The notes under the pieces were generated by a model. It was not told the DNA's origin. It searched no databases and saw only the letters and a list, made by a program, of their open reading frames with translations. Shown here piece by piece: positions 1 to 64,000 of a stretch of 64,000 nucleotides of DNA. The translations under genes and the position numbers were made by a program. Every line of letters begins with the position of its first letter. Position 1 is the stretch's first letter. This stretch comes from Thauera sp. 28 (lineage in GTDB: Bacteria; Pseudomonadota; Gammaproteobacteria; Burkholderiales; Rhodocyclaceae), in the NCBI RefSeq assembly GCF_000310145.2, contig NZ_AMXA01000018.1, forward strand, positions 1 to 64,000, given 5' to 3'.

Positions 1-947
1 CTGCGGGCGCCGCTGCGCCGGTTGCCGCGCCGGTGCAGGCGGTGACGCCGCCGCCGGCCGCTCCCGCCGCCTCGGCCGCGGGTGCTGCAAGCCCGGCCGC
101 GCGCAAGATCCTCGATGAGAAGGGCATCGCCGCCGGCGACGTCGCGGGCTCCGGCCGTGGCGGTCGCGTCACCAAGGAAGACGCCGTCGCCGCCCAGCCC
201 AAGGCTGCCGCTGCTGCTGCCCCGGCGGTGATCGCCGCCGTCGGTGATCGCCCCGAAGAGCGTGTGCCGATGACGCGCCTGCGCGCCCGCATCGCCGAGC
301 GCCTGATCCAGTCGAAGAACGAAAACGCCATCCTGACCACGTTCAACGAGGTCAACATGGCGCCGGTGATGGCGCTGCGCAAGCAATATGGCGACAAGTT
401 CGAGAAGGCCCATGGCGTACGCCTGGGCTTCATGGGCTTCTTCGTCAAGGCTGCGGTGGCCGCGCTGAAGAAGTTCCCGATCCTGAACGCCTCGGTCGAT
501 GGCAACGACATCGTCTACCATGGCTATATCGACATCGGCATCGCGGTCGGTTCGCCGCGCGGCCTGGTGGTGCCGATCCTTCGCAACGCCGAGTCCATGT
601 CGATCGCCGAGATCGAGCTCAAGATCGCCGAGTTCGGCCAGAAGGCCAAGGACGGCAAGCTGTCGCTCGACGACCTGTCGGGTGGCACCTTCTCGATCTC
701 CAACGGCGGCGTTTTCGGCTCGATGATGTCGACCCCGATCATCAACCCGCCGCAGTCGGCCATCCTCGGCATCCATGCCACCAAGGATCGCGCTGTGGTC
801 GAGAACGGCCAGGTCGTCGTGCGTCCGATCAACTACCTGGCGATGTCCTACGACCACCGTATCATCGACGGTCGTGAGGCCGTGCTTGGTCTGGTGACGA
901 TGAAGGAAGCGCTGGAAGATCCGGCTCGCCTGATCCTCGACGTCTGA
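1..947 (+). CDS. odhB: Dihydrolipoyllysine succinyltransferase, E2 of 2-oxoglutarate dehydrogenase (5' end outside window)
   Basis: This is the C-terminal part of the E2 subunit, which transfers succinyl groups from lipoyl-lysine to CoA in the TCA cycle. The open frame runs in from the left edge, so the lipoyl domain is missing from view. Visible in order are an Ala/Pro-rich linker, the E3-binding domain ([14 protein letters not shown]...[13 protein letters not shown]), a second Ala-rich linker and the catalytic domain. The catalytic domain ends with the acyltransferase signature [13 protein letters not shown] (HxxxDG). lpdA follows 85 bp downstream, as in the usual sucA-odhB-lpdA order. The [13 protein letters not shown] linker and catalytic sequence fit OdhB better than the pyruvate E2 AceF. 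Confidence 0.93.
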
Positions 948-959
948 TCACAACGCACA

Positions 960-1017
960 GGGGCGCGTCACGCCGCCAGGCTGCTTGCCTGTGCGGCGGG
1001 GCGGCGCCCCGTTTTCC
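960..1017 (+). terminator. Large hairpin with short T-run between odhB and lpdA
   Basis: GGGGCGC (960-966) pairs exactly with GCGCCCC (1004-1010). An inner CGCCGC/GCGGCG and CAGG/CCTG stem lies between them, and GTTTTCC follows. It looks like a partial terminator or attenuator that would lower lpdA relative to odhB. lpdA has no other obvious promoter in the short gap, so read-through is expected. Confidence 0.5.
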
Positions 1018-1032
1018 TGAAGGGAGAGATGA

Positions 1033-2457
1033 ATGTCCAAAGAATTCGACGTCCTCGTCATCGGCGGCGGTCCCGGCGGCTATGTGGCGGCCATTCGCGC
1101 TGCACAGCTCGGTTTCAAGACCGCGTGCTGCGAGTCCAACCCCTATGCCGATCCCAAGGGCGAGCCGCGCCTGGGCGGTACCTGCCTGAACGTGGGTTGC
1201 ATCCCGTCCAAGGCGCTGCTGCACACCTCGCACCTGTTCGAGGAAGCGGGTCACAGCTTCGAGAGCCAGGGCATCAGCGTCGGCACGCCGAAGATTGACG
1301 TCGCCAAGATGATCGCGCGCAAGAGCGGCATCGTCGACCAGCTCACCGGCGGCATCAAGGGTCTGTTCAAGAAGAACAAGGTCACGCTGCTGAACGGTCA
1401 CGGTGCTTTCGTCGGTAAGGGTGACGCCGGTTGGCACGTCAAGGTCGGCGAAGAGCTCGTCGTCGCCAAGCAGGTCATCGTCGCCACCGGTTCGGCGCCG
1501 CGCCACCTGCCCGGCATTCCGGTCGACAACAAGATCGTCTGCGATAACGTCGGCGCCCTCGACATCGACGCGGTGCCCAAGAAGCTCGCGGTGATCGGTG
1601 CCGGTGTGATCGGCCTCGAAATGGGTTCGGTGTGGCGCCGCGTGGGCGCGGATGTCACCGTGCTCGAAGCCATGCCCGACTTCCTTGCCGCTGCCGATCA
1701 GGATGTGGCCAAGGAGGCACTCAAGGTCTTCACCAAGCAAGGCCTCAAGATCAACCTCGGTGTTCAGATCGGCGAGGTGAAGGTCGGCAAGAAGGGCGTC
1801 ACGATCGCCTACAAGGACAAGGACGGTGCAGAGCAGAAGCTCGAAGCCGACCGCCTGATCGTGTCGGTTGGCCGCGTCCCCAATACTGCCGGCCTCAACC
1901 CGGAAGCCGTCGGTCTCAAGATCACCGAGCGCGGCATGATCGAGGTCGATGACCACTGCCGGACGAATCTGCCCGGCGTGTGGGCGGTTGGCGATGTGGT
2001 GCGCGGTCCGATGCTGGCACACAAGGCAATGGAAGAGGCCGTGATGGTCGCCGAGCTGATGGCAGGCCAGGCGGGTCACTGCAACTTCGACACCGTGCCC
2101 TGGGTCATCTACACCAGCCCTGAGATTGCCTGGGTCGGCAAGACCGAGCAGCAGCTCAAGGCCGCTGGCGTGGCCTACAAGGTCGGCAAGATTCCCTTCC
2201 TGGCCAATGGTCGCGCGCTCGGCATGGGCGACCCCACCGGCTTCGTCAAGATGCTAGCCGATGCCAACACCGACCGTATCCTCGGCGTGCACATCATCGG
2301 CGCCAACGCGTCGGAGCTGATCTCCGAGGCCGTGGTAGCGATGGAGTTCGCCGGTTGCTCGGAAGACCTGGCGCGTATCTGCCATGCCCACCCGACACTG
2401 TCCGAGGTGGTGCACGAGGCTGCGCTGGCCTGCGACAAGCGGCCGCTGCATTTCTAA
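1033..2457 (+). CDS. lpdA: Dihydrolipoyl dehydrogenase (E3)
   Basis: 474 aa flavoprotein that reoxidises dihydrolipoamide on E2 and passes electrons to NAD+. Visible features are the N-terminal FAD motif GGGPGGY, the redox disulfide GGTCLNVGC, the NAD-binding motif [12 protein letters not shown] near residue 180, the second FAD motif WAVGDVV and the C-terminal HAHPTLSE with the catalytic His-Glu pair. A short insertion before the disulfide ([11 protein letters not shown]) is common in E3s of 2-oxoglutarate dehydrogenase complexes. The start is set by GGGAGAGATGA just upstream. It lies directly after odhB, so it serves that complex and possibly others that share E3. Confidence 0.96.
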
Positions 2458-2476
2458 GCCGCGCCTGCGGTAACGG

Positions 2477-2514
2477 GGGGTGGGTGCGAGTCCTGCTCGC
2501 GCCCACCCCTTCTT
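2477..2514 (+). terminator. Rho-independent terminator after lpdA
   Basis: GGGGTGGGTGCGAG pairs with CTCGCGCCCACCCC across a 5-nt loop with one G-T pair, followed by TTCTT. It closes the odhB-lpdA transcript just before zapE. Confidence 0.75.
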
Positions 2515-2557
2515 GCGTTAACCTGCTGCCCCCAGCACAGCTGAACATCGACCCAAA

Positions 2558-3673
2558 ATGCCTCATCGCATCCTGAACGTTCCCCAGCACGGGATGATCG
2601 ACGCCTATGAAGCCCAGCTGAAGGCGCGTGGATTCCAGTCCGACCCGGCCCAGCGTGCTGCCGCCCAGCGCCTGCAAGGACTGTACACCGAACTCGTCGG
2701 CTTCAAGGCTGCCCGCCAGGGCAGCAGGATCAAGCAGTTCTTCAACAAGCCCCAGATGCCTCGCAGCGTATACTTCTGGGGTGGTGTCGGGCGTGGCAAG
2801 AGCTTTCTGATGGACTGCTTTTTCGATGCCGTGCCCTACAAGCGCAAGCGCCGGGTGCACTTCCATGCCTTCATGCAGGAAGTGCAGAACGACCTCAAGA
2901 ATCACAATCACGAGCCCGACCCGCTGCAGAAGGTAGCGGACCGCATCGCGGGCGCAACCCGGCTGCTGTGCTTCGACGAGTTCCACGTATCGGATATCGC
3001 CGACGCGATGATCCTCGGTCGCCTGCTTGACGCCCTGTTTGCGCGCGGTGTCATCTTCGTCATGACCTCGAACTATCCGCCGGATGGCTTGTATCCCAAC
3101 GGACTGATGCGCATCAATTTCCTGCCCACGATCGAGATGATCAAGCGCCGCTTCGATGTGGTCGAGGTCGACGACGGCACGGACTACCGCTTGCGCACGC
3201 TTGAGAAAATGGAGATTTACCTCGTGCCGCACGACGCTGCGGCAGAGGCCAAGATGGGAGAGGACTTCCGCCGTCTCGCGGCCAGCCCGGGCGAGGGCGG
3301 CGACATCGAGATCCTCGGACGCAGCTTAGCGGTCGTACGCCAGGCGCCAGGCGTGATCTGGTTTGATTTTGCGACCTTGTGCGGCGGACCACGGTCGCAG
3401 AACGACTACCTCGAAATTGCGCGCGAGCACCACACGCTGATCCTGTCCGCCGTACCGAAGATGCTCGTCGGCAATGCGTCCGAGGCGCGCCGCTTCACCT
3501 GGCTCATCGATGTGCTCTACGACCACCGCGTCAAGCTCATCATGAGCGCAGAGGTCGAGGCTTACGAGCTTTACACCGAAGGCCACAACGCACACGAGTT
3601 CGTACGCACCGTGAGCCGGCTCATGGAAATGCGCACCCGCGACTACCTGGCCGAAGCGCACCGCACTGAATGA
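2558..3673 (+). CDS. zapE: Cell division protein ZapE (AFG1-like ATPase)
   Basis: 371 aa, the usual length of the ZapE/AFG1 family. Members are ATPases that associate with the Z-ring in proteobacteria; the mitochondrial homologue is Afg1/Lace1. Walker A is GGVGRGKS at residues 75-82 and Walker B is LLCFDEFHV near residues 136-144. The conserved sensor MTSNYPPDGLYPNGL and the C-terminal RRFTWLIDVLYDHRVKLIMSAE block are also present. The start at 2558 is the first ATG; a second at residue 13 (MIDAYEAQL) is possible because no clear Shine-Dalgarno favours the first. Odd: none seen. Confidence 0.93.
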   Translation: MPHRILNVPQHGMIDAYEAQLKARGFQSDPAQRAAAQRLQGLYTELVGFKAARQGSRIKQFFNKPQMPRSVYFWGGVGRGKSFLMDCFFDAVPYKRKRRVHFHAFMQEVQNDLKNHNHEPDPLQKVADRIAGATRLLCFDEFHVSDIADAMILGRLLDALFARGVIFVMTSNYPPDGLYPNGLMRINFLPTIEMIKRRFDVVEVDDGTDYRLRTLEKMEIYLVPHDAAAEAKMGEDFRRLAASPGEGGDIEILGRSLAVVRQAPGVIWFDFATLCGGPRSQNDYLEIAREHHTLILSAVPKMLVGNASEARRFTWLIDVLYDHRVKLIMSAEVEAYELYTEGHNAHEFVRTVSRLMEMRTRDYLAEAHRTE

Positions 3674-3687
3674 CAGCCCGTCGCGCT

Positions 3688-3834
3688 GGGACCACGTAGG
3701 AACGGTGCAGGCCGCGCGCTTTTCGGTCGTTGGCAGACGACGTCGCCTTCAACCCCTCGCGGCTTGCGCCGTTCCCACGGCAGCCCCCAGTTGCGGGGGG
3801 CCACGCAGGAGCGGCGCAAGCCGCGAGCTTTTCC
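3688..3834. repeat. Cluster of three REP-like repeats between convergent zapE and phoX
   Basis: Two direct copies share the pattern CCACG(T/C)AGGA(A/G)CGG(T/C)GCA(G/A)GCCGCG(C/A)GCTTTT, at about 3688-3724 and 3798-3834. An inverted copy, CTCGCGGCTTGCGCCGTTCCC, lies at 3756-3778. Each unit is itself a short imperfect palindrome (GCGGCGCAAGCCGC). The GGAGCGGC...GCCGCGA core resembles REP elements of Pseudomonas and Xanthomonas. Its place between two convergent 3' ends is typical of REP sequences. No transposase (RAYT) gene lies nearby. Confidence 0.65.
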
Positions 3835-3839
3835 GCCGG

Positions 3840-5858
3840 TCAGAGACCGATCACGCCGCCGTCGTTGCGGGTGATGATCACCGTGGCGCAGCGCGGACGC
3901 GGGCCCGACGGGTCGACCGTCGTGTAAGGCTGCGGACGATCGGGCCAGTTGCTGGTGAAGTTGCCCGGCGTCGAGCGGTCCCCGGGGTGCTGGTTGTTCA
4001 CGAACATGGTCTTCCCATCAGGTGTCGTGATGACGCCAGTCACCTCCTGCTCCCTCGGCCCGACATAGAAGCGGCGGATCTCGCCCGTTGCCGGTTCGGC
4101 GGCCAGCATCTGGTTCTCACCGAATGGGCCCGAACCCTGCTGCGAGCCGCTCATGTCGGTCTGGATCCACAGGATACCGTTCGGGTCGATCCAAAGGCCG
4201 TCCGGGCTGGCATGGATGGCATCCTCGCCCAGCGGCTGAGTGGCGTCGCCGAGTTTGCCGCTGTCGGTCAGCGTGCCGGAAAGCACGAAGATATCCCACT
4301 CGAAGCTCAGTGCCGCAGCGTCGTTGCCGGTTTCGCGCCAGCGCACGATATGGCCATAGGGGTTGGGCGCACGCGGGTTGGCCGCGTCGGCAACGGTACG
4401 GCTGCTGTTGTTGGTGAGCGTGAAGTACACCTCGCCGGTATGCGGGTGCACCGCGCCCCATTCCGGCCGGTCCATCGGTGTCGCGTCAACCGTGGCCGCG
4501 GCGAGGCGGGTGTTCAGCAGCACATCGCCCTGGTCGCTGAAGCTGACGCCCTTGGCCAGGCAGGCAGCCAGGAAGTCGGCGTTGTTGAAGTCGAGCGCGA
4601 GCCAGCGACCGCTGCCGTCGGCATCGAAGCGGGCCACGTAGAGCGTGCCGTCGTCCAGCATGCTGCCGTTGGCGGTGGCAGCCAAGTAGTTGGCGCGGGT
4701 CACGAACTTGTAGATGTACTCGTTCTGCGAGTCATCGCCCATGTAGAAGACGACGGGGCGGCCTTCGACCACCGGCGCATACACACAGCCCTCGTGCGCG
4801 AAGCGGCCGAGCGCGGTGCGCTTGATCGGGGTCGAGTCAGGGTCGAAGGGGTCGATCTCGACCACCCAGCCGAAGCCGTTGACCTCGTTGCGATAGTCCT
4901 CGCTGGCGGACGCGGCCTTGACGCTGACGTCGAAGCGCTCGTACTCGTCACCGGCCACGGTCTCCCAGCGGTAACGGCCGCTCGAGGTGGCAACGCCGTA
5001 TCGGCTGTGTTCGCGCGGACGGCCGGTCTTGTTGACGAAGTAACCGGCCCAGTTCTCCTCGCAGGTGAGGTAGGTGTTCCAGGGCGTGTAGCCGTGAGCG
5101 CAGTTGTTGAGCGTGCCGCGCGTGCGGGTGCCATCCGGACTGTACTTGGTGCGCACCTTCTCGTGGCCGCGCACCGGACCACGGATGGCCATCGGGGTGG
5201 CGCCGGTGATGCGGCGGTTGTAGGCACCGCGTACGATTTCCCACTGGCCATGGGCGGTGCTGCGAATCTCCACCACCGCGACGCCGTGGGCGGCGATCTC
5301 CTTGCGGACCTCGTCGGGCACGGTGCGGATGCCGCCCACCGTCGTCGCGCCATTGGCATGCAGCACGGGCTGCACGATGTACTCGTGGTTCATCACCAGC
5401 AGGCCATGAGTCGAACTGCCGCCGATCGGGAAGAAGTGCATGCCGTCATGGCACATCCCCATCTGCTGCTCCTGCTCGGCGCCGGTGTTGGTGCCGTCGG
5501 GCTTGTACTCGGGGTAGGTGCCGCAGATCGGCGTGCCGAGCGGCAGGAAGGGCGTGGCCGTGTAGCCGGCGGGCACGGTCGTGGTGTCGGCACGCGTCAC
5601 CGCGACAGCCTGGAAGCCAAGCTTGGGCTCGCTGAAGCCGGGTGCGGCGGGTGTCTCGACTGCCGGGGTGTCATTGTCGCTGTCCGACACGCAGGCCGTC
5701 AGCGTGGTCCCGAACAGGGTGGCTGTGGCCGCAGCCATGCTCCCCTTCATCAATTGCCGGCGCGACATGCGCACGGCAAGGACCTCGTTGAAATGGGGGG
5801 AGGGGCAGTCCTCGCGCAGCGGTTCGTCGAGGTAGGCCTTGGTCGGGGAATTGCTCAT
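3840..5858 (-). CDS. phoX: PhoX-family alkaline phosphatase (DUF839), Tat-exported
   Basis: 672 aa from the ATG at 5858. A DUF839/PhoX protein, a Ca/Fe-dependent phosphomonoesterase family acting outside the cytoplasm. A twin-arginine signal MSRRQLMKG is followed by a hydrophobic Ala-rich stretch and TACVSDSDND, which could be a lipobox-like or signal peptidase site. Family landmarks include CHDGMHFFP, LLVMNHEY, TYLTCEENWAGY, WVVEIDPFDPDS, GRFAHEGC, VFYMGDDSQNEYIYKF and FVNNQHPGD. The start at 5858 has a GGAG about 10 nt upstream and puts the Tat motif some 30 residues in, as is usual for PhoX. It sits immediately downstream of gspN on the same strand, so secretion through Tat and then the T2SS is plausible. 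Enzymatic activity is inferred from the family. Confidence 0.9.
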   Translation of the reverse strand: MSNSPTKAYLDEPLREDCPSPHFNEVLAVRMSRRQLMKGSMAAATATLFGTTLTACVSDSDNDTPAVETPAAPGFSEPKLGFQAVAVTRADTTTVPAGYTATPFLPLGTPICGTYPEYKPDGTNTGAEQEQQMGMCHDGMHFFPIGGSSTHGLLVMNHEYIVQPVLHANGATTVGGIRTVPDEVRKEIAAHGVAVVEIRSTAHGQWEIVRGAYNRRITGATPMAIRGPVRGHEKVRTKYSPDGTRTRGTLNNCAHGYTPWNTYLTCEENWAGYFVNKTGRPREHSRYGVATSSGRYRWETVAGDEYERFDVSVKAASASEDYRNEVNGFGWVVEIDPFDPDSTPIKRTALGRFAHEGCVYAPVVEGRPVVFYMGDDSQNEYIYKFVTRANYLAATANGSMLDDGTLYVARFDADGSGRWLALDFNNADFLAACLAKGVSFSDQGDVLLNTRLAAATVDATPMDRPEWGAVHPHTGEVYFTLTNNSSRTVADAANPRAPNPYGHIVRWRETGNDAAALSFEWDIFVLSGTLTDSGKLGDATQPLGEDAIHASPDGLWIDPNGILWIQTDMSGSQQGSGPFGENQMLAAEPATGEIRRFYVGPREQEVTGVITTPDGKTMFVNNQHPGDRSTPGNFTSNWPDRPQPYTTVDPSGPRPRCATVIITRNDGGVIGL

Positions 5859-5945
5859 TGGTGTAAGGCTCCGTGGCCGTGGTTGAGAAACCGACAACTT
5901 AGGGGCTTAGCGATACAAAAAAATTATGAATTTCTTGCAGTTTGA
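5859..5945 (-). promoter_or_regulatory. AT-rich leader between gspN and phoX
   Basis: This 87-bp gap contains a conspicuously AT-rich block (about 5900-5945), with CATAAT and TTTTTTTGTAT on the minus strand, in an otherwise GC-rich region. A phoX promoter is likely here. I looked for a Pho box (CTGTCAT-N4-CTGTCAT) and saw only weak partial matches, so PhoB control is not supported. Confidence 0.35.
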
Positions 5946-6722
5946 TTAAAGGCTCCCGTGCCGCCACTGAACTTGTAGCGTGCCGTCGGCCTGACGCTGC
6001 ATCACGTCACCGGTCAGGGCGCCGAGTTGCTTGACTAGCTCGGGGTCGCCACCGATACGGATGTCGCCACTGCTGCTGCGTGTGGCGTGCACCACCATGC
6101 TGGCGCTTGCCTGCAGCCGGTTGTCGCTTGGGCTGACCACGACGATCGATAAGGTGCGCTCTTCAAGTCCGAGCTGTAGCCCGAAGCGACCGAGCGAGGG
6201 CCCTGGCAACACGCTGGTCGCAAGGGCGGACAGCTCCAGTGCCATCGCGCCCCTACACCTCATGCGCCAGTTGCATGTGCCTTCGCCTGCAGGCACTGAG
6301 GCACGTGCATGCCAACCGAGGCGGGCGGCAGGATGCGTGAGCGTCCGGATCAGTGGTGCGATATCGACCGGGTGGACCTGCCAGCGCAGTTCCAGGCCGC
6401 TCTGGCTGGCTGTGACGTTCAGTACTGGCTGGTCGTCGAACTCGACATCCAGTATCGGCCTCCCATGAATGAGCCCGAAGGGGGCGATCTGCCAAGCCAC
6501 GGTCAGCCAGCGTATATGACCCTGCGGGGTGCTTTCAGCGAGTACGCCCCGGCCTCTCCAGAGCGTTCCCGAGCGCTCGAGCAGACGGATGTGATGTCCG
6601 CTATGGGTAGCCAATGCGGTATCGATGAGCGCTGCCGGGGCCTGGGTGACGATGAAGGCAAGCAGGAGGAATGCCGCTAGCAGCCACTGGCGGGATGTTG
6701 GTTGGAGGCTGCTCGTCATCAA
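5946..6722 (-). CDS. gspN: Type II secretion system protein N
   Basis: 258 aa, bitopic inner-membrane component of the T2SS. One N-terminal membrane segment (LLAAFLLLAFIVTQAPAAL) is followed by a periplasmic domain with the pattern GTLWRGRG...LTVAWQIAPFGLIHGR, typical of GspN. Its start overlaps the gspM stop by ATGA, so the two are translationally coupled. It is the last gene of the gspC-N operon. GspN is often dispensable and is present only in some T2SS lineages; its exact role is not established. Confidence 0.85.
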   Translation of the reverse strand: MMTSSLQPTSRQWLLAAFLLLAFIVTQAPAALIDTALATHSGHHIRLLERSGTLWRGRGVLAESTPQGHIRWLTVAWQIAPFGLIHGRPILDVEFDDQPVLNVTASQSGLELRWQVHPVDIAPLIRTLTHPAARLGWHARASVPAGEGTCNWRMRCRGAMALELSALATSVLPGPSLGRFGLQLGLEERTLSIVVVSPSDNRLQASASMVVHATRSSSGDIRIGGDPELVKQLGALTGDVMQRQADGTLQVQWRHGSL

Positions 6723-7195
6723 CGTACGAGCGCTGTGGGGTCGAGACGGATCAGGAAGCGACCGTTGCCGGCATCGAAGTCGAGTTCACTCACGCGCAAG
6801 CGGTGCCGGGAATGCAGTTCAGCCAGCCACGGCAGCAAGCGTTCCAGGGAGCTCGAACCGGAAACGATGACTGCTGCCTCCTCGACCCGGATGTCGGTGA
6901 CGAGGCCGTGCGCCATGGCCGACGCTGCCAGTTCTGCGGGGCCGGCTGGTGATGCGGTGGATGGGCTGCGGCGCAGGTGGGCGAGTTCTGCTGCATCTCG
7001 CTCCATCATCTGGATGCTGAGGATGAGGGCGGGAAGCTGGCGGTCGAGCCGCGTGCGTTCGGCGATCATCCAGTCGCCGATCATCCATGCCAGCGCACAC
7101 GGCACGAAAAGGCTGGCGATGCGCAGCACCCATCGTTCGCGTGGTGCGAGGTTGGCGAACTGCATACTCAGGGCGGAGGCGAGGCGTTTCATCAT
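6719..7195 (-). CDS. gspM: Type II secretion system protein M
   Basis: 158 aa, inner-membrane platform protein that partners GspL. A cytoplasmic N-terminus with LAPRERWVLRI precedes one membrane span (ASLFVPCALAWMIGDWMI) and a ferredoxin-like periplasmic domain. The start at 7195 follows the only long gap in the L-M-N part of the operon, and no Shine-Dalgarno is visible there because the gap is filled by a C-rich tandem repeat. An ATG-ATG double start is present. It overlaps gspN by 4 bp. Confidence 0.87.
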   Translation of the reverse strand: MMKRLASALSMQFANLAPRERWVLRIASLFVPCALAWMIGDWMIAERTRLDRQLPALILSIQMMERDAAELAHLRRSPSTASPAGPAELAASAMAHGLVTDIRVEEAAVIVSGSSSLERLLPWLAELHSRHRLRVSELDFDAGNGRFLIRLDPTALVR

Positions 7196-7200
7196 GACGG

Positions 7201-7230
7201 GGCGTATGGGGGCGTATGGGGGCGTATGGG
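7201..7230. repeat. Three exact 10-bp tandem repeats in the gspL-gspM gap
   Basis: GGCGTATGGG occurs three times in direct succession, and a fourth copy begins (GCG) before the match decays. The repeat fills the 75-bp gspL-gspM spacer just upstream of the gspM start. It would change the spacer length if the copy number changed. Confidence 0.9.
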
Positions 7231-7270
7231 GCGCGTTCGGAGGGCGGAGAAGCGGGAGACAGTAGCGGTC

Positions 7271-8488
7271 TCAAGGCTGCGGCTGGAGGTGGATGCGATG
7301 GCCCTCCAGCCTGGCGCTCAGACCACGGTGGGCGAGCGGCGCCGTAGCCGGCAGCGGAGACGCGAGCTCCGCCTCGAGCCGCGGCGTGCGGTAGGCCATC
7401 TGCAGTGGCAGGGAGCTGTTCGCCTCGATGAGCGCCTGGAGCAGGGCCAACAGGTCGCCCGCGCTGAGCAGGCCGTGATCGCGTCGTGCTTCATCGAGGG
7501 CTCGACGCAACTGTAGCTGCGGCGCAATCGCAGGCGTGGCCGGCAAGGCATCGGCGAAGATCGCACGCTCGCGGCCTTCCAGCTCAGCGACCGTGTTGCG
7601 GTCGACCGCGATGCCCACCGCAAGCGCGATACCGGCGATGAGGGTGGCGGCGCCGGCTAGAGCGGCCGGCAGGCGCAGGGCGCCCCATATGCCTGTGCCC
7701 GCAGATGCTGCGGGGGCGAACGGACCGTGCAGCAGGTTGGCGGCAAGCAGGCTTCGCCCCCACAGCCCATCCAGCGAGCATTGGCTGATCTCCATCGCGC
7801 ACTGTCGCGACAGCAGTGTCATTTCGGCATCGGTGAGCGGCGTGGCGGTGGTGAAGACGAGTTCGGCCGGCTGCTGTGCCGGTTCGGCCATGGTTGCCAG
7901 TGTCAGTGCGCAGGCCAGGGAGTCCCCGCGGGCAGGGGCGGCCGTGGTCGATGGTGTGTGCGGTGGCATGTCGACGGTGATCGCCCCGTCGGGACCCGCG
8001 CGCAGGCTGAGGCTGCCCGTTCCGGCATCGATCGCCTGCCAGCACGTGGTGGTCGCAGGCAGGCAGTCGACAAGGGCCACCGCGCGCCCGAGCGGACGGC
8101 GAAGGGCTTCGAACTGTGCGCAGATCTGGCGCAGGCGGGCGTGGGCAATCACCACCGCAAGCAGTCGCCGTCCCCCGGGCTGCTCCTCATCGGCGCGTTC
8201 GCTCGTGATCGTCACATGCTCATGGTCGATGTCACGCGCCAGACGTGCCTCGAGGGCGTAGCGAATCAGAGGCAGGCGGTCGCGTCGCTTGCTTGGCGGG
8301 ACGCGGAGGGCGGCGAGCAGGCAGTCCGCGCCGTCGATGAGCGCGACGTGCTCGCCTGCGTTCGGCCAGTGCGACGGTGCACTGCGGCCATGTTCGACGA
8401 TGCGGCCGTCGCGGTCCAGCAGCGCCCACTCGCAGTCGGGTTGATCTGGCCAGCGTTCGGGGATGATGAGGGCGAGTCGGGTGTTCAT
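7271..8488 (-). CDS. gspL: Type II secretion system protein L
   Basis: 405 aa. GspL links the ATPase GspE to the inner membrane. It has an actin-like cytoplasmic domain (about residues 1-260), one membrane helix (LRLPAALAGAATLIAGIALAVGIAV, near residue 275-300) and a periplasmic ferredoxin-like domain at the end. Its start overlaps the gspK stop by ATGA. The sequence is divergent, but length, topology and position between K and M make the call secure. Confidence 0.88.
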   Translation of the reverse strand: MNTRLALIIPERWPDQPDCEWALLDRDGRIVEHGRSAPSHWPNAGEHVALIDGADCLLAALRVPPSKRRDRLPLIRYALEARLARDIDHEHVTITSERADEEQPGGRRLLAVVIAHARLRQICAQFEALRRPLGRAVALVDCLPATTTCWQAIDAGTGSLSLRAGPDGAITVDMPPHTPSTTAAPARGDSLACALTLATMAEPAQQPAELVFTTATPLTDAEMTLLSRQCAMEISQCSLDGLWGRSLLAANLLHGPFAPAASAGTGIWGALRLPAALAGAATLIAGIALAVGIAVDRNTVAELEGRERAIFADALPATPAIAPQLQLRRALDEARRDHGLLSAGDLLALLQALIEANSSLPLQMAYRTPRLEAELASPLPATAPLAHRGLSARLEGHRIHLQPQP

Positions 8489-9414
8489 TCGATGCGATAC
8501 CAGATGATGTCCACGCTGGTCTGGCGACGGTCGAGCAAGGCTTGCAGGCGCGTGATGGCCTCACCGTAGCCGGCGTGGATGTGGGCAATGAAGAAGCGGC
8601 TGTGTACGTCGAGCGCGCTGGCTGCGGGCAGGTCGAGGCCCGGTCCCAGCAGCGCAGCGATATCGCCGCGGTTGCGGAACCAGGTGTGCGTGCGTGCAGC
8701 GACCATGGTCCGGGCCGCAGACAGGTCGAGCCCATCGATGGTGGCGGCAAGGACCTCGGCGCTCGCCATGTTGGCGTTGATCGGGGCTCGGGCCGGCAAG
8801 GTGGCGACATGCGGCGTGAGTTGCGCGATTGCCTCCGGCGTGAAGGCGGGGATCGCGATCAGCTCGCCGACCTCGGTGAGCTCGAAGGCCTGCTTGCCGG
8901 ACTCGGTGCCGGTGGCCGGCTGCAGGTGCGCTTCGAGCGCGTCCGCGAGCAGTCGCGCGCGCACGGCGTCACCGAGCACGAGCGCGAACAGACGCTCGGC
9001 TTGCCCGCGTGCGCTGGCGTGCGCGGGATTGCCCGGATGCAGGGCGTTGAGGTCGAAGCGGCCGGACAGCTCGTTGATGCGGCCGCCAACCGTGCCTGCC
9101 TTGGGGTCGCGGTCGATGGGTGTGGGCGGGATCTCGATTGCCCACGGCTCGCCGGCGTGGTCGGCTGCACTGGTGCGGCGGTCGTCTGCAAGGACGTTGC
9201 GTGTCCAGTCCACGGCGGCGATCGCGAGTTGCCGCGACTGCGCCTGTTCGAAGCGGCCCTCGTGCACTTCGATGCCGAGGCTCAGATCGGCGAGCGCTGC
9301 CGCGGCGAGCACGGCGGCGAGGCCGACGGTCAGCAGGGCGAGCACGATCGCGGCACCGCGCTGGCGTGCGTGGCCTTTAGCGCAGCGCGAACACACGGCG
9401 AATCGTTCCCACAT
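8485..9414 (-). CDS. gspK: Type II secretion system minor pseudopilin K
   Basis: About 309 aa. GspK caps the pseudopilus tip with GspI and GspJ. After a short basic leader (CAKGHARQRG) comes the hydrophobic helix AAIVLALLTVGLAAVLAAAALADL, then the large soluble domain with GRINELSGRFDLNALHPGNP and the later PINANMASAEVLAATIDGLDL, both classic GspK signatures. The start is uncertain: ATG at 9414 or GTG at 9396, both inside the end of gspJ. Sequence further upstream in the same frame is unlikely to be coding. Confidence 0.88.
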   Translation of the reverse strand: MWERFAVCSRCAKGHARQRGAAIVLALLTVGLAAVLAAAALADLSLGIEVHEGRFEQAQSRQLAIAAVDWTRNVLADDRRTSAADHAGEPWAIEIPPTPIDRDPKAGTVGGRINELSGRFDLNALHPGNPAHASARGQAERLFALVLGDAVRARLLADALEAHLQPATGTESGKQAFELTEVGELIAIPAFTPEAIAQLTPHVATLPARAPINANMASAEVLAATIDGLDLSAARTMVAARTHTWFRNRGDIAALLGPGLDLPAASALDVHSRFFIAHIHAGYGEAITRLQALLDRRQTSVDIIWYRIE

Positions 9415-9961
9415 CCGACAATTCCATTTCGAAGGCGATTGCAGCCGGTAGACCGGCGTCCTGTGGCTGCTCGGGCGGCCACGCTGCGACCCAGCGGTCA
9501 CCATGCAGGAACCGCCAGTGCAGCGCGTTCACACGGTCCAGAAGGCGCACGCGGCTGGGTTCCGCGGCTGCATCGGGGCCGTCCCAGATCCACCACTCGA
9601 GGCGATCGCCCACGAGCAGCAAGGCGGCGTCCTGCACCGGCCCGCCATCGGCCCCAGGCGAGGCAAAGCGCAGCATCACCTGGGCCGGGCCGGTGCCGAC
9701 CGCTTCGGGTTGCCGGCTGGGGGGCGGCCTGTGGGCTAGGCGGCCGGTGCCGGGCAACGCCTGTAGCAACTCTTCGTCCACGCGTGCGACGGCGGTCGTG
9801 ATCGCACGCCAGCGCTCGAGTTCGGCTCCGACATGCTGGCGCGTGGTGATCAGGCTGTCGGTCGCTCGCCAGGTGAGCAGGCCGAGCAGCGCGAAGAGCG
9901 CGAGCGCAATCATGAGTTCGATGAGGGTCATGCCGCGCGCGTGGTCAATGCGCAGGCTCAT
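9377..9961 (-). CDS. gspJ: Type II secretion system minor pseudopilin J
   Basis: 194 aa. The prepilin motif ARGMTLIELMIALALFALLGLL has the Gly-Met cleavage site and Glu+5. The body matches GspJ (TTAVARVDEELLQAL, LHWRFLHGDRW). It overlaps gspI by ATGA and gspK by about 20-38 bp. It forms the I-J-K tip complex of the pseudopilus. Confidence 0.9.
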   Translation of the reverse strand: MSLRIDHARGMTLIELMIALALFALLGLLTWRATDSLITTRQHVGAELERWRAITTAVARVDEELLQALPGTGRLAHRPPPSRQPEAVGTGPAQVMLRFASPGADGGPVQDAALLLVGDRLEWWIWDGPDAAAEPSRVRLLDRVNALHWRFLHGDRWVAAWPPEQPQDAGLPAAIAFEMELSDVGTIRRVFALR

Positions 9962-10332
9962 CGCGGCGGCCTCGCGACGTACCCGCTCATGCGTCCGAGC
10001 GGGCGTTTGTCGTCAGCCGCGCTCACCTCGACGTCGATACGGCGGAAGAGGTTGTTCGGCGTCGCACTGATGCGTTCGGTCCACACATAGCTGCCGCCCG
10101 CCATGTCGACCCGACCCTGGCGTTGGCCGAGTGCGGGCCACTGACGGTGGGCGCGCATCTCCGCCAGCCGGTTCTGCGCCACCCAGCTTGCAACGGCGTG
10201 TTCGCGCAGGCCTGCCGCGGCATGGATCGTGCTCCCCAGCGCCCGTGTTGCAGAGAGCAGAGCGATCGCCACGATCGATAGCGCCACCAGCATCTCGAGC
10301 AAGGTGAAGCCCGCTGCGCGCCTGGCGTTCAT
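9958..10332 (-). CDS. gspI: Type II secretion system minor pseudopilin I
   Basis: 124 aa, the usual size of GspI. The leader MNARRAAG is followed by FTLLEMLVALSIVAIALLSATRA with Glu+5, and then WVAQNRLAEMR, the GspI hallmark. It starts by ATGA overlap with gspH and ends by ATGA overlap with gspJ. GspI is thought to start assembly of the pseudopilus tip. Confidence 0.92.
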   Translation of the reverse strand: MNARRAAGFTLLEMLVALSIVAIALLSATRALGSTIHAAAGLREHAVASWVAQNRLAEMRAHRQWPALGQRQGRVDMAGGSYVWTERISATPNNLFRRIDVEVSAADDKRPLGRMSGYVARPPR

Positions 10333-10826
10333 CGTCCGGCTCCGGGATGCTCGAGGCGATGGAGCACGCTACCGGCGCGGCTGCCGTCCAGGACGTGCAG
10401 TACCCCTTCGTGCGCGAGCGCCAGCCGGTACTGTGGCGGTCTCGTACCAAACTCGATGCGGCGGTGAGCCGGCGAGGCGGTGGTGCCGGCCTGTCGGCTG
10501 CTCGTGGCCAGACTGTGCCAGGCCAAGCCTGCTGGCAGGCGCCTGGGCTGCAGGGCAGGATCCGCATCGATGCGCTGCCATTGGCCGTGCCGATCCAGGC
10601 TGGTGAAGCGGTAGCCGTCGGCCTGGAACTCGATTGCCAGGCGCTGGCCGCGGATGCTGGCACGGTAGGCGGCGGTCTCTAGCGCCTTGCGCAGCTGCTC
10701 TACGGCCACAGCCGGGTCGCGCTCACGGTCGGCAGTCACGGCGAGACTCATCGCCCCGGCCGCGATACCGAGCACGAGCAGGGTGACCAGGACTTCGACG
10801 AGCGAGAAGCCGCGGGCGGGGCGCAT
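10329..10826 (-). CDS. gspH: Type II secretion system minor pseudopilin H
   Basis: 165 aa. The short basic leader MRPARG is followed by FSLVEVLVTLLVLGIAAGAMSLAV (prepilin site, Glu+5) and the region LRKALETAAYRASIRGQRLAIEFQADGYRF, typical of GspH. It lies 48 bp after gspG and overlaps gspI by ATGA. Confidence 0.9.
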   Translation of the reverse strand: MRPARGFSLVEVLVTLLVLGIAAGAMSLAVTADRERDPAVAVEQLRKALETAAYRASIRGQRLAIEFQADGYRFTSLDRHGQWQRIDADPALQPRRLPAGLAWHSLATSSRQAGTTASPAHRRIEFGTRPPQYRLALAHEGVLHVLDGSRAGSVLHRLEHPGAGR

Positions 10827-10874
10827 GGCCTGGTGGCTGGCAGGGAAGCGGGCGGTGCCGGACTGGGCCTGCGC

Positions 10875-11315
10875 TCAGGGCTGCCAGGAGCCGATGTCGG
10901 CATCGAAGCCGTCGCCGCCGCTGCGGCCGTCGGCACCATAGCTCATCACATCGACCTCGCCATTGATGCCGGGGTTCAGATACTGGTACGGGTTGCCCCA
11001 GGGGTCGCGCGGCAGGCGCTCGACATAGACTTTCCAGTTGGGCGGCAACGGGGCCAGCGTCGGCCTGCTCACCAGGGCCTCGAGGCCTTGCTGGGTCGTC
11101 GGGTAGCTGCGGTTGTCGAGTTTGTACAGTCTGAGCGCCTGCATCAGCGAAGCGATGTCCTGGCGGGCGGCGACCACGCGTGCTTCATCCGGACGGCTCA
11201 TCACCCGTGGTACGACGAGCGCGGCGAGCACGCCGAGGATGACGATGACGATCATCACTTCGATGAGGGTGAAACCGCGCGCGCACGGCGCCTTGTGGAG
11301 CAGCAGTCTGGACAT
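10875..11315 (-). CDS. gspG: Type II secretion system major pseudopilin G
   Basis: 146 aa main pseudopilus subunit. The leader MSRLLLHKAPCARG is cleaved before FTLIEVMIVIVILGVLAALVVP. The C-terminal part carries the conserved LPRDPWGNPYQYLNPGINGEVDVMSYGADG with the Ca2+-binding loop. The ATG at 11315 lies 5 bp after the gspF stop. A longer open frame upstream is not coding; it lies over gspF. Confidence 0.95.
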   Translation of the reverse strand: MSRLLLHKAPCARGFTLIEVMIVIVILGVLAALVVPRVMSRPDEARVVAARQDIASLMQALRLYKLDNRSYPTTQQGLEALVSRPTLAPLPPNWKVYVERLPRDPWGNPYQYLNPGINGEVDVMSYGADGRSGGDGFDADIGSWQP

Positions 11316-11320
11316 GTGGA

Positions 11321-12523
11321 TTATCTCATCAGGGTGTTGATCTCGATGATCGGCTGCATGACGGCAAGCACGATCAGCAGTACGAAGGCGCCCATCAGCA
11401 GCAGCAGGGCGGGTTCGAGCAGGCTGGTGAGGGTGGCGCTGCGACTCTCGAGCTCGAGTTGCTGCAGGCGGGCGGCCTTGTCGAGCAGCGCTGCGATCTG
11501 CCCGGTTGCTTCGCCGTTGGCGACCATGTGCAGCAGCAGCGGTGGAAAGCTGCGGGTGGCCGCAAGGGCGCGCGACAAGGCCATGCCTTCGCGCACGCGC
11601 TCGGTAGCGCTCGTCACCGCCTCGCGCACCGGAAGACGTTGCACCACGCGGCCACCGGCATCGAGCGCGCGCAGCAAGGGGACGCCGCTGCCGACCAGGA
11701 TGGACAGGGTGCTCGCGAAGCGGGTGGCGTCGAGGGTGCGCAGGTGGCGGCCAATCAAGGGCAGGCCTAGCAACAGTAGGTCGGCCCGGCGCCGAAAGGC
11801 CGTGTCGCGCAGCGCCGCAACGAACGCGAGGCCGAGGATGCTGGCAGCAATCAGCATCACCAGGCCCCATGCCTGGATGAACTCGGACAGCCCGATCGTG
11901 ATGCGGGTGAGTGGCGGCAGGCTCTGCCTCGACTGGGCAAATACGCCCACCACTTGCGGCACCACCCAGACCATCAGTGCGACGACGATGACGAGCGCGA
12001 CGCAGGCAACCAGGCAAGGGTAGATCAGTGCCTGTTGGGTCTTGCGGCGAAGGATGTCGTTCTGCTCAAGATGGTCGGCCAGTTGCAGCATCACGCGTGC
12101 AAGCTCGCCCGATTGCTCGCCAGCCGCGACCGACGCCCGATACAGGGTGGGGAACTGGGCCGGGAAGCGCTCCAGCGCGGCGGCAAGGCTCAGCCCACCG
12201 ACGATTTCGCTACGCACTCCGGCGAGCACGCGGCGCACCGGCTCGGTGTCGGCCTGTTCGATCAGCGCCGCCAACGATTGCTCTACCGTCAGCCCGGAGG
12301 CAAGCAGGGTGGCCCACTGCCGGGACATCAGGGTAAGCACGCTCGCCGGCAGGCGCGCACGCATGGCAGTGTTCGCGTGCTGGCGGCCGATGCCGCTGAC
12401 CTCGAGCGGTGCGAGGCCACGTTCGCGCAGCGCGCTGCGGGCCGCGCGCGCGCTGTCGGCCTCGATCACGCCGCGCTGTTCGCGTCCGCCGGCGTCGAGC
12501 GCTCGGTACTGGAATGCCGCCAT
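11321..12523 (-). CDS. gspF: Type II secretion system inner membrane protein F
   Basis: 400 aa polytopic platform protein with the two repeated T2SSF domains. AAFQYRALDAGGREQRGVIEADSARAAR is the typical N-terminus, and three membrane segments are visible (near residues 170-190, 215-240 and 370-395). The signature LYRASVAAGEQSGELARVMLQLADHLE is present. It starts 13 bp after gspE and is followed by gspG after 5 bp. Confidence 0.95.
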   Translation of the reverse strand: MAAFQYRALDAGGREQRGVIEADSARAARSALRERGLAPLEVSGIGRQHANTAMRARLPASVLTLMSRQWATLLASGLTVEQSLAALIEQADTEPVRRVLAGVRSEIVGGLSLAAALERFPAQFPTLYRASVAAGEQSGELARVMLQLADHLEQNDILRRKTQQALIYPCLVACVALVIVVALMVWVVPQVVGVFAQSRQSLPPLTRITIGLSEFIQAWGLVMLIAASILGLAFVAALRDTAFRRRADLLLLGLPLIGRHLRTLDATRFASTLSILVGSGVPLLRALDAGGRVVQRLPVREAVTSATERVREGMALSRALAATRSFPPLLLHMVANGEATGQIAALLDKAARLQQLELESRSATLTSLLEPALLLLMGAFVLLIVLAVMQPIIEINTLMR

Positions 12524-12536
12524 GGTGTTCGCCGCC

Positions 12537-13973
12537 TCAGTCGCGCATCACACGCTGAAGCTCTTCGAGCGTGGTCGTGCCGTTGGCAACGTGGCGCATG
12601 CCGTCGTCGTAGAGGCTGCGACTACCCGTCGCGCGTGCGCGCTGACGCAGCTCGGCTTCCTGGCAGCCGTCGTGGATCAGGCGCGACAGCGTCTCATCCA
12701 CCGCAATCAGCTCATGGATGCCGAGGCGCCCGGCGTAGCCGGTGTTGCCGCAACTCGGACAGCCGACCGCGCGCCAGCGGCCCTCGCTGCTTTCGGTATC
12801 AGCGGGTTGCCGGCATGCGGTACACAGCTTGCGCACCAGGCGCTGGGCAAGCACACCGCGCAGGGTGGATGCGAGCAGGAAGGGCTCGACACCCATGTCG
12901 ATCAGGCGGGTGACGGCTGCCGCGCTGTCGTTGGTGTGCAGGGTTGCCAGTACGAGGTGTCCGGTCAGGCTGGCCTGGACGGCGATGCGGGCGGTCTCGA
13001 GATCGCGGATCTCGCCGATCATGATCACGTCCGGGTCCTGGCGCAGGATGGCTCGCAGTGCGCGCGCAAAGTCGAGATCGATGCGCGCATTGACCTGGAT
13101 CTGACCGACGCCGGGGAGGTCGAACTCGACCGGATCCTCGACCGTGATGATGTTCATCCGGGTCGCGTCGAGCGTGCGCAGCGCGGCGTAGAGGGTGGTG
13201 CTCTTGCCTGAACCGGTGGGACCGGTGACGAGGATGATGCCGTGCGGTTGGGACAACAGAGCCTGGAACTGCCTTATGCTGTCCGGCGCCATGCCGAGGG
13301 CGTCGAGCCCGAGCTGCCCCGCGCTCTTGTCGAGCAGGCGCAGCACCAGGCGTTCACCGTGGCTGGTTGGCAGGGTGGAGACGCGCACGTCGATCTGGCG
13401 TCCGGCCAGGCGCAGGCTGATGCGGCCGTCCTGCGGGAGGCGTTTCTCGGCGATGTCGAGGTTGGCCATCACCTTGATGCGCGAAGCCATCGCGGCGTGC
13501 AGGGCGCGGTGGGGGCGGGCGATGTCCTGCAGCACGCCGTCGCGGCGCAGTCGTACCACGGAGGACTGCTCGTAGGGCTCGATGTGCACGTCAGAGGCAC
13601 GGTCGCGTACCGCTTGGGCGAGCAGCGCGTTGATCATGCGGATGATGGGGGCGTCGTCCTGGCGCTCGAGGAGGTCCTCGACCGCGGGGAGCTCGGTCAT
13701 GAGCTGGGCGAGGTCGATCTCCTGGCCGACGTCCGCAACCACCTCGGCCGCATTGCGCTCGCCATCTCCATAGGCCTGCGCCAGCGCAAGCTCGAATGCG
13801 CCCGGCGTTGCGGTCTCGATGCGTAGCGGGCGGCGCAGGAAGCGTCTGGCCTCGTTGACCGCGCCGAGTGCGGCACCACTGCGGACGAGCAGTTCGGCTT
13901 GCGCTTCGTCGCCGCCACGCAACAGCACGCCTTGGCTGCGTGCGAACGCATAGGGCAGGGAGGGCTGGCTCAT
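12537..13973 (-). CDS. gspE: Type II secretion system ATPase E
   Basis: 478 aa hexameric cytoplasmic ATPase that drives pseudopilus assembly. Walker A GPTGSGKS is at residues 251-258, Asp box/Walker [11 protein letters not shown] near 315-324 and His box LATLHTNDS near 342-350. The C-terminal zinc-binding tetracysteine is at C384, C387, C405 and C408. It starts by ATGA overlap with gspD. Confidence 0.96.
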
Positions 13974-16171
13974 CGCGACCCCTCGTCCGCAGGGGGGCGG
14001 ATCAGCAACTCGGCAACCGGTACGATGCGGGCGTCGACAATCGGCGGTAGTTCGGGGGCGGAGTCCTCGCCGCGCATCAGCTGCCTGGGAAGGGCGCTGG
14101 CGCGCTGCTGGCCGATCACATATTCATAGCGAGACTGGGTCATCTCGGCGTAGCTGTCGCGGTCGCGCAGGATCACCGGGCGCAGGAACACCACCAGATT
14201 GGTCTTGCTGCGCTTGCGCGTGTTGTAGCGAAACAGGCTGCCGGCGACCGGCAGGTCGCCGAGCATGGGCACCTTCTCCTCGCCGCCCGCATAGCTGTCT
14301 TCGACCAGGCCGCCGAGGGCGATGATGGCCCCGTCGTCTACCAGCACCATGGACTCGATCGAGCGCTTGGTGGTAACCGGGCCGGTTGCTGCATCGACGT
14401 TGCCGACGACCGCCGAGGCTTCCTGGTAGATCTGCAGGCGAATGGCGCCGCCTTCGGAGATCTGCGGCCGCACCTGCAGGGTCAGGCCGACATCGCGGCG
14501 CTCGATGGTCTGGAACGGGTTGGCCGGCGTGGTGCCGCCGCCTGTGTTGGTGTACTGGCCAGTGACGAAGGGCAGGTTGCGGCCGACGACGATCTTGGCC
14601 TCCTCGTTGTCGAGGGTGACGATGTTGGGCGTCGACAGGATGTTGGCGCGTACCTCGTTTTCCAGAAAGCGAGCCAGGACGCCCAGGCTCAGTACCTCGC
14701 CGATCCCCGGGATGTTGACTCGACCGCCACCGATCGCCAGGTTGAGCCCGTTCCCGGGCAGGCTCGGATTGCCGCTGGCGGTGCTGGCGATGAGCTGCAG
14801 CAGGTTGTTGCCGCCGCTGCCGAAGCTGCTCCCGCCGATGATGCCGGTTGCGCCCGAACCGCCACCGACCGAACCTGCCCCGACCCACTGCAGGCCGAAC
14901 TCGGCCGCGCGCTCGGTGGAGATCTCGGCAATGAGGGCTTCGATGTAGACCTGGGCGCGGCGGCGATCCAGTTGATCGATCACCTGGCGCAGGTTGCGGT
15001 AGATGGCGTCCGGTGCGGTGATGATGAGGGCGTTGTTGACTACGTCCGCCTGGACGCTCGCGATGGGATTCGCGCTGCCGCTCGCAAGCGGGACGTCGGC
15101 GCTCGGGCGTCCGCCGCCGTCGCCGCCGTCGGCTGCAGTGTTCGCGAAGCCGCGCGCTGTGGTGGCCGCTGCGGCCGGAGTCGCAGTGCCGCTCAGGGCG
15201 CTGTTGAGCGTCGCGGCAACATGGCGTGCTTCGGCGTTGCGCAGGTACACGACGTGGATGTTGCCGCCTGCGCCTGGGCGGTCGAGCGAAGCGACGAGCT
15301 GACGGATTGCAGTGAGCCGGCTGGGGTTGTCGGCACGTACGAGGAGGGCGTTGCTTCGGGGTTCGGCCATGACCTGGGGCGCCGTGGTGCCGGGTTGGCC
15401 AGCGCCGCCCTGCTCGGCCAGCAGGCGAGCGAGGACTGGGGCCAGGTCGGCGGCGGCGGCATGCTGGAGTTCGAGCACGGCGACGTCGGTCTGGCTGATG
15501 TCGATGGCGGCGATGACTGCCGCGATCTGCTCGATGTTGGATGCGTAGTCGGTGACGACCAGGGTGTTGTTCGACGGGAACGCGGTAACTGTGTTGTTCG
15601 GCGAGACAAGCGGTCTGACAACGCCGAGCATCTGTGTGGCTGACTCGAAGCGCAGGGCGAAGACCTGGGTCACCAGGCGGTCGCCGCGTGCGCTGACCTG
15701 GCGGGTGCCGACAGGTGCCGCATGCTGCTTGGCATCGGCCTCGGGAACGATCTTGACCACGCCTTCGCCTTCCACCGCGGTAAACCCCTGCAGGCGCAGC
15801 GCGGACAGCAGGATCTGGTAGCTGAGGGCACGCGGCACCGGGGTGTTGGTGACGATGTTGAGCTTGCCCTTGACGCGCGGATCAATGAGGAAGTTCTGCC
15901 CGGTGATCTCGCCCACGGCATGGATAACCGCGTCGATCTCGGCATTCTGGAAATTGAGCGAGATGGTCTCTTCACGCTGCTGGGCGCTGGCAGGCATGCT
16001 CAACGCGAGCAGAACGGCAACACAACTCGCACGCAGGCACATTGGCAGCAGGGGGAGGATCGACTTTCGGATCGCCTTGCGGATCGATGTTGTGAAGCGG
16101 GCTGAAGGCGAAGGTCGGGGAATTGAGGCGACCGGATTGGGCTCAGCGTTGATGCGCACTGCTAGGGGCAT
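13970..16171 (-). CDS. gspD: Type II secretion system secretin D
   Basis: About 733 aa outer-membrane secretin. N0-N3 domains are visible ([33 protein letters not shown]; repeated [16 protein letters not shown] and [21 protein letters not shown]), followed by the secretin core ([35 protein letters not shown]). A Gly/Ser-rich linker lies before the core. The start is uncertain: ATG 16171 leaves a 43-residue basic leader, while ATG 16042 would give a cleaner signal peptide ([18 protein letters not shown]). Neither has a clear Shine-Dalgarno. The C-terminus lacks a recognisable pilotin-binding S-domain. Confidence 0.93.
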
Positions 16172-16277
16172 TTTCTTGGGCTGCAGATCGGGAAATGGAA
16201 GGGGGATGGGGCGGATGCTCGGACTGGTCAGGGGGGTTGCGCCGATGGGGTGACTGGCCGCGGACGTGGGGAGGGGG

Positions 16278-16766
16278 TTACTCCCCTTGTTCGGCGGTGA
16301 GGTGCTGGCCTGCTGCCAGATCAAGCCTCACCGAAGCACCCTCGCGCTCGAGGATGACGTGGTCGGGGTGGATGGACGCCAGTCGCCAGCCGTCGCTGCT
16401 GGTGCCTCCAGCCCCGATTGTCTTCACGCTGCCGTCAGCGGTCTTGAACAAGGCGAATCCACCTGCGTCGCCAAAGCCGGTGGCCAGGCCGTGGAGGGAC
16501 AACGGCGGCCGGGCCGTGGCGCTGCTTGCGCTGCTCGGCCCGGGCGTGCCGCCGGTGCCGGCGATACGCAGGATGCCTTCGGCAGCGCTGACCGGATCGG
16601 TTTCATGGAACGCCAGCGCCGCAGCTTGCGGTGTCGCGTGGAAGGACCAGTACGCCGCAGCCGCCAGCCAGCTGGTGAAGCTCAGGGCCAGAATCCAGGC
16701 CAGCGGCGCAATCCACCGCATCGCCAGCATTGCGGCTCGCCTCTGTGCCTCCCCCCTCAATGACAT
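16278..16766 (-). CDS. gspC: Type II secretion system protein C, short form without PDZ domain
   Basis: 162 aa. One membrane helix (IAPLAWILALSFTSWLAAAAYW) is followed by a periplasmic homology-region domain (PPLSLHGLATGFGDAGGFALFKTADGSVKTIGAGG...WRLASIHPDHVILEREG). GspC couples the inner-membrane platform to the secretin. Classical GspC proteins are about 270-300 aa with a C-terminal PDZ or coiled coil, and neither is present here. GGAG lies 5 nt before the ATG. It is the first gene of the gsp operon. Confidence 0.85.
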   Translation of the reverse strand: MSLRGEAQRRAAMLAMRWIAPLAWILALSFTSWLAAAAYWSFHATPQAAALAFHETDPVSAAEGILRIAGTGGTPGPSSASSATARPPLSLHGLATGFGDAGGFALFKTADGSVKTIGAGGTSSDGWRLASIHPDHVILEREGASVRLDLAAGQHLTAEQGE

Positions 16767-16922
16767 GCGTACTCCGGCTGACCGTTACAAATTCGTTGCG
16801 GATGATGCATGGCTTGTGTGACGCGAGTGTTATCTGCCCCGGCGCAGTGCTTTGGAGGCCGGCTGTGGAACTGCCCGGGTCGCTGGTGGGTCTTTACGGG
16901 CCGGACATGAAGGAGTTCCGTT
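16767..16922. other. Divergent intergenic region between gspC and the MscS-type channel
   Basis: This 156-bp gap must hold the promoter of the twelve-gene gsp operon and that of the channel gene. No hexamer pair good enough to name was found. A short frame ending at 16933 overlaps the channel start but shows no coding character. Confidence 0.4.
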
Positions 16923-19157
16923 TTGGCACGTAAGCTCATTCCCTTGTTTACCCTGATCGTCCTGCTTGCGCTCGCAGGCCTGTTCTCCGCAGCGGCGCTG
17001 GCTGCCGCAGCCGCCCCCGTGGATCCGACTCAGCCGCCACATCAACGTCTGGCGGACCTGCTCGAGGATGACGCCACCCGCAGCGTGCTGATCGAACAGC
17101 TACGCAGCCTGGGCGAGGAGGGTGCCGCGCGTGCGCTTGAACCCGAGGCGCCCGTCGAGTCGATGGCGGGGCGCGTTGCCGCGCTGACGCAGAGCCTCGC
17201 GCAGGGAACGGTCAGCGAGTTCGGCGCCGCTCTGTCTGCGCTCGGTGAGGCGACCGGGCAGCTTGCCGATGCCCGGCTCGATTCCGTGCTGTGGCAGCTT
17301 GGCGAATTTGCCGTACTGGTCGTTGTCACCCTGGTCGTCTTTCGCGCGCTGGCGGCGGCCGCCGGCGGGTTGTTCGCCGCGCTCGATCGGCAGGCCGGCG
17401 CGGCCGATGGGCCGCGCGCACTGGTCTGGGGGCGACGGCTCCTGGCGACGGCCGGCGCAGGACTCATCGACCTGCTCACCATTGCATTCGCCTGGCTTGC
17501 CGGGTATGGCGTGGCGCTGTTCGTGATCGGCGAGTCCGGGGCGATACGCGTGCACGAGTCCCTGTTTCTGAACGCCTTTCTGATGGTCGAGGCCACTCGG
17601 GTGGGGCTCCGTATCCTGTTGTCCAGGCATGGCGACACGTTGCGCGTGCTTCCCGTGGCGGACGAAGAGGCCGCCTACTGGTACCTATGGGCATCGCGCA
17701 TGGTGTTCTTCGTCGGCTATGGCCTGATGCTGCTGGTGCCGGTGATCGGCCACTATCTCAGCCCAGCGCTAAGCCGTGCGGTGGCCATCGTGATCATGCT
17801 CTCCGCCCTCCTCAAGGCGGCCGTGATCGTGATGCAGAACCGACAGCGCGTGCGTGCTGCCATCGAGGCGCTGGCCGAGCGCATGCAGTCGTCCTTTGCT
17901 CGCATCAGCATCACGATTGGCGCGCGTACCTGGCACATCGTGGCCATTGCCTACCTGGGTGCAATCCTGGTCACCGCCATTCTCTATCCGCAGGATGCGC
18001 TGCCGTTCATGGTCGCTGCAACGGCGCAGACCGTGCTGGCAGTTGCCTTGGGCATCGGCCTGGCGGCATTGCTGACGCAGGTGATCCTGCGCCGGATCCG
18101 GCTCAGCGAGGCGCTGCAACAGAAGTTTCCGTTGCTCGAAGCGCGTCTTAACGCCTATGTGCCGACGGCGTTGAAGATCGCCCGCTTCGCGATCCTCGCC
18201 ATGGTCGTGGCGGCAATCGTGGACGCGTGGACGCCATTCGACCTCGGCGCCTGGCTGGTCTCCGACGCCGGCACGCGTCTGCTCGGCAAGCTGGTGTCGA
18301 TCGCGCTCATCGTGGCGCTCGCCTTGCTGCTGTGGCTCATCGTTGCGAGCTGGATCGAGTTCCGCCTGAACGCCGAGGCGGGCGGCGAGCCCAATGCACG
18401 TGCGCGCACCCTGCTGACGATCTTCCGCAATGCGGTGGCGATCGCGCTGGTGGTGGTGACCACGATGGTGGTGCTGGCCGAGATCGGCCTCAACATCGCG
18501 CCGCTGCTCGCCGGCGCAGGCGTGCTCGGGCTTGCGATTGGCTTCGGCGCCCAGAAGCTGGTTCAGGACGTGATCACTGGCGTCTTCATCCAGCTCGAGC
18601 GCGCGATCAACGTTGGTGACGTGGTCACCGCCGCCGGGGTTACCGGCACGGTGGAGAAGATGACCATCCGCTCGCTGGGCATGCGTGATCTCTCCGGCAC
18701 CTATCACCTGTTGCCGTTCTCATCGGTCACCACCGTGGCCAACTACAACCGCGACTTCGGCTACCACGTTGGCGAGTACGGCATCGGCTACCGCGAAGAC
18801 AGCGACGAGGCCATCGTCCAGCTGCGCGCGGCCTTCGATGAACTGCGCCAGGACCCCGCTTTCGCAGGGTTGATCCTGAGCTCCGAGCTCGAGGTGCACG
18901 GGGTGACGGCGCTGGCCGACAGTTCGGTGAACATCCGCGTCCGCATCAAGACGGTGGCGGGTTCACAGTTCCCGGTCGGTCGCGCCTACAACCGCCTGGT
19001 CAAGCGTCACTTCGACGCGGCCGGCATCGAGATCCCATTCCCGCACATGACGCTCTACTTTGGCGAGGACAAGCAGGGCAAGGCGCCGCCTGCGCGCATC
19101 AGCATGCTGGGGGTGGGGCACGCGCCGGGTGGGGTGGGGAGGCCTGCCGGAGAATGA
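16923..19157 (+). CDS. Large MscS-family mechanosensitive channel (YbiO-like)
   Basis: 744 aa, close to E. coli YbiO (741 aa). A signal peptide (LIPLFTLIVLLALAGLFSAAALA) is followed by a periplasmic domain rich in helices. About ten membrane segments come next, and then the MscS core: pore helix region IAPLLAGAGVLGLAIGFGAQKLVQDVITGVFIQLERAINVGDVV and the cytoplasmic beta and alpha-beta domains. MscS-type channels release solutes on hypo-osmotic shock. The TTG start at 16923 is chosen because GGAG sits 7 nt upstream and the signal peptide begins right after it. It is divergent from gspC. Confidence 0.9.
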   Translation: MARKLIPLFTLIVLLALAGLFSAAALAAAAAPVDPTQPPHQRLADLLEDDATRSVLIEQLRSLGEEGAARALEPEAPVESMAGRVAALTQSLAQGTVSEFGAALSALGEATGQLADARLDSVLWQLGEFAVLVVVTLVVFRALAAAAGGLFAALDRQAGAADGPRALVWGRRLLATAGAGLIDLLTIAFAWLAGYGVALFVIGESGAIRVHESLFLNAFLMVEATRVGLRILLSRHGDTLRVLPVADEEAAYWYLWASRMVFFVGYGLMLLVPVIGHYLSPALSRAVAIVIMLSALLKAAVIVMQNRQRVRAAIEALAERMQSSFARISITIGARTWHIVAIAYLGAILVTAILYPQDALPFMVAATAQTVLAVALGIGLAALLTQVILRRIRLSEALQQKFPLLEARLNAYVPTALKIARFAILAMVVAAIVDAWTPFDLGAWLVSDAGTRLLGKLVSIALIVALALLLWLIVASWIEFRLNAEAGGEPNARARTLLTIFRNAVAIALVVVTTMVVLAEIGLNIAPLLAGAGVLGLAIGFGAQKLVQDVITGVFIQLERAINVGDVVTAAGVTGTVEKMTIRSLGMRDLSGTYHLLPFSSVTTVANYNRDFGYHVGEYGIGYREDSDEAIVQLRAAFDELRQDPAFAGLILSSELEVHGVTALADSSVNIRVRIKTVAGSQFPVGRAYNRLVKRHFDAAGIEIPFPHMTLYFGEDKQGKAPPARISMLGVGHAPGGVGRPAGE

Positions 19158-19234
19158 CAAACGGGTGAAGTCGCGGAGGCGGATAGGGCCGGCAAGCGCT
19201 ATACTCGCGGTTCTGCCCAGAACCCGCCGTGCCC

Positions 19235-21220
19235 ATGTCCGACCCGACCCCGCTTTTCGCCGACGATGGCCCGCTCGCAGCTGCGATTCCTGGCTTCCGA
19301 GCCCGTCCGCAGCAGATCGAGATGGCACGGAAGATCGCCGAGGCGCTGCGCGAGAGCCGTGTGCTGGTGGCCGAGGCCGGAACCGGTACCGGCAAGACCT
19401 TCGCTTATCTCGTGCCGGCGCTGATGGCGGGCGGCAAGGTCATCATCTCCACCGGCACCAAGACCCTTCAGGACCAGCTCTTCAACCGCGACCTGCCGAC
19501 CGTGCGTGCCGCGCTCAAGGTCCCGGTGAGCATCGCGCTGCTAAAGGGCAGGGCCAACTACGTCTGCCACTACCACCTCGAGCGTAATGCGCGCGATGGC
19601 CGCTTCCTCACCGCGCAGGACGCCGCCGACCTGCGCGCAATCGGCCGTTTCGCCCAGGTCACGCAGACGGGCGACAAGGCCGAATGCACGGACGTGCGCG
19701 AAGACTCGCTGGCCTGGATCGCCGCAACCTCGACGCGTGACAATTGCCTCGGCCAGGACTGCCCGCACAAGGACGAGTGCTTCGTGATGCAGGCGCGGCG
19801 TAATGCGATGGACGCCGACGTCGTGGTGGTCAATCACCACCTGTTCTTCGCCGACGTGATGCTGCGCGACGAGGGCATGGGCGAGTTGCTTCCAGCCTGC
19901 AATGCCGTGATCTTCGACGAGGCTCACCAGTTGCCGGAGACCGCGAGCCTGTTCTTCGGCGACAGCGTGTCCACGGCCCAGGTGCTGGAGTTGGCGCGTG
20001 ACACTCGCTCCGAAACGGTGGCCGCAGCGCGCGACTGCGTGGCGATGATCGACCAGACGCGCAACCTCGAGAAGGCCGCGCGCGACCTGCGCCTGGTGTT
20101 CGGTACCGAGACTGCGCGCATCTCGGCTGCGCAGGCGGCCGAGCGGGAGAACTTCGATGCCATGGTCGAGGCGCTGGAGAAGTCGCTGACCGAGTTCCAG
20201 GCCGTGCTCGACACCCAGGCCGAGCGCTCCGAAGGGCTCGCAAACTGCCTGCGCCGCACCGAGGAGATGGCTGCGCGCCTGGCCAGCTGGCGCAGCCCCG
20301 AGGACAAGGACCTCATCCGCTGGGTCGAGGTGTTTACCCAGTCGCTGGCGCTCAATGCCACCCCGCTGCATGTATCGGACGTCTTCAAGCGCCAGCTCGA
20401 GGGCCACCCGCGGGCGTGGATCTTCACCTCTGCGACGCTGGCGGTGGGCAAGGCGGACTTCGGCCACTACTGCCGCGAAATGGGCCTGGCCTGGATGGAT
20501 CCGCCGCCGCTCACCGCGGTGTGGGGTAGCCCCTTCGATTATGCCGAGCAGGCCTTGCTGTATGCCCCCGCCGGCATGCCCGAACCAAACTCGTCCGAAT
20601 ATACCGAGCGTGTCGCCCAGGTGGCGCTGCCGCTGATTCGCGCCGCGCGAGGGCGTGCCTTCGTGCTGTGCACCTCGCTGCGCGCGATGCGCCGCATCCA
20701 CGAGCTGATCCTCGACGGCCTGCAGCAGAATGGGGACGAGTTGCCGGTGCTGCTTCAGGGCGAGGGTTCGCGTACCGAACTGCTAGAGCGCTTCCGCCGT
20801 CTTGGCAATGCAGTGCTGGTGGCGAGCCAGAGCTTCTGGGAGGGCGTGGACGTGCCCGGCGATGCGCTGTCGCTGGTGGTGATCGACAAGCTTCCTTTCG
20901 CTCCGCCGGACGACCCTGTGCTGGCCGCGCGCGTCGAGCACATGCAGAAGCAGGGCTTGAGTCCCTTCGTGCATCATCAGTTGCCCAAGACCGTGATCAA
21001 TATGAAGCAGGGCGCCGGGCGGCTCATCCGTACCGAGCGCGACCGTGGTGTGTTGTGCATCTGCGATCCGCGCATGATCGAGAAGTCCTATGGCAAGGTG
21101 GTGTGGCGCAGTCTGCCGCCGATGCGGCGCACGCGGGCCGAGACCGACGCGGTTGCCTTCCTGGCTTCGTTGCCGCCGCCTCGTGCCAGCGCACGCAGCC
21201 CCGCGCAGGGGAGCGGCTGA
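19235..21220 (+). CDS. ATP-dependent DNA helicase of the DinG/YoaA family (XPD-like, Fe-S)
   Basis: About 661 aa superfamily 2 helicase. Walker A is AEAGTGTGKT near residues 47-56 and the DEAH box is VIFDEAHQLPE. Four iron-sulfur cysteines lie between motifs I and II (NYVCHYH, KAECTDV, NCLGQDCPHKDEC contexts). The C-terminal motif V/VI region NMKQGAGRLIRTERDRGV is present. Length and sequence fit YoaA (636 aa) better than the longer DinG. The ATG at 19235 is preferred over GTG two codons earlier. TATACT at 19202-19207 is a plausible -10. Likely role: unwinding of forked or damaged DNA. Confidence 0.9.
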   Translation: MSDPTPLFADDGPLAAAIPGFRARPQQIEMARKIAEALRESRVLVAEAGTGTGKTFAYLVPALMAGGKVIISTGTKTLQDQLFNRDLPTVRAALKVPVSIALLKGRANYVCHYHLERNARDGRFLTAQDAADLRAIGRFAQVTQTGDKAECTDVREDSLAWIAATSTRDNCLGQDCPHKDECFVMQARRNAMDADVVVVNHHLFFADVMLRDEGMGELLPACNAVIFDEAHQLPETASLFFGDSVSTAQVLELARDTRSETVAAARDCVAMIDQTRNLEKAARDLRLVFGTETARISAAQAAERENFDAMVEALEKSLTEFQAVLDTQAERSEGLANCLRRTEEMAARLASWRSPEDKDLIRWVEVFTQSLALNATPLHVSDVFKRQLEGHPRAWIFTSATLAVGKADFGHYCREMGLAWMDPPPLTAVWGSPFDYAEQALLYAPAGMPEPNSSEYTERVAQVALPLIRAARGRAFVLCTSLRAMRRIHELILDGLQQNGDELPVLLQGEGSRTELLERFRRLGNAVLVASQSFWEGVDVPGDALSLVVIDKLPFAPPDDPVLAARVEHMQKQGLSPFVHHQLPKTVINMKQGAGRLIRTERDRGVLCICDPRMIEKSYGKVVWRSLPPMRRTRAETDAVAFLASLPPPRASARSPAQGSG

Positions 21221-21276
21221 GAGCGGTCTGTTGTATCCTTCAAGGCTATCTCACGATGCCTGCGGGCAATGCTCCG

Positions 21277-21771
21277 ATGAAAGTCTTCGGTTTTGGCGGT
21301 TGGTCGGGCTCAGGCAAGACGACGCTGGTGGAGAAGCTGATCCCCGAGTTCACCGCGCGTGGTCTGCGCGTGTCGGTCATCAAGCATGCACACCATGGTT
21401 TCGATCTGGACAAGCCGGGTAAGGACTCCTGGCGCCACCGCGAGGCCGGCGCCACACAGGTGCTGATGCTGTCCAACGACCGCTGGGTGCTGATGCATGA
21501 GCTGCGCGGCGCGCCCGAGCCCAGCCTGGAAGAGCAGCTGCGCTTGCTCGAGCCCTGCGATCTGGTGCTGATCGAAGGCTACAAGGCAGCGGCCGTGCCC
21601 AAGATCGAGATCCATCGGCCGGCCTTGGGCAAGCCGCCGCTGTGGCCGGATAACCCCCATGTGGTGGCGGTGGCAAGCGACCTTGCCATCGATTGCCCGC
21701 TGCCTCTGCTTCCGCTCAATGAACCGGCGCGGGTCGCCAACTTCATTCTCGACCATCTGAAGATTCAATGA
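21277..21771 (+). CDS. mobB: Molybdopterin-guanine dinucleotide biosynthesis protein MobB
   Basis: 164 aa GTP-binding adaptor for molybdenum cofactor guanylylation. The P-loop GWSGSGKTTL lies at the N-terminus, followed by VSVIKHAHHGFDLDKPGKDSWRHREAGA, the MobB hallmark, and LVLIEGYK. The start could be the ATG at 21256 (seven residues longer); 21277 gives the typical MKVFGF N-terminus. The stop overlaps the moeA start (ATGA). First gene of a mobB-moeA-moaD-moaE operon. Confidence 0.93.
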   Translation: MKVFGFGGWSGSGKTTLVEKLIPEFTARGLRVSVIKHAHHGFDLDKPGKDSWRHREAGATQVLMLSNDRWVLMHELRGAPEPSLEEQLRLLEPCDLVLIEGYKAAAVPKIEIHRPALGKPPLWPDNPHVVAVASDLAIDCPLPLLPLNEPARVANFILDHLKIQ

Positions 21772-22973
21772 ACGGCACCATGCTCTCTTTTGACGAAGCC
21801 TACGAAAAGCTGCTCGGATTCGCGCGTCCGGTACGCGAGATCGAGCAGGTAGACACGATGTTCGCCGCCGGCCGGGTGCTCGCGGTCGCCCAGTTCTCAA
21901 CGATCGACCAGCCGCCGATGGACAACTCGGGGATGGATGGCTACGCGCTGCGTGCCGCCGACGTTCCCGTTGCCGGCACGCGCCTGCCGGTCAGTCAGCG
22001 CATTCCGGCGGGCAGTGTCGGCCACGAGCTTGCGCCGGGCACCGCGGCGCGCATATTCACTGGCGCCCCCTTGCCGCAAGGCGCAGATGCCGTGGTGATG
22101 CAGGAGTTGTGCGAGCACGATGGCGCCGAAGTCATCATCAACACCGTGCCACGTTCCGGCGAGGCGGTACGAAGGATGGGCGAGGACATCGCACGCGGTG
22201 AACTGATCCTGCCCGCAGGCGAGAGGCTTACGCCGCAGGCTGTCGCGTTGGCGGCGTCGGTGGGCCTGGCTCAGCTGCCCGTGCTGAGGCGGGTGAAGGT
22301 GGCGATGTTCTCCACCGGCTCCGAGTTGGTGATGCCGGGCGAGCCTCTGCCGCCGGGGGGTATCTACAACTCCAATCGCTACATGCTGCGCAGCCTGCTT
22401 GTCGGCCTGGGGTGCGAGGTGGAGGATTTCGGCATCGTCCCCGACCGTCTCGACGCCACCCGCGAAGTCCTTCGTCGCGCTGCGCAGGGCCATGATCTCA
22501 TCCTTACCAGCGGCGGGGTGTCGGTCGGCGAGGAGGACCATGTCAAGCCTGCGGTCGAGGCCGAGGGTAGTCTGGATATGTGGAAAATCGCGATGAAGCC
22601 GGGCAAGCCCTTGGCGTATGGCCATGTGGCAGGAGCTGCATTCATCGGCCTGCCAGGCAATCCGGTGTCGAGCTTCGTCACCTTCCTGATGATGGTGCGT
22701 CCCTTCCTGCTGGCCACGCAGGGCGTGCGCGAGGTGGCGCCGGCGGCGCTGGCCTTGCGTGCCGATTTCGATTGGCCGCGGCCCGATCGCCGACGCGAGT
22801 TCCTGCGTGCGCGCATGAATTTGCAGGGTGGGGTGGAGCTGTTCGACAACCAGGGTTCGGCGGCGCTCAACTCGACGGTGTGGGCAAACGGGCTCGTGGA
22901 TATCCCTGCGGCCACATCCGTCAAGCGCGGCGAGAGTGTCCGCTTTTTGCCCTACGGCGATCTGCTGCACTGA
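21768..22973 (+). CDS. moeA: Molybdopterin molybdenumtransferase
   Basis: 401 aa. MoeA inserts molybdate into adenylylated molybdopterin. Landmarks are QPPMDNSGMDGYALRA, the ARIFTGAPLPQGADAVVMQE loop, FSTGSEL, LTSGGVSVGEEDHVK and FIGLPGNPVSSFVTF. It is translationally coupled to mobB by ATGA and followed by moaD after 24 bp. Full family length with no anomalies. Confidence 0.96.
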   Translation: MNGTMLSFDEAYEKLLGFARPVREIEQVDTMFAAGRVLAVAQFSTIDQPPMDNSGMDGYALRAADVPVAGTRLPVSQRIPAGSVGHELAPGTAARIFTGAPLPQGADAVVMQELCEHDGAEVIINTVPRSGEAVRRMGEDIARGELILPAGERLTPQAVALAASVGLAQLPVLRRVKVAMFSTGSELVMPGEPLPPGGIYNSNRYMLRSLLVGLGCEVEDFGIVPDRLDATREVLRRAAQGHDLILTSGGVSVGEEDHVKPAVEAEGSLDMWKIAMKPGKPLAYGHVAGAAFIGLPGNPVSSFVTFLMMVRPFLLATQGVREVAPAALALRADFDWPRPDRRREFLRARMNLQGGVELFDNQGSAALNSTVWANGLVDIPAATSVKRGESVRFLPYGDLLH

Positions 22974-22997
22974 ACGAGTACATTGACGGGACAGGAC

Positions 22998-23258
22998 ATG
23001 ACGAGCAAGGTGAAGGTTCTTTATTTCGCCAGCCTGCGTGAAGCGGTTGGGACGCCTGGCGAGGAGTTGGCGTTGCCGGCCAACGTGGGCACGGTCGGTG
23101 CGCTGCGGGAGCATCTCGCTGCACGGGGCGACGCGTGGGGGGCGATGGCGGCAGGCCGTAACGTGCGCAGTGCGGTTAACCAGCGCATGGTTGGTGCCGA
23201 CGCGCCGGTGGCGGCGGGGGACGAGGTCGCTTTCTTTCCGCCTGTGACCGGAGGCTGA
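22998..23258 (+). CDS. moaD: Molybdopterin synthase small (sulfur carrier) subunit
   Basis: 86 aa beta-grasp ubiquitin-like protein ending in the required Gly-Gly (PPVTGG), the site of thiocarboxylation. KVLYFASLREAVGTPGEEL and the AVNQRM...DEVAFFPPVTGG segment are typical. The ATG at 22998 has GGGACAGGAC upstream; an in-frame TTG five codons earlier is less likely. Followed by moaE after 2 bp. Confidence 0.94.
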   Translation: MTSKVKVLYFASLREAVGTPGEELALPANVGTVGALREHLAARGDAWGAMAAGRNVRSAVNQRMVGADAPVAAGDEVAFFPPVTGG

Positions 23259-23260
23259 GT

Positions 23261-23779
23261 ATGGGGCGCTACAAAGTCTGCGTTCAGGAAGACGACTTCG
23301 ACGTCGGCGCGGAGATTGCCGCGCTCAGTCAGGAGCGTGCCGATGTGGGGGCAGTCGCCAGCTTTGTCGGCCTGGTCCGTGACGTCAACGACGGTAGCGG
23401 CGTATCGGCGATGACGCTCGAGCACTATCCCGGGATGACCGAGCGTGCCCTCGAAGAGATCGTGACCGAGGCGCGTGCACGCTGGTCGGTACTGGATGCG
23501 TGCGTCATCCATCGCCATGGTCGACTCATGCCCGCCGAGCGCATCGTATTCGTCGGCGTAGCCAGCGCACATCGCGGCGATGCATTCGCCGCCTGCGAAT
23601 TCATCATGGACTACCTGAAGACACGGGCTCCGTTCTGGAAACGTGAAGAGACCCCGGATGGCGGGCGCTGGGTGGATGCGCGCGAGGCGGACGATTCGGC
23701 GGCTGCGCGCTGGAGTGCCGCGCCGGCCGACGATGTCTCGATAGACGACAGCTGGGACGAGATCGAGCAGCGTCGTTGA
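23261..23779 (+). CDS. moaE: Molybdopterin synthase catalytic (large) subunit
   Basis: 172 aa. MoaE converts precursor Z (cPMP) to molybdopterin using MoaD-thiocarboxylate. VASFVGLVRD, LEHYPGMTE, VIHRHGRLMPAERIVFVGVASAHRGDAF and the catalytic-lysine region DYLKTRAPFWKRE are all present. An acidic tail of about 30 residues follows the core. Last gene of the operon; a hairpin follows. Confidence 0.95.
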   Translation: MGRYKVCVQEDDFDVGAEIAALSQERADVGAVASFVGLVRDVNDGSGVSAMTLEHYPGMTERALEEIVTEARARWSVLDACVIHRHGRLMPAERIVFVGVASAHRGDAFAACEFIMDYLKTRAPFWKREETPDGGRWVDAREADDSAAARWSAAPADDVSIDDSWDEIEQRR

Positions 23780-23798
23780 GCGTGCTGCAGCCCCGCAA

Positions 23799-23829
23799 GG
23801 CATGACGGCGCCCGAGGGCGCCGTTATGC
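23799..23829. terminator. Bidirectional hairpin between moaE and the phasin gene
   Basis: ACGGCGCCC pairs with GGGCGCCGT across GA, extended by GCAT/ATGC. It lies between convergent 3' ends and lacks a long T-run, so termination may be partial. Confidence 0.6.
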
Positions 23830-23857
23830 CTGCCTGCGCGGGACTCCGGCGGGCAGC

Positions 23858-24364
23858 TTACTTGCGGCCCTTGCCGCCCTGCTGGGTGAAAGCCTGGAAG
23901 GCCTCCGTCGAGGCACGGGTCATCTGCTCGAAGGCCGCGCGCGTGGTGTCCATCGCCGTCTGCATGGCACCGAGGGCGTTCTGGTCGGCGATCGGCATGC
24001 CCTTGAACATCTTCTGCATGGCGTCGAACATATCGGTGCTGCCGGTGCTCAACTGCTCACCGACGAGCTTGCCGAACTCGGCCTGAGTGCGTGCCGTGAT
24101 CTCGGCGATTTCGCGCGCACATGCGAGCATCTGCTCGGTAGTGCTCTGCGCGTAGTGGGCGCGCAGCTCCATCATGCCCTTGGGGTCCTTGGTGCTCGAC
24201 AGTGCCTTGGCATTCTCGACGCCTTCCTCGAACAGGCGCTTGGCTGCGCCGACCTGGATTTCCATGATGCGCTGGGAGTTCTCGATCGACATCTGCGCCA
24301 GACGCATGGCCGCTTCGAGATTCTTCTTCTGAAGTTCGTTGAACTGATCCTGTTTGGTAGCCAT
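23858..24364 (-). CDS. Phasin family protein (first copy)
   Basis: 168 aa Phasin_2-type protein of the kind that coats polyhydroxyalkanoate granules. It is almost entirely amphipathic helix (NLEAAMRLAQMSIENSQRIMEIQVGAAKRLFEEGVENAKAL, TEQMLACAREIAEITARTQAEFGKLV) with a Lys/Gly-rich end. The ATG at 24364 has GGAGAG at a good distance. A TATAAA on the minus strand (24402-24397) could be its -10. Unlike the second phasin at 44.4 kb it has no flanking palindromes. Confidence 0.9.
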   Translation of the reverse strand: MATKQDQFNELQKKNLEAAMRLAQMSIENSQRIMEIQVGAAKRLFEEGVENAKALSSTKDPKGMMELRAHYAQSTTEQMLACAREIAEITARTQAEFGKLVGEQLSTGSTDMFDAMQKMFKGMPIADQNALGAMQTAMDTTRAAFEQMTRASTEAFQAFTQQGGKGRK

Positions 24365-24678
24365 AAGCACTCTCCACTCCCGCCATGCGGCGCTGATTTA
24401 TATGTCGTGAGGCGTCCCTCGGCACGATTGCAGATCGATATCCCTGTCCGGGTATGCAAGCTCGTGCTCCCTCGCCTCAGCCGCACAATAGCACAGCGCG
24501 GGTGTGCGTTAGCGGGCAATCGCCTGTTACTGAGCCCGAATCGGGCAGTGCGCCCTGCATAGCGGGGTGTGTTTCTTGTTCTTCCTCAAGGCGACGGCCT
24601 TTGCGGCCAAATACGATTTCCAGGCTGCGAATCCGGCCGCAGGACAAGTCCGGTATCCCAACGATGGAAGACACCACG
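24365..24678. other. Intergenic region between divergent phasin and DUF2249 genes
   Basis: A 314-bp gap without a convincing gene. It holds a 13-bp palindrome (GCCCGA-A-TCGGGC, 24534-24546) and the probable phasin -10 (24397-24402). I searched for an FNR/Anr box (TTGAT-N4-ATCAA) because DUF2249 proteins are often found among anaerobic genes, and saw none. Confidence 0.5.
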
Positions 24679-25014
24679 ATGTTCCAGAACGACGTTCACC
24701 CCTTCGACGCGCGCGGCGTCGCCAAGCGCTTCCGCCATGCTGCCATCTTCGGTGCCCTCGAATCGCTCGAAGACGGCGAGGTGATGCGGTTCGTCAATGA
24801 CCACGACCCGCTGCCGCTGCTTGGCCAGATCCAGCAGCGCTACGGCAACCAGGTGGGTATCACCTATGTCGCGCGTGACCCGGGCAATATCGTCATCGAC
24901 TTCAAGATCCAGCTTGGTGCGCCGGCCAGCGCGGGTGCACCCGCCGCTGCGGCGGCAGCCACAGGCGGCGGATGCGGCGGCGGCGGCGGACACGGCTGCT
25001 GCTCCGGCCACTAA
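24679..25014 (+). CDS. DUF2249 domain protein with Gly/Cys/His-rich tail
   Basis: 111 aa. The DUF2249 domain spans about residues 5-85: HPFDARGVAKRFRHAAIFGALESLEDGEVMRFVNDHDPLPLL..., ending GNIVIDFKIQ. It is followed by an Ala-rich linker and the tail TGGGCGGGGGHGCCSGH, with three cysteines and two histidines among glycines, suggesting metal binding. The function of DUF2249 is unknown; it occurs with denitrification and hemerythrin-type genes in other bacteria. The start at 24679 is chosen because GGAAG lies 8-9 nt upstream; the ATG at 24664 is possible. Its stop overlaps the end of the convergent gene at 25011. Confidence 0.75.
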   Translation: MFQNDVHPFDARGVAKRFRHAAIFGALESLEDGEVMRFVNDHDPLPLLGQIQQRYGNQVGITYVARDPGNIVIDFKIQLGAPASAGAPAAAAAATGGGCGGGGGHGCCSGH

Positions 25015-25220
25015 GGCTTGCCGTACTTGCGATAGACGGCACGTGCGTCGGCGGCCGCGCGCTCCGGCGTACAGATCGACGGATCGTCGTCGTGACCGCT
25101 GAAGAAGTCGTCCGCCTGGGCGGCCATCACTAGTTTGATGGCCGCCTTTTCGCTTTGCTCGTAGCGTTCGTAAAGCAGGGTGGCCACTTCGTCCAGGTGC
25201 TGTTCGTAGGTCATGGGCAT
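25011..25220 (-). CDS. Small conserved-looking hypothetical protein
   Basis: 69 aa, predicted soluble and helical (MTYEQHLDEVATLLYERYEQSEKAAIKLVMAAQADDFF...), acidic. Good GGAG 7 nt before the ATG. It lies 14 bp after the gor stop on the same strand, so it is probably co-transcribed with gor. Its last 3 bp overlap the convergent DUF2249 gene. No family recognised. Confidence 0.65.
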   Translation of the reverse strand: MPMTYEQHLDEVATLLYERYEQSEKAAIKLVMAAQADDFFSGHDDDPSICTPERAAADARAVYRKYGKP

Positions 25221-25234
25221 GGGGAAGCTCCGTT

Positions 25235-26575
25235 TCAGCGCAGGGTCACGAACTCTTCGGCGCTGGTAGGGTGGATGGCAATGGTGTCGTCGAAATCGCG
25301 CTTGCGGGCGCCCATCTTCACCGCCACGGCAAAACCCTGCAGCATTTCGTCGGCTCCCTCGCCGATGACGTGGGCACCGACGATGCGCTCGTCTGCGCCG
25401 GCGCAGATCAACTTCATCGATGTCCTTGGTCTGTGTTCGGTCAGGGCGTGGTACATCCCGGTGAAGCGGGTGCCATAGACCTTTACCTGCTCATGGCATG
25501 CACGTGCCTCCTCTTCGGTCAGGCCTACCGTGCCAATCGGGGGGTGGCTGAAGACGACGGTGGGTATGGTGTCGTAGTCGAGCTTGCTGTCCTTCTGGCC
25601 CAGGAACAGGCGGGCTGCGAGTCTTCGCCCTGCCGCAATTGCGACCGGGGTGAGTTCTGCGCGACCGGTGATGTCGCCGATGGCGTAGATGCCGTCGACG
25701 CCCGTATTCTGGAACGCGTCGGTCGCGACCATGCCGCGTGCGTCGGCACTCAGGCCTGCCGCTTCGAGTCGAAGGCGGTCGGTATTCGCCCGGCGGCCGG
25801 TCGCCCACACCAGGGCGTCGACTTCGAGCACGCCGCCGCCATCGCAAGCAACGCGCAGGCTGCCGTCCGCCTGCCGTGTCACTGCCTCCACGCGAGTGCC
25901 GAAACGCAGGTCTACGCCGTCTTCGCGCATCTGGACGCCGAGTTCGTCGCGCAGCATGGCGTCGAAGGGGCGCAACAGATGCGGTCCGCGCACCAGCATG
26001 TGTACAGCGCTGCCAAGGGCGTTGAGTACGCCAGCCAACTCCACCGCGATGTAACCCGCACCGACCACCGCAACCCGACGCGGCTGGGTCTCGAGTGCAA
26101 AGAATCCGTCTGAGTCGATGCCGAACTCTGCGCCGGGAGTATCGGGGACCTCGGGTCGGCCGCCCGTGGCGATCACGATGTGAGGCGCGCTGAAGCGTTC
26201 TTCGTCGACCTCGATGGTGTGTGCATCGACAAATCGTGCAAAACCCCGAACGACATCCACGCCTGCCTTGTCGAGCATGCTGGCGTAGATACCATTGAGG
26301 CGCAGCACATAGGCATCGCGCCGGGCCTTGAGCGTTGACCAGTCAAAGTGGGTGGAGCCGACCGTGAAGCCATAGCCGGGCGCGTCGCGCATCGCCTGGG
26401 CGAGGTTTGCGGCGTACCACATGACCTTCTTCGGCACGCAGCCGACATTCACGCAGGTGCCGCCGAGACGCGCGGCCTCCACGACTAGGGCGCGGGCACC
26501 GTATTCCGCCGCGCGGCGGGCGCTGGCAACACCTCCGCTGCCGCCACCGATGGCGATGAAGTCATAGTTGCGCAT
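25235..26575 (-). CDS. gor: Glutathione-disulfide reductase
   Basis: 446 aa, typical length. NADPH-dependent reduction of GSSG in the cytoplasm. FAD motif [19 protein letters not shown], redox disulfide [19 protein letters not shown](P)-binding [18 protein letters not shown] motif YAIGDITG and the C-terminal active-site HPTSAEEF are all present. KKVMW after the disulfide and the HPTSAEE ending separate it from lipoamide dehydrogenase. A small unknown gene follows on the same strand. Confidence 0.94.
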
Positions 26576-26716
26576 GTGCGGGCTCCATTGTGTGCTGGGG
26601 CGGCGGTCATCGCCGCCGGGTAAGGAATGGGCGACATTTTCGCTGCTTGCCCCGCGTTTGTGGACTTGCCGGACGCGATATCGCTGCTTCGCCCAAGCTC
26701 GGGATGTAGATCTGTC

Positions 26717-26770
26717 TGGGGATATAAAAAGATAACTTTATATTCTTTTGAGATCTTTGAGCGATCCGGT
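26717..26770 (+). promoter_or_regulatory. AT-rich promoter region of the SLC13 permease gene
   Basis: In the 233-bp gap before the permease, an AT-rich block contains the inverted repeat ATATAAA-N8-TTTATAT (26722-26743) and a TATATT (26739-26744) that could be a -10. No good -35 is seen, so activator dependence is possible. Confidence 0.4.
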
Positions 26771-26808
26771 AAGGTGCGAGTCTTCATTTTGCACTGCACC
26801 ACTCCGCC

Positions 26809-28620
26809 ATGCTCATTCCTGACAGCGCGCATGCACTGATCGTCGGCATCGTCCTGATCGGGCTGTTCATCACTTTCGTGCGCGAATGGGTCAAGGCCGA
26901 CGTTGCAGTGATCTGCGCCGTTGCCCTGCTTCTTGCGCTGGGACTGCTCACGCCTGCGAAGGTATTGAGCGTGTTCAGCAACAGCGCACCAATCACCATC
27001 ATCTGCCTGTTCATCATCAGCGGGGCGCTCGGTCGTACGGGCTGTGTTGACAGGCTCGGGGAGTGGATCGGCAACGTGGCGGGACATAGCGAGCGCCGCC
27101 TGCTGCTCGCGATGCTGCTCGTCGGTGTTGCCGTGTCGCCCTTCATCAACAACACACCGGTTGTCATGGTCATGATTCCGGCAGTGATTGCGATGGCTGG
27201 GCGATTCTCGATTGCCCCCTCGCGTCTGCTCATTCCTCTGTCCTACGCAACGATCCTGGGCGGCCTTATCACCATGGTGGGGACCTCGACCAACATTCTG
27301 GTCGATGGTGTCGCTCGTGACATGGGGTTGGCGCCGTTTACGATGTTCGAGATCAGTGCGCCGGCGATAGTCATGGCACTGATCGGCTGCACGTTCATGC
27401 TGTTCTTTGCGCAGCGCTTCCTGCCGGCACGCGAGACACTCACCCAGCAGTTCTCGGGCAGCAGCGACCGTTTGTTCATGACCGAGCTTTTCGTACCCGA
27501 GAACTCGCGTCTGGCAGGTCGTACGCTGAAGGAAGCGCGTCTGTCGAATGGCGTGATCAAGGTTCTCAAGCTCTTCCGCGGCGAGGAGGAGTGGTCTGCG
27601 CCGGCTCCCGACACACGTCTCGAGGTTGGCGACCGGCTGGTCGTGCACACCCGCAGCAGCGCAATGGTCGATCTGCGCAGCACCGATCTCGTCGGTTTGC
27701 GCGCGCAGACGCCGCCTGCGGCCGACCCTCAGGACCTGGAGACCCTGCGCAGACGCGACGTCGTGATCGTCGAGGCTCTGGTAGGACAGACCTCGCGTTA
27801 CGTGCAACGTCCGATCCGCGACCTCGATCTGGCCGCTCGCTACGGTATCCATCTGATCGCCGTACATCGGCGCAATGCCTCCATCCCGGACGTGGGGGAC
27901 GACTTCCAGCTCCAGTTCGGTGACGTGCTGCTGGTCGAGGGCACACCGACCCAGATCAAGCGCTTCTGCGACAACGGCGATCTGTTTGCCATCACCGATG
28001 GCAAGGTGTCGGCGACCCGAAGCACCAAGGCGCCGATCGCACTCGCGACCATTGCGGGGGTGATGCTGCTTGCCGCATTCAACGTGATGCCGATCGAGGG
28101 CCTGGCGATCATCGGGGCGGCGGTCGTGCTGATCACTGGCTGCATTCGTCCCGACGAGGCCTACAAGTCCGTCGAATGGCCCATCATCGTGCTCATTTTC
28201 GGCATGCTCGCAATCAGCATCGCGATGCGGGATTCGGGTCTGGCAGCGATGCTGGCGGGTAGCCTGGTGACGGTGGGAGAGGGCTTGTCGCCGTGGATGA
28301 TGCTTGCGCTGGTGATCCTGATCACTTCGATCGCCACCGAGTTCATCAGCAACAATGCGGTGGCGGTCCTGTTCACGCCGGTCGTCATCGGCGTCGCCCA
28401 GCATCTGGGCGTTGATCCGCGCCCCTTCGTGGTCGGGGTGATGTTTGCCGCGAGTGCAAGCTTTGCCACGCCTATCGGCTACCAGACCAACACGCTCGTC
28501 TATAGCGCGGGCAACTATCGCTTCTCGGACTTCGCCCGCCTCGGCATCCCGATGAACCTCATCGTGTGGCTGACGGCAAGCCTGTTGATCCCGCTGTTCT
28601 GGCCACTGAACCCGCTCTGA
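26809..28620 (+). CDS. SLC13/DASS-family permease with two central RCK_C domains
   Basis: 603 aa. About five or six membrane spans form the first half-domain, with VAVSPFINNTPVVMVMIPAV and GGLITMVGTSTNILVDGVA. A cytoplasmic insert of about 190 residues with two RCK_C (TrkA-C) modules follows (MTELFVPENSRLAGRTLKEARLSNGVIKVLKL... and VVIVEALVGQTSRYVQRPIRDLDL...). The second half-domain has the mirror motif ITSIATEFISNNAVAVLFTPVVIG and SFATPIGYQTNTLVYSAG. This is the architecture of sulfate/anion permeases such as SAC1-like proteins. The substrate cannot be set from sequence; sulfate or another divalent anion is a guess. Confidence 0.85.
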   Translation: MLIPDSAHALIVGIVLIGLFITFVREWVKADVAVICAVALLLALGLLTPAKVLSVFSNSAPITIICLFIISGALGRTGCVDRLGEWIGNVAGHSERRLLLAMLLVGVAVSPFINNTPVVMVMIPAVIAMAGRFSIAPSRLLIPLSYATILGGLITMVGTSTNILVDGVARDMGLAPFTMFEISAPAIVMALIGCTFMLFFAQRFLPARETLTQQFSGSSDRLFMTELFVPENSRLAGRTLKEARLSNGVIKVLKLFRGEEEWSAPAPDTRLEVGDRLVVHTRSSAMVDLRSTDLVGLRAQTPPAADPQDLETLRRRDVVIVEALVGQTSRYVQRPIRDLDLAARYGIHLIAVHRRNASIPDVGDDFQLQFGDVLLVEGTPTQIKRFCDNGDLFAITDGKVSATRSTKAPIALATIAGVMLLAAFNVMPIEGLAIIGAAVVLITGCIRPDEAYKSVEWPIIVLIFGMLAISIAMRDSGLAAMLAGSLVTVGEGLSPWMMLALVILITSIATEFISNNAVAVLFTPVVIGVAQHLGVDPRPFVVGVMFAASASFATPIGYQTNTLVYSAGNYRFSDFARLGIPMNLIVWLTASLLIPLFWPLNPL

Positions 28621-28645
28621 ACGGCAATTGCCGAGTACGTCGCGC

Positions 28646-29215
28646 TCAGAGGATGCGCTCGATCGCTTTCAGCACCTCGGGGGCGTCAGGTTTCACGCGG
28701 CTTGGAAAGGCAGCAACGACTCGACCGTTGCGGTCGATGACGTACTTGTGAAAGTTCCAAGTCGGTGCAGAGGACTGGCGGGCGATCTCGCGAAACAGCG
28801 GGTGGGCCGCCTCGCCCGTCACCGTGATCGGCGCATACATGTCGAATGTGACGCCGAAGTTCTGGAAGCACACTTCGGCCGTCTTGGCTTCGTCGTCTGC
28901 CTCCTGGCGAAAGTCGTCCGAAGGGAAGCCGGCAACTTTCAGGCCACGGTCCTTGTACGTCTGGTGCACCACCTCGAGTTCACGGAACTGACGGGTGAAG
29001 CCGCAGTGGCTCGCGGTGTTCACCACCAGGACCGGTTGGCCTGCGTAACGCTCGGCCAGCCGCACCAGCTCGTCGGCGTGCAGACGCCTCAGTTCGTAAC
29101 CGCTTCCCTGGCCAAAGATGGGCGCTACCGTAGGCGACTCGTCCGCGAGCGCTGGCGCGCACAGGATGGTCAAGACAAACGGCAGCAAGTGCCGGCGAAA
29201 GGTGTCAAGCGGCAT
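28646..29215 (-). CDS. Exported glutathione peroxidase-like protein with altered active site
   Basis: 189 aa. A signal peptide (LLPFVLTILCAPALA) is followed by a thioredoxin-fold peroxidase domain. The peroxidatic cysteine is C71 in NTASHCGFT, and W153/N154 lie in TWNFHKYVID. The block that in most GPx proteins reads FPCNQFGxQEP is FPSDDFRQEAD here, so the tetrad glutamine appears to be aspartate. C116 could be the resolving cysteine. GGAGG lies 7 nt before the chosen ATG (29215). Periplasmic thiol peroxidase is the likely role; glutathione as donor is doubtful outside the cytoplasm. Confidence 0.8.
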   Translation of the reverse strand: MPLDTFRRHLLPFVLTILCAPALADESPTVAPIFGQGSGYELRRLHADELVRLAERYAGQPVLVVNTASHCGFTRQFRELEVVHQTYKDRGLKVAGFPSDDFRQEADDEAKTAEVCFQNFGVTFDMYAPITVTGEAAHPLFREIARQSSAPTWNFHKYVIDRNGRVVAAFPSRVKPDAPEVLKAIERIL

Positions 29216-29245
29216 GGCATGGCCTCCGGTCGAATGGGCGAGTAC

Positions 29246-29269
29246 GCGTGTTCGCGTGTTCGCGTGTTC
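29246..29269. repeat. Three 8-bp tandem repeats upstream of the peroxidase gene
   Basis: GCGTGTTC occurs three times in succession, then GCGAGTGC as a decayed fourth copy. It lies 30-55 bp upstream of the peroxidase ATG, between it and the chemoreceptor stop. Confidence 0.85.
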
Positions 29270-29322
29270 GCGAGTGCTCGGTGTAGACCATAGACCGCGG
29301 TCGCCGCAGCCAGTTCGTCCGC

Positions 29323-30825
29323 TCAACGGATGCGAAAGCCACCTACTGCTTGAGAAAGTTCGCGCGCGGCGCGGTCGAGGGAGCCCACTTCGAGCGCCAC
29401 CTTGCTGGCCGAGGCCTCAGTCTCGTCCGCAAGGTTGGCGACCGATACGACTGCGCCGGCAATACTGCGCGCGGCGGCACTGTGCTCGCCAAGATTGTTT
29501 GCGATCGACTCGAATACCTGTTCGACGCGACCCGCGTCCTCGGTGATGCGCGCGATCGAAGCGCCTGCCTCCGCGGCCAGAGCCGTACCTGTGCCTACTC
29601 GCTCCACTGCCGACTCGATGTTCGCCAGCGCCTGACCCTTGCTGGTCTGGATGTCATTGATCATCGCTACCACTTCTTCGGTCGCCGACGCAGTCCGTTC
29701 GGCCAGCTTGCGAACCTCGTCGGCAACCACGGCGAATCCGCGCCCCTGTTCACCGGCCCGTGCGGCCTCGATCGCGGCATTGAGCGCGAGCAAGTTGGTC
29801 TGGCCTGCGATGTCCTTGATCAGGCTGACGACTGCTGCGACGCGGTCCGACTGCTTGCCCAGTTCCTCGACACTATCGGCCGAACTTTGAATTGTGCTTG
29901 CAATGCTGGCGATCTCGTCAATCGCAGCCTTGACGATACCGGCACCTTTGCGGGCGGATGTACCCGAGTCTTTTGCAAGAGTACGCGCCTGTTCGGCATC
30001 GTCGGCGAGCGCGGTGAGGCCTGCTGTCAGGGTGTCCACCGAGGCTGAAATATCATTGGTTGCAGCACGCTGCTGTCGCATGCGCTGGGCGGCAACGTCG
30101 GAGTGGTGGTCCAGTGCTTGCGCGCTGCTTGCAACCGACCGTGCTTCCTGGTCGAAACGCTCGAGCATGCCGGCAAGCTTGGTGCGCATGTCCAGCACTG
30201 AGCGCAGCAACTCCGAGTCTTCGCCGCGACTGGTGATACCGCGCAGATCCCCTTCGCCAATGCGGGCGGCGAGCTGTCCGACACGTGCCGATACCACCGC
30301 TTCGCGCTCGAGGCGGATCGCCATGTAGATCAGCATGCCCGCCTGCACGACCACATAGGCCGCATGAGCGAGCACGCGCGCGATCGAAGGGCCGGCGTCG
30401 AACACGTAGAAGCCCCAGTTGAGCGCCTGCAGGTAGTTGAAGGCCACGTGGTGGACGGCAATGAGTGCAGCGGCAAGCAGGATCGGCCGCCAGTCACGGT
30501 AATAAAGCAGGAAGGCAAGCAGCACGAATATGCTGAAGTGCGCCTCGATCACGCCGCCGAACTGCTGGATCGTGAGCGCGGAGAACACCATGAACGCCGC
30601 TGCTATCGCCGTTCGTGCGAGCAGTGAGCCAGGCCCAGTGGCCACCAGCGCAGCGGGCGCCAGTACGGCGGGTAGCCCCACTGCAATTGCGAGCAACCAG
30701 GTGCCGGTATGCGCGGCTATGCCGAGGGTGATCAGCAGATGCGCGCCCAGGAAGGCGAGCATCAGGCGATCTGCCGATGCGCGGAAAGGGCGCAGGACGT
30801 CGTTCGATTCTGGGTGGTCGGACAT
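29323..30825 (-). CDS. Methyl-accepting chemotaxis protein without a periplasmic sensor domain
   Basis: 500 aa. Five to six closely spaced membrane helices (about residues 20-190) replace the usual periplasmic domain, so sensing is probably in the membrane or cytoplasm. A HAMP-like stretch ([37 protein letters not shown]) leads into the signalling domain, with the hairpin tip [42 protein letters not shown]. No NWETF-type CheR/CheB tether at the C-terminus. GGAGG lies 6 nt before the ATG. Ligand unknown. Confidence 0.9.
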
Positions 30826-30856
30826 GAGAGCCTCCGGGTTCTGGTCGATGCCTGCC

Positions 30857-31048
30857 TCAGCGTACGAGGCAGGCATCGGCGGGCTGTGCGCTTAGGGCGT
30901 GCCAGCCCAGCACAGCACCGCTGTAGGCGATCCACAGAATGAACACGAGCCAGCCCAAGTGGCGACCAAGCCTATCGCGCCGCGGCACTTGCGCACTGCG
31001 GGGTTGTTGGTCTTGGCCGGGGGAAGATCGCGTTTCTGAACTCGACAT
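30857..31048 (-). CDS. Possible small single-span membrane protein
   Basis: 63 aa from the ATG at 31048, or 69 aa from 31066. A basic, polar N-terminus ([24 protein letters not shown]) precedes one hydrophobic helix [20 protein letters not shown] and a short tail. It lies 31 bp upstream of the chemoreceptor start on the same strand. No Shine-Dalgarno is evident and no family is recognised. The coding call rests on the helix and the lack of a better frame. Confidence 0.4.
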
Positions 31049-31103
31049 AACAGTCGTGAACGGCATGCAGGCCAGAAACTTTAGCCCCTGCGAGCGAACG
31101 GGC

Positions 31104-31712
31104 TCACATCCGGTTCAGGTCTTGAAGCGCATCGACCACGAGTCCTGTGCCGACGGCGATGAGCAGGATGTCGGCCGCTACGCGCACGTAGCGATGACCT
31201 TCCGGAGGCATCCCGAAGTGCAGCACAATGTCGCGCGGGGCGTCGTAGTAGTCGACATGGCGTGGAAGAGGCTGTCCTATGCGCCACTGCTTGGTGAGAC
31301 CCGGCGGCATGCAGCCGTTCTGCCTCTTCGCGAGACCGGGTGGGCAGTGCCCGCTTCTGTAGCTTTCGCCGTAGTAGCGTCGCACGATCTGGACGTGACG
31401 GTCGGTGAAGTGCGTGCCCAGAACCAGACCACTATCACGTCCCTGTCGCTGCTTGCTGTCGCGCTCGGGGTTGCGTCCACGCTCTCGGCTGTCCACTTTG
31501 TCATCGCTTCTGAGAACTTCGTTGTGGCGCCTGTCGTCGCGCCGCTCGGGGCGCGCACCGGGGTTACGGTCTGACGAAGTGCTAAGTTGCCGGTCGGGCT
31601 TGCCGTTGCCGGCGTGTGCTGGGCGCTCGGCCAGCGCCGAGGTCGAGAGTATCGTGCCGGCAAGGGCAATGGTGAGCACGGCGATGCTGGTCATGGAGCG
31701 AGTTTGTACCAT
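31104..31712 (-). CDS. Exported RcnB/CigR-like protein
   Basis: 202 aa. A signal peptide (SIAVLTIALAGTILSTSALA) is followed by a long Arg/Asp/Ser-rich low-complexity region. The C-terminal domain contains HCPPGLAKRQNGCMPPGL...WRIGQPLPRHVDYYDAP, then GHRYVRVAADILLIAVGTGLVVDALQDL. This end matches the RcnB/CigR family, whose members affect metal homeostasis (RcnB) or virulence (CigR). The ATG at 31712 has GGGAG upstream; ATGs further upstream are less likely. Function in this organism unknown. Confidence 0.75.
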   Translation of the reverse strand: MVQTRSMTSIAVLTIALAGTILSTSALAERPAHAGNGKPDRQLSTSSDRNPGARPERRDDRRHNEVLRSDDKVDSRERGRNPERDSKQRQGRDSGLVLGTHFTDRHVQIVRRYYGESYRSGHCPPGLAKRQNGCMPPGLTKQWRIGQPLPRHVDYYDAPRDIVLHFGMPPEGHRYVRVAADILLIAVGTGLVVDALQDLNRM

Positions 31713-31873
31713 CAGCGGTTCTCCCTTCATGTTGTTCCACCCATCGTCTTGGATGGGGCTTGGCCCCAGTGTAGCCGTGCGCCCGGATGCAGTTGGCAAC
31801 ACGCTTACGAGTTGTCACTGCTACGGATGATTTGATTCGAAAAACCTGCGCTCAACTCGGGGTTCGCGGCGAA

Positions 31874-33061
31874 TTACAGCAACGGTATGGCGTCCTTCTC
31901 GCCACGCTCGTATACGACGTTCGCCCGGCCGACCAGCAAGGGGTCGAGCGGGCCGACACGGTCGATCTCCTTGTTGGAGTAGGGCAGCTTGTGCAGTACG
32001 TAACGCAAGGCGTTCAGGCGTGCACGCTTCTTGCAATCGGACTTCACCACGGTCCAGGGAGAGTCGGCGGTGTCGGTGTAGAAGAACATCGCCTCCTTGG
32101 CCTTCGTATAGTCGTCCCACTTGTCGAGCGACGCGAGGTCGATCGGCGACAGTTTCCATTGCTTGAGCGGGTGCGATTCGCGCTCGCGGAAACGGCGGCG
32201 CTGCTCGTCGCGGCTGACCGAGAACCAGAACTTGATCAGGTGGATGCCGCTGCGCACGAGGTTGCGCTCGAACTCGGGTACCTGGCGCATGAACTCGTTG
32301 TATTCGTCGTTGGAGCAGAAGCCCATCACTCGTTCGACGCCGGCGCGGTTGTACCAGGAGCGGTCAAAGAGAACGATTTCGCCGGTCGAGGGCAGGTGCT
32401 GGATGTAGCGCTGGAAGTACCACTGTCCGCGCTCGGTCTCGCTTGGCTTCTCGAGTGCCACGACGTGTGCACCACGCGGATTGAGGTGCTCCATGAAACG
32501 CTTGATGGTGCCCCCCTTGCCCGCGGCGTCGCGGCCCTCGAACAGGATCACCACGCGTTGGCCGGTCTCCTTGACCCAGGCCTGCAGCTTCAGCAGTTCG
32601 ACCTGCAGTCTGTATTTCTGCTTTTCGTAGGCCTTGCGCGACATCAGGTTACGGTACGGGTAGCCACCCTGGCGCCAGTCCTCGGCAAGTTCGTCATCGG
32701 GGTTGGCTGTGCCGGTCACGATCGGGCTGTCGGCCCGCATCAAGGCCCGGCGCAGCATGTGGACGTCGTCCGGTGAGGCACCGGCGAGGATGGACTCCAG
32801 TGCCTTGAGCGCCCGCTTCGGGTCCTGGCGCGACTCGGTCTGAAGAATCTCGGTGACAGCGACGATCTTGGACTCTTCGGCGGCCCCGATGGCCTGTTCG
32901 ACTTCGAAAGTCTCGATGTCGGCAGGGGTCAGGGAGGGCGCGGTATCGCCTTGCTGCGAGCGCCGCGCGGCCTTCTTTGCTCTCGGTATGGCGGGAGCGG
33001 GCGAGGGCGCGCTCGAGTCGGCTGCGTTCGGGGCACGGTTGTTCTTTTCGGTGTCTGTCAT
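31874..33061 (-). CDS. ppk2: Polyphosphate kinase 2
   Basis: 395 aa single-domain PPK2, which uses polyphosphate to phosphorylate nucleotides. An Ala/Pro/Lys-rich N-terminal extension of about 130 residues precedes the conserved core: YRNLMSRKAYEKQKYRLQVELLKLQAWVKETGQRVVILFEGRDAAGKGGTIKRF (Walker A), FDRSWYNRAGVERVMGF (Walker B), KFWFSVSRDEQRRRF and the lid. The RDAAGKGGTI and SWYNRAGVE motifs define the family. ADP versus AMP preference cannot be read reliably. Divergent from the esterase gene. Confidence 0.93.
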   Translation of the reverse strand: MTDTEKNNRAPNAADSSAPSPAPAIPRAKKAARRSQQGDTAPSLTPADIETFEVEQAIGAAEESKIVAVTEILQTESRQDPKRALKALESILAGASPDDVHMLRRALMRADSPIVTGTANPDDELAEDWRQGGYPYRNLMSRKAYEKQKYRLQVELLKLQAWVKETGQRVVILFEGRDAAGKGGTIKRFMEHLNPRGAHVVALEKPSETERGQWYFQRYIQHLPSTGEIVLFDRSWYNRAGVERVMGFCSNDEYNEFMRQVPEFERNLVRSGIHLIKFWFSVSRDEQRRRFRERESHPLKQWKLSPIDLASLDKWDDYTKAKEAMFFYTDTADSPWTVVKSDCKKRARLNALRYVLHKLPYSNKEIDRVGPLDPLLVGRANVVYERGEKDAIPLL

Positions 33062-33218
33062 ATTCAATGTCCTCGCTGTCAACTGTGGAAATTGTAGCGC
33101 TGATGGATGGCTTGCAGCGCGCGAAAAGTCGTAATGGCAGCATGGTTTTATCGCCCGGCTGTAGAATCCGCCTTTTCTCGAATAGAAGGGCGCGCCGACG
33201 CGCCTCGTTCTGCCTTCC

Positions 33219-34169
33219 ATGCCCCTGACGCCCCACGCTCGCTCCCTTCTCGACATGGCTTACCGTGTCGGTGCCCCCCGCTTTCACGAACTTGGTGAAG
33301 CCCAGGCACGTCACTCTTTCGAAAAGCTGCAGTTTGCATTCCGGCCGGAATCACCCGCTGTGGCCTCTACGGTGGATGTACCCATGCCACGGCCCGACGG
33401 TAGCGCCTTGCTGGCGCGGCTTTACCGCCCGCTGTCGAGCCACGCCGACGAGCCTTTGGCGCTGCTTATCTACTTCCATGGGGGTGGTTGGTGCGTTGGC
33501 GATGTCGCAAGCTACGACGTGCTGTGCCGGGAGCTTGCCAATCTCGCGCGCTGTGCCGTGCTTTCCGTCGACTATCGCCTTGCGCCCGAGCACCCATTCC
33601 CGGCTGCGATCAGGGATGCGCGCCTGGCCTTCGAGTGGGCGGTGGAAAATGCTTCTCTGCTTGCCATCGATCCCGCTCGGATTGCCCTCGGCGGTGATAG
33701 CGCAGGGGGCAACCTGTCGATCGTGACCGCCCTCGCACTGCGCGATGAACCTGCAAGGCCGAGCTGCCTGGCGCTGGTCTATCCGAGTACCGAGATCGTC
33801 AGCACGCGGCCATCACGAGAGCGTTACGCCGAGGGCTTCTTCCTCGATCGCGGGACACTGCAGTGGTTCTTCGAGCGTTACCTTCCGGACGGCAATACGG
33901 AGGATTGGCGTGTGTCACCCATGCGGGCCGAGCGGCTTGCCGGCTTGCCGCCAACGCTCCTTGTCGGGGCGGAATTCGATCCTCTGGTGGACGATTGCGT
34001 CGCCTTTGCGGAGCGGATGAAGGCCGAGGGCTGCACGGTGGACTACGTCGAGATGCCCGGCGTCATCCATGGTTTCCTGACGCTGGGCAAGGTCTTCCCC
34101 GAGTCGACGCAAACACTCGTACTGCTTGCTCGCCACCTGCAGACCTGCCTCGCGCTGCCGCCGGCCTGA
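33219..34169 (+). CDS. Alpha/beta hydrolase of the hormone-sensitive lipase family
   Basis: 316 aa esterase/lipase. The oxyanion-hole motif HGGGW lies in LLIYFHGGGWCVGDV, the nucleophile serine in GGDSAGGN and the VDYRLAPEHPFPAA block is diagnostic. The acid residue is probably in EFDPLVDD and the catalytic His in GVIHGF. Substrate unknown, likely short acyl esters. TAGAAT at 33162-33167 may be its -10. Confidence 0.9.
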   Translation: MPLTPHARSLLDMAYRVGAPRFHELGEAQARHSFEKLQFAFRPESPAVASTVDVPMPRPDGSALLARLYRPLSSHADEPLALLIYFHGGGWCVGDVASYDVLCRELANLARCAVLSVDYRLAPEHPFPAAIRDARLAFEWAVENASLLAIDPARIALGGDSAGGNLSIVTALALRDEPARPSCLALVYPSTEIVSTRPSRERYAEGFFLDRGTLQWFFERYLPDGNTEDWRVSPMRAERLAGLPPTLLVGAEFDPLVDDCVAFAERMKAEGCTVDYVEMPGVIHGFLTLGKVFPESTQTLVLLARHLQTCLALPPA

Positions 34170-34191
34170 AGCGGCGCACGGCCCGGACCAG

Positions 34192-35052
34192 TCAACCGCA
34201 CACCGCTGCGAGCATTTCCTGGCGGGTGTCGCGTGCCGTGACAAGGAGGGCGTCGAAAGCCTCCTTGCCGGCCTCACCCAGGCTGGCATCGAGCAGTTCC
34301 GGCCGGCGTTGTACGCCAAGCAGGCTCTCGAAGGGGTTGGGCGTCTCGGCTGCCAGTGTGGCAAAGAAGACGATGTCGCCCATGGCTGCGGGAGGCCACT
34401 CGGTGTGCGCCACCGGATCGGCTTCGCAGGCGTCGACGATGAGCGCGGGCATCTCGAAGGCGTCGAGCACTGCGCTGCGCACCGGGTCATCCCAGAGCGA
34501 GACGATCTCGGCGAAGCGCTTCATGTCGCCTTCGATCGCTGGATAGCGGGCCGCTCGGGCGAGCAGGTAGAACTGACCGACGTTGATCATCAGCCCGGCG
34601 AGCAGGGCCGTATCCGGCGTGTGGCGTCCGAGGTGGCGCGAGAACGCGAATGCCCAAGATGCGACGTCGATCGAGTGCATCCACAGTCCGCTTGCCACCA
34701 GCCGCATCTGGCGTGAGCGGTGGTCTCGGGCCAGCTGTTCGGCGGCGACCGCGTAGGCAAGGCAGCGCAGCGCGGACAGACCGATGCGCCCGATGGCGTC
34801 GCCCACGCTGTTGATCTCGCCGCGATATGGGTTGAGCGCTACCGTATTGGCCATGCGCAGCACCTTTGCCGCAAGCACCGGTTCGGCCCGGACCACTTCG
34901 GCAATGTCGGACAAGGAGCTGTCGGGGTCGTCCGCCATCTTCTTGATGCGCAGCGACAGGTCGAACACGGTCGGGAAGCTCAGCACACCGTCGCGCAGTT
35001 CTTCCTCGATCTGTTGTGCGAAGGCTTCGGTCTGAGATTCGAATTCTTCCAT
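34192..35052 (-). CDS. HDOD domain protein
   Basis: 286 aa made almost entirely of an HDOD domain: LSFPTVFDLSLRIKKMADDPDSSLSDIAEVVRAEPVLAAKVLRMANT, then INSVGDAIGRIGLSALRCLAYA and the degenerate HD-like core (MHSIDVASWAFAFSRHL...ALLAGLMINVGQFYLL). HDOD proteins lack HD catalytic residues and act in signalling. No output domain is attached. The start at 35052 is chosen because the region upstream in frame has no coding character. Confidence 0.87.
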   Translation of the reverse strand: MEEFESQTEAFAQQIEEELRDGVLSFPTVFDLSLRIKKMADDPDSSLSDIAEVVRAEPVLAAKVLRMANTVALNPYRGEINSVGDAIGRIGLSALRCLAYAVAAEQLARDHRSRQMRLVASGLWMHSIDVASWAFAFSRHLGRHTPDTALLAGLMINVGQFYLLARAARYPAIEGDMKRFAEIVSLWDDPVRSAVLDAFEMPALIVDACEADPVAHTEWPPAAMGDIVFFATLAAETPNPFESLLGVQRRPELLDASLGEAGKEAFDALLVTARDTRQEMLAAVCG

Positions 35053-35214
35053 GGCGGCTAGGCTTCCTGCGGGTGGCGTTGCGACGTGCCTGGATTCAAG
35101 AATGCGGCACTGGGCGCACCGCGGCTGCAAGTCTAACGCCGCTTGGCTTCGGCGTCGCGTGCAGTTGCTGCTCAGCGCGGGAGTCGCATGCGCGCCGGTG
35201 TGCGTGCCGTGGCG

Positions 35215-36440
<1,226 letters not shown>

Positions 36441-36920
36441 GTGCGTATCGAGATCGATCTTGGCTCACAGACGCTCGCCCTTTTTGGGGCGGACGACGCT
36501 TGCATCCGGCGCTACAGCGTGTCGACGGCGGCCAGGGGGGCAGGGGAATTGAACGGCAGCCTGTGCACACCGCGCGGGCGCCATCGCATACGCGCCCGGA
36601 TCGGCGCCGGTGCGCCGGAGGGCGCAGTGTTCCGCGGACGCCGGCCCACCGGGGAGCGCTGGAGTCGCGACTTCGCCGCAGCTCATCCCGGACGCGACTG
36701 GGTCCTGACGCGCATCCTTTGGCTGTGTGGCGAGGAGTCCGGGCGCAATCGCGGCGGTGATGTCGACTCGATGCGGCGTTTCATCTACATCCACGGCACT
36801 GGCGACGACCAGCCCATGGGGGTCCCGCGCTCGCATGGCTGCATCCGCATGCGCAACCGCGACCTGATCGAACTCTTCGAGCTGGTCGCCGCAGGCACGA
36901 TTGTGGATATCCGCGCATGA
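36441..36920 (+). CDS. L,D-transpeptidase (YkuD) domain protein without visible signal peptide
   Basis: 159 aa. The YkuD catalytic motif is complete: H118 in YIHGTG and C134 in SHGCIRM, followed by DLIELFELVAAGTIVDI. The GTG start directly abuts the tadA stop, and the protein begins MRIEIDLGSQTLALF with no signal peptide or membrane helix, unusual for an enzyme acting on peptidoglycan. Its end overlaps the GNAT gene start by ATGA. A cytoplasmic role or non-classical export is possible. Confidence 0.85.
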   Translation: MRIEIDLGSQTLALFGADDACIRRYSVSTAARGAGELNGSLCTPRGRHRIRARIGAGAPEGAVFRGRRPTGERWSRDFAAAHPGRDWVLTRILWLCGEESGRNRGGDVDSMRRFIYIHGTGDDQPMGVPRSHGCIRMRNRDLIELFELVAAGTIVDIRA

Positions 36921-37369
36921 GCATGGCCGTCCTGCCCACCGTTTGCGTCCTCGACTGGGCACAGGTGCAAGCCCTGGTTACGCCGCTGCGCACGGCAGTG
37001 TTCGTCGAGGAGCAGGGCGTACCGGTCGAGATCGAGCGCGACGTCTTCGACGCGGTGAGCCGGCATGCGCTGGCGCGCTCTGGCGCCGGCGAAGTGATCG
37101 GTACCGGGCGTCTGCTGCCCGACGGCCACATCGGTCGCATGGCGGTGGCTTGCCGCTGGCGAGGCAAGGGTGTGGGCGGACTGGTGCTGGCGGCCTTGGT
37201 CCAGGAGGCCGTCCGGCTGAACATGGGCGAGGTGGTACTCAACGCGCAGGTGCATGCCGAGGCCTTCTATCTGCGCCATGGCTTCGTCGCCGAGGGCTGC
37301 GTGTTCGAGGAGGCCGGCATTCCCCATCGCATGATGCGCCGACGCCTCGATCAAGGAGGTCGCAGCTGA
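36917..37369 (+). CDS. GNAT family N-acetyltransferase
   Basis: 150 aa, ElaA/YjcF-type. Starts VCVLDWAQVQALVTPLRTAVFVEEQGVPVEIERD; the acetyl-CoA loop is GRMAVACRWRGKGVGGLVLAALVQEA. The C-terminal HAEAFYLRHGFVAEGCVFEEAGIPHRMM is typical of this subgroup. Translationally coupled to the transpeptidase. Substrate unknown. Converges on the NRDE gene with a 6-bp gap. Confidence 0.88.
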   Translation: MSMAVLPTVCVLDWAQVQALVTPLRTAVFVEEQGVPVEIERDVFDAVSRHALARSGAGEVIGTGRLLPDGHIGRMAVACRWRGKGVGGLVLAALVQEAVRLNMGEVVLNAQVHAEAFYLRHGFVAEGCVFEEAGIPHRMMRRRLDQGGRS

Positions 37370-37375
37370 CGCTGT

Positions 37376-38182
37376 TCAGGTCGTCGGCTGGGTGGCGAAG
37401 CGGTGGGTGACGGCGCTGGCCTGTTCGCCATGTGCGTCCCAGGTCCATTCATCGAAGCGGATACGGCCATCGTCGTGCTGCACTACGACGCTCGTGCATC
37501 GTGTGCCATAGCCCGGCGCGCGAATGAAGGCGGGCGACAGCCAGCGCTCCCATTCGAGGCTGACGCCGGTGGCCGGCAGGTGCGGGTCGGCCGCCGGTCG
37601 AGGGTCGCGCATCAGGGCCAGCAGTCCCTGGCTCAGGGCGTGCTCATCGAGCGCGTCCACGTGGCCTTCTGCCCGCCCCGCGCCGAGCAGATCGGCAAGG
37701 CCGGCACGGGTCTTGAGCAGCTTGGGCCATGGGCTGTCGAGCAGGTGGTTCGACAGCCCGTAGATGCCGGGCTCGAGTGTCCGAACGGTGCCGTTGGTGC
37801 TCTCGAGAACGGCCAGCGTGCTGCCGTCGCCGACGAGGAGATTGAAGCCGGCATAGCGCGAGCACTCGGCGCCCAAACCCTGCAGGACCCGCGTCGCAGG
37901 TAGCTCGGCCTCGAGCGCCTCGCGCACCAGCACACCACGCGAGGGCGCACCTTCCACGTGCCGGCTGGGGTCACGGTAGTTGGTGAGTGCGGCGAAGCGT
38001 CCGCTGCGGCTCAGCCCCATCCAGGTGCCACCGGCTTCGAGGTCACGGCCCGCGAGCAGGTCAGGCGCGTCGGTCCACCAATGGGCGGGGGAGGACGGCC
38101 GCGAGAGGTACTCGTCGCGGTTGGCGGCGACCACGAGCGGGTAGCGTGGATGAGCGCGCCACGCGAAAACGATCAGGCACAT
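37376..38182 (-). CDS. NRDE family protein (TANGO2-like)
   Basis: 268 aa. The N-terminal MCLIVFAWRAHPRYPLVVAANRDEY contains the NRDE motif and Cys2, as in Ntn-type hydrolases. LAGRDLEAGGTWMGLSRSGRFAALTNYRDP and GIYGLSNHLLDSPWPKL are family signatures. Human TANGO2 is a homologue; its biochemical role is not settled. It lies 19 bp downstream of ygfZ on the same strand, probably in one operon. Confidence 0.9.
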   Translation of the reverse strand: MCLIVFAWRAHPRYPLVVAANRDEYLSRPSSPAHWWTDAPDLLAGRDLEAGGTWMGLSRSGRFAALTNYRDPSRHVEGAPSRGVLVREALEAELPATRVLQGLGAECSRYAGFNLLVGDGSTLAVLESTNGTVRTLEPGIYGLSNHLLDSPWPKLLKTRAGLADLLGAGRAEGHVDALDEHALSQGLLALMRDPRPAADPHLPATGVSLEWERWLSPAFIRAPGYGTRCTSVVVQHDDGRIRFDEWTWDAHGEQASAVTHRFATQPTT

Positions 38183-38201
38183 CGGATACGGCGGTGTGCG
38201 C

Positions 38202-39257
38202 TCAGCCCAGGGCGTAGGGCAAGGGCAGCAGTTCGAGCGTCGCCCCTTCGCCAGCGCCCAGGCGCAACTGCCCCGCCTCAGCGCTGCTGGACTGGATTAC
38301 CGCCAACGCTTCGACGCCACCATCTGCGGTCGGTGCCACATTGACCACCTTGCCCGCGGACTGCTCGCCGAAGTCGGGGGCGTGGATGTCCATCCCCGCG
38401 ACGACCTCGATGCCGGGGGCTGCGGCAACGCGGTACATCCGTTTCTTGAGCTTGCCGAGGTACTGCGTACGCGCGACGATCTCCTGACCAGGGTAGCAGC
38501 CCTTGTGGAAGCTCACGCCGCCGATCAGCTCGTAGTTGAGCATCTGGGCGACGAATTCTTCCTGCGTCGGCGCGGTAACCAGCGGCAGGCCTGCGCGGAT
38601 CATGCTGAGCTGCCAGGCCGCAGTGCCCGCCTTGACGGCACCGCCGGCGACGAGGGCGTCGAACACCCCGGCAGCATCGTCCGCAGCCACTGCCAGGAGG
38701 TAGCGCTCGGCGTCGATGCGCACGCAGCGCGCGCCGTCGGCCGTGAGGGTCTGACGCATGTCGGCCGCCGGCATCTCGATACCCGCCGCCTGCAATACCG
38801 CCGCCGCGTTCTTGCCGCACACGCCGATCAGGGCGAGGGTGTCGCTGGCGTTGGCAAGCTTGACCTTGCTGCGCAGTACGTACATCGACAGTTTCTTGAG
38901 GAAGGCGGGCAGGATGTCCGCCGACAGGACGAGGCCATGACCTTCGTCTTCCGCCCACATCAGGAAACTCGCGATCATCCGGCCCTTGGGCGAGTTGAAG
39001 CTGTTCCAGGCAGCGCCGTCGGCAGGGAGCTTGTTGACGTCGTTCGAAACCAGGTTGTGCAGGAAGGCCGCCGAATCAGGCCCCACGGAGCGGATGATGC
39101 CCAGATGAAGCAGAGGCACCACGACGGTCGATTCGCTTGCGGCGCGGGCTTCGTCGGTCGCGTCGGCAAAGCGAACGGAGGGCAGCGGGGCGGCGGTAGT
39201 TTGGGACTCGGCCAGGGTGGCACCCAGGCGGGAGAGGTGTTCGGTCCAGACGGTCAT
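38202..39257 (-). CDS. ygfZ: Folate-binding Fe-S cluster maintenance protein YgfZ
   Basis: 351 aa. The family motif KGCYPGQEIVARTQYLGKLKKRMYR is present, with the GcvT-like fold before it (LHNLVSNDVNKLPADGAAWNSFNSPKGRMIASFLMW). YgfZ uses tetrahydrofolate to support Fe-S enzymes such as MiaB. ATG at 39257 starts MTVWTEHLSRLGA; sequence further upstream in frame is repetitive and non-coding. Divergent from mltG. Confidence 0.93.
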   Translation of the reverse strand: MTVWTEHLSRLGATLAESQTTAAPLPSVRFADATDEARAASESTVVVPLLHLGIIRSVGPDSAAFLHNLVSNDVNKLPADGAAWNSFNSPKGRMIASFLMWAEDEGHGLVLSADILPAFLKKLSMYVLRSKVKLANASDTLALIGVCGKNAAAVLQAAGIEMPAADMRQTLTADGARCVRIDAERYLLAVAADDAAGVFDALVAGGAVKAGTAAWQLSMIRAGLPLVTAPTQEEFVAQMLNYELIGGVSFHKGCYPGQEIVARTQYLGKLKKRMYRVAAAPGIEVVAGMDIHAPDFGEQSAGKVVNVAPTADGGVEALAVIQSSSAEAGQLRLGAGEGATLELLPLPYALG

Positions 39258-39267
39258 GGGGCGGTCA

Positions 39268-39312
39268 GCAGTAGCAAGGGGGTTGGCAGTAGCAAGGCGG
39301 GTTGGCGGTAGC
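39268..39312. repeat. 18/19-bp tandem repeat between ygfZ and mltG
   Basis: GCAGTAGCAAGG followed by GGGGTTG or CGGGTTG occurs twice (39268-39285, 39286-39304), and a partial third copy starts GCGGTAGC. It lies directly upstream of the ygfZ start in the ygfZ-mltG divergent region. Confidence 0.85.
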
Positions 39313-39390
39313 GCACGACCTCGCTCGGAGGTGCTTGCGCGATGAAGTATTATAGGCGCCCGCCGCAAGTCGGTCGCCCCTGCGCCCGAC

Positions 39391-40431
39391 ATGGCTTTTT
39401 CCGTCGATGCTGTGCTGATGCGTTCCCTTGTGCGCTTCGTTGTATACCTCTTGATCTTGTCCATGCTCGGCGCGATGTTGCTCGTCGGTGCGGGGTGGTG
39501 GTACGCGCACGCACCGCTGACGCTGGCGTCCGAAAAGGTCGAATTCACCGTGCCGCGTGGGGCTGGCATGCGCCATGCCGCCGGTGTGATCGAGGATGCG
39601 GGCGTGGGTGTCGATGCGCGCTTTCTCACCCTGCTCGCACGTATCGGCGACAAGGCGCACACGATCAAGGCCGGCAGTTACGAAGTGCGCACCGGAGTGA
39701 CCCCCTGGCAGCTGATCGAGAAGCTGGCGAGCGGGGATGTGACACAGGGCGAGCTGCTGCTGGTGGAAGGCTGGACCTTCCGCCAGGTGCGCCAGGCGCT
39801 CGAGAGCAATCCTGACCTCGAGCAGGACACGAGTGGCTTGTCGGACGCGGAGCTCTTGCAGCGAATCGGTGCCAGCGAGACACACCCCGAGGGCCTGTTC
39901 TTCCCCGACACATACCGGTTCGACAAGCGCTCGAGCGCGCTCGCGGTGCTCAAGCGCGCTTACGACGCCATGCAGCTGCGCCTGGCCGCAACGTGGGAGG
40001 CGCGCGACCCGGCGATGCCGCTGGCTTCGCCTTACGAAGCCCTCATCCTGGCCTCGATCATAGAAAAGGAGACCGGCCGTGCGGAGGACCGTGGACTGGT
40101 GGCATCGGTATTCGCCAACCGCCTGCGCGTGGGCATGCGGCTGCAGACCGACCCCACGGTGATCTATGGTCTGGGGCCGGAGTTCGATGGGCGCTTGCGC
40201 CGTGTCCATCTCGACACCGATCACCCCTGGAACACCTACACGCGCGCCGGTCTGCCGCCGACGCCGATTGCGATGCCGGGCGAAGCGGCGCTGCGTGCGG
40301 CCTTGAAGCCGGAGAACAGCGAGTTCTTCTATTTCGTCGCACGTGGGGATGGCAGCAGCGAGTTCTCGCGTACCCTGGCCGAGCACAACCGGGCGGTCAA
40401 TCGTTTCATCCGCAATGGGGGTGGTCGATGA
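39391..40431 (+). CDS. mltG: Endolytic peptidoglycan transglycosylase MltG
   Basis: 346 aa YceG-type enzyme that cuts nascent glycan strands in the periplasm. One N-terminal membrane anchor ([23 protein letters not shown]) precedes the LysM-like and catalytic domains. The catalytic glutamate lies in [11 protein letters not shown], with [30 protein letters not shown] and [24 protein letters not shown]. The start at 39391 could be replaced by ATG 39418. Its stop overlaps the tmk start. Confidence 0.94.
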
Positions 40432-41132
40432 GCGCAATGCCGCCGCGCCTGCCCGAACCGATCATCTCTGCCTCTCCCGCGACGGCCATGGAACGTCTTT
40501 CTCACGAGGCCGCAGGGCGCGGCCGCTTCATCACTTTCGAAGGTATCGACGGCGCCGGCAAGAGCAGCCAGATCGGCGCGGTCGTCAGCTTGCTGCGTGC
40601 GCAAGGCAGGGTCGTGGAGCAATCTCGTGAACCCGGCGGTACTGCGCTGGGCGAGCGTTTGCGCGAACTGCTGCTGCATGAGGCCATGCACCTCGAGACA
40701 GAGGCGATGCTGATGTTCGCAGCACGTCGCGAACACCTCGCCGCACGGATCGAGCCCGCGCTCGCTGCCGGGCACTGGGTTGTCTGCGACCGCTTCTCCG
40801 ATGCCACCTTCGCCTATCAGGTTGGCGGGCGGGGGCTCGCACGCGACAAGTTCGAAGCACTCGAGGCCTGGGTTCATCCGGGACTCCAGCCTGACCTGAC
40901 CCTGCTCTTCGATCTTCCACCGGAGATCGCTGCTGCGCGTGTCGCTGCCACTGGTGCCGCGCCCGATCGCTTCGAGCGCGAGCAACGTGACTTCTTCGAG
41001 CGTGTACGTGCCGCTTATCTCGAGCGTGCCCGACTGGACCCGGCGCGTTTCTGCATCGTCGACGCCACGCGTTCTCCTGCATCCATCCGCGCCGACATCG
41101 AGGGCGTCGTGCGCGACCGACTGCAGCCATGA
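40428..41132 (+). CDS. tmk: Thymidylate kinase
   Basis: 234 aa. P-loop [45 protein letters not shown] and the LID region are all visible. It converts dTMP to dTDP. The N-terminus is about 20-30 residues longer than usual; ATG 40488 ([10 protein letters not shown]) would give a more standard protein, but ATG 40428 overlaps the mltG stop and fits the coupling seen across this operon. It overlaps holB by ATGA. Confidence 0.93.
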
Positions 41133-42202
41133 TCCATTCCTGGTTGCAGCCCACCTGGACACGACTCGTTGAGCTTGGCGATCGTCTGCCTCACGCCTTG
41201 CTGCTGGTTGGTCCGCCTGGCCTGGGCAAGCGCGAGCTTGCCGATGCGCTCGCCGCTCGTCTGCTATGTGATTCTCCGGCTGACGATGGCCACGCCTGCG
41301 GACGCTGTGAGCCTTGCGTCTGGCGGCTGGCCGACAACCATCCCGACCTGCATCGGGTGGTCCCCGCGGCAGCGGCAGAGGCCGCTGCCGCCGAGCGCGG
41401 CGAGGGCGAGGGCGGCGATGCCGCTGGCGGGCGCGAGGGGGGCGGCAAGGCGGCGTCGGCGCAGATCGTCATCGAGCAGATCCGGGACCTGCAAGCGGCC
41501 TTGAGTGTCACCGGACACCATGGTGCACGCCGTGTTGTCGTACTCGATCCGGCAGAGGCGATGAACCCCTTTACCGCCAACGCCTTGCTCAAGCTGCTCG
41601 AGGAGCCGCCAGCGGGCTGCGTGTTCCTGCTCGTATCCTCGGCGCCACGCCGGCTGTTGCCGACGATTCGCAGTCGGTGCCAGCAGTGGCTGTTTGCGCG
41701 TCCGGAAGAGCACGCGCTCGCGCACTGGAAAACGCGTGCGGACCCCGATGTGCTTGCGCTGCTCGCCCTCGGCGGCGGAATGCCGCTGGCGGCCGAACGC
41801 CTCGCGCGTGCGGGCGGTGGGGCCCTGCTTGCACGTTTCGTACGTGATCTGGCCGGCTTGCAGGCCTCCGACGCACTCAAGCTGGCCGCCCAGTGGGAGA
41901 GTTGGCTGAAATCGCGCGAGGCCTTGGCCGCTGGTTTCGGATTGCCAGAACTGTGCGACTGGATGCAGCGCTGGGTCAGTGACCTGGCCAGCGTACGACT
42001 AGGTGGCCGTGTACGCTTCTTTCCCGCCCAGCAGGCTGTCCTCTCTTCCCTCGCCAGCCGTTGCAGCGTGGCGGCGGCGAGCGCCTGTTACAATGAAATG
42101 GCGCAGATTCGCAGGGTGTCGCGGCACCCCTTGAGCTTGCGCCTGGTACTGGAGGATCTGCTGATGCGTTACGTTCGCGCCACTGCTGGAGTTCGTGGAT
42201 GA
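41129..42202 (+). CDS. holB: DNA polymerase III subunit delta'
   Basis: 357 aa clamp-loader subunit. [22 protein letters not shown] holds a degenerate P-loop (K followed by R), as expected for the non-ATPase delta' subunit. The zinc cysteines are in [14 protein letters not shown], and [33 protein letters not shown] is a hallmark. A charged Gly/Glu-rich insert (around residues 85-110) is not usual. It overlaps tmk and pilZ by ATGA on each side. Confidence 0.93.
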
Positions 42203-42564
42203 GTGATGCGTCTCGAACGACACCGACGCGGCCGAGCGTGCTGTCGCTCAACATCAACAGCAAGTCGGCGCTGTACGCGGCCTATATGCCGTTTCTCGTC
42301 AATGGCGGCATCTTTCTGCCTACGCCCAAGAACTACAAGCTGGGCGATGAGGTCTTCCTTCTGCTGCAGTTGATCGACGACCCCACCCGTCACCCGGTGG
42401 CCGGCAATGTTGCCTGGATCACCCCTCATGGTGCGCAAGGGGGCAAGACGCAGGGGATCGGGGTGCACTTTTCGGCCGACGAGTCAAGCAAGGTGCTGCG
42501 CGGCCGTATCGAGCAGATCCTTGCCGGCCATCTGGGCTCGAGCCGGCCTACGCATACCCTCTGA
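42199..42564 (+). CDS. pilZ: PilZ domain protein of the type IV pilus type
   Basis: 121 aa. RPSVLSLNINSKSALYAAYMPFLVNGGIFLPTPKNYKLGDEVFLLLQL followed by GNVAWITPHGAQGGKTQGIGVHF is the PilZ of tmk-holB-pilZ operons. This subgroup lacks the c-di-GMP-binding RxxxR motif and acts in pilus assembly. Coupled to holB by ATGA. Confidence 0.92.
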   Translation: MSDASRTTPTRPSVLSLNINSKSALYAAYMPFLVNGGIFLPTPKNYKLGDEVFLLLQLIDDPTRHPVAGNVAWITPHGAQGGKTQGIGVHFSADESSKVLRGRIEQILAGHLGSSRPTHTL

Positions 42565-42637
42565 ACCCTGGGCGCTTGCTGCACGCCAGTGCCTCGTACC
42601 GGCTTTCGATGCCGACCCATTACACCAACCCGGTCCA

Positions 42638-43414
42638 ATGTTCGTAGATTCTCACTGCCATATCGACTTCCCCGACCTTGCCGCGCGAGAGGACGAGGTG
42701 CTTGCCAACATGGCGGCCAATCGGGTCGGCACAGCGCTTTGCATCAGTGTCACGCTTGAAGCCTTTCCCCGCGTGCTCGGGCTGGCCGAACGCCACGCCC
42801 AGCTTTGGGCATCGGTCGGCGTCCATCCCGACAACGATGGTTGCGAAGAGCCTGACGTGGCCCGGCTGCTCGCGTTGGCCGACCATCCCAAGGTGGTGGC
42901 CATCGGCGAAACCGGGCTCGACTACTACTGGCAGAAGGACGAGCCGGAGTGGCAGCGCGAGCGTTTTCGTACGCACATCCGTGCCGCGCGCCAGTGCGGC
43001 AAACCGCTGATCATCCATACGCGCAGTGCTGCCGAGGACACGCTCAGGTTGATGCGCGAGGAGGGCGCAGGTGAGGCGGGCGGCGTGATGCACTGCTTCA
43101 CCGAGAGCTGGGAGGTTGCTGAAGCCGCGCTCGAGTTGGGCTTCTACATTTCCTTTTCGGGCATCGTCACCTTCCGCAACGCCAAGGCGCTCAAGGAGGT
43201 CGCGTGCCGGGTACCGCTCGAGCGCCTGCTCATCGAAACCGATGCGCCCTATCTTGCTCCGGTTCCGCATCGTGGCAAGATCAACGAACCCGCCTGGGTC
43301 GTGCACGTGGCCGAGGAGATCGCTCGCCTGCGTGACGAACCGCTCGAGCATATTGCGCGGGCGACCACCGACAACTTCTTTCGCCTATTCCGCCATGTCA
43401 CCAGACCAGCCTGA
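42638..43414 (+). CDS. TatD family metal-dependent hydrolase
   Basis: 258 aa TIM-barrel DNase (YcfH/TatD type). Metal ligands lie in VDSHCHIDF, AIGETGLDYYW, PLIIHTRSA, GVMHCFTES and LIETDAPYLAP. The ATG at 42638 gives the standard MFVDSHCH start. Conserved neighbour of tmk-holB-pilZ. The ankyrin gene starts 20 bp before its stop. Confidence 0.94.
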   Translation: MFVDSHCHIDFPDLAAREDEVLANMAANRVGTALCISVTLEAFPRVLGLAERHAQLWASVGVHPDNDGCEEPDVARLLALADHPKVVAIGETGLDYYWQKDEPEWQRERFRTHIRAARQCGKPLIIHTRSAAEDTLRLMREEGAGEAGGVMHCFTESWEVAEAALELGFYISFSGIVTFRNAKALKEVACRVPLERLLIETDAPYLAPVPHRGKINEPAWVVHVAEEIARLRDEPLEHIARATTDNFFRLFRHVTRPA

Positions 43415-44123
43415 CGTCCGTGTCGCGGACACCTCCGCCGCAACGCTGCGCCGCTTCCTCCTTGTTGGGCTGTTGGCCACTGCGAGCCTGATTTCGGCGC
43501 CCGCATTTGCCAACAGCTATGAGGCCGCGCTCAGTTCTGCGCGCCTCGGTGACACCCGCCAACTCGTCGGTTTGCTCAATCGTGGCATCGATCCTAATAC
43601 CGTCGATGCCAATGGCAATACCTTGCTGATCCTGGCCGCACGCGAGGGCCAACTCGCAACCGTTGAGGCGCTGCTGCGTTACCGGGTGCGTATCGATTAC
43701 CGCAATCTGGCAGGCGATTCAGCACTGATGCTTGCCGTCCTGCATGGCCATGCGCAGGTGGTCGAAGCGCTGATCAATGCGAGCGCAACACTGGACCACG
43801 AGGGTTGGGCACCGGTGCATTACGCCGCGTTCGAGGGCCGGGATGCAATCCTCGACAGGCTCCTCGTCGCCGGAGTCGATGTAAATGCGCGTGCGCCCAA
43901 CCAGGCAACGGCGCTGATGCTGGCGGCGCGCAATGGCCATGTGGGGGTCGTACGGCGCTTGCTGTCGCTGCCCCAGATCGATCTCAATGCGCTCAACGAG
44001 GCAGGCCTGTCAGCCGATGCATGGGCTGCACAGAACGGGAACACCGATATCGCCGAACTGATCGCTGCCGAGCGCAAGCGCAGGGGATTGGCTGCGCCGG
44101 CCATACGGCTGACGATCGACTAG
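43395..44123 (+). CDS. Exported ankyrin-repeat protein
   Basis: 242 aa. A basic N-terminus and signal peptide (RRFLLVGLLATASLISAPAFA) precede about five ankyrin repeats (e.g. DANGNTLLILAAREGQLATVEALLRY, AGDSALMLAVLHGHAQVVEALINA, EGWAPVHYAAFEGRDAILDRLLVAG). Likely periplasmic protein-interaction module; partner unknown. It overlaps tatD by 20 bp and ends this operon at a strong hairpin. Confidence 0.9.
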   Translation: MSPDQPDVRVADTSAATLRRFLLVGLLATASLISAPAFANSYEAALSSARLGDTRQLVGLLNRGIDPNTVDANGNTLLILAAREGQLATVEALLRYRVRIDYRNLAGDSALMLAVLHGHAQVVEALINASATLDHEGWAPVHYAAFEGRDAILDRLLVAGVDVNARAPNQATALMLAARNGHVGVVRRLLSLPQIDLNALNEAGLSADAWAAQNGNTDIAELIAAERKRRGLAAPAIRLTID

Positions 44124-44159
44124 TTGGTAACCGACGGTCGATTCTGTCGGGGACTCAGG

Positions 44160-44194
44160 AAGCAAGACGGCCGGTATTACCGGCCGTCTTGCTT
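44160..44194 (+). terminator. Terminator hairpin after the ankyrin gene
   Basis: A perfect 15-bp stem (AAGCAAGACGGCCGG and its complement) closes on a TATTA loop. It ends the mltG-to-ankyrin operon and insulates the strong phasin promoter that follows. Confidence 0.85.
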
Positions 44195-44243
44195 ATGTCC
44201 GGGCGTTTATCCATGGCAGGAGCGGATACGCATTCAGCGGGAA

Positions 44244-44260
44244 ATTGTGCATTGCACAAT
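44244..44260. promoter_or_regulatory. Palindromic operator candidate O1 upstream of the phasin -35
   Basis: ATTGTGCATTGCACAAT is a perfect 8-bp inverted repeat with a 1-nt centre, ending 4 bp before the -35 box. The TGCAT(T)GCA core is shared with O2. PhaR-type PHA repressors bind TGC/GCA palindromes near phaP promoters, so PhaR is the first candidate. Confidence 0.65.
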
Positions 44261-44264
44261 TCAT

Positions 44265-44292
44265 TTGACAACGCCCGAGAGACTTATATAAT
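44265..44292 (+). promoter_or_regulatory. Consensus sigma-70 promoter of the second phasin
   Basis: -35 TTGACA (44265-44270) and -10 TATAAT (44287-44292) are both exact consensus, with a 16-bp spacer. It is the strongest promoter seen in the window and fits an abundant granule-coat protein. Predicted start of transcription is about 44299, inside O2. Confidence 0.88.
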
Positions 44293-44299
44293 CATTGCC

Positions 44300-44316
44300 A
44301 TGTTGCATCGCAACAT
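44300..44316. promoter_or_regulatory. Palindromic operator candidate O2 at the phasin transcription start
   Basis: ATGTTGCATCGCAACAT is a perfect 7-bp inverted repeat around ATC, starting 8 bp after the -10. With O1 it brackets the core promoter, a layout suited to repression by a bound dimer pair. Confidence 0.65.
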
Positions 44317-44388
44317 AGCGGCCTGGGAACTTGGTCGCACGTGCAGTTGGACGAATCCTCTCACCACCAGTTTTCAAGGATGTTAAAG

Positions 44389-44946
44389 ATGACCAAGATC
44401 ACCACCCCCGAGCAGCTCCTCGCCGTCAACAAGGCTCAACTCGAGACCCTGCTGTCGCTCGCCAACAGCGCCCTGGCCCGTGCCGAGCGCCTGACCGAGC
44501 TCAACCTCAACACCACCCGCTCGGTGCTCGAGGACGGCGTTGCCATCACCCGCAAGCTCGCAGAGGCGAAAACCCCGCAGGAGCTTGCGAGCCTGCAGGC
44601 CGAACTCACCCAGCCGATGCTCGACAAGGCCGTCGCTTACGCACGCAACGTCCAGGAACTGGCTGCCGAAGGCCAGCAGGAGACCGCCAAGCTGGTCGAG
44701 TCTCAGGTGGCCGAGCTCAACAGCGCCTTCAGCACCGCGCTCGAGCAAGCGGCCAAGACGGCGCCGGCTGGCTCGGAAGCTTTCTTTGCCGCCGTCAAGT
44801 CGGCGATGGATACCGCCAATGGCCTGTATGAGAACGTCAGCAGCGCAGCCAAGCTTGCCGAGGCCAAGCTGGCCGCCGCTACCGAGCAGGCCGTCGAGGC
44901 AGTGACCGCGAGTGTCAAGAGCGCGACGCCCAAGAAGCGCGCCTAA
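44389..44946 (+). CDS. phaP: Phasin family protein (second copy)
   Basis: 185 aa Phasin_2 protein of PHA granules. Helical throughout: PEQLLAVNKAQLETLLSLANSALARAERLTELNLNTTRSVLEDGV, QPMLDKAVAYARNVQELAAEGQQETAKLVESQVAELN, with a Lys-rich end SATPKKRA typical of phasins. AAGGA precedes the ATG at 44389. Strong promoter and paired palindromes upstream indicate high, regulated expression. A second phasin lies at 24 kb. Confidence 0.92.
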   Translation: MTKITTPEQLLAVNKAQLETLLSLANSALARAERLTELNLNTTRSVLEDGVAITRKLAEAKTPQELASLQAELTQPMLDKAVAYARNVQELAAEGQQETAKLVESQVAELNSAFSTALEQAAKTAPAGSEAFFAAVKSAMDTANGLYENVSSAAKLAEAKLAAATEQAVEAVTASVKSATPKKRA

Positions 44947-44956
44947 GCTACCGTAC

Positions 44957-44975
44957 AGGGCAGCCACGCTGCCCT
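44957..44975 (+). terminator. Short hairpin just after the phasin stop
   Basis: AGGGCAGC-CAC-GCTGCCCT forms a perfect 8-bp stem 10 bp after the stop codon. Without a T-run it may protect the mRNA 3' end rather than terminate. Confidence 0.55.
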
Positions 44976-44989
44976 CTGCGCTGGACAGG

Positions 44990-45028
44990 AAAGGGACCGT
45001 GCGGCCGTGAGCCGGACGGTCCCTTTTT
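44990..45028 (+). terminator. Intrinsic terminator of the phasin gene
   Basis: AAAGGGACCGT pairs with ACGGTCCCTTT, followed by a T-run (45024-45028). It also lies at the 3' side of the convergent araC-type gene and could serve both. Confidence 0.85.
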
Positions 45029-45046
45029 GCGTCGTCGTGCCCGCGC

Positions 45047-46009
45047 TTAGCTGGACAGACGGGACCTCATTGCCTCCGACGGCAACATACCGAAGGTGGA
45101 TCTGTAGAGTTCCGAGAATCGGCCGAGGTGGGTGAATCCATACTCGAGTGCAACTGCAGTGACGTTGGGCGCCTTGCTCGCGGGATTGGTCAGGGGCGCG
45201 TGCACATGCTCGAGCTTTTTCTGGCGGATGAACTGCTTTGGCGTCGTCTTCGCGTTCTTCTCGAACAACAGATAGAGCGAGCGCAGGCTCAGGCGGGAAA
45301 AGTGGGAGAGCTGCTCGGCGCTGATGTCCTGCTTGATGTTGTCGTTGATGTACTGCACGAGACGCTCGAAACACGGCGCATGCTGGCAGGGCTCCTCGAG
45401 CCCCAGGTTGTGTTCGAGCATGGTCATGAGCTTGGTCGTGACCACGCGGTTGTAATGCTGGAGCATCTGGGGGGTCGTCAGGGCAGACTCGGCTTCTTCG
45501 CAGATGAGCTGGAGCAGAACGATGAGGCTCTCGAGCTCCTGGAAGCGGTAAGGCACCTGCTTGAAGGTGATGCGTTCGCGCGAGCGGGTCCAGCGATGCT
45601 CTGCACAAGCGTCACCGAGCATCGTCGCGGGTAACTTGACGATGAATTTCTCACAGTCCTCGGAGTAGGTGATGTCGAGCGGGTCGTCCGGGTTTAGCAG
45701 CAGGAAATGCCCGGCCGACAGGTCAAGCGTGGTGTGGGGCAGGGTGTAGCGACAGTAGCCGCGCAGAATGAACTGGAGGTGGTAGATGTCGGCCAGCCCC
45801 TCGGAGATCACGCGCGCACGGGCGCCATAGCTCAGCCGGCACAGGTCGAGTCCACCGGCCTTGCGATGCGAAAGTGACGCGCTGCCCTGACTGCGCGAAC
45901 TCAGGCTCAGGCTATGAGACCCCACGTTCGCGCGCACGTAGTCCGACACCTCGAAAGGATTGGCACCATTGAAGATGCTGCTTTTGGCGTTCAGGAAGGC
46001 CAGGGGCAT
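45047..46009 (-). CDS. benR: AraC/XylS-family transcription activator, probable BenR
   Basis: 320 aa, the size of XylS (321 aa) and BenR. The N-terminal AraC_binding_2-type domain (SYGARARVISEGLADIYHLQFILRGYCRY...LLLNPDDPLDITYSEDCEKFIVKLP) is the ligand-sensing part. The C-terminal double helix-turn-helix runs from ERLVQYINDNIKQDISAEQLSHFSRLSLRSLYLLFEKNAKTTPKQFIRQKKLE to VTAVALEYGFTHLGRFSELYRSTFGMLPSEAMR. It lies just downstream of benD, on the same strand but behind a hairpin. TGCA-N6-GGATA sites of the XylS type stand in front of benA. Activation by benzoate is inferred. Confidence 0.85.
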   Translation of the reverse strand: MPLAFLNAKSSIFNGANPFEVSDYVRANVGSHSLSLSSRSQGSASLSHRKAGGLDLCRLSYGARARVISEGLADIYHLQFILRGYCRYTLPHTTLDLSAGHFLLLNPDDPLDITYSEDCEKFIVKLPATMLGDACAEHRWTRSRERITFKQVPYRFQELESLIVLLQLICEEAESALTTPQMLQHYNRVVTTKLMTMLEHNLGLEEPCQHAPCFERLVQYINDNIKQDISAEQLSHFSRLSLRSLYLLFEKNAKTTPKQFIRQKKLEHVHAPLTNPASKAPNVTAVALEYGFTHLGRFSELYRSTFGMLPSEAMRSRLSS

Positions 46010-46149
46010 GATCAGACCCCGGCGCGTAGAACAGGCGATCGGTCCGATGCGGCCCCCGCAGTTGCAGGCAAGGCCAAGGTAGTCTCTCGTGCGCGCATCA
46101 TCTCTCTCCCGGTGGGGCTATCTCCCGTCGCCCAGTTCTGCGCTGTGCG

Positions 46150-46194
46150 TCGAGAATTTTTGGAATCTCGAGTTTATTCTCGATAAAAAATTTT
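46150..46194 (-). promoter_or_regulatory. AT-rich, repeat-containing leader of the regulator gene
   Basis: About 140 bp upstream of the regulator ATG. TCGAGAA (46150-46156) and TTCTCGA (46177-46183) form a 7-bp inverted repeat with a CTCGAG palindrome between them, all within an AT-rich block. Minus-strand TAGACA and ATAAA-type sequences could be the promoter. No TGCA-N6-GGNTA site is seen here, so autoregulation through that motif is not supported. Confidence 0.4.
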
Positions 46195-46240
46195 GTCTAT
46201 GGCCGCATAGTCTGAACGAACGGTTGCTGGCCTGTAAACG

Positions 46241-46280
46241 TGGCAAGGCCGCAGCGCAATGATGCGCTACGGCCTTGCCA
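46241..46280 (-). terminator. Hairpin after benD
   Basis: TGGCAAGGCCG...AGCGCA pairs with TGCGCT...CGGCCTTGCCA (one internal mismatch) across an ATGA loop. It lies 20 bp past the benD stop and should end the benABCD transcript before the regulator gene. Confidence 0.75.
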
Positions 46281-46299
46281 GGGACGTTGCCGGGGGTGA

Positions 46300-47076
46300 T
46301 CAGCCCTGGTCGCCACCTCCGACCGGGATGACGGTGCCGGTGATGTAGGCCGAGTCGTCGGAGGCGAGGAACAGGATCGGATCGGCCTGCTCGTCCAGCG
46401 TACCGTAGCGCTTCATCAGGCTGCTGTCGATCGACTGGCTGTAGATCTGCTTGTACCAGCGCTTCTCATCCTCGCTCTGCTTTTCCGTGTTACGCGGCAC
46501 CAGACGCGGCGGAGCCTCGGTGGCACCGGGGGCGGTCGCATTGACACGGATACCGCGCTCTGCGGTCTCGAAGGCCAGGCAGGCGGTAAGGGCATTTACG
46601 CCGCCCTTGGCCGCCCCATAGGGGACGCGGTTGACGCCGCGGGTGGCGATTGATGACACATTCACGATCGAACCCTTGCCCTTGTCCAGCATGTGGGGCA
46701 GGGCTGCGCGGCAGCACCACAGGGTGGGGAACAGCGAGCGTCGCACCTCGGCCTCGATCTGATCCTCCTGATAGTGCTCGAAGGGCTTGGTCCAGATCGT
46801 GCCGCCGACGTTGTTGATCAGGATGTCGATGCAGCCGAACTTCTCCACCGCGGCATCCATGACCCGCTTGCACTCGGAGAACTGCTCGAGGTCGGCCGTG
46901 AGGCTCAGCACCTCCACCTTCGTTGACAGTTCCTTGGCCACCTCATGCACGATCTCCGAGCGGTCGACCAGCACCAGGGTGCCCTTTTCCTTGGCCATCT
47001 TCTCGGCGACCCGCTTGCCGATGCCTTGTGCGGCACCGGTGATCACGGCCACTTTCTTCTTGAAACGGTTTGCCAT
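46300..47076 (-). CDS. benD: 1,6-dihydroxycyclohexa-2,4-diene-1-carboxylate dehydrogenase
   Basis: 258 aa short-chain dehydrogenase. NAD-binding TGAAQGIGKRVAEKMAKEKG, the NNVGG motif, catalytic Ser in IVNVSSIATRGVNRVPYGAAKGG with the YxxxK motif (YGAAK), and the C-terminal ITGTVIPVGGGDQG. It oxidises the benzoate cis-diol to catechol with loss of CO2. GGAGCGACA precedes the ATG. Last gene of benABCD. Confidence 0.93.
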   Translation of the reverse strand: MANRFKKKVAVITGAAQGIGKRVAEKMAKEKGTLVLVDRSEIVHEVAKELSTKVEVLSLTADLEQFSECKRVMDAAVEKFGCIDILINNVGGTIWTKPFEHYQEDQIEAEVRRSLFPTLWCCRAALPHMLDKGKGSIVNVSSIATRGVNRVPYGAAKGGVNALTACLAFETAERGIRVNATAPGATEAPPRLVPRNTEKQSEDEKRWYKQIYSQSIDSSLMKRYGTLDEQADPILFLASDDSAYITGTVIPVGGGDQG

Positions 47077-47103
47077 TGTCGCTCCTGACGGGATGGGCAG
47101 CGC

Positions 47104-48114
47104 TCAGACGCTGGCGGCGAACTTCTCGTAGTGGAAGCTGTTCGGCTCGACCTTGCGTTCGCGCAGGTCATGGGCCACAGCCTCGACCATCGGCGGGGGG
47201 CCGCACAGGTAGATGTCGACATTGCCGTGGTCAAGGTGGGCCGGCTCGATGTGGGCGGTGACGTAGCCCTTCTTCGGCCAGCTGCTGTCATCGGCGACGA
47301 CGCATACGTCGTAGCTGAAGTTGGGCAGCGCGGCCTTGAAGGCATCCAGGCGCTCGAGCTCGACCACGTCGGCGTCGGTGTTGACGCCGTAAATGAGGTG
47401 GATCGGGTGGGCGCTGCCACCGCCGGTGACGAGCTTGTCGAGCATGGCGAGGAAGGGCGCGAGGCCGGTGCCGCCGGCGAGCATCAGCACCGGGCGTGCG
47501 ACGTCGCGCAGGTAGAAGCTGCCGATCGGGCCGGCGAGCTTGATGGTGTCGCCGGCCTTGGCGGTGCCGGTGAGGTAGCCGCTCATCAGGCCGTTGGGTA
47601 CGTTGCGGATGAGGAAGCTGACCTTGCTCTCGGCAGGCATCGAGCTAAAGGAGTAGGCGCGCGTCTGCTCGGTGCCGGGCACGGTGAGGTTGGCGTACTG
47701 GCCGGGCAGGAAAGCGAGCTTGGCGATGCCTTCACCCTGGAGCACCAGGGAGAGCGTGCTCGGCGACAGCTGGCGCACTTCGGCCACGGTGGCGGTGAGG
47801 GTAGCGTGCTTGATCTTGCACACCTCGGACGAGGCGGGCACGTTCACCACACAGTCGCTCTTGGGGTGCATCTGGCAGGTGAGGACGTAGCCGAGCCTGG
47901 CCTCTTCTTCGCTCATCGCGTCGTCGATGTAAAAGCCGAGCTCGTACTGGCCGGATTCGGCCTTGCACTTGCACGCGCCACAGGCGCCGTCACGGCAGTC
48001 GATTGGGACGTTGACGCCCTGGCGGTAAGCGGCGTCGGCCACCGTCTCGGTGGCGTTGCAGTCGATGAAGCGGGTGACGCCGTCCTCGAAGTTCAGCGCG
48101 ATCTTGAATGTCCT
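47104..48114 (-). CDS. benC: Benzoate 1,2-dioxygenase electron transfer component; expected ATG reads AGG
   Basis: 336 aa if read from the expected start. It moves electrons from NADH through FAD and a 2Fe-2S centre to BenAB. The plant-type ferredoxin domain has C40, C45, C48 (CRDGACGAC) and a later Cys in VLTCQMHP. The FAD domain includes RAYSFSSMP, and the NAD domain LAGGTGLAPFLAML. The family N-terminus TFKIALNFEDGVTRFIDCNATETVADAAYRQG is fully open from 48111. The codon where ATG is expected (48114-48112), 8 nt after GGAG, is AGG. The first standard start downstream is GTG 48042, which would remove 24 residues of the ferredoxin fold. Sequencing error, a real mutation or unusual initiation are all possible. 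Confidence 0.85.
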   Translation of the reverse strand, partial: RTFKIALNFEDGVTRFIDCNATETVADAAYRQGVNVPIDCRDGACGACKCKAESGQYELGFYIDDAMSEEEARLGYVLTCQMHPKSDCVVNVPASSEVCKIKHATLTATVAEVRQLSPSTLSLVLQGEGIAKLAFLPGQYANLTVPGTEQTRAYSFSSMPAESKVSFLIRNVPNGLMSGYLTGTAKAGDTIKLAGPIGSFYLRDVARPVLMLAGGTGLAPFLAMLDKLVTGGGSAHPIHLIYGVNTDADVVELERLDAFKAALPNFSYDVCVVADDSSWPKKGYVTAHIEPAHLDHGNVDIYLCGPPPMVEAVAHDLRERKVEPNSFHYEKFAASV

Positions 48115-48179
48115 GGTTGTCTCTCCGGGATGGGGCAGGGTCGCCGCTGTCTGTGCAGGCTGGCGCCCCGCCCTCGTTA

Positions 48180-48668
48180 TCAGACGTGGTACACGTCGAT
48201 GACGTGACGGATGTAGTCGGTCTTCAGAACGACCTTCTTGAACTTGATCACCGGGTTGGCGCCCGATACGTCGAGGGTGTAGAAGCTCGTGCCGCAGAAG
48301 TGGTCGGTGTGGTTGTAGCGCACGCTCATGGTGTGCCAGTTGAAGCGCAGCTTGACCGTGTTGCCGTCCTGCGCCAGCACCTCGATGTTGCTGATGTGGT
48401 GATTGGTGCGGGTGTCGGGGATGGTCGCGCTCGAACGCTCGGTGCGGATGCGGAATACGCGGTCTTCCAGGCCGGCACGGCGGCCGTACCAGATCAGCGA
48501 GATTTCGGACTGGGGGTCTTCGGTCAACTCGCCGTCGTCATCCCAGGCGGGCATCCAGAAGGTGCAGTTCTCGTCGTACATCGCCAGCCAGCTGTCCCAG
48601 TCGCGATCGTCCAGGTAACGGGCTTCGCGGTACAGGAAGGCACACAGGTCTTGGTAGCTCAGGCTCAT
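48180..48668 (-). CDS. benB: Benzoate 1,2-dioxygenase small (beta) subunit
   Basis: 162 aa, family length. LCAFLYREARYLDDRDWDSWLAMYDENCTFWMPAWDDDGELTEDPQSEISLIWYGRRAGLEDRVFRIRTERSSATIPDTRTNHHISNI is characteristic of BenB/XylY. Structural subunit of the alpha3beta3 oxygenase. GGAGACGAG lies before the ATG at 48668. It is 14 bp after benA and 65 bp before the benC start position. Confidence 0.95.
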   Translation of the reverse strand: MSLSYQDLCAFLYREARYLDDRDWDSWLAMYDENCTFWMPAWDDDGELTEDPQSEISLIWYGRRAGLEDRVFRIRTERSSATIPDTRTNHHISNIEVLAQDGNTVKLRFNWHTMSVRYNHTDHFCGTSFYTLDVSGANPVIKFKKVVLKTDYIRHVIDVYHV

Positions 48669-48682
48669 TTTCTCGTCTCCGC

Positions 48683-50023
48683 TCAGGCTTGTGCTTGTTC
48701 GGCCGCAAGGGCCTTCTTCATCTGCTCCAGCCAGTAAGTGTGCTGCGCCACGTACAGGCCTTCGTCCTCGGTCTTGACGCCCGAGAGGATGGGCTTGAGG
48801 CCGATCTTGTCGGCTTCCTCGTCCGGGCCTTCTACCCAGTGCTCGGCGCCGCGCGCCATGTCGTTCCACTCAAGGGCGCGGCCCATGAAGCCTTCCTGGC
48901 AGGCGCGGAATTCCTCGAGGTCGTCCGGGGTGGCCATGCCCGAGGCGTTGAAGAAGTCCTCGTACTGGCGGATGCGGCGCGCACGCGCTTCGGCCGACTC
49001 GCCCTTGGGCGCGATGCAGTAGATGGTGACTTCGGTGCGATTGACGTCGAGCGGGCGGAACACGCGGATCTGCGAGCTGAACTGGTCCATCAGGTACACG
49101 TTCGGGTACAGGCACAGGTTGCGCGAGTTGCCGATCATCCAGTCGGCCTTGGCCTCACCGAACTCGGCGACCAGGCGGTCGCGCTGTTCCATCAGCGGAC
49201 GGTCCTCGGGGTTGTCCCAGCGCGTCCACAGCAGCAGGTGGCCGTTCTCGAAGGAGTATGAACCGCCGCCCTTCTTGGCCCAGCCGCCGGCGCTCATCGC
49301 CTTGATGTCGTCACCGGCGTCGCGGCTTTTACGCTGCGCCTGGGTGGCGGCGTAGTTCCAGTGCGTGGCGGTGACGTGGTAGCCGTCGGCGCCGTTCTCG
49401 GCCTGCAGCTTCCAGTTGCCCTCGTACACATAGGTGGACGAGCCGCGTAGCACCTCAAGACCTTCGGGCGACTGGTCGACGATCATGTCGATGATCGCCT
49501 TCGATTCGCCGAGGAAGGCTTCCAGCGGCGGCACGTCGGCATTCAGGCTGCCGAACAGGAAGCCGCGATAGGACTCGAAGCGGGCGATCTTCTTGAGGTC
49601 GTGCGAGCCCTCACAGTTGAAGCTCTCCGGATAGCCGGTCTCGGTCGGATCCTTGATCTTGAGCAGCTTGCCCGAGTTGTTGAAGGTCCAGCCGTGGAAG
49701 GGGCAGGTGTAGGTGGCCTTGTTGCCGTGCTTGAAGCGCGCGAGTGTGGCGCCGCGGTGGGCGCAGGCGTTGATGAAGCAGTTGAGCTGGTTGTCCTTGT
49801 TGCGGGTGATGAACACCGGCTGGCGGCCAATCTTCGTCGTGTAGTAATCGTTGATCTTCGGCAGTTGGCTCTCGTGTGCGAGATAGACCCAGTTGCCTTC
49901 GAAGATGTGCTTCATCTCCAGCTCGAACAGTTCGCGGCTGGTGAACATTTCACGCTTGCAGCGGAACAGGCCTTGGGCCTTGTCCTTCTGGATCAGTGCG
50001 TCCAGGTATTCCATTGTGATCAT
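48683..50023 (-). CDS. benA: Benzoate 1,2-dioxygenase large (alpha) subunit
   Basis: 446 aa Rieske non-heme iron oxygenase. Rieske ligands C87/H89 (CAHRG) and C107/H110 (CPFHGW); mononuclear iron ligands H216 and H221 with bridging D213 in [16 protein letters not shown]. The sequence is of the BenA/XylX type. It adds O2 to benzoate to give the 1,2-cis-diol. Start at 50023 with GGAG upstream; an in-frame ATG at codon 4 is possible. Its promoter region carries XylS/BenR-type sites. Confidence 0.96.
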
Positions 50024-50086
50024 CGCCGAGGTCTCCGATGGTGTTAGTACGGAGTCCGCATCGTAGGTAGGGCGGCGGCGGCGAAA

Positions 50087-50101
50087 TATCCAGTTTCTGC
50101 A
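50087..50101 (-). promoter_or_regulatory. BenR/XylS half-site S1 (outer, benA side)
   Basis: On the minus strand TGCA-GAAACT-GGATA, an exact match to the XylS consensus TGCA-N6-GGNTA. Its GGATA end overlaps the candidate benA -35 by 2 bp. Confidence 0.82.
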
Positions 50102-50108
50102 CGATCGC

Positions 50109-50123
50109 TATCCACTCCTTGCA
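50109..50123 (-). promoter_or_regulatory. BenR/XylS half-site S2 (inner, benA side)
   Basis: On the minus strand TGCA-AGGAGT-GGATA. It lies 22 bp upstream of S1 in the same orientation, close to the 21-bp step of the paired sites in the Pm promoter. Confidence 0.8.
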
Positions 50124-50135
50124 TACGCCGTTGCG

Positions 50136-50150
50136 TGCACAAAGCGGATA
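50136..50150 (+). promoter_or_regulatory. BenR/XylS half-site S3 (inner, dioxygenase side)
   Basis: TGCA-CAAAGC-GGATA on the plus strand. It is the exact positional mirror of S2, but with a different N6. Confidence 0.8.
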
Positions 50151-50157
50151 AGCATCG

Positions 50158-50172
50158 TGCAGAAACTGGATA
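50158..50172 (+). promoter_or_regulatory. BenR/XylS half-site S4 (outer, dioxygenase side)
   Basis: TGCA-GAAACT-GGATA on the plus strand, 22 bp after S3 and identical to S1 read in mirror. Its last two bases overlap the candidate -35 of the dioxygenase operon. Confidence 0.82.
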
Positions 50173-50333
50173 TTGCCGTTCCCCGGCACCGCCTAATCTG
50201 CGCTCCACACGAAGCCCGGGCGCCATCGCAAAGCGTTTGCCGGCCAGGACCCGGTGCTGCGTGAATGGCGAGGCCGTCGCGGTGCCCGAGCACGCGGAAG
50301 GCCTCCCGCCCCCTGACCACAAGGAGAGAGGAA

Positions 50334-51263
50334 ATGGCGACAAGTGGTGTGATGCGTCCCGGACATATCCAGCTGCGTGTGCTGGACCTGGATGAGAGTG
50401 TCAATTTTTACCGGAACGTGCTCGGACTGGTCGAGACGGGCCGTGACGCCGCTGGCCGCGTCTACTTCAAGGCCTGGGACGAGCGTGATCACAACAGCGT
50501 GGTCCTGCGCGAAGCCGAGCAGGCAGGCATGGACCTGATGGGTTTCAAGGTCAAGGACAGGGCCACCCTCGAACAACTCGACAAGGATCTCCAGGCCTAC
50601 GGCGTGCAGACCGAGCGCATCCCGGCTGGCGAACTGCTGGAGACTGGCGAGCGCGTGCGTTTCACCATTCCGACGGGTCACGTCATGGAGCTTTACGCCG
50701 ACAAGACCGACGTGGGCAACGGCCAGCCCTACACCAACCCTGATCCGTGGATTCCGGCCGCAGAGCACGGCATCGCGCCGCATCGCTTCGATCACTGCCT
50801 GCTTTACGGTCCGAACCTGGAGGACAACCTCAAGCTGTTCACCGAGGTACTGGGCTTCCACCTCGTCGAGCGCGTGCTGCTCGAGGACGGCAAGTCGCTG
50901 CTGGCGACCTTCATTTCCTGTTCGCACAAGGCGCACGACCTCGCTTTCGTCGCCCACCCGGAGCCAGGCAAGCTACACCACCTGTCCTTCCTGCTTGACA
51001 GCTGGGAGCAGGTGCTGCGTGCGGCCGACATCATGTCGATGAACCGTGTATCGATCGATATTGGCCCGACCCGCCACGGCATCACCCGTGGTACCACGAT
51101 CTACGCCTTCGACCCCTCCGGCAACCGTTTCGAGACCTTCTGCGGCGGCTACGAGACCTACCCTGACCATGCCCCGATCACCTGGACCTTCGACGAGGTC
51201 GGCGCGGGCATCTTCTATCACGACCGCAAGCTCAACGAGCGCTTCCTCACCGTCGTGACCTGA
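50334..51263 (+). CDS. xylE: Catechol 2,3-dioxygenase (XylE/DmpB type)
   Basis: 309 aa extradiol dioxygenase of the two-domain vicinal oxygen chelate family. It opens catechol to 2-hydroxymuconic semialdehyde. GVMRPGHIQLRVLDL and the C-terminal FYHDRKLNERFLTVVT closely match XylE (307 aa). Fe(II) ligands by family alignment are H154, H216 and E267; second-sphere H201, H248 and Y257 are also present. AAGGAGAGAGG stands before the ATG. It is divergent from benA and first in an operon with the importer genes. The rest of the meta pathway is not in the window. Confidence 0.94.
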   Translation: MATSGVMRPGHIQLRVLDLDESVNFYRNVLGLVETGRDAAGRVYFKAWDERDHNSVVLREAEQAGMDLMGFKVKDRATLEQLDKDLQAYGVQTERIPAGELLETGERVRFTIPTGHVMELYADKTDVGNGQPYTNPDPWIPAAEHGIAPHRFDHCLLYGPNLEDNLKLFTEVLGFHLVERVLLEDGKSLLATFISCSHKAHDLAFVAHPEPGKLHHLSFLLDSWEQVLRAADIMSMNRVSIDIGPTRHGITRGTTIYAFDPSGNRFETFCGGYETYPDHAPITWTFDEVGAGIFYHDRKLNERFLTVVT

Positions 51264-51303
51264 GCCTGACCCAAATTCGAAACTGCTCCAAAGGAAGAGA
51301 CAA

Positions 51304-52473
51304 ATGGACAAGCACTATAAAATCGTTTGCAACCTGATCCTTGGTGCCGCGCTCGTGACGACCGGCATGGGGTCGGCGCTGGCGCAGGACAAGGTCAAGG
51401 TCGGCCTGATGCTGCCCTACACCGGCACCTTCGCGGCACTCGGCAACAACATCACCAACGGCTTCAAGCAGTACGTCGAGGAGAACGGTGGCAAGCTCGC
51501 CGGCCGCGAGGTGCAGTACGTTGTTGTGGACGACGAATCCAACCCGGCGCGTGCCACCGAGATCGCCCGTCGCCTGGTAACCCGCGACAAGGTCGACGTG
51601 CTGATCGGTTCGGTGCACTCGGGCGTGGCGCTTGCCGCCGCGCGCGTCGCCGCCAACACCAAGACGCTGATGATCGTGCCCAACGCCGGCGCCAACGAGA
51701 TCACGGGTGCGCAGTGCTCGCCCTACGTGTTCCGTTCCTCCTTTTCGGCCTGGCAGCCGTCCTACGCAATGGGTGAGGCGCTCGCCAAGCGCGGCGTCAA
51801 GAACGTCGTCACCCTGGCATGGAAGTACTCCTTCGGCACCGAGTCGGTCGAAGGCTTCACCGAGGGCTTCACCAAGGGTGGCGGCAAGATCGTCAAGGAC
51901 ATGAGCCTGCCCTTCCCGAACGTGGAGTTCCAGCCCTTCCTCACCGAGATCGCCGCGCTCAAGCCCGACGCCGTGTTTGTCTTCTTCGCCGGCGCTGGCG
52001 CCGCCAAGTTCGTGAGCGATTACGCTGCAGCAGGCCTCAAGGGCAGCATCCCGCTTTATGGCCCGGGCTTTCTGAGCGAGGATGTTGCGGCCATGGGGGG
52101 CGCCGGCGAGGGGCTGCAGACCACGCTGCACTACGCCGACGGCCTCAATACTGAGCGTGACAACGCCTTCCGTACCGCTTACGCCGCTGCCTACAAGGCG
52201 CAGCCGGACGTCTACGCGGTGCAGGGCTACGATGCGGCGCAGATGTACCACGCCGGTCTCAAGGCCGCCAATGGCGACCCTGGCAAGCTCGACGCCGTGA
52301 TCGACGGCATCCGCGCAGCCACCATCGACAGCCCGCGCGGCAGCTTCACCCTGTCCAAGGCCCACAACCCGGTGCAGGACATCTACCTGCGCGAGGTCAA
52401 GGACGGCAAGAACGCCGTCGTCGAGGTCGTCTCCGCCGGGCTCGAGGATCCTGCCCGCGGCTGCAGCATGTAA
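51304..52473 (+). CDS. ABC transporter substrate-binding protein (branched-chain amino acid type), probable aromatic acid uptake
   Basis: 389 aa periplasmic binding protein with signal peptide (CNLILGAALVTTGMGSALAQ) and the Peripla_BP_6 fold (KVGLMLPYTGTFAALGNNITNGFKQYVEENGGKLAGREVQYVVVDDESNP). This family includes benzoate- and hydroxybenzoate-binding proteins. Being 40 bp after the catechol dioxygenase and sharing its operator region, benzoate or a related aromatic acid is the likely ligand. Ligand identity is inferred from context only. Confidence 0.87.
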   Translation: MDKHYKIVCNLILGAALVTTGMGSALAQDKVKVGLMLPYTGTFAALGNNITNGFKQYVEENGGKLAGREVQYVVVDDESNPARATEIARRLVTRDKVDVLIGSVHSGVALAAARVAANTKTLMIVPNAGANEITGAQCSPYVFRSSFSAWQPSYAMGEALAKRGVKNVVTLAWKYSFGTESVEGFTEGFTKGGGKIVKDMSLPFPNVEFQPFLTEIAALKPDAVFVFFAGAGAAKFVSDYAAAGLKGSIPLYGPGFLSEDVAAMGGAGEGLQTTLHYADGLNTERDNAFRTAYAAAYKAQPDVYAVQGYDAAQMYHAGLKAANGDPGKLDAVIDGIRAATIDSPRGSFTLSKAHNPVQDIYLREVKDGKNAVVEVVSAGLEDPARGCSM

Positions 52474-52511
52474 GCGTCCCGCTTCCCTTCCCAACTCAAC
52501 GCATACGTCGT

Positions 52512-52535
52512 CCCGGCAGGCTTGCGCCTGCCGGG
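52512..52535 (+). other. Intercistronic hairpin between binding protein and permease genes
   Basis: CCCGGCAGGC-TTGC-GCCTGCCGGG is a perfect 10-bp stem directly before the permease Shine-Dalgarno (GGGGGA). No T-run follows. Such stems usually stabilise the upstream binding-protein mRNA so that it is made in excess over the membrane parts. Confidence 0.75.
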
Positions 52536-52547
52536 CGGGGGATAGTC

Positions 52548-53414
52548 ATGGATTTCGCGAGCTTCCTGATCCAGGTGCTGAACTCGCTGCAGTACGGCTT
52601 GCTGCTTTTTCTGGTGGCGAGCGGGCTGACGCTGGTGTTCGGCATCATGGGCATCATCAACCTGGCGCACGGCAGTTTCTACATGATCGGCGCCTACCTG
52701 GCCTTCGTGCTTACGAGCGCGACCGGCAGCCTGGTGCTGGCTATTGCGCTTGGCATTCCGCTGGCACTGATTTTCGGTGCTCTCCTGGAGTGGGCGCTGT
52801 TTTCCCACCTCTACAAGCGTGACCACCTCGAGCAGGTGCTGCTCACCTACGGCCTCATCCTGATCTTCGAGCAGCTGCGCAGCCTGCTGGTGGGCGATGA
52901 CGTGCACGGCGTGGCCATCCCGGCCTTCCTCGACGCGTCTATCCAGCTCACCGAGGTGATGAGCTATCCGGTGTATCGCCTGGCCATCTCGGTCGTCTGC
53001 ATCGTGCTCGCGGTGGCGCTCTACTACGTCATTCAGCGTACCCGCCTGGGCATGATGATCCGCGCCGGCAATGACGACCGCAGCATGGTCGAGGCGCTGG
53101 GCATAAACATCAACATGATCTATCGCGTGGTGTTCGCGCTCGGGGTGGCCCTGGCTGCGCTCGCCGGCATGCTCGCCGCACCGATCTCCTCGGTGTTCCC
53201 GAACATGGGCAGCCATGTGCTGATCATCTCCTTCGTCATCGTCGTCATCGGCGGCATCGGTTCGGTGTGGGGCGCGCTGGTTGCTGCGCTGATCGTCGGC
53301 TTCGCTGACACCTTCGGCAAGGTTCTGCTGCCCGAGATCTCCGGAATGATCGTGTACCTGGTCATGGCCGTGGTCCTGCTGTGGCGCCCCGAAGGCATCC
53401 TGAAGAAGGGCTGA
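52548..53414 (+). CDS. ABC transporter permease, LivH type
   Basis: 288 aa with about eight membrane spans. FLIQVLNSLQYGLLLFLVASGLTLVFGIMGIINLAHGSFYMIGAY is the LivH hallmark, followed by the EAA-like loop RTRLGMMIRAGNDDRSMVEALGININ. Ends YLVMAVVLLWRPEGILKKG. Pairs with the LivM-type permease 4 bp downstream. Confidence 0.93.
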   Translation: MDFASFLIQVLNSLQYGLLLFLVASGLTLVFGIMGIINLAHGSFYMIGAYLAFVLTSATGSLVLAIALGIPLALIFGALLEWALFSHLYKRDHLEQVLLTYGLILIFEQLRSLLVGDDVHGVAIPAFLDASIQLTEVMSYPVYRLAISVVCIVLAVALYYVIQRTRLGMMIRAGNDDRSMVEALGININMIYRVVFALGVALAALAGMLAAPISSVFPNMGSHVLIISFVIVVIGGIGSVWGALVAALIVGFADTFGKVLLPEISGMIVYLVMAVVLLWRPEGILKKG

Positions 53415-53418
53415 GATC

Positions 53419-54384
53419 ATGAACGTCAATGCTTCCCTCATCGTCAAGCTCATCGCGGTCGCCGCGATTGCCTGTGTGCCCATCTCGGGCGAGTCCTTCT
53501 ACGTCGAACTGGTGGCGAAGATGCTGCTCATGGCGATCTTCGCCATGAGCCTGGACCTGCTGGTGGGCTTCACCGGCCTGGTGAGCTTCGGCCATGCGGC
53601 CTACTTCGGCATCGCCGCCTACTCGGTGGCCCTGTTTACCGCCAAGTTCGGTCAGATGAGCCTGTGGGTGATGCTGCCCGCGGCCATCCTGCTGTCGGCT
53701 GCAGCTGCGCTCGTGATCGGCATCTTCGTGATCCGTACCAAGGGCATCTATTTCATCATGGTCACGCTCGCCTTCGCCCAGATGGCGTACTTCGTGTTCC
53801 ATGACACGCCCCTGGGCGGTGGCTCGGACGGCGTCTATGTGGACGCACGGCCGACCGCGGCGATCGGCAGCTGGGTCCCCTTCGACCTGGATAACGAGCT
53901 GCACATGTTCTATTTCGTGCTCGTCATGATGCTGCTGGTGTACCTGTTTCTTCATCGCGTGCTGCAGTCGCCCTTCGGTCGCGTGCTCATGGGCATCAAG
54001 AGCAACGAGCACCGCATGCAGTCGCTGGGTTACTTCACCTTCGGCTACAAGCTGGCCGCATTCACCCTGGCGGGCGCGCTGGGCGGGGTCGCCGGCTTCC
54101 TCTACGCGGTCCTGTTCGGCTTCGTCACCCCCGAACTGCTGTCGTGGCACGAGTCGGGCAACGTACTGCTGATGGTGATCCTGGGCGGCATGGGCAACCT
54201 TGCGGGTGCGGTACTGGGCGCCTTCGCCTTCGAGGCCATGCGCGAGTTCTTTGCCGATATCACCAAATACTGGCAGCTGCTGATGGGGGGCGTCATCGTG
54301 GCCCTGGTGCTCTTTCTGCCGGGTGGGCTGACCGCAATTCCGGGCCGCATCAAGCGCGCCCTGCAGGGAGGTGGCGCAAAATGA
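53419..54384 (+). CDS. ABC transporter permease, LivM type
   Basis: 321 aa, about nine to ten spans. LLMAIFAMSLDLLVGFTGLVSFGHAAYFGIAAYSVAL and the loop SPFGRVLMGIKSNEHRMQSLGYFTFGYKLAAFTLAGALGGVAGFLYA are typical of LivM. Its stop overlaps the start of the first ATPase gene by ATGA. Confidence 0.93.
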   Translation: MNVNASLIVKLIAVAAIACVPISGESFYVELVAKMLLMAIFAMSLDLLVGFTGLVSFGHAAYFGIAAYSVALFTAKFGQMSLWVMLPAAILLSAAAALVIGIFVIRTKGIYFIMVTLAFAQMAYFVFHDTPLGGGSDGVYVDARPTAAIGSWVPFDLDNELHMFYFVLVMMLLVYLFLHRVLQSPFGRVLMGIKSNEHRMQSLGYFTFGYKLAAFTLAGALGGVAGFLYAVLFGFVTPELLSWHESGNVLLMVILGGMGNLAGAVLGAFAFEAMREFFADITKYWQLLMGGVIVALVLFLPGGLTAIPGRIKRALQGGGAK

Positions 54385-55157
54385 GCCAGACCAGCAAGAA
54401 CGAAGTGTTGCTCGAGGCGCGCAAGCTCACGCGTCGCTTCGGCGGCCTGGTGGCCAACCAGGATATCGACGTCACCCTCGAGCGCGGCATGATCCACGTG
54501 CTGCTCGGCCCCAACGGGGCAGGCAAGTCGACCTGCATCAACATGCTGTCGGGCGACCTGCCGCCCTCCGAAGGCGAGATCCGCTACCTGGGCAAGGACA
54601 TCACCCGGCTCAGCGCGGCGCAGCGCTCGCAGGAAGGCATCGGGCGCAGCTACCAGCGCACCAATATCTTCCCTCAGTTCACCGTGCTTGAAAACGTGCG
54701 CCTTGCCGCGCAGTCGCGCCGCCAGCAGCCGTGGCGCATCTTCAGCAAGGCCATGGAGCAGCAGTGGGCGCTGGAGAAGGCGCGCGCCTGCATCGAGGAG
54801 GCCGGCCTCGGCAGGCGCGTAGACTGGTTGTCGGGCGTGCTCAGCCACGGCGAACAGCGCCAGCTCGAGATCGCCATGGTGCTCGCCACCGACGCCCAGG
54901 TGCTGCTGCTCGACGAGCCGCTCGCCGGCATGGGCTCGGAAGAGTCCGCGAGCATGGTCGCGGTGCTCAAGCGCCTGCCCCAGACGCGCGGCATCCTGCT
55001 CGTCGAGCACGACATGGACGCCGTGTTCGCAGTCGCCGACAGGATCACGGTGATGGTCAATGGTCAGTTGCTGGAGTGCGGTCCGCCCGCACAGATCAAG
55101 GCCAGCGTGGCCGTCCAGCAGGCCTATCTGGGTACGGAGGACAGCTTCCATGTCTAA
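54381..55157 (+). CDS. ABC transporter ATP-binding protein, LivG type
   Basis: 258 aa. Walker A GPNGAGKST, Q-loop near GIGRSYQRTNIF, signature LSHGEQRQLEIAM, Walker B VLLLDEPLAGMG, H-loop VEHDMDAVF. The signature has His for the usual Gly (LSHGE), as is common in LivG. Overlaps the LivM gene by 4 bp and the LivF gene by 8 bp. Confidence 0.94.
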   Translation: MSQTSKNEVLLEARKLTRRFGGLVANQDIDVTLERGMIHVLLGPNGAGKSTCINMLSGDLPPSEGEIRYLGKDITRLSAAQRSQEGIGRSYQRTNIFPQFTVLENVRLAAQSRRQQPWRIFSKAMEQQWALEKARACIEEAGLGRRVDWLSGVLSHGEQRQLEIAMVLATDAQVLLLDEPLAGMGSEESASMVAVLKRLPQTRGILLVEHDMDAVFAVADRITVMVNGQLLECGPPAQIKASVAVQQAYLGTEDSFHV

Positions 55158-55863
55158 CATGCTGCTCGAAGCCAAGGAAGTTCATACCTATTACGGTGCC
55201 AGCCACATCCTGCACGGCATCGACTTCAGTATCCGCGAAGGCGAGGGCATCGCGCTCATGGGTCGCAACGGCATGGGCAAGTCGACGCTGATCAAGAGCA
55301 TGCTCGGCATCGTCAGGCCCAGGCATGGCCGGGTGCTGGTGCGTGGTGACGACTACAGCCGCGCGCGCACCTTCCAGACTGCGCAGCAGGGCATCGCCTA
55401 CGTGCCCGAAGGCCGTGGCATCTTCAAGAGCCTGACCGTGCGCGAGAACCTGCTGATGTCGGCGCGTGCCGGCATCGACGGTCGCCGCGAATGGACCTTC
55501 GAGCGCGTCATGGAGACCTTCCCGCGCCTGGGTGAGCGCATCAACAACGGTGGCTGGCAACTGTCGGGGGGCGAGCAGCAGATGCTCACCATCGGCCGCG
55601 CGCTGATGACCAACCCCGACCTGCTTATCCTCGACGAGGCCACCGAGGGCCTGGCGCCGCTGATCGCCATGGAGATCTGGCGCATCGTCAAGGAGATCCG
55701 CAGGACCGGGATCGCCACCGTGATCGTGGACAAGAACCACGGCGCAGTCACCAGCATCTGCGACCGCGCGATGATCCTGGTGAAGGGGCAGGTGGTGTTC
55801 GACGGCACCAGCGACGAGATCCGCGCCCAGCCCGAACTGATCCAGAAGCACCTCGGCGTCTGA
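55150..55863 (+). CDS. ABC transporter ATP-binding protein, LivF type
   Basis: 237 aa. Walker A GRNGMGKST, signature LSGGEQQMLTIGRALM, Walker B LLILDEATEGLAPL, H-loop region VDKNHGAVTSICDRAMIL. Completes the five-part importer. It starts inside the end of the LivG gene. Confidence 0.94.
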   Translation: MSNMLLEAKEVHTYYGASHILHGIDFSIREGEGIALMGRNGMGKSTLIKSMLGIVRPRHGRVLVRGDDYSRARTFQTAQQGIAYVPEGRGIFKSLTVRENLLMSARAGIDGRREWTFERVMETFPRLGERINNGGWQLSGGEQQMLTIGRALMTNPDLLILDEATEGLAPLIAMEIWRIVKEIRRTGIATVIVDKNHGAVTSICDRAMILVKGQVVFDGTSDEIRAQPELIQKHLGV

Positions 55864-55894
55864 GCCGGATGTGCCACAGCAGGAGAGATACGCC

Positions 55895-56467
55895 ATGACC
55901 ATCAAGTCACTCGACATCATCCACGACGAGCACCGCGCGCTCGCCGCCATGCTCAGCGGCCTGCGATCGATCGCCTCTGGCATCGAAGCCGGGCGCCTGA
56001 AGCCAGACTACGACCTGCTCGAGTCGATGATCGAGTACATCGACAAGGTGCCGGAGAAGGTGCACCACCCGAAAGAGGACCAGTACCTCTTCGCCAAGCT
56101 GCGCCAGCGCTGCGCCGAGGCACTGCCGGTGATCGAGCGTCTGGAGACCGAGCATCGCCAGGGCGACGCGCGCATGGCCACCTTGCGCGACGCGCTCGCC
56201 AGCTATCGCCAGCAGGGCGATGCGGGCTTCCAGGGCTACCACGAGGCGCTCAAGACCTACATCGAGCAGGAATGGAAGCACATGAACACCGAAGAGCGTG
56301 AGGTGTTCCCCCTTGCCAAGGCGCATCTGACCGCGGAGGATTGGGCCGAGATCGACGCCGCCTTCCTCAGTAACCAGAACCCCTGGGAAGGCGCAGCCGG
56401 CGAATACCGGGCGTTGTTCTCGAAGATCGTCAACATCGCGCCCGCACCCGTCGGACTTGGCGGCTGA
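55895..56467 (+). CDS. Hemerythrin HHE domain protein
   Basis: 190 aa four-helix cation-binding protein. Iron-ligand candidates are in LDIIHDEHRAL, KVHHPKEDQYLF, RLETEHRQGD, FQGYHEALKTYIEQEWKHMNTEEREVFPLA. CAGGAGAG stands before the ATG at 55895. It follows the importer by 31 bp and is probably in the same operon. Similar domains bind O2, NO or iron. A link with the oxygen-dependent pathway is suggested by position only. Confidence 0.85.
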   Translation: MTIKSLDIIHDEHRALAAMLSGLRSIASGIEAGRLKPDYDLLESMIEYIDKVPEKVHHPKEDQYLFAKLRQRCAEALPVIERLETEHRQGDARMATLRDALASYRQQGDAGFQGYHEALKTYIEQEWKHMNTEEREVFPLAKAHLTAEDWAEIDAAFLSNQNPWEGAAGEYRALFSKIVNIAPAPVGLGG

Positions 56468-56499
56468 GTCGCCGCGGGCGGCGCCAACTCTGGAGCATC

Positions 56500-56949
56500 A
56501 TGGGCATGACCGAACACGCAGGATTCGACTGGGACGACCGTTACTTGCTGGGCTACAACGCGATGGATGACACCCATCGCGAGTTCGTCAGCCTGGTCGA
56601 TGCCTTGCTGACCGTCGAGGATGCACAGCTCGCGGCTGCGCTCGACGCCTTTGCAGCCCATGCCGAGGCCCACTTCGAGCAAGAGAACCGTTGGATGGAC
56701 GTCGATGGTTTCCCGGCGCGCGACTGCCATGTCGATGAGCACGCCAAGGTGCTCGCCTCGGTACGCGAAGTGCAGCAATTGCTCGCTGAGGGCAAGGTCG
56801 AGGTGGTCCGTGAGCTTGCGGTCGCGCTCAAGGACTGGTTCCCGGGGCATGCCGACTACATGGACTCTGCGCTCGCGCTGTGGATGGTGAAGCGCTCGCA
56901 CGGCGGTGCGCCGCTGGTCTTCCGACGCGAGAGCGCAAAGAGCAGCTGA
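56500..56949 (+). CDS. Bacteriohemerythrin
   Basis: 149 aa. The single-domain O2-binding hemerythrin pattern is complete: W/Y-rich start FDWDDRYLLGYNAMDDTHREF, HAEAHFEQENRWM, CHVDEHAKVL and DWFPGHADYMDSAL supply the five His, Glu and Asp ligands of the di-iron site. GGAG lies 8 nt before the ATG. Last gene before a strong terminator. It could carry or buffer O2 for the ring dioxygenases. Confidence 0.9.
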   Translation: MGMTEHAGFDWDDRYLLGYNAMDDTHREFVSLVDALLTVEDAQLAAALDAFAAHAEAHFEQENRWMDVDGFPARDCHVDEHAKVLASVREVQQLLAEGKVEVVRELAVALKDWFPGHADYMDSALALWMVKRSHGGAPLVFRRESAKSS

Positions 56950-57046
56950 GCACTTCATACAGTCATCTCCCTCCCCGGAATCACGTTTTTGTCGTGGTTG
57001 CTTCCGGCGTCCCCGCCTGGTGGGGCGTCGGGAGGATTTCGGGTTT

Positions 57047-57072
57047 GGCCCGCCTCGGCGGGCCATTTTTTT
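57047..57072 (+). terminator. Strong intrinsic terminator after the bacteriohemerythrin gene
   Basis: GGCCCGCC-TC-GGCGGGCC followed by A and seven T. It marks the end of the operon that begins with the catechol dioxygenase. Confidence 0.92.
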
Positions 57073-57105
57073 AACGACAACCCTTCTGCATCGAGAGGCC
57101 AGCAC

Positions 57106-57504
57106 ATGGAACACAAAGCCATCAACCCGCCCGAACTCTTCAGCGGCAAGGCGTTCAGCCAGACTTACTCGGTCTGCGGCGCACAGCGCACGATCTTCGT
57201 CTCCGGCCAGGTCGATTGCGACTGCGACGGCAAGGTGCGCAACCCGGACGACCTGGAGGCCCAGCTAAAGGGCACGCTCGACAATATCGAGATCGCCCTG
57301 CGCGCCCAGGGCGCGAGCATGCATGACCTGGTGCACGTGACGATCTACTTGGTCGGGCTGCAGCCGGCCCAGACTACCCGCATCCGCGAGATCCGCTCGG
57401 CCTACTTCCATCCCGAGCGTCCGCCGGCGGTGACCCTGCTCGGCATCGAGCGCCTCGCCTTCGAAGGTCTGGTGGTCGAGGTTGATGTCATCGCCGCGCG
57501 CTGA
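57106..57504 (+). CDS. RidA (YjgF/YER057c/UK114) family protein
   Basis: 132 aa. INPPELFSGKAFSQTYSVCGAQRTIFVSGQVDCDCDGKV, then TLDNIEIALRAQGASMHDLVHVTIYLV and RPPAVTLLGIERLAFEGLVVEVDVIA. The conserved Arg of the RidA active site is probably in ERPPAVT. Classical RidA deaminates reactive enamines/imines; this divergent form may act elsewhere. It lies after the operon terminator, so it is likely transcribed separately. Homologues are sometimes found in aromatic degradation clusters. Confidence 0.82.
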   Translation: MEHKAINPPELFSGKAFSQTYSVCGAQRTIFVSGQVDCDCDGKVRNPDDLEAQLKGTLDNIEIALRAQGASMHDLVHVTIYLVGLQPAQTTRIREIRSAYFHPERPPAVTLLGIERLAFEGLVVEVDVIAAR

Positions 57505-57737
57505 AAGCGCACTCCCGGCCCCGGTCTTGCCGCGCCAGCGAGTGTGGGCATGGCCTGGAGCCGCCCATGCTGAGGAGGACGCCAGCCATGTTTCAGTGCT
57601 GGGTGCGCGGGTCGCCGGCTGCGTTGTCTCGTGGCTGATGGAGCGGCAGGACTTCGTGGCGCTGGTCAAGTGAGTGGGGCTGCTGCACTTTCACCGGCCT
57701 GTGGCGCTGATGCGCCCTAAAACGCTCACCCTGACGC
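57505..57737. other. Intergenic region between ridA-like gene and tRNA promoter
   Basis: No convincing gene. A 63-codon frame at 57482-57673 has some coding-like sequence (HVSVLGARVAGCVVSWLMERQDF) but no Shine-Dalgarno and no family. It may be a decayed gene end. Confidence 0.4.
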
Positions 57738-57766
57738 TTGACGCCCTCCTAACCGCCTTCTAGAAT
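57738..57766 (+). promoter_or_regulatory. Promoter of the tRNA-Val pair
   Basis: TTGACG (57738-57743), 17-nt spacer, TAGAAT (57761-57766). The predicted transcript starts about 10 bp before the first tRNA. Confidence 0.75.
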
Positions 57767-57783
57767 GCGGCCTCTTTGCATGG

Positions 57784-57858
57784 GGGCGGTTAGCTCAGCG
57801 GTAGAGCACTGCCTTCACACGGCAGGGGTCACTGGTTCGATCCCAGTACCGCCCACCA
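57784..57858 (+). tRNA. tRNA-Val (anticodon CAC), copy 1
   Basis: 75 nt including encoded CCA. Acceptor GGGCGGT pairs with ACCGCCC, discriminator A. Anticodon arm CTGCC-TTCACAC-GGCAG gives CAC, reading GUG. T-arm ACTGG-TTCGATC-CCAGT. Confidence 0.97.
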
Positions 57859-57902
57859 CGACTGCGGTCGTGGCCCCCGGCAAGACCGATCACGCAGCGA
57901 TC

Positions 57903-57977
57903 GGGCGGTTAGCTCAGCGGTAGAGCACTGCCTTCACACGGCAGGGGTCACTGGTTCGATCCCAGTACCGCCCACCA
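57903..57977 (+). tRNA. tRNA-Val (anticodon CAC), copy 2
   Basis: Identical in sequence to copy 1 over the whole 75 nt, 44 bp downstream, under the same promoter. Confidence 0.97.
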
Positions 57978-57985
57978 GCACACCA

Positions 57986-58020
57986 CGACAAAGCCGGCGC
58001 CCTTCGCGCCGGCTTTGTCG
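57986..58020 (+). terminator. Terminator of the tRNA pair
   Basis: A perfect 15-bp stem (CGACAAAGCCGGCGC with its complement) around a CCTTC loop begins 8 bp after the second tRNA. Confidence 0.8.
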
Positions 58021-58176
58021 TTCACCGCCCTGTATCGATCGCATGCGCCAGCGAAGGGCTTCCTGCCGGCGCTGGGCGCGCCATCGCGAGTGGAGCCGCA
58101 GGACCGGGCGGGGGTATGCTTCGCAACGCTCGCATTTTTCTGCCTCCCACTTCTTCGCCTGCGGAGCACCACGCGC

Positions 58177-59982
58177 ATGCCAATCCCTCATCCTGCGGTC
58201 GCCTACCGCATTTGCCCGTCAAACCCCGGCGCCCATCTGTTTGCGGTGAGCTGCACAGTGGCCGACCCCGACCCGAGCGGGCAGGTGTTCCGCCTGCCGG
58301 CGTGGATTCCGGGCAGCTACATGATCCGCGACTTCGCGCGCAGTATCGTGCGTCTGCGTGCCGAGAGCGCCGGGCGACCGTGCCCGGTCGAGAAGCTCGA
58401 CAAGCACAGCTGGCGCGTGTCGCACCCGGTCGCCGGTGAGCCGTTGGTGCTGCACTACGAGGTCTATGCCTGGGATCTGTCGGTACGTTCCGCCCATCTC
58501 GACCGTACGCATGGTTTCTTCAATGGCACCAGCGTGTTCCTAGCCGTCGAGGGGCGCACCGACATGCCCTGCGAAGTCACCATCGAGCGCCCGGAAGGCG
58601 CCGAATTCGCCGACTGGCGGGTGATCACCAGCCTGCCGCCCGCAGATGGACGCCCAGGCGGAGAGGGCAGCGGCCGCTTCGGGCGCTACCTTGCCGCCGA
58701 CTACGACGAACTCATCGACCACCCGGTGGAAATGGGTTGCTTCAGCCTGGCCCGCTTCGAGGCCGGGGGTGTCGCCCACGACATTGCGCTGACCGGACGC
58801 CACGACTGCGACCTCGAACGCCTGTGCGCCGACCTGGCACGCATCTGCACCTGGCAGATCGATCTGTTCGGTCGCCCGGCGCCAGTGGATTACTACGCCT
58901 TCCTGACCATGGTGGTCGGCGATGGCTACGGTGGCCTCGAACATCGTGCCTCGACGGCGCTGCTGTGCGCGCGCGAGGATCTACCCTGGAAAGGGATGCA
59001 GGGCCTGCCCGATGGCTACAAGTCCTTTCTCGGCCTGTGCAGCCACGAGTACTTCCACACCTGGAACGTCAAACGCATCAAGCCCGCCGCCTTTGCCCCC
59101 TATGATCTGTCGCGCGAGAACCACACCAGGCTGCTGTGGGCGTTCGAAGGCTTCACGTCCTACTACGACGACCTTGCGCTCGTGCGCAGCGGCGTGATCG
59201 ATCCGGAGGACTACCTCGGTTTGCTGGGCAAGACGGTGTCGAACGTGATGCGCGGCAGCGGTCGGCTCAAGCAGAGCGTGGCCGAATCATCATTCGATGC
59301 GTGGACCAAGTATTACCGCCAGGACGAGAACGCGCCCAACGCCATCGTCAGCTACTACACCAAGGGCGCCTTGATCGCGCTCGCGCTTGATCTGCAGCTG
59401 CGCGCCGGCAGTGCGGGCGAACGCAGCCTGGACGATGTGATGCGCCGCCTGTGGGTCGAGCATGGCCAGACCGGTATCGGCGTCGCCGAGGACGGTATTT
59501 ACCAGGCGGTGCGCGAGGTGGGCGGTGCCGGCCTGGGTGCGCGCCTGGCGCGCTGGCTTGAGCATACGGTCGAGGGTACGGAGGATCTGCCGTTGCAACG
59601 CCTGCTCAAGGGGTTCGGAGTGGACCTGGGCGCAGAGGCCAGCATCCAGGCCCCCGGCCTGGGCATCAAGCTGGCCGCGGGTGAGGGCGAGGTGCGCGTC
59701 GCCAATGTGTTCGATGGCGGCCCGGCCCAGCGTGCCGGCCTGTCGGCGGGCGACGTGCTGATCGCGCTCGATGGTCTCAGGCTGAGCTCCAAGGGTCTGG
59801 AAGCGCAACTCAAGCGCAGGCAGGTGGGCGATCGGGTGGAGTTGCACGCCTTCCGTCGTGATGAGCTGATGCGCTTCAGCGTGGAGCTCGACCCGCCGGC
59901 AGTAGACAGGTACGTGCTCAGGTTCGCACCGCGCAGTGGCGAGCGCGCACGGCGTTTGCGCAAGGGCTGGCTGGGGCGCTGA
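58177..59982 (+). CDS. M61 family metallopeptidase with C-terminal PDZ domain
   Basis: 601 aa, glycyl-aminopeptidase-like. N-terminal beta domain (VFRLPAWIPGSYMIRDFARSIV), then the gluzincin zinc site SHEYFHTWNVKRIKP (HExxH) with the third ligand Glu in LLWAFEGFTSYYDDL. The PDZ domain occupies about the last 110 residues (VRVANVFDGGPAQRAGLSAGDVLIALDGLRL). No signal peptide is visible with the chosen start (58177), so a cytoplasmic enzyme is likely. The frame is open to 58015, but that stretch overlaps the tRNA terminator. Confidence 0.9.
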   Translation: MPIPHPAVAYRICPSNPGAHLFAVSCTVADPDPSGQVFRLPAWIPGSYMIRDFARSIVRLRAESAGRPCPVEKLDKHSWRVSHPVAGEPLVLHYEVYAWDLSVRSAHLDRTHGFFNGTSVFLAVEGRTDMPCEVTIERPEGAEFADWRVITSLPPADGRPGGEGSGRFGRYLAADYDELIDHPVEMGCFSLARFEAGGVAHDIALTGRHDCDLERLCADLARICTWQIDLFGRPAPVDYYAFLTMVVGDGYGGLEHRASTALLCAREDLPWKGMQGLPDGYKSFLGLCSHEYFHTWNVKRIKPAAFAPYDLSRENHTRLLWAFEGFTSYYDDLALVRSGVIDPEDYLGLLGKTVSNVMRGSGRLKQSVAESSFDAWTKYYRQDENAPNAIVSYYTKGALIALALDLQLRAGSAGERSLDDVMRRLWVEHGQTGIGVAEDGIYQAVREVGGAGLGARLARWLEHTVEGTEDLPLQRLLKGFGVDLGAEASIQAPGLGIKLAAGEGEVRVANVFDGGPAQRAGLSAGDVLIALDGLRLSSKGLEAQLKRRQVGDRVELHAFRRDELMRFSVELDPPAVDRYVLRFAPRSGERARRLRKGWLGR

Positions 59983-60015
59983 GCGCGGCCGACTGGGGGC
60001 TGGCGCCGCGGGTGC

Positions 60016-61443
60016 TCAGCGCCCGGGGTCGAGTTCGCGATGGCGGCGCAGCACGCTGCGCAGCAGCAGGCCGAACAGGACGGAGGCCAGGATCGTCGCC
60101 GCCACGCTGGCTTCCCAGAACCCGGCTACCGAGGGCTGCTCGGTGCGTGCGCCGACGTGGTAGGTCAGCCAGTAGCCGCCTGCCAGGCCGATGCCCCAGA
60201 AGCACACGGTGTGCAGCAGCATCGGCAGAAGGGTGATCTTGAAGCCGCGCAGTGCGTGGGCGGCGACGGTCTGAATGGCATCGCTGAGCTGGTAGATGCA
60301 GATGTAGAAGATGAGCCCGAGCGCAACCGCACGAACCGCCGGATCGCTGGTGGAGAGGGCAATCACCGGCCCGCGCACCAGCCACAGCGCAATTCCGATG
60401 GTGACTGCAAATGCGCAGGTGAGCCACAGGCTGACTCTCACCGTGGCACGTGCGCGCGCCCAGTCGCGCGCACCGGCTGCCTGGCCCACCAGCACCAGGG
60501 TGGCGATCGACATCGCCAGCGGAAGCATATAGACGAGGGCGGCGAGGTTGGCGACGACGCGGTGGCCCGCCACTGCATCGGCGCCGATGCGGGCGACGAA
60601 GAGCGCGATCAGGGTGAATGAGGTGATCTCGATGAAGGTCGACAGCCCCATCGGTACGCCCAGCCTGAGCAGGCTGCCGATTGCGCGCGCACGTGGCGGT
60701 TGCCAGCGCTCGAAGATGCGGTAGCGCCGGTAAATCGGCGTTCGCCACAGGTAGGCGAGTGCGCAGGCGAAGCCGAGCCAGCTTACGAGTGCGGTCGAGA
60801 TGCCGCAGCCCAGGGCGCCGAGTGCGGGCAGTGGCCCGAGGCCATGGGTGAGGAACCACGCCAGCGGGATGTGCGTGCTGGTGGCGATGAAGCTGATCGC
60901 CATCAACACACGTGGCCGGCCGAGGGCGTTGATGAAGGCGTAGAAGGTGCGGTGCAGCAGCACCGCAGGCAGTCCGAAGGCGGTAGCCAGCATGTAGCTG
61001 CTCGCCGTGGCGGCAACGTCCGCAGGTACGCCCACGCGCGCGAGCAACGCCTCGGGGTGGGCGAGCAGCAAGGTTCCGGGGACGGCCAGCATCAGGGCCA
61101 GCCAGAAGCCCTGGTGCAGGGCGGGACCGATCTCGTCATGACGGTCGGCGCCGACATGGTGTGCGACCGTGGGCGCCACCGATTGCAGGATGCCGACCAG
61201 CAGCATCACCACCGAGATGTATAGCCCGCTACCGACTGCGACGGCGGCCAGGTCCTTGGTGCTGTAGTGGCCGGCGATGAGGGTGTCGGCCACCATCATG
61301 CTCATCGACAGCAGTTGCGCGACCAGCACGGGCCAGGCGTGGTGCAGCAGCTGTCTGCCGATGGCGAGCGCCCCCGGTACGCTCGGGGCAACCGGCGAAG
61401 GCTGCGCCGAAGGGGCTTCGGACGTGGCGCCGGCTACGGTCAA
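60016..61443 (-). CDS. MATE family efflux transporter (NorM-like)
   Basis: 475 aa with about twelve membrane spans. HHAWPVLVAQLLSMSMMVADTLIAGHYSTKDLAAVAVGSGLYISVVMLLVGILQSVAPTVAHHVGA is the MATE N-lobe; the C-lobe starts near LRLGVPMGLSTFIEI. Cation-coupled export of drugs or metabolites. The start is TTG at 61443, overlapping the upstream stop as TTGA; ATG starts further in would remove conserved helices. Coupled to the small membrane protein before it. Confidence 0.88.
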   Translation of the reverse strand: MTVAGATSEAPSAQPSPVAPSVPGALAIGRQLLHHAWPVLVAQLLSMSMMVADTLIAGHYSTKDLAAVAVGSGLYISVVMLLVGILQSVAPTVAHHVGADRHDEIGPALHQGFWLALMLAVPGTLLLAHPEALLARVGVPADVAATASSYMLATAFGLPAVLLHRTFYAFINALGRPRVLMAISFIATSTHIPLAWFLTHGLGPLPALGALGCGISTALVSWLGFACALAYLWRTPIYRRYRIFERWQPPRARAIGSLLRLGVPMGLSTFIEITSFTLIALFVARIGADAVAGHRVVANLAALVYMLPLAMSIATLVLVGQAAGARDWARARATVRVSLWLTCAFAVTIGIALWLVRGPVIALSTSDPAVRAVALGLIFYICIYQLSDAIQTVAAHALRGFKITLLPMLLHTVCFWGIGLAGGYWLTYHVGARTEQPSVAGFWEASVAATILASVLFGLLLRSVLRRHRELDPGR

Positions 61444-62045
61444 TCTTCGGACGCCGCGTTGGGGAACAAGCGCGGACGCCAGTAGCGCCAGGCGAGAAAC
61501 GCGAACAAGGCGCCCATGATCAGCCAGAAACCGACGCCTTGCCAGAATGCGATCGGATCGGTGGCAAGCAGGTAGTCGCGTGGTGGGCGGACGAAGTGGA
61601 TGCGGCCACGCAGCACGGCCTGGATGGCCATCGCCGCTGCAGTGGCGGCGGGAGCGAACCACACGAACAACCCGGCGCCGACGATGAAGCGGTCGAGTGC
61701 GGGCGAGGGATGGCGACGCGGCTGGTAGACGCTATCGACGCCGAACCAGACGGCAAGCAGGAAGCCGATGGCGGCAGCGAGCGGTCCGAGGGCCATGGCA
61801 GCGCCGAGCAGGGTGGTCGCAGCCATGAAGGTGGGCCCTTCGAGTGTGGCGATTTCGGGCCACAAGCGATCGAGCTCGGAGAAGATCAGCCACGATGCGG
61901 GCAGAGCGACCAGACAAAGGAGCAGGCAGAACAGCGCACGTCTGCGGCTGCGATCGCCTGCCAGCACAGCATCCTGCGCATGATCGGTGGCTCGTGAAGA
62001 GGAGGGGACGGTCGGGGTAGGGCTCGGCTGTTGGGGCTGGGGCAT
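61440..62045 (-). CDS. Membrane protein with four predicted spans
   Basis: 201 aa. A Pro/Ser/Thr-rich N-terminus precedes four helices (ALFCLLLCLVALPASWLIFS, AATTLLGAAMALGPLAAAIGFLLAVWFGV, FIVGAGLFVWFAPAATAAAMAIQ, FWQGVGFWLIMGALFAFLAWRYW). No family recognised. ATG 62045 (MPQPQQPSPT) is chosen because sequence further upstream in frame is low-quality and lies over a probable promoter. Translationally coupled to the MATE gene by TTGA. Confidence 0.6.
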   Translation of the reverse strand: MPQPQQPSPTPTVPSSSRATDHAQDAVLAGDRSRRRALFCLLLCLVALPASWLIFSELDRLWPEIATLEGPTFMAATTLLGAAMALGPLAAAIGFLLAVWFGVDSVYQPRRHPSPALDRFIVGAGLFVWFAPAATAAAMAIQAVLRGRIHFVRPPRDYLLATDPIAFWQGVGFWLIMGALFAFLAWRYWRPRLFPNAASED

Positions 62046-62200
62046 CGTCGGTTGTCGGTTTGTGCTTGCAGGATCCTGGATTGCAGTCTGAAGCACAGAA
62101 GATACTGGGGGGAGGGTAAAAAGGGGCAGGGGGCAAAGTGTACTACGCCCGTCCCCGCCACTTGCTATCTCCTGCATGACATTGCCCGTTGTCGCGTTGC

Positions 62201-63658
62201 TCAGGCGAAATAACCATGCAGGAACCAGCGCCCGGGCGGGTCGAGCGCCTGGAAAATCCAGCACAGGGCTTGGCCCGTGTTGTTTGCGAGGTAGTAGTCG
62301 CGGTGCACCGGATGGTCGTCCCACCAGCCGCACTCGATGCGCTCGGCCTCGCTCAGCAGGACGTAGTCTGCGCGCTCGATGGGCTTTGGCTCCGGCAGCA
62401 GCCACAGCGGACGGACGTGCAGCCCCTTGTGTTCGCGTGCGAGGGGGTTTGCGTGTGCGCTGCAGGTGTGTTGTGCGGGACTGCCGGCGCAGCTTGCATC
62501 GCCCTGGCGCCAGGCCGACTCCGGACGGTGGTCGGGCTGGGAGGCAAGCAGGTGGACGCTGGACTGGCCGAGACGGGCGCGCAGGCGGTCGAGCAGCAGG
62601 ACGGCCTGCTCGCGCAGGGTGCCGACGTCATCGAACAGCACACCTGTGCGCGCAATGGCGGCCAGCGGACGATCGGCAATCAGCCTGAGGGCGCCGACGT
62701 CCGCCTCGAGTACCAGGCGGGCCAGTTGCTCACGCAGGATCGCCAGCAGGCCAGCGGTATCCCTGCAGGGCTGGCCGAGCACCAGTTCGAGCCTGCTGTG
62801 GGGGCGATGTGCATGCTCGAGGATCAGCTGGCAATGGTCGATGGCGGCGTGTCGCGCCTGCAGCCAGCCTTCCAGGCTGGCAAGCAGTCGGCGGGCGGCG
62901 AACAGCAAGGCCTCGCTGTGATGGGTGGGTGCCGGCAACTCGAGACCGTGGCTGAACGTATCTGCCGCTTCGAACCAGGGACGCGGGTCGGGCATCTCGC
63001 CGCGTGCGCGCGCCAGACAGTGGCGCACTGCCTGGGCGCCGCGGCGCGCCAGCCCGGCTGCAGGCAGGTCGCGGGCCTCGCCGAGGCTGTGCAGGCCAAG
63101 GCCGGCGAGCAGGGCCCGGGTGTCGGCGTCGCAAGCGGCTTCGTCCTCGAGAACGGACAGTGGCAGCTGGTCGATGGCCTGCAGCCAGTCCTCACCAGCG
63201 GGGTGCCCACAGCGGGCGAACCAGCGCGCGGCCAGGGGGGTGGGAGCAAGGCCGATGCGTGCATGAAAGCCAAGTGCGGCGAGGCCGCTGGCAACCTGGG
63301 TGGTGATGTCATGAGCGCTGCCGAACAAGCGCAGGCAGCTGGCGATCTCGAGTAGTACCGCATCCGGAGAGGATAGGCTTACGCGTGGGGTGAAACGTCC
63401 TGCCCAGCTTGCGATCTCGTTCAGCGCCTCGGCTTCGCGTCGTGGCATGCGTGCATGCAGGCGGAGCTCGGGCAACAGTGCGCTTGCGCTTGTTGCGTGC
63501 TGCCCGGGACGGATGCCGGCAGCCTGCGCGGATGCGCTGGCGGCGATCAGCGGCGCGCCAGGCTTGTCGGCGGTGATGGCGATGGCCGGTACGTCGCGCA
63601 GGCCACGGGTGAAGACCTGGAGCGGCAGGTCGGGCAGCAGGATGGCGAGCCAGAGCAT
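62201..63658 (-). CDS. imuB: ImuB, catalytically degenerate Y-family polymerase homologue
   Basis: 485 aa. MLWLAILLPDLPLQVFTRGL, VLLEIASCLRLFGSAHDI and the C-terminal LHVRPLWLLPEPKPI...IECGWWDDHPVHRDYYLANN...LCWIFQ...RWFLHGYFA mark ImuB. The acidic catalytic residues of DinB/UmuC are not seen where expected. ImuB is the clamp-binding hub of the ImuA-ImuB-DnaE2 mutasome. It begins 18 bp after imuA. No dnaE2 follows; the next gene on this strand is a membrane protein. Confidence 0.88.
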   Translation of the reverse strand: MLWLAILLPDLPLQVFTRGLRDVPAIAITADKPGAPLIAASASAQAAGIRPGQHATSASALLPELRLHARMPRREAEALNEIASWAGRFTPRVSLSSPDAVLLEIASCLRLFGSAHDITTQVASGLAALGFHARIGLAPTPLAARWFARCGHPAGEDWLQAIDQLPLSVLEDEAACDADTRALLAGLGLHSLGEARDLPAAGLARRGAQAVRHCLARARGEMPDPRPWFEAADTFSHGLELPAPTHHSEALLFAARRLLASLEGWLQARHAAIDHCQLILEHAHRPHSRLELVLGQPCRDTAGLLAILREQLARLVLEADVGALRLIADRPLAAIARTGVLFDDVGTLREQAVLLLDRLRARLGQSSVHLLASQPDHRPESAWRQGDASCAGSPAQHTCSAHANPLAREHKGLHVRPLWLLPEPKPIERADYVLLSEAERIECGWWDDHPVHRDYYLANNTGQALCWIFQALDPPGRWFLHGYFA

Positions 63659-63676
63659 GGCGAAAGGCGGAGCCCG

Positions 63677-64000
63677 TCAGCGGATCGGCAGCAGGAGCGG
63701 GCGTGCCAAGGGCGGGCCGCGACGCTTGAGGATATCGACCCGGAGCTGGCCGGCCGCGGGTGTCAGGCACAGGCGCAGCGCCGCAGGCGAGGACTGGCGG
63801 GCGGCAGCGAGGGGACGGAACAGGAACAAGGGTGTGGCGCCTGCCTCGGCCGCCAGTTGCAGTCGGCGCAGCGCCGTGTTGTCCGGCATGTGCAGCCAGG
63901 CGAGCACGGCTGCACAGCTGCCGGAGGCTGCTGCCTGGCGTGCAGCCCATACGGCATCTCTGGCTTGTGGCGGGCGAACCAGCAACAGCCGCGAGAGGGC
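63677..64000 (-). CDS. imuA: ImuA, translesion synthesis-associated protein (C-terminal part; 5' end outside window)
   Basis: At least 107 aa, open to the right edge. LLLVRPPQARDAVWAARQAAASGSCAAVLAWLHMPDNTALRRLQLAAEAGATPLFLFRP is the RecA-like ImuA core; the end (LRVDILKRRGPPLARPLLLPI) is typical. Usually LexA-controlled; its promoter is outside the window. Confidence 0.85.
   Translation of the reverse strand, partial: ALSRLLLVRPPQARDAVWAARQAAASGSCAAVLAWLHMPDNTALRRLQLAAEAGATPLFLFRPLAAARQSSPAALRLCLTPAAGQLRVDILKRRGPPLARPLLLPIR

Follow-up and report, generated by a model that had tools for sequence, protein, structure and literature searches.

Four BenR/XylS-type boxes in mirror arrangement form a probable two-way promoter between benABCD and a catechol 2,3-dioxygenase/importer operon in Thauera sp. 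28

Introduction

Is the short region between benA and a divergently oriented catechol 2,3-dioxygenase (C23O) gene in Thauera sp. 28 a two-way promoter under a single activator and, if so, would its two halves work independently or as one unit? For Thauera sp. MZ1T and Dechloromonas aromatica RCB, Suvorova and Gelfand (2019) predicted that BenR regulates benABCD along with a divergent operon for a 2-ketoacid oxidoreductase, aphBCEH, and a benzoate importer (PMC6449761). As a concept, the BenR divergon was thus already predicted in that 2019 report, to which the stretch analyzed here—64,000 nt of contig NZ_AMXA01000018.1, hereafter the window—adds another member. An earlier reading of the window (the original prediction) had placed between the two operons a mirror-symmetric set of operator sites that would serve both. 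We examined this set, which we call the hub, letter by letter and across genomes.

Results

The hub lies between benABCD and a divergent operon with a benzoate-type ABC importer. On the minus strand, benA (48683–50023), the first gene of benABCD, encodes the large subunit of benzoate 1,2-dioxygenase (TIGR03229, 898 bits against a cut-off of 781) and is followed by benB (48180–48665; TIGR03232 above cut-off, scored on a longer frame), benC (47104–48042 when counted from the first start in the list, with an open frame that reaches further upstream; NF040810 above cut-off), and benD (46300–47076; NF040811 above cut-off). The ATG of benC in a relative (L071, the one relative compared) reads AGG in the window (48112–48114, minus strand) in an otherwise continuous frame, so either the start codon is atypical or the sequence has changed. 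Next on the same strand comes benR (45047–46009), so that an AraC/XylS-family activator 47–48% identical to XylS of pWW0 is encoded nearby. On the plus strand, C23O (50334–51263; TIGR03211, 462 bits against a cut-off of 320) heads an operon that continues with a five-gene branched-chain-type ABC importer (binding protein, two permeases, and two ATPases; 51304–55863; no specific NCBIfam cut-off reached) and two hemerythrin-like genes. We call it a putative benzoate importer, a role that has been predicted for relatives (PMC6449761). The meta-cleavage part of what was earlier described as a “meta-cleavage/importer operon” comes down to C23O, no other meta-pathway gene being recognized in the divergent operon. 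A hydroxymuconic semialdehyde dehydrogenase scores above cut-off on another contig of the same genome, C30, and this contig also carries a 71% identical match to the 2-ketoacid ferredoxin oxidoreductase that is missing beside the window's hub.

Four exact TGCA-N6-GGATA boxes, two per strand, span 50087–50172. On the benA side (minus strand), the outer, promoter-proximal box is at 50087–50101 (TGCAGAAACTGGATA) and the inner, distal box at 50109–50123 (TGCAAGGAGTGGATA); after a central spacer of 12 nt (50124–50135), the inner box of the dioxygenase side (plus strand) is at 50136–50150 (TGCACAAAGCGGATA) and its outer box at 50158–50172 (TGCAGAAACTGGATA). The steps are 22 and 22 bp and the mirror centre is 50129.5, exactly as originally described, except that the motif specifies nine bases rather than eight, the lower count applying only if it is written GGNTA. 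The mirror holds for the positions of the boxes and less so for the full sequence: over 67 nt, the arms show 70% complementarity. The base composition of the window predicts 0.23 exact single boxes on its two strands and, when the geometry is fixed as here, ~7e-19 quartets. Allowing one mismatch gives 15 box matches in the window, whereas 100 shuffles average 7.6. Throughout the 4.31-Mb genome (117 contigs), an exact pair at step 22 occurs only in the hub, once per strand. With up to three mismatches, there are 15 pair places against one for a reversed control pattern; the third best has two mismatches, and no pair with fewer than two was found outside the hub. Because the chance expectation is tiny and the genome-wide search finds exact pairs only at the hub, the quartet is a real unit that is unique in this genome; the shuffles, the pair search, and the composition expectation together reject chance similarity as its origin, as the original prediction had maintained.

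Both arms are laid out like the XylS-dependent Pm promoter of TOL plasmid pWW0. The outer box of the benA side overlaps by 2 bp the minus-35 position of benA (TATTTC, 50083–50088, minus strand), a placement that matches Pm (PMC4225500), and the outer box of the other side likewise overlaps by 2 bp the minus-35 position of the dioxygenase promoter (TATTGC, 50171–50176, plus strand). The candidate minus-10 hexamers, TACGAT for benA (50060–50065, minus strand) and TAATCT for the dioxygenase operon (50194–50199, plus strand), are those named previously, and each lies 21 nt beyond its outer box. The minus-35 elements proposed earlier hold by position but not by sequence, both hexamers agreeing with TTGACA at 1/6 positions; the minus-10 hexamers are also poor by consensus. 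A sigma-70 scan of the hub detected no promoter, which, together with the weak minus-35 hexamers, gives the region the apparent look of an activator-dependent promoter. Read from the sequence, the boxes of Pm (TGCAAGAAGCGGATA and TGCAAAAAATGGCTA) stand at step 21 and are followed after 21 nt by TAGGCT, which we take to be the minus-10 of Pm. Measured against Pm, the window thus has a direct pair of TGCA-N6-GGNTA boxes, exact on both sides, a 2-bp minus-35 overlap, and a minus-10 at 21 nt, with a step of 22 instead of 21 bp. Because the step differs among BenR/XylS promoters, we do not treat it as a defining feature.

We next consider how the hub fares across genomes. A collection of genome contigs was scanned for a single GGATA box combined with two GGNTA boxes on the opposite strand, allowing steps of 21 or 22 and gaps of 0–30; this returned 21 stretches, 18 of them with benA beside the hub. 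These 18, the window, L070 and L071 (same pattern), and L075 (reached via BenA) make up 22 aligned loci spanning Thauera, Azoarcus, Zoogloea, Dechloromonas, Comamonas, and others. As 20 of the 22 (all except the window's and that of genome G287) came from the three-box pattern, the search itself accounts for part of the box conservation; it set no condition on the fourth box, the spacers, the minus-10s, which of the steps 21 and 22 applies, or the gap between 0 and 30. The alignment bears out the 22-bp step, found on both arms in 22/22 loci, and the conservation of the boxes, which are 79–85% identical (mean pairwise identity 0.79–0.85); the corresponding values are 0.42–0.45 in the 7-nt spacers and, over 171 equal-length pairs, 0.32 in the centre. 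All nine specified bases of the benA-side outer box are intact in 22/22 loci, a set partly chosen by such boxes. Every outer box, on both sides of all 22 loci, is directly followed by TT, and the benA minus-10 reads TA..AT at 21 nt in every locus. For outer boxes, the N6 letters of one hub resemble each other more than they resemble those of other hubs (95/132, permutation 0.017), and for inner boxes they do not (65/132, permutation 0.58). As the permutation ignores relatedness, we do not claim an inverted duplication of the arms.

Several loci fall outside this picture. The step is 21 bp in Pm of pWW0 (L087), in P. nitroreducens HBP1 (L088), and in L029 and L033, against 22 bp in all 22 hub loci, a lineage shift that possibly tracks BenR. 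L029 (Marinobacterium) and L033 (Oceanobacter), with step 21 and three recognized boxes each, were kept out of the alignment and are gammaproteobacterial variants: benA is present in L029, away from the hub, and in L033 the gap is 25 nt, with benA unmatched in the stretch examined. In L033 (Oceanobacter mangrovi), step-21 box pairs at 642–717 and 2941–2976 include one that precedes a frame that is RidA-like by eye, followed by benE, and another that precedes an importer binding protein 53% identical to the window's, suggesting that in a gammaproteobacterium transport genes, too, may be controlled through BenR-type boxes. One scan match, in L034 (Myxococcales), lies inside a coding frame (275–1864) and was taken as chance. 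The product of that frame presumably resembles a CRISPR Cas10-type protein. Ahead of benA on plasmid pKF715A (L089), there is one exact box (GGCTA type), and a second is absent within one mismatch.

The boxes follow the regulator. Of 297 family genomes searched, 32 have a BenA match at E ≤1e-120, and 500 bp upstream were scanned at 27 BenA places (L064, L067, L068, and places without a locus left out). Where BenA is at least 84% identical (n = 11), a four-box hub is present in nine (seven exact, one with one mismatch, and one with two); G263 has the benA-side pair only, and G144 has no boxes. No box pairs were found in the 13 places examined upstream of BenA 67–73% identical or in the three places upstream of BenA 50–52% identical, G032 in the former group having two isolated boxes, one with a mismatch. 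BenR was sought in 24 BenA genomes and in four hub genomes from the contig scan, eight genomes with only ~50% BenA matches being outside this search. It was found at E ≤4e-118 in 10 of the 11 genomes with BenA at least 84% identical, all 10 of which have boxes, and in 4/4 hub genomes from the contig scan; none was found in G144. Among the 13 genomes with BenA 67–73% identical, a BenR-like match at E ≤1e-40 exists only in G032 (29% identity). Because 10 of the 11 high-identity genomes have both and G144 has neither, the boxes are gained and lost along with BenR. The reversed control pattern occurs in 0/297 family genomes and the real pattern in 8/297. An order-wide search for BenR at E ≤1e-90 returned, among 399 genomes, only that of the window, and no new hubs. 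The 70% complementarity of the 67-nt arms could also denote a repeat with another role, such as a terminator, a hairpin, or the palindrome of a different regulator, which we consider scarcely credible: a terminator was looked for and none was found, the boxes match Pm spacing and track BenR, and the centre drifts freely.

XylS and the BenR of the window share 47% identity and have long stretches in common in the DNA-binding domain. The window BenR is 64–71% identical to 14 other hub-bearing BenRs and 57–60% identical to three more (G035, G297, and G298). It is much more divergent than its neighbors, BenA, BenC, and C23O being 88–96% identical in four same-genus relatives (L069, L070, L071, and L073).

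A second regulator, AphS, has to be weighed. It has been predicted to control benR (PMC6449761), and the benR leader in the window contains an AphS-like palindrome (46163–46176) with three mismatches to the published consensus (PMC6449761), adjoined by a sigma-70-like promoter (46199–46171, minus strand). Similar matches (one to three mismatches) lie ~120–160 bp ahead of benR in 10 of the 15 other loci where benR was placed, none being found, in a scan to two mismatches only, in L069, L070, L071, L074, and L076. These putative sites agree with the published prediction for benR. AphS has also been predicted to act at the D. aromatica divergon (PMC6449761), and regulators besides BenR may share the hub region.

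Might only the benA arm work, the other pair being a relic or auxiliary and the dioxygenase/importer operon being mainly under another regulator such as AphS? G263 could be read in this way. This natural variant (L076, 11863–12134) has one BenR pair, at benA, and none on the C23O side, with an AphS-like site between the two genes. The far outer box retains TGCA in 18/22 loci, its last base differing in L020, L028, L036, and L075 (the Zoogloea group), and L075 has a mismatch in the far inner box too. The minus-10 is also less constant on the far side than at benA, being found at 21 nt in 18/22 loci (TAATCT in 17, TAACCT in L026), while a minus-10-like hexamer lies one base further in L019, L031, and L035, and L027 reads CAAGAT. 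Nevertheless, all four boxes are exact in the window, TAATCT at 21 nt is shared by most loci, and the best AphS-like match in the window's hub (50084) has three mismatches and lies over a BenR box. We therefore regard a lone benA arm as unlikely, and favor two active arms.

Would two such arms be coupled? The central gap is 13 nt in 19/22 loci, with 11, 12, and 14 nt in one each (12 in the window), and its sequence is unconserved. Its length varies less (sd 0.5) than that of the leader behind the benA minus-10 (sd 2.0; leader start extrapolated from BLAST in four loci). This steadiness despite sequence drift makes a mild case for a spacing constraint, common descent being an alternative, and it is what would be expected if BenR dimers touched or assisted each other across the centre, as a tetramer or through a shared bend, for a sharper joint firing than separate promoters would give. 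Against such coupling, the centre-to-centre distance of the inner TGCA boxes is 16 bp in the window and 15–18 bp in relatives, so that with a helical repeat of 10.5 bp the arms are rotated by 154–257 degrees relative to each other (189 degrees in the window) and do not share one helix face; gaps other than 13 nt exist, including the window's own; shared descent alone could account for much of the constancy in length; and G263 has a benA pair only. The DNA looping or cooperative tetramer binding put forward originally is therefore unsupported; a loop requires distant sites and these are adjacent. We judge the coupled arrangement improbable. Because the boxes do not overlap, there would be room for two dimers, and the distance between the inner boxes is no less compatible with two separate dimers than with a tetramer. 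The two arms are most likely independent activation complexes at a fixed separation, not one tetramer. In a more speculative version, selection would act on the near-constant, sequence-free 13-nt centre to let a pair of BenR dimers and a pair of RNA polymerases form back to back within 86 bp and influence each other, with outputs mechanically coupled as a single two-way benzoate switch; this seems to us doubtful, if slightly less so.

The genes opposite benA are less constant than the hub. With 12 query proteins in the 22 loci, the nearest match opposite benA is C23O in eight (including the window), an indolepyruvate-ferredoxin-oxidoreductase-type gene of ~1,180 residues in 12 (L069–L073 and others), and the importer's binding protein in two, both Comamonas. 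C23O starts 341 nt (L018) and 632 nt (L027) from the hub in two of its loci, which leaves room for a small intervening gene. A 2-ketoacid ferredoxin oxidoreductase in the divergent operon is therefore a feature of 12/22 loci and not of the window and, because gene content opposite benA varies, this gene is a poor defining feature of the BenR divergon. The hub is retained while the genes on the opposite side are shuffled.

Discussion

The main finding of this study is that the hub is very probably a bidirectional XylS/BenR-dependent promoter, in which two Pm-type promoters point away from each other and each is activated by BenR with benzoate. Comparison supports what was originally proposed in this respect—BenR-type boxes, two divergent promoters, and shared regulation of benABCD, C23O, and the importer—through the Pm geometry on both sides, the 22 aligned loci, and the tracking of BenR. 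The separate published prediction that BenR controls this divergon points the same way (PMC6449761). How such a promoter might operate can be outlined from what is known of XylS, which binds as a sequential dimer and bends DNA (PMC5481539), and of Pm, in which the outer box must share two bases with the minus-35 (PMC4225500). BenR would bind benzoate or a similar aromatic acid; one effector-bound dimer would occupy each box pair, bending the DNA; and BenR would recruit RNA polymerase to promoters whose own minus-35 is too weak. The output would be benABCD in one direction, and C23O with the putative benzoate importer in the other.

The hub is of interest as a compact natural two-way promoter under one well-studied type of activator, in which a control module is retained while the genes it would control are exchanged. 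Its natural variants, with gaps of 11–14 nt, the loss of one arm in G263, and a degenerate far arm in the Zoogloea group, allow asking how two activation complexes share a small space.

How does the hub compare with known systems? The BenR divergons of strains MZ1T and RCB, compared by their published description, are like the window in that benABCD and a divergent operon with the benzoate ABC transporter and a COG3945 (hemerythrin-motif) gene are predicted to be under BenR, and benR itself under AphS (PMC6449761). The window differs in that C23O comes first and no ferredoxin oxidoreductase gene adjoins the hub. The mirrored layout, the invariant 22-bp step, the steady length of the centre, and the link between boxes and BenR presence do not figure in the passages of that report on these divergons, and relative to those passages the tidy conserved geometry is a new detail (PMC6449761). 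In Pseudomonas fluorescens MB214, Pben likewise drives benA in dependence on BenR and has two XylS-type sites immediately ahead of a putative minus-35, but its first site has TGCG, 5 bp between the sites give a step of 20, and benR precedes benABCD in the same orientation (PMC1360089). Pm of pWW0 shares with the window the 2-bp overlap between outer box and minus-35 (PMC4225500). It also shares the direct TGCA-N6-GGNTA pair and the 21 nt from outer box to minus-10, but Pm is one-directional with a step of 21, whereas the window has two mirrored copies with a step of 22. In Escherichia coli, XylR is an AraC-family regulator of xylAB and xylFGH, which have a divergent paired-site layout. It is unlike the window in being a sugar regulator with different sites and in the involvement of cAMP. 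The likeness lies in the use of one activator for both catabolic and ABC-importer genes (PMC8647362).
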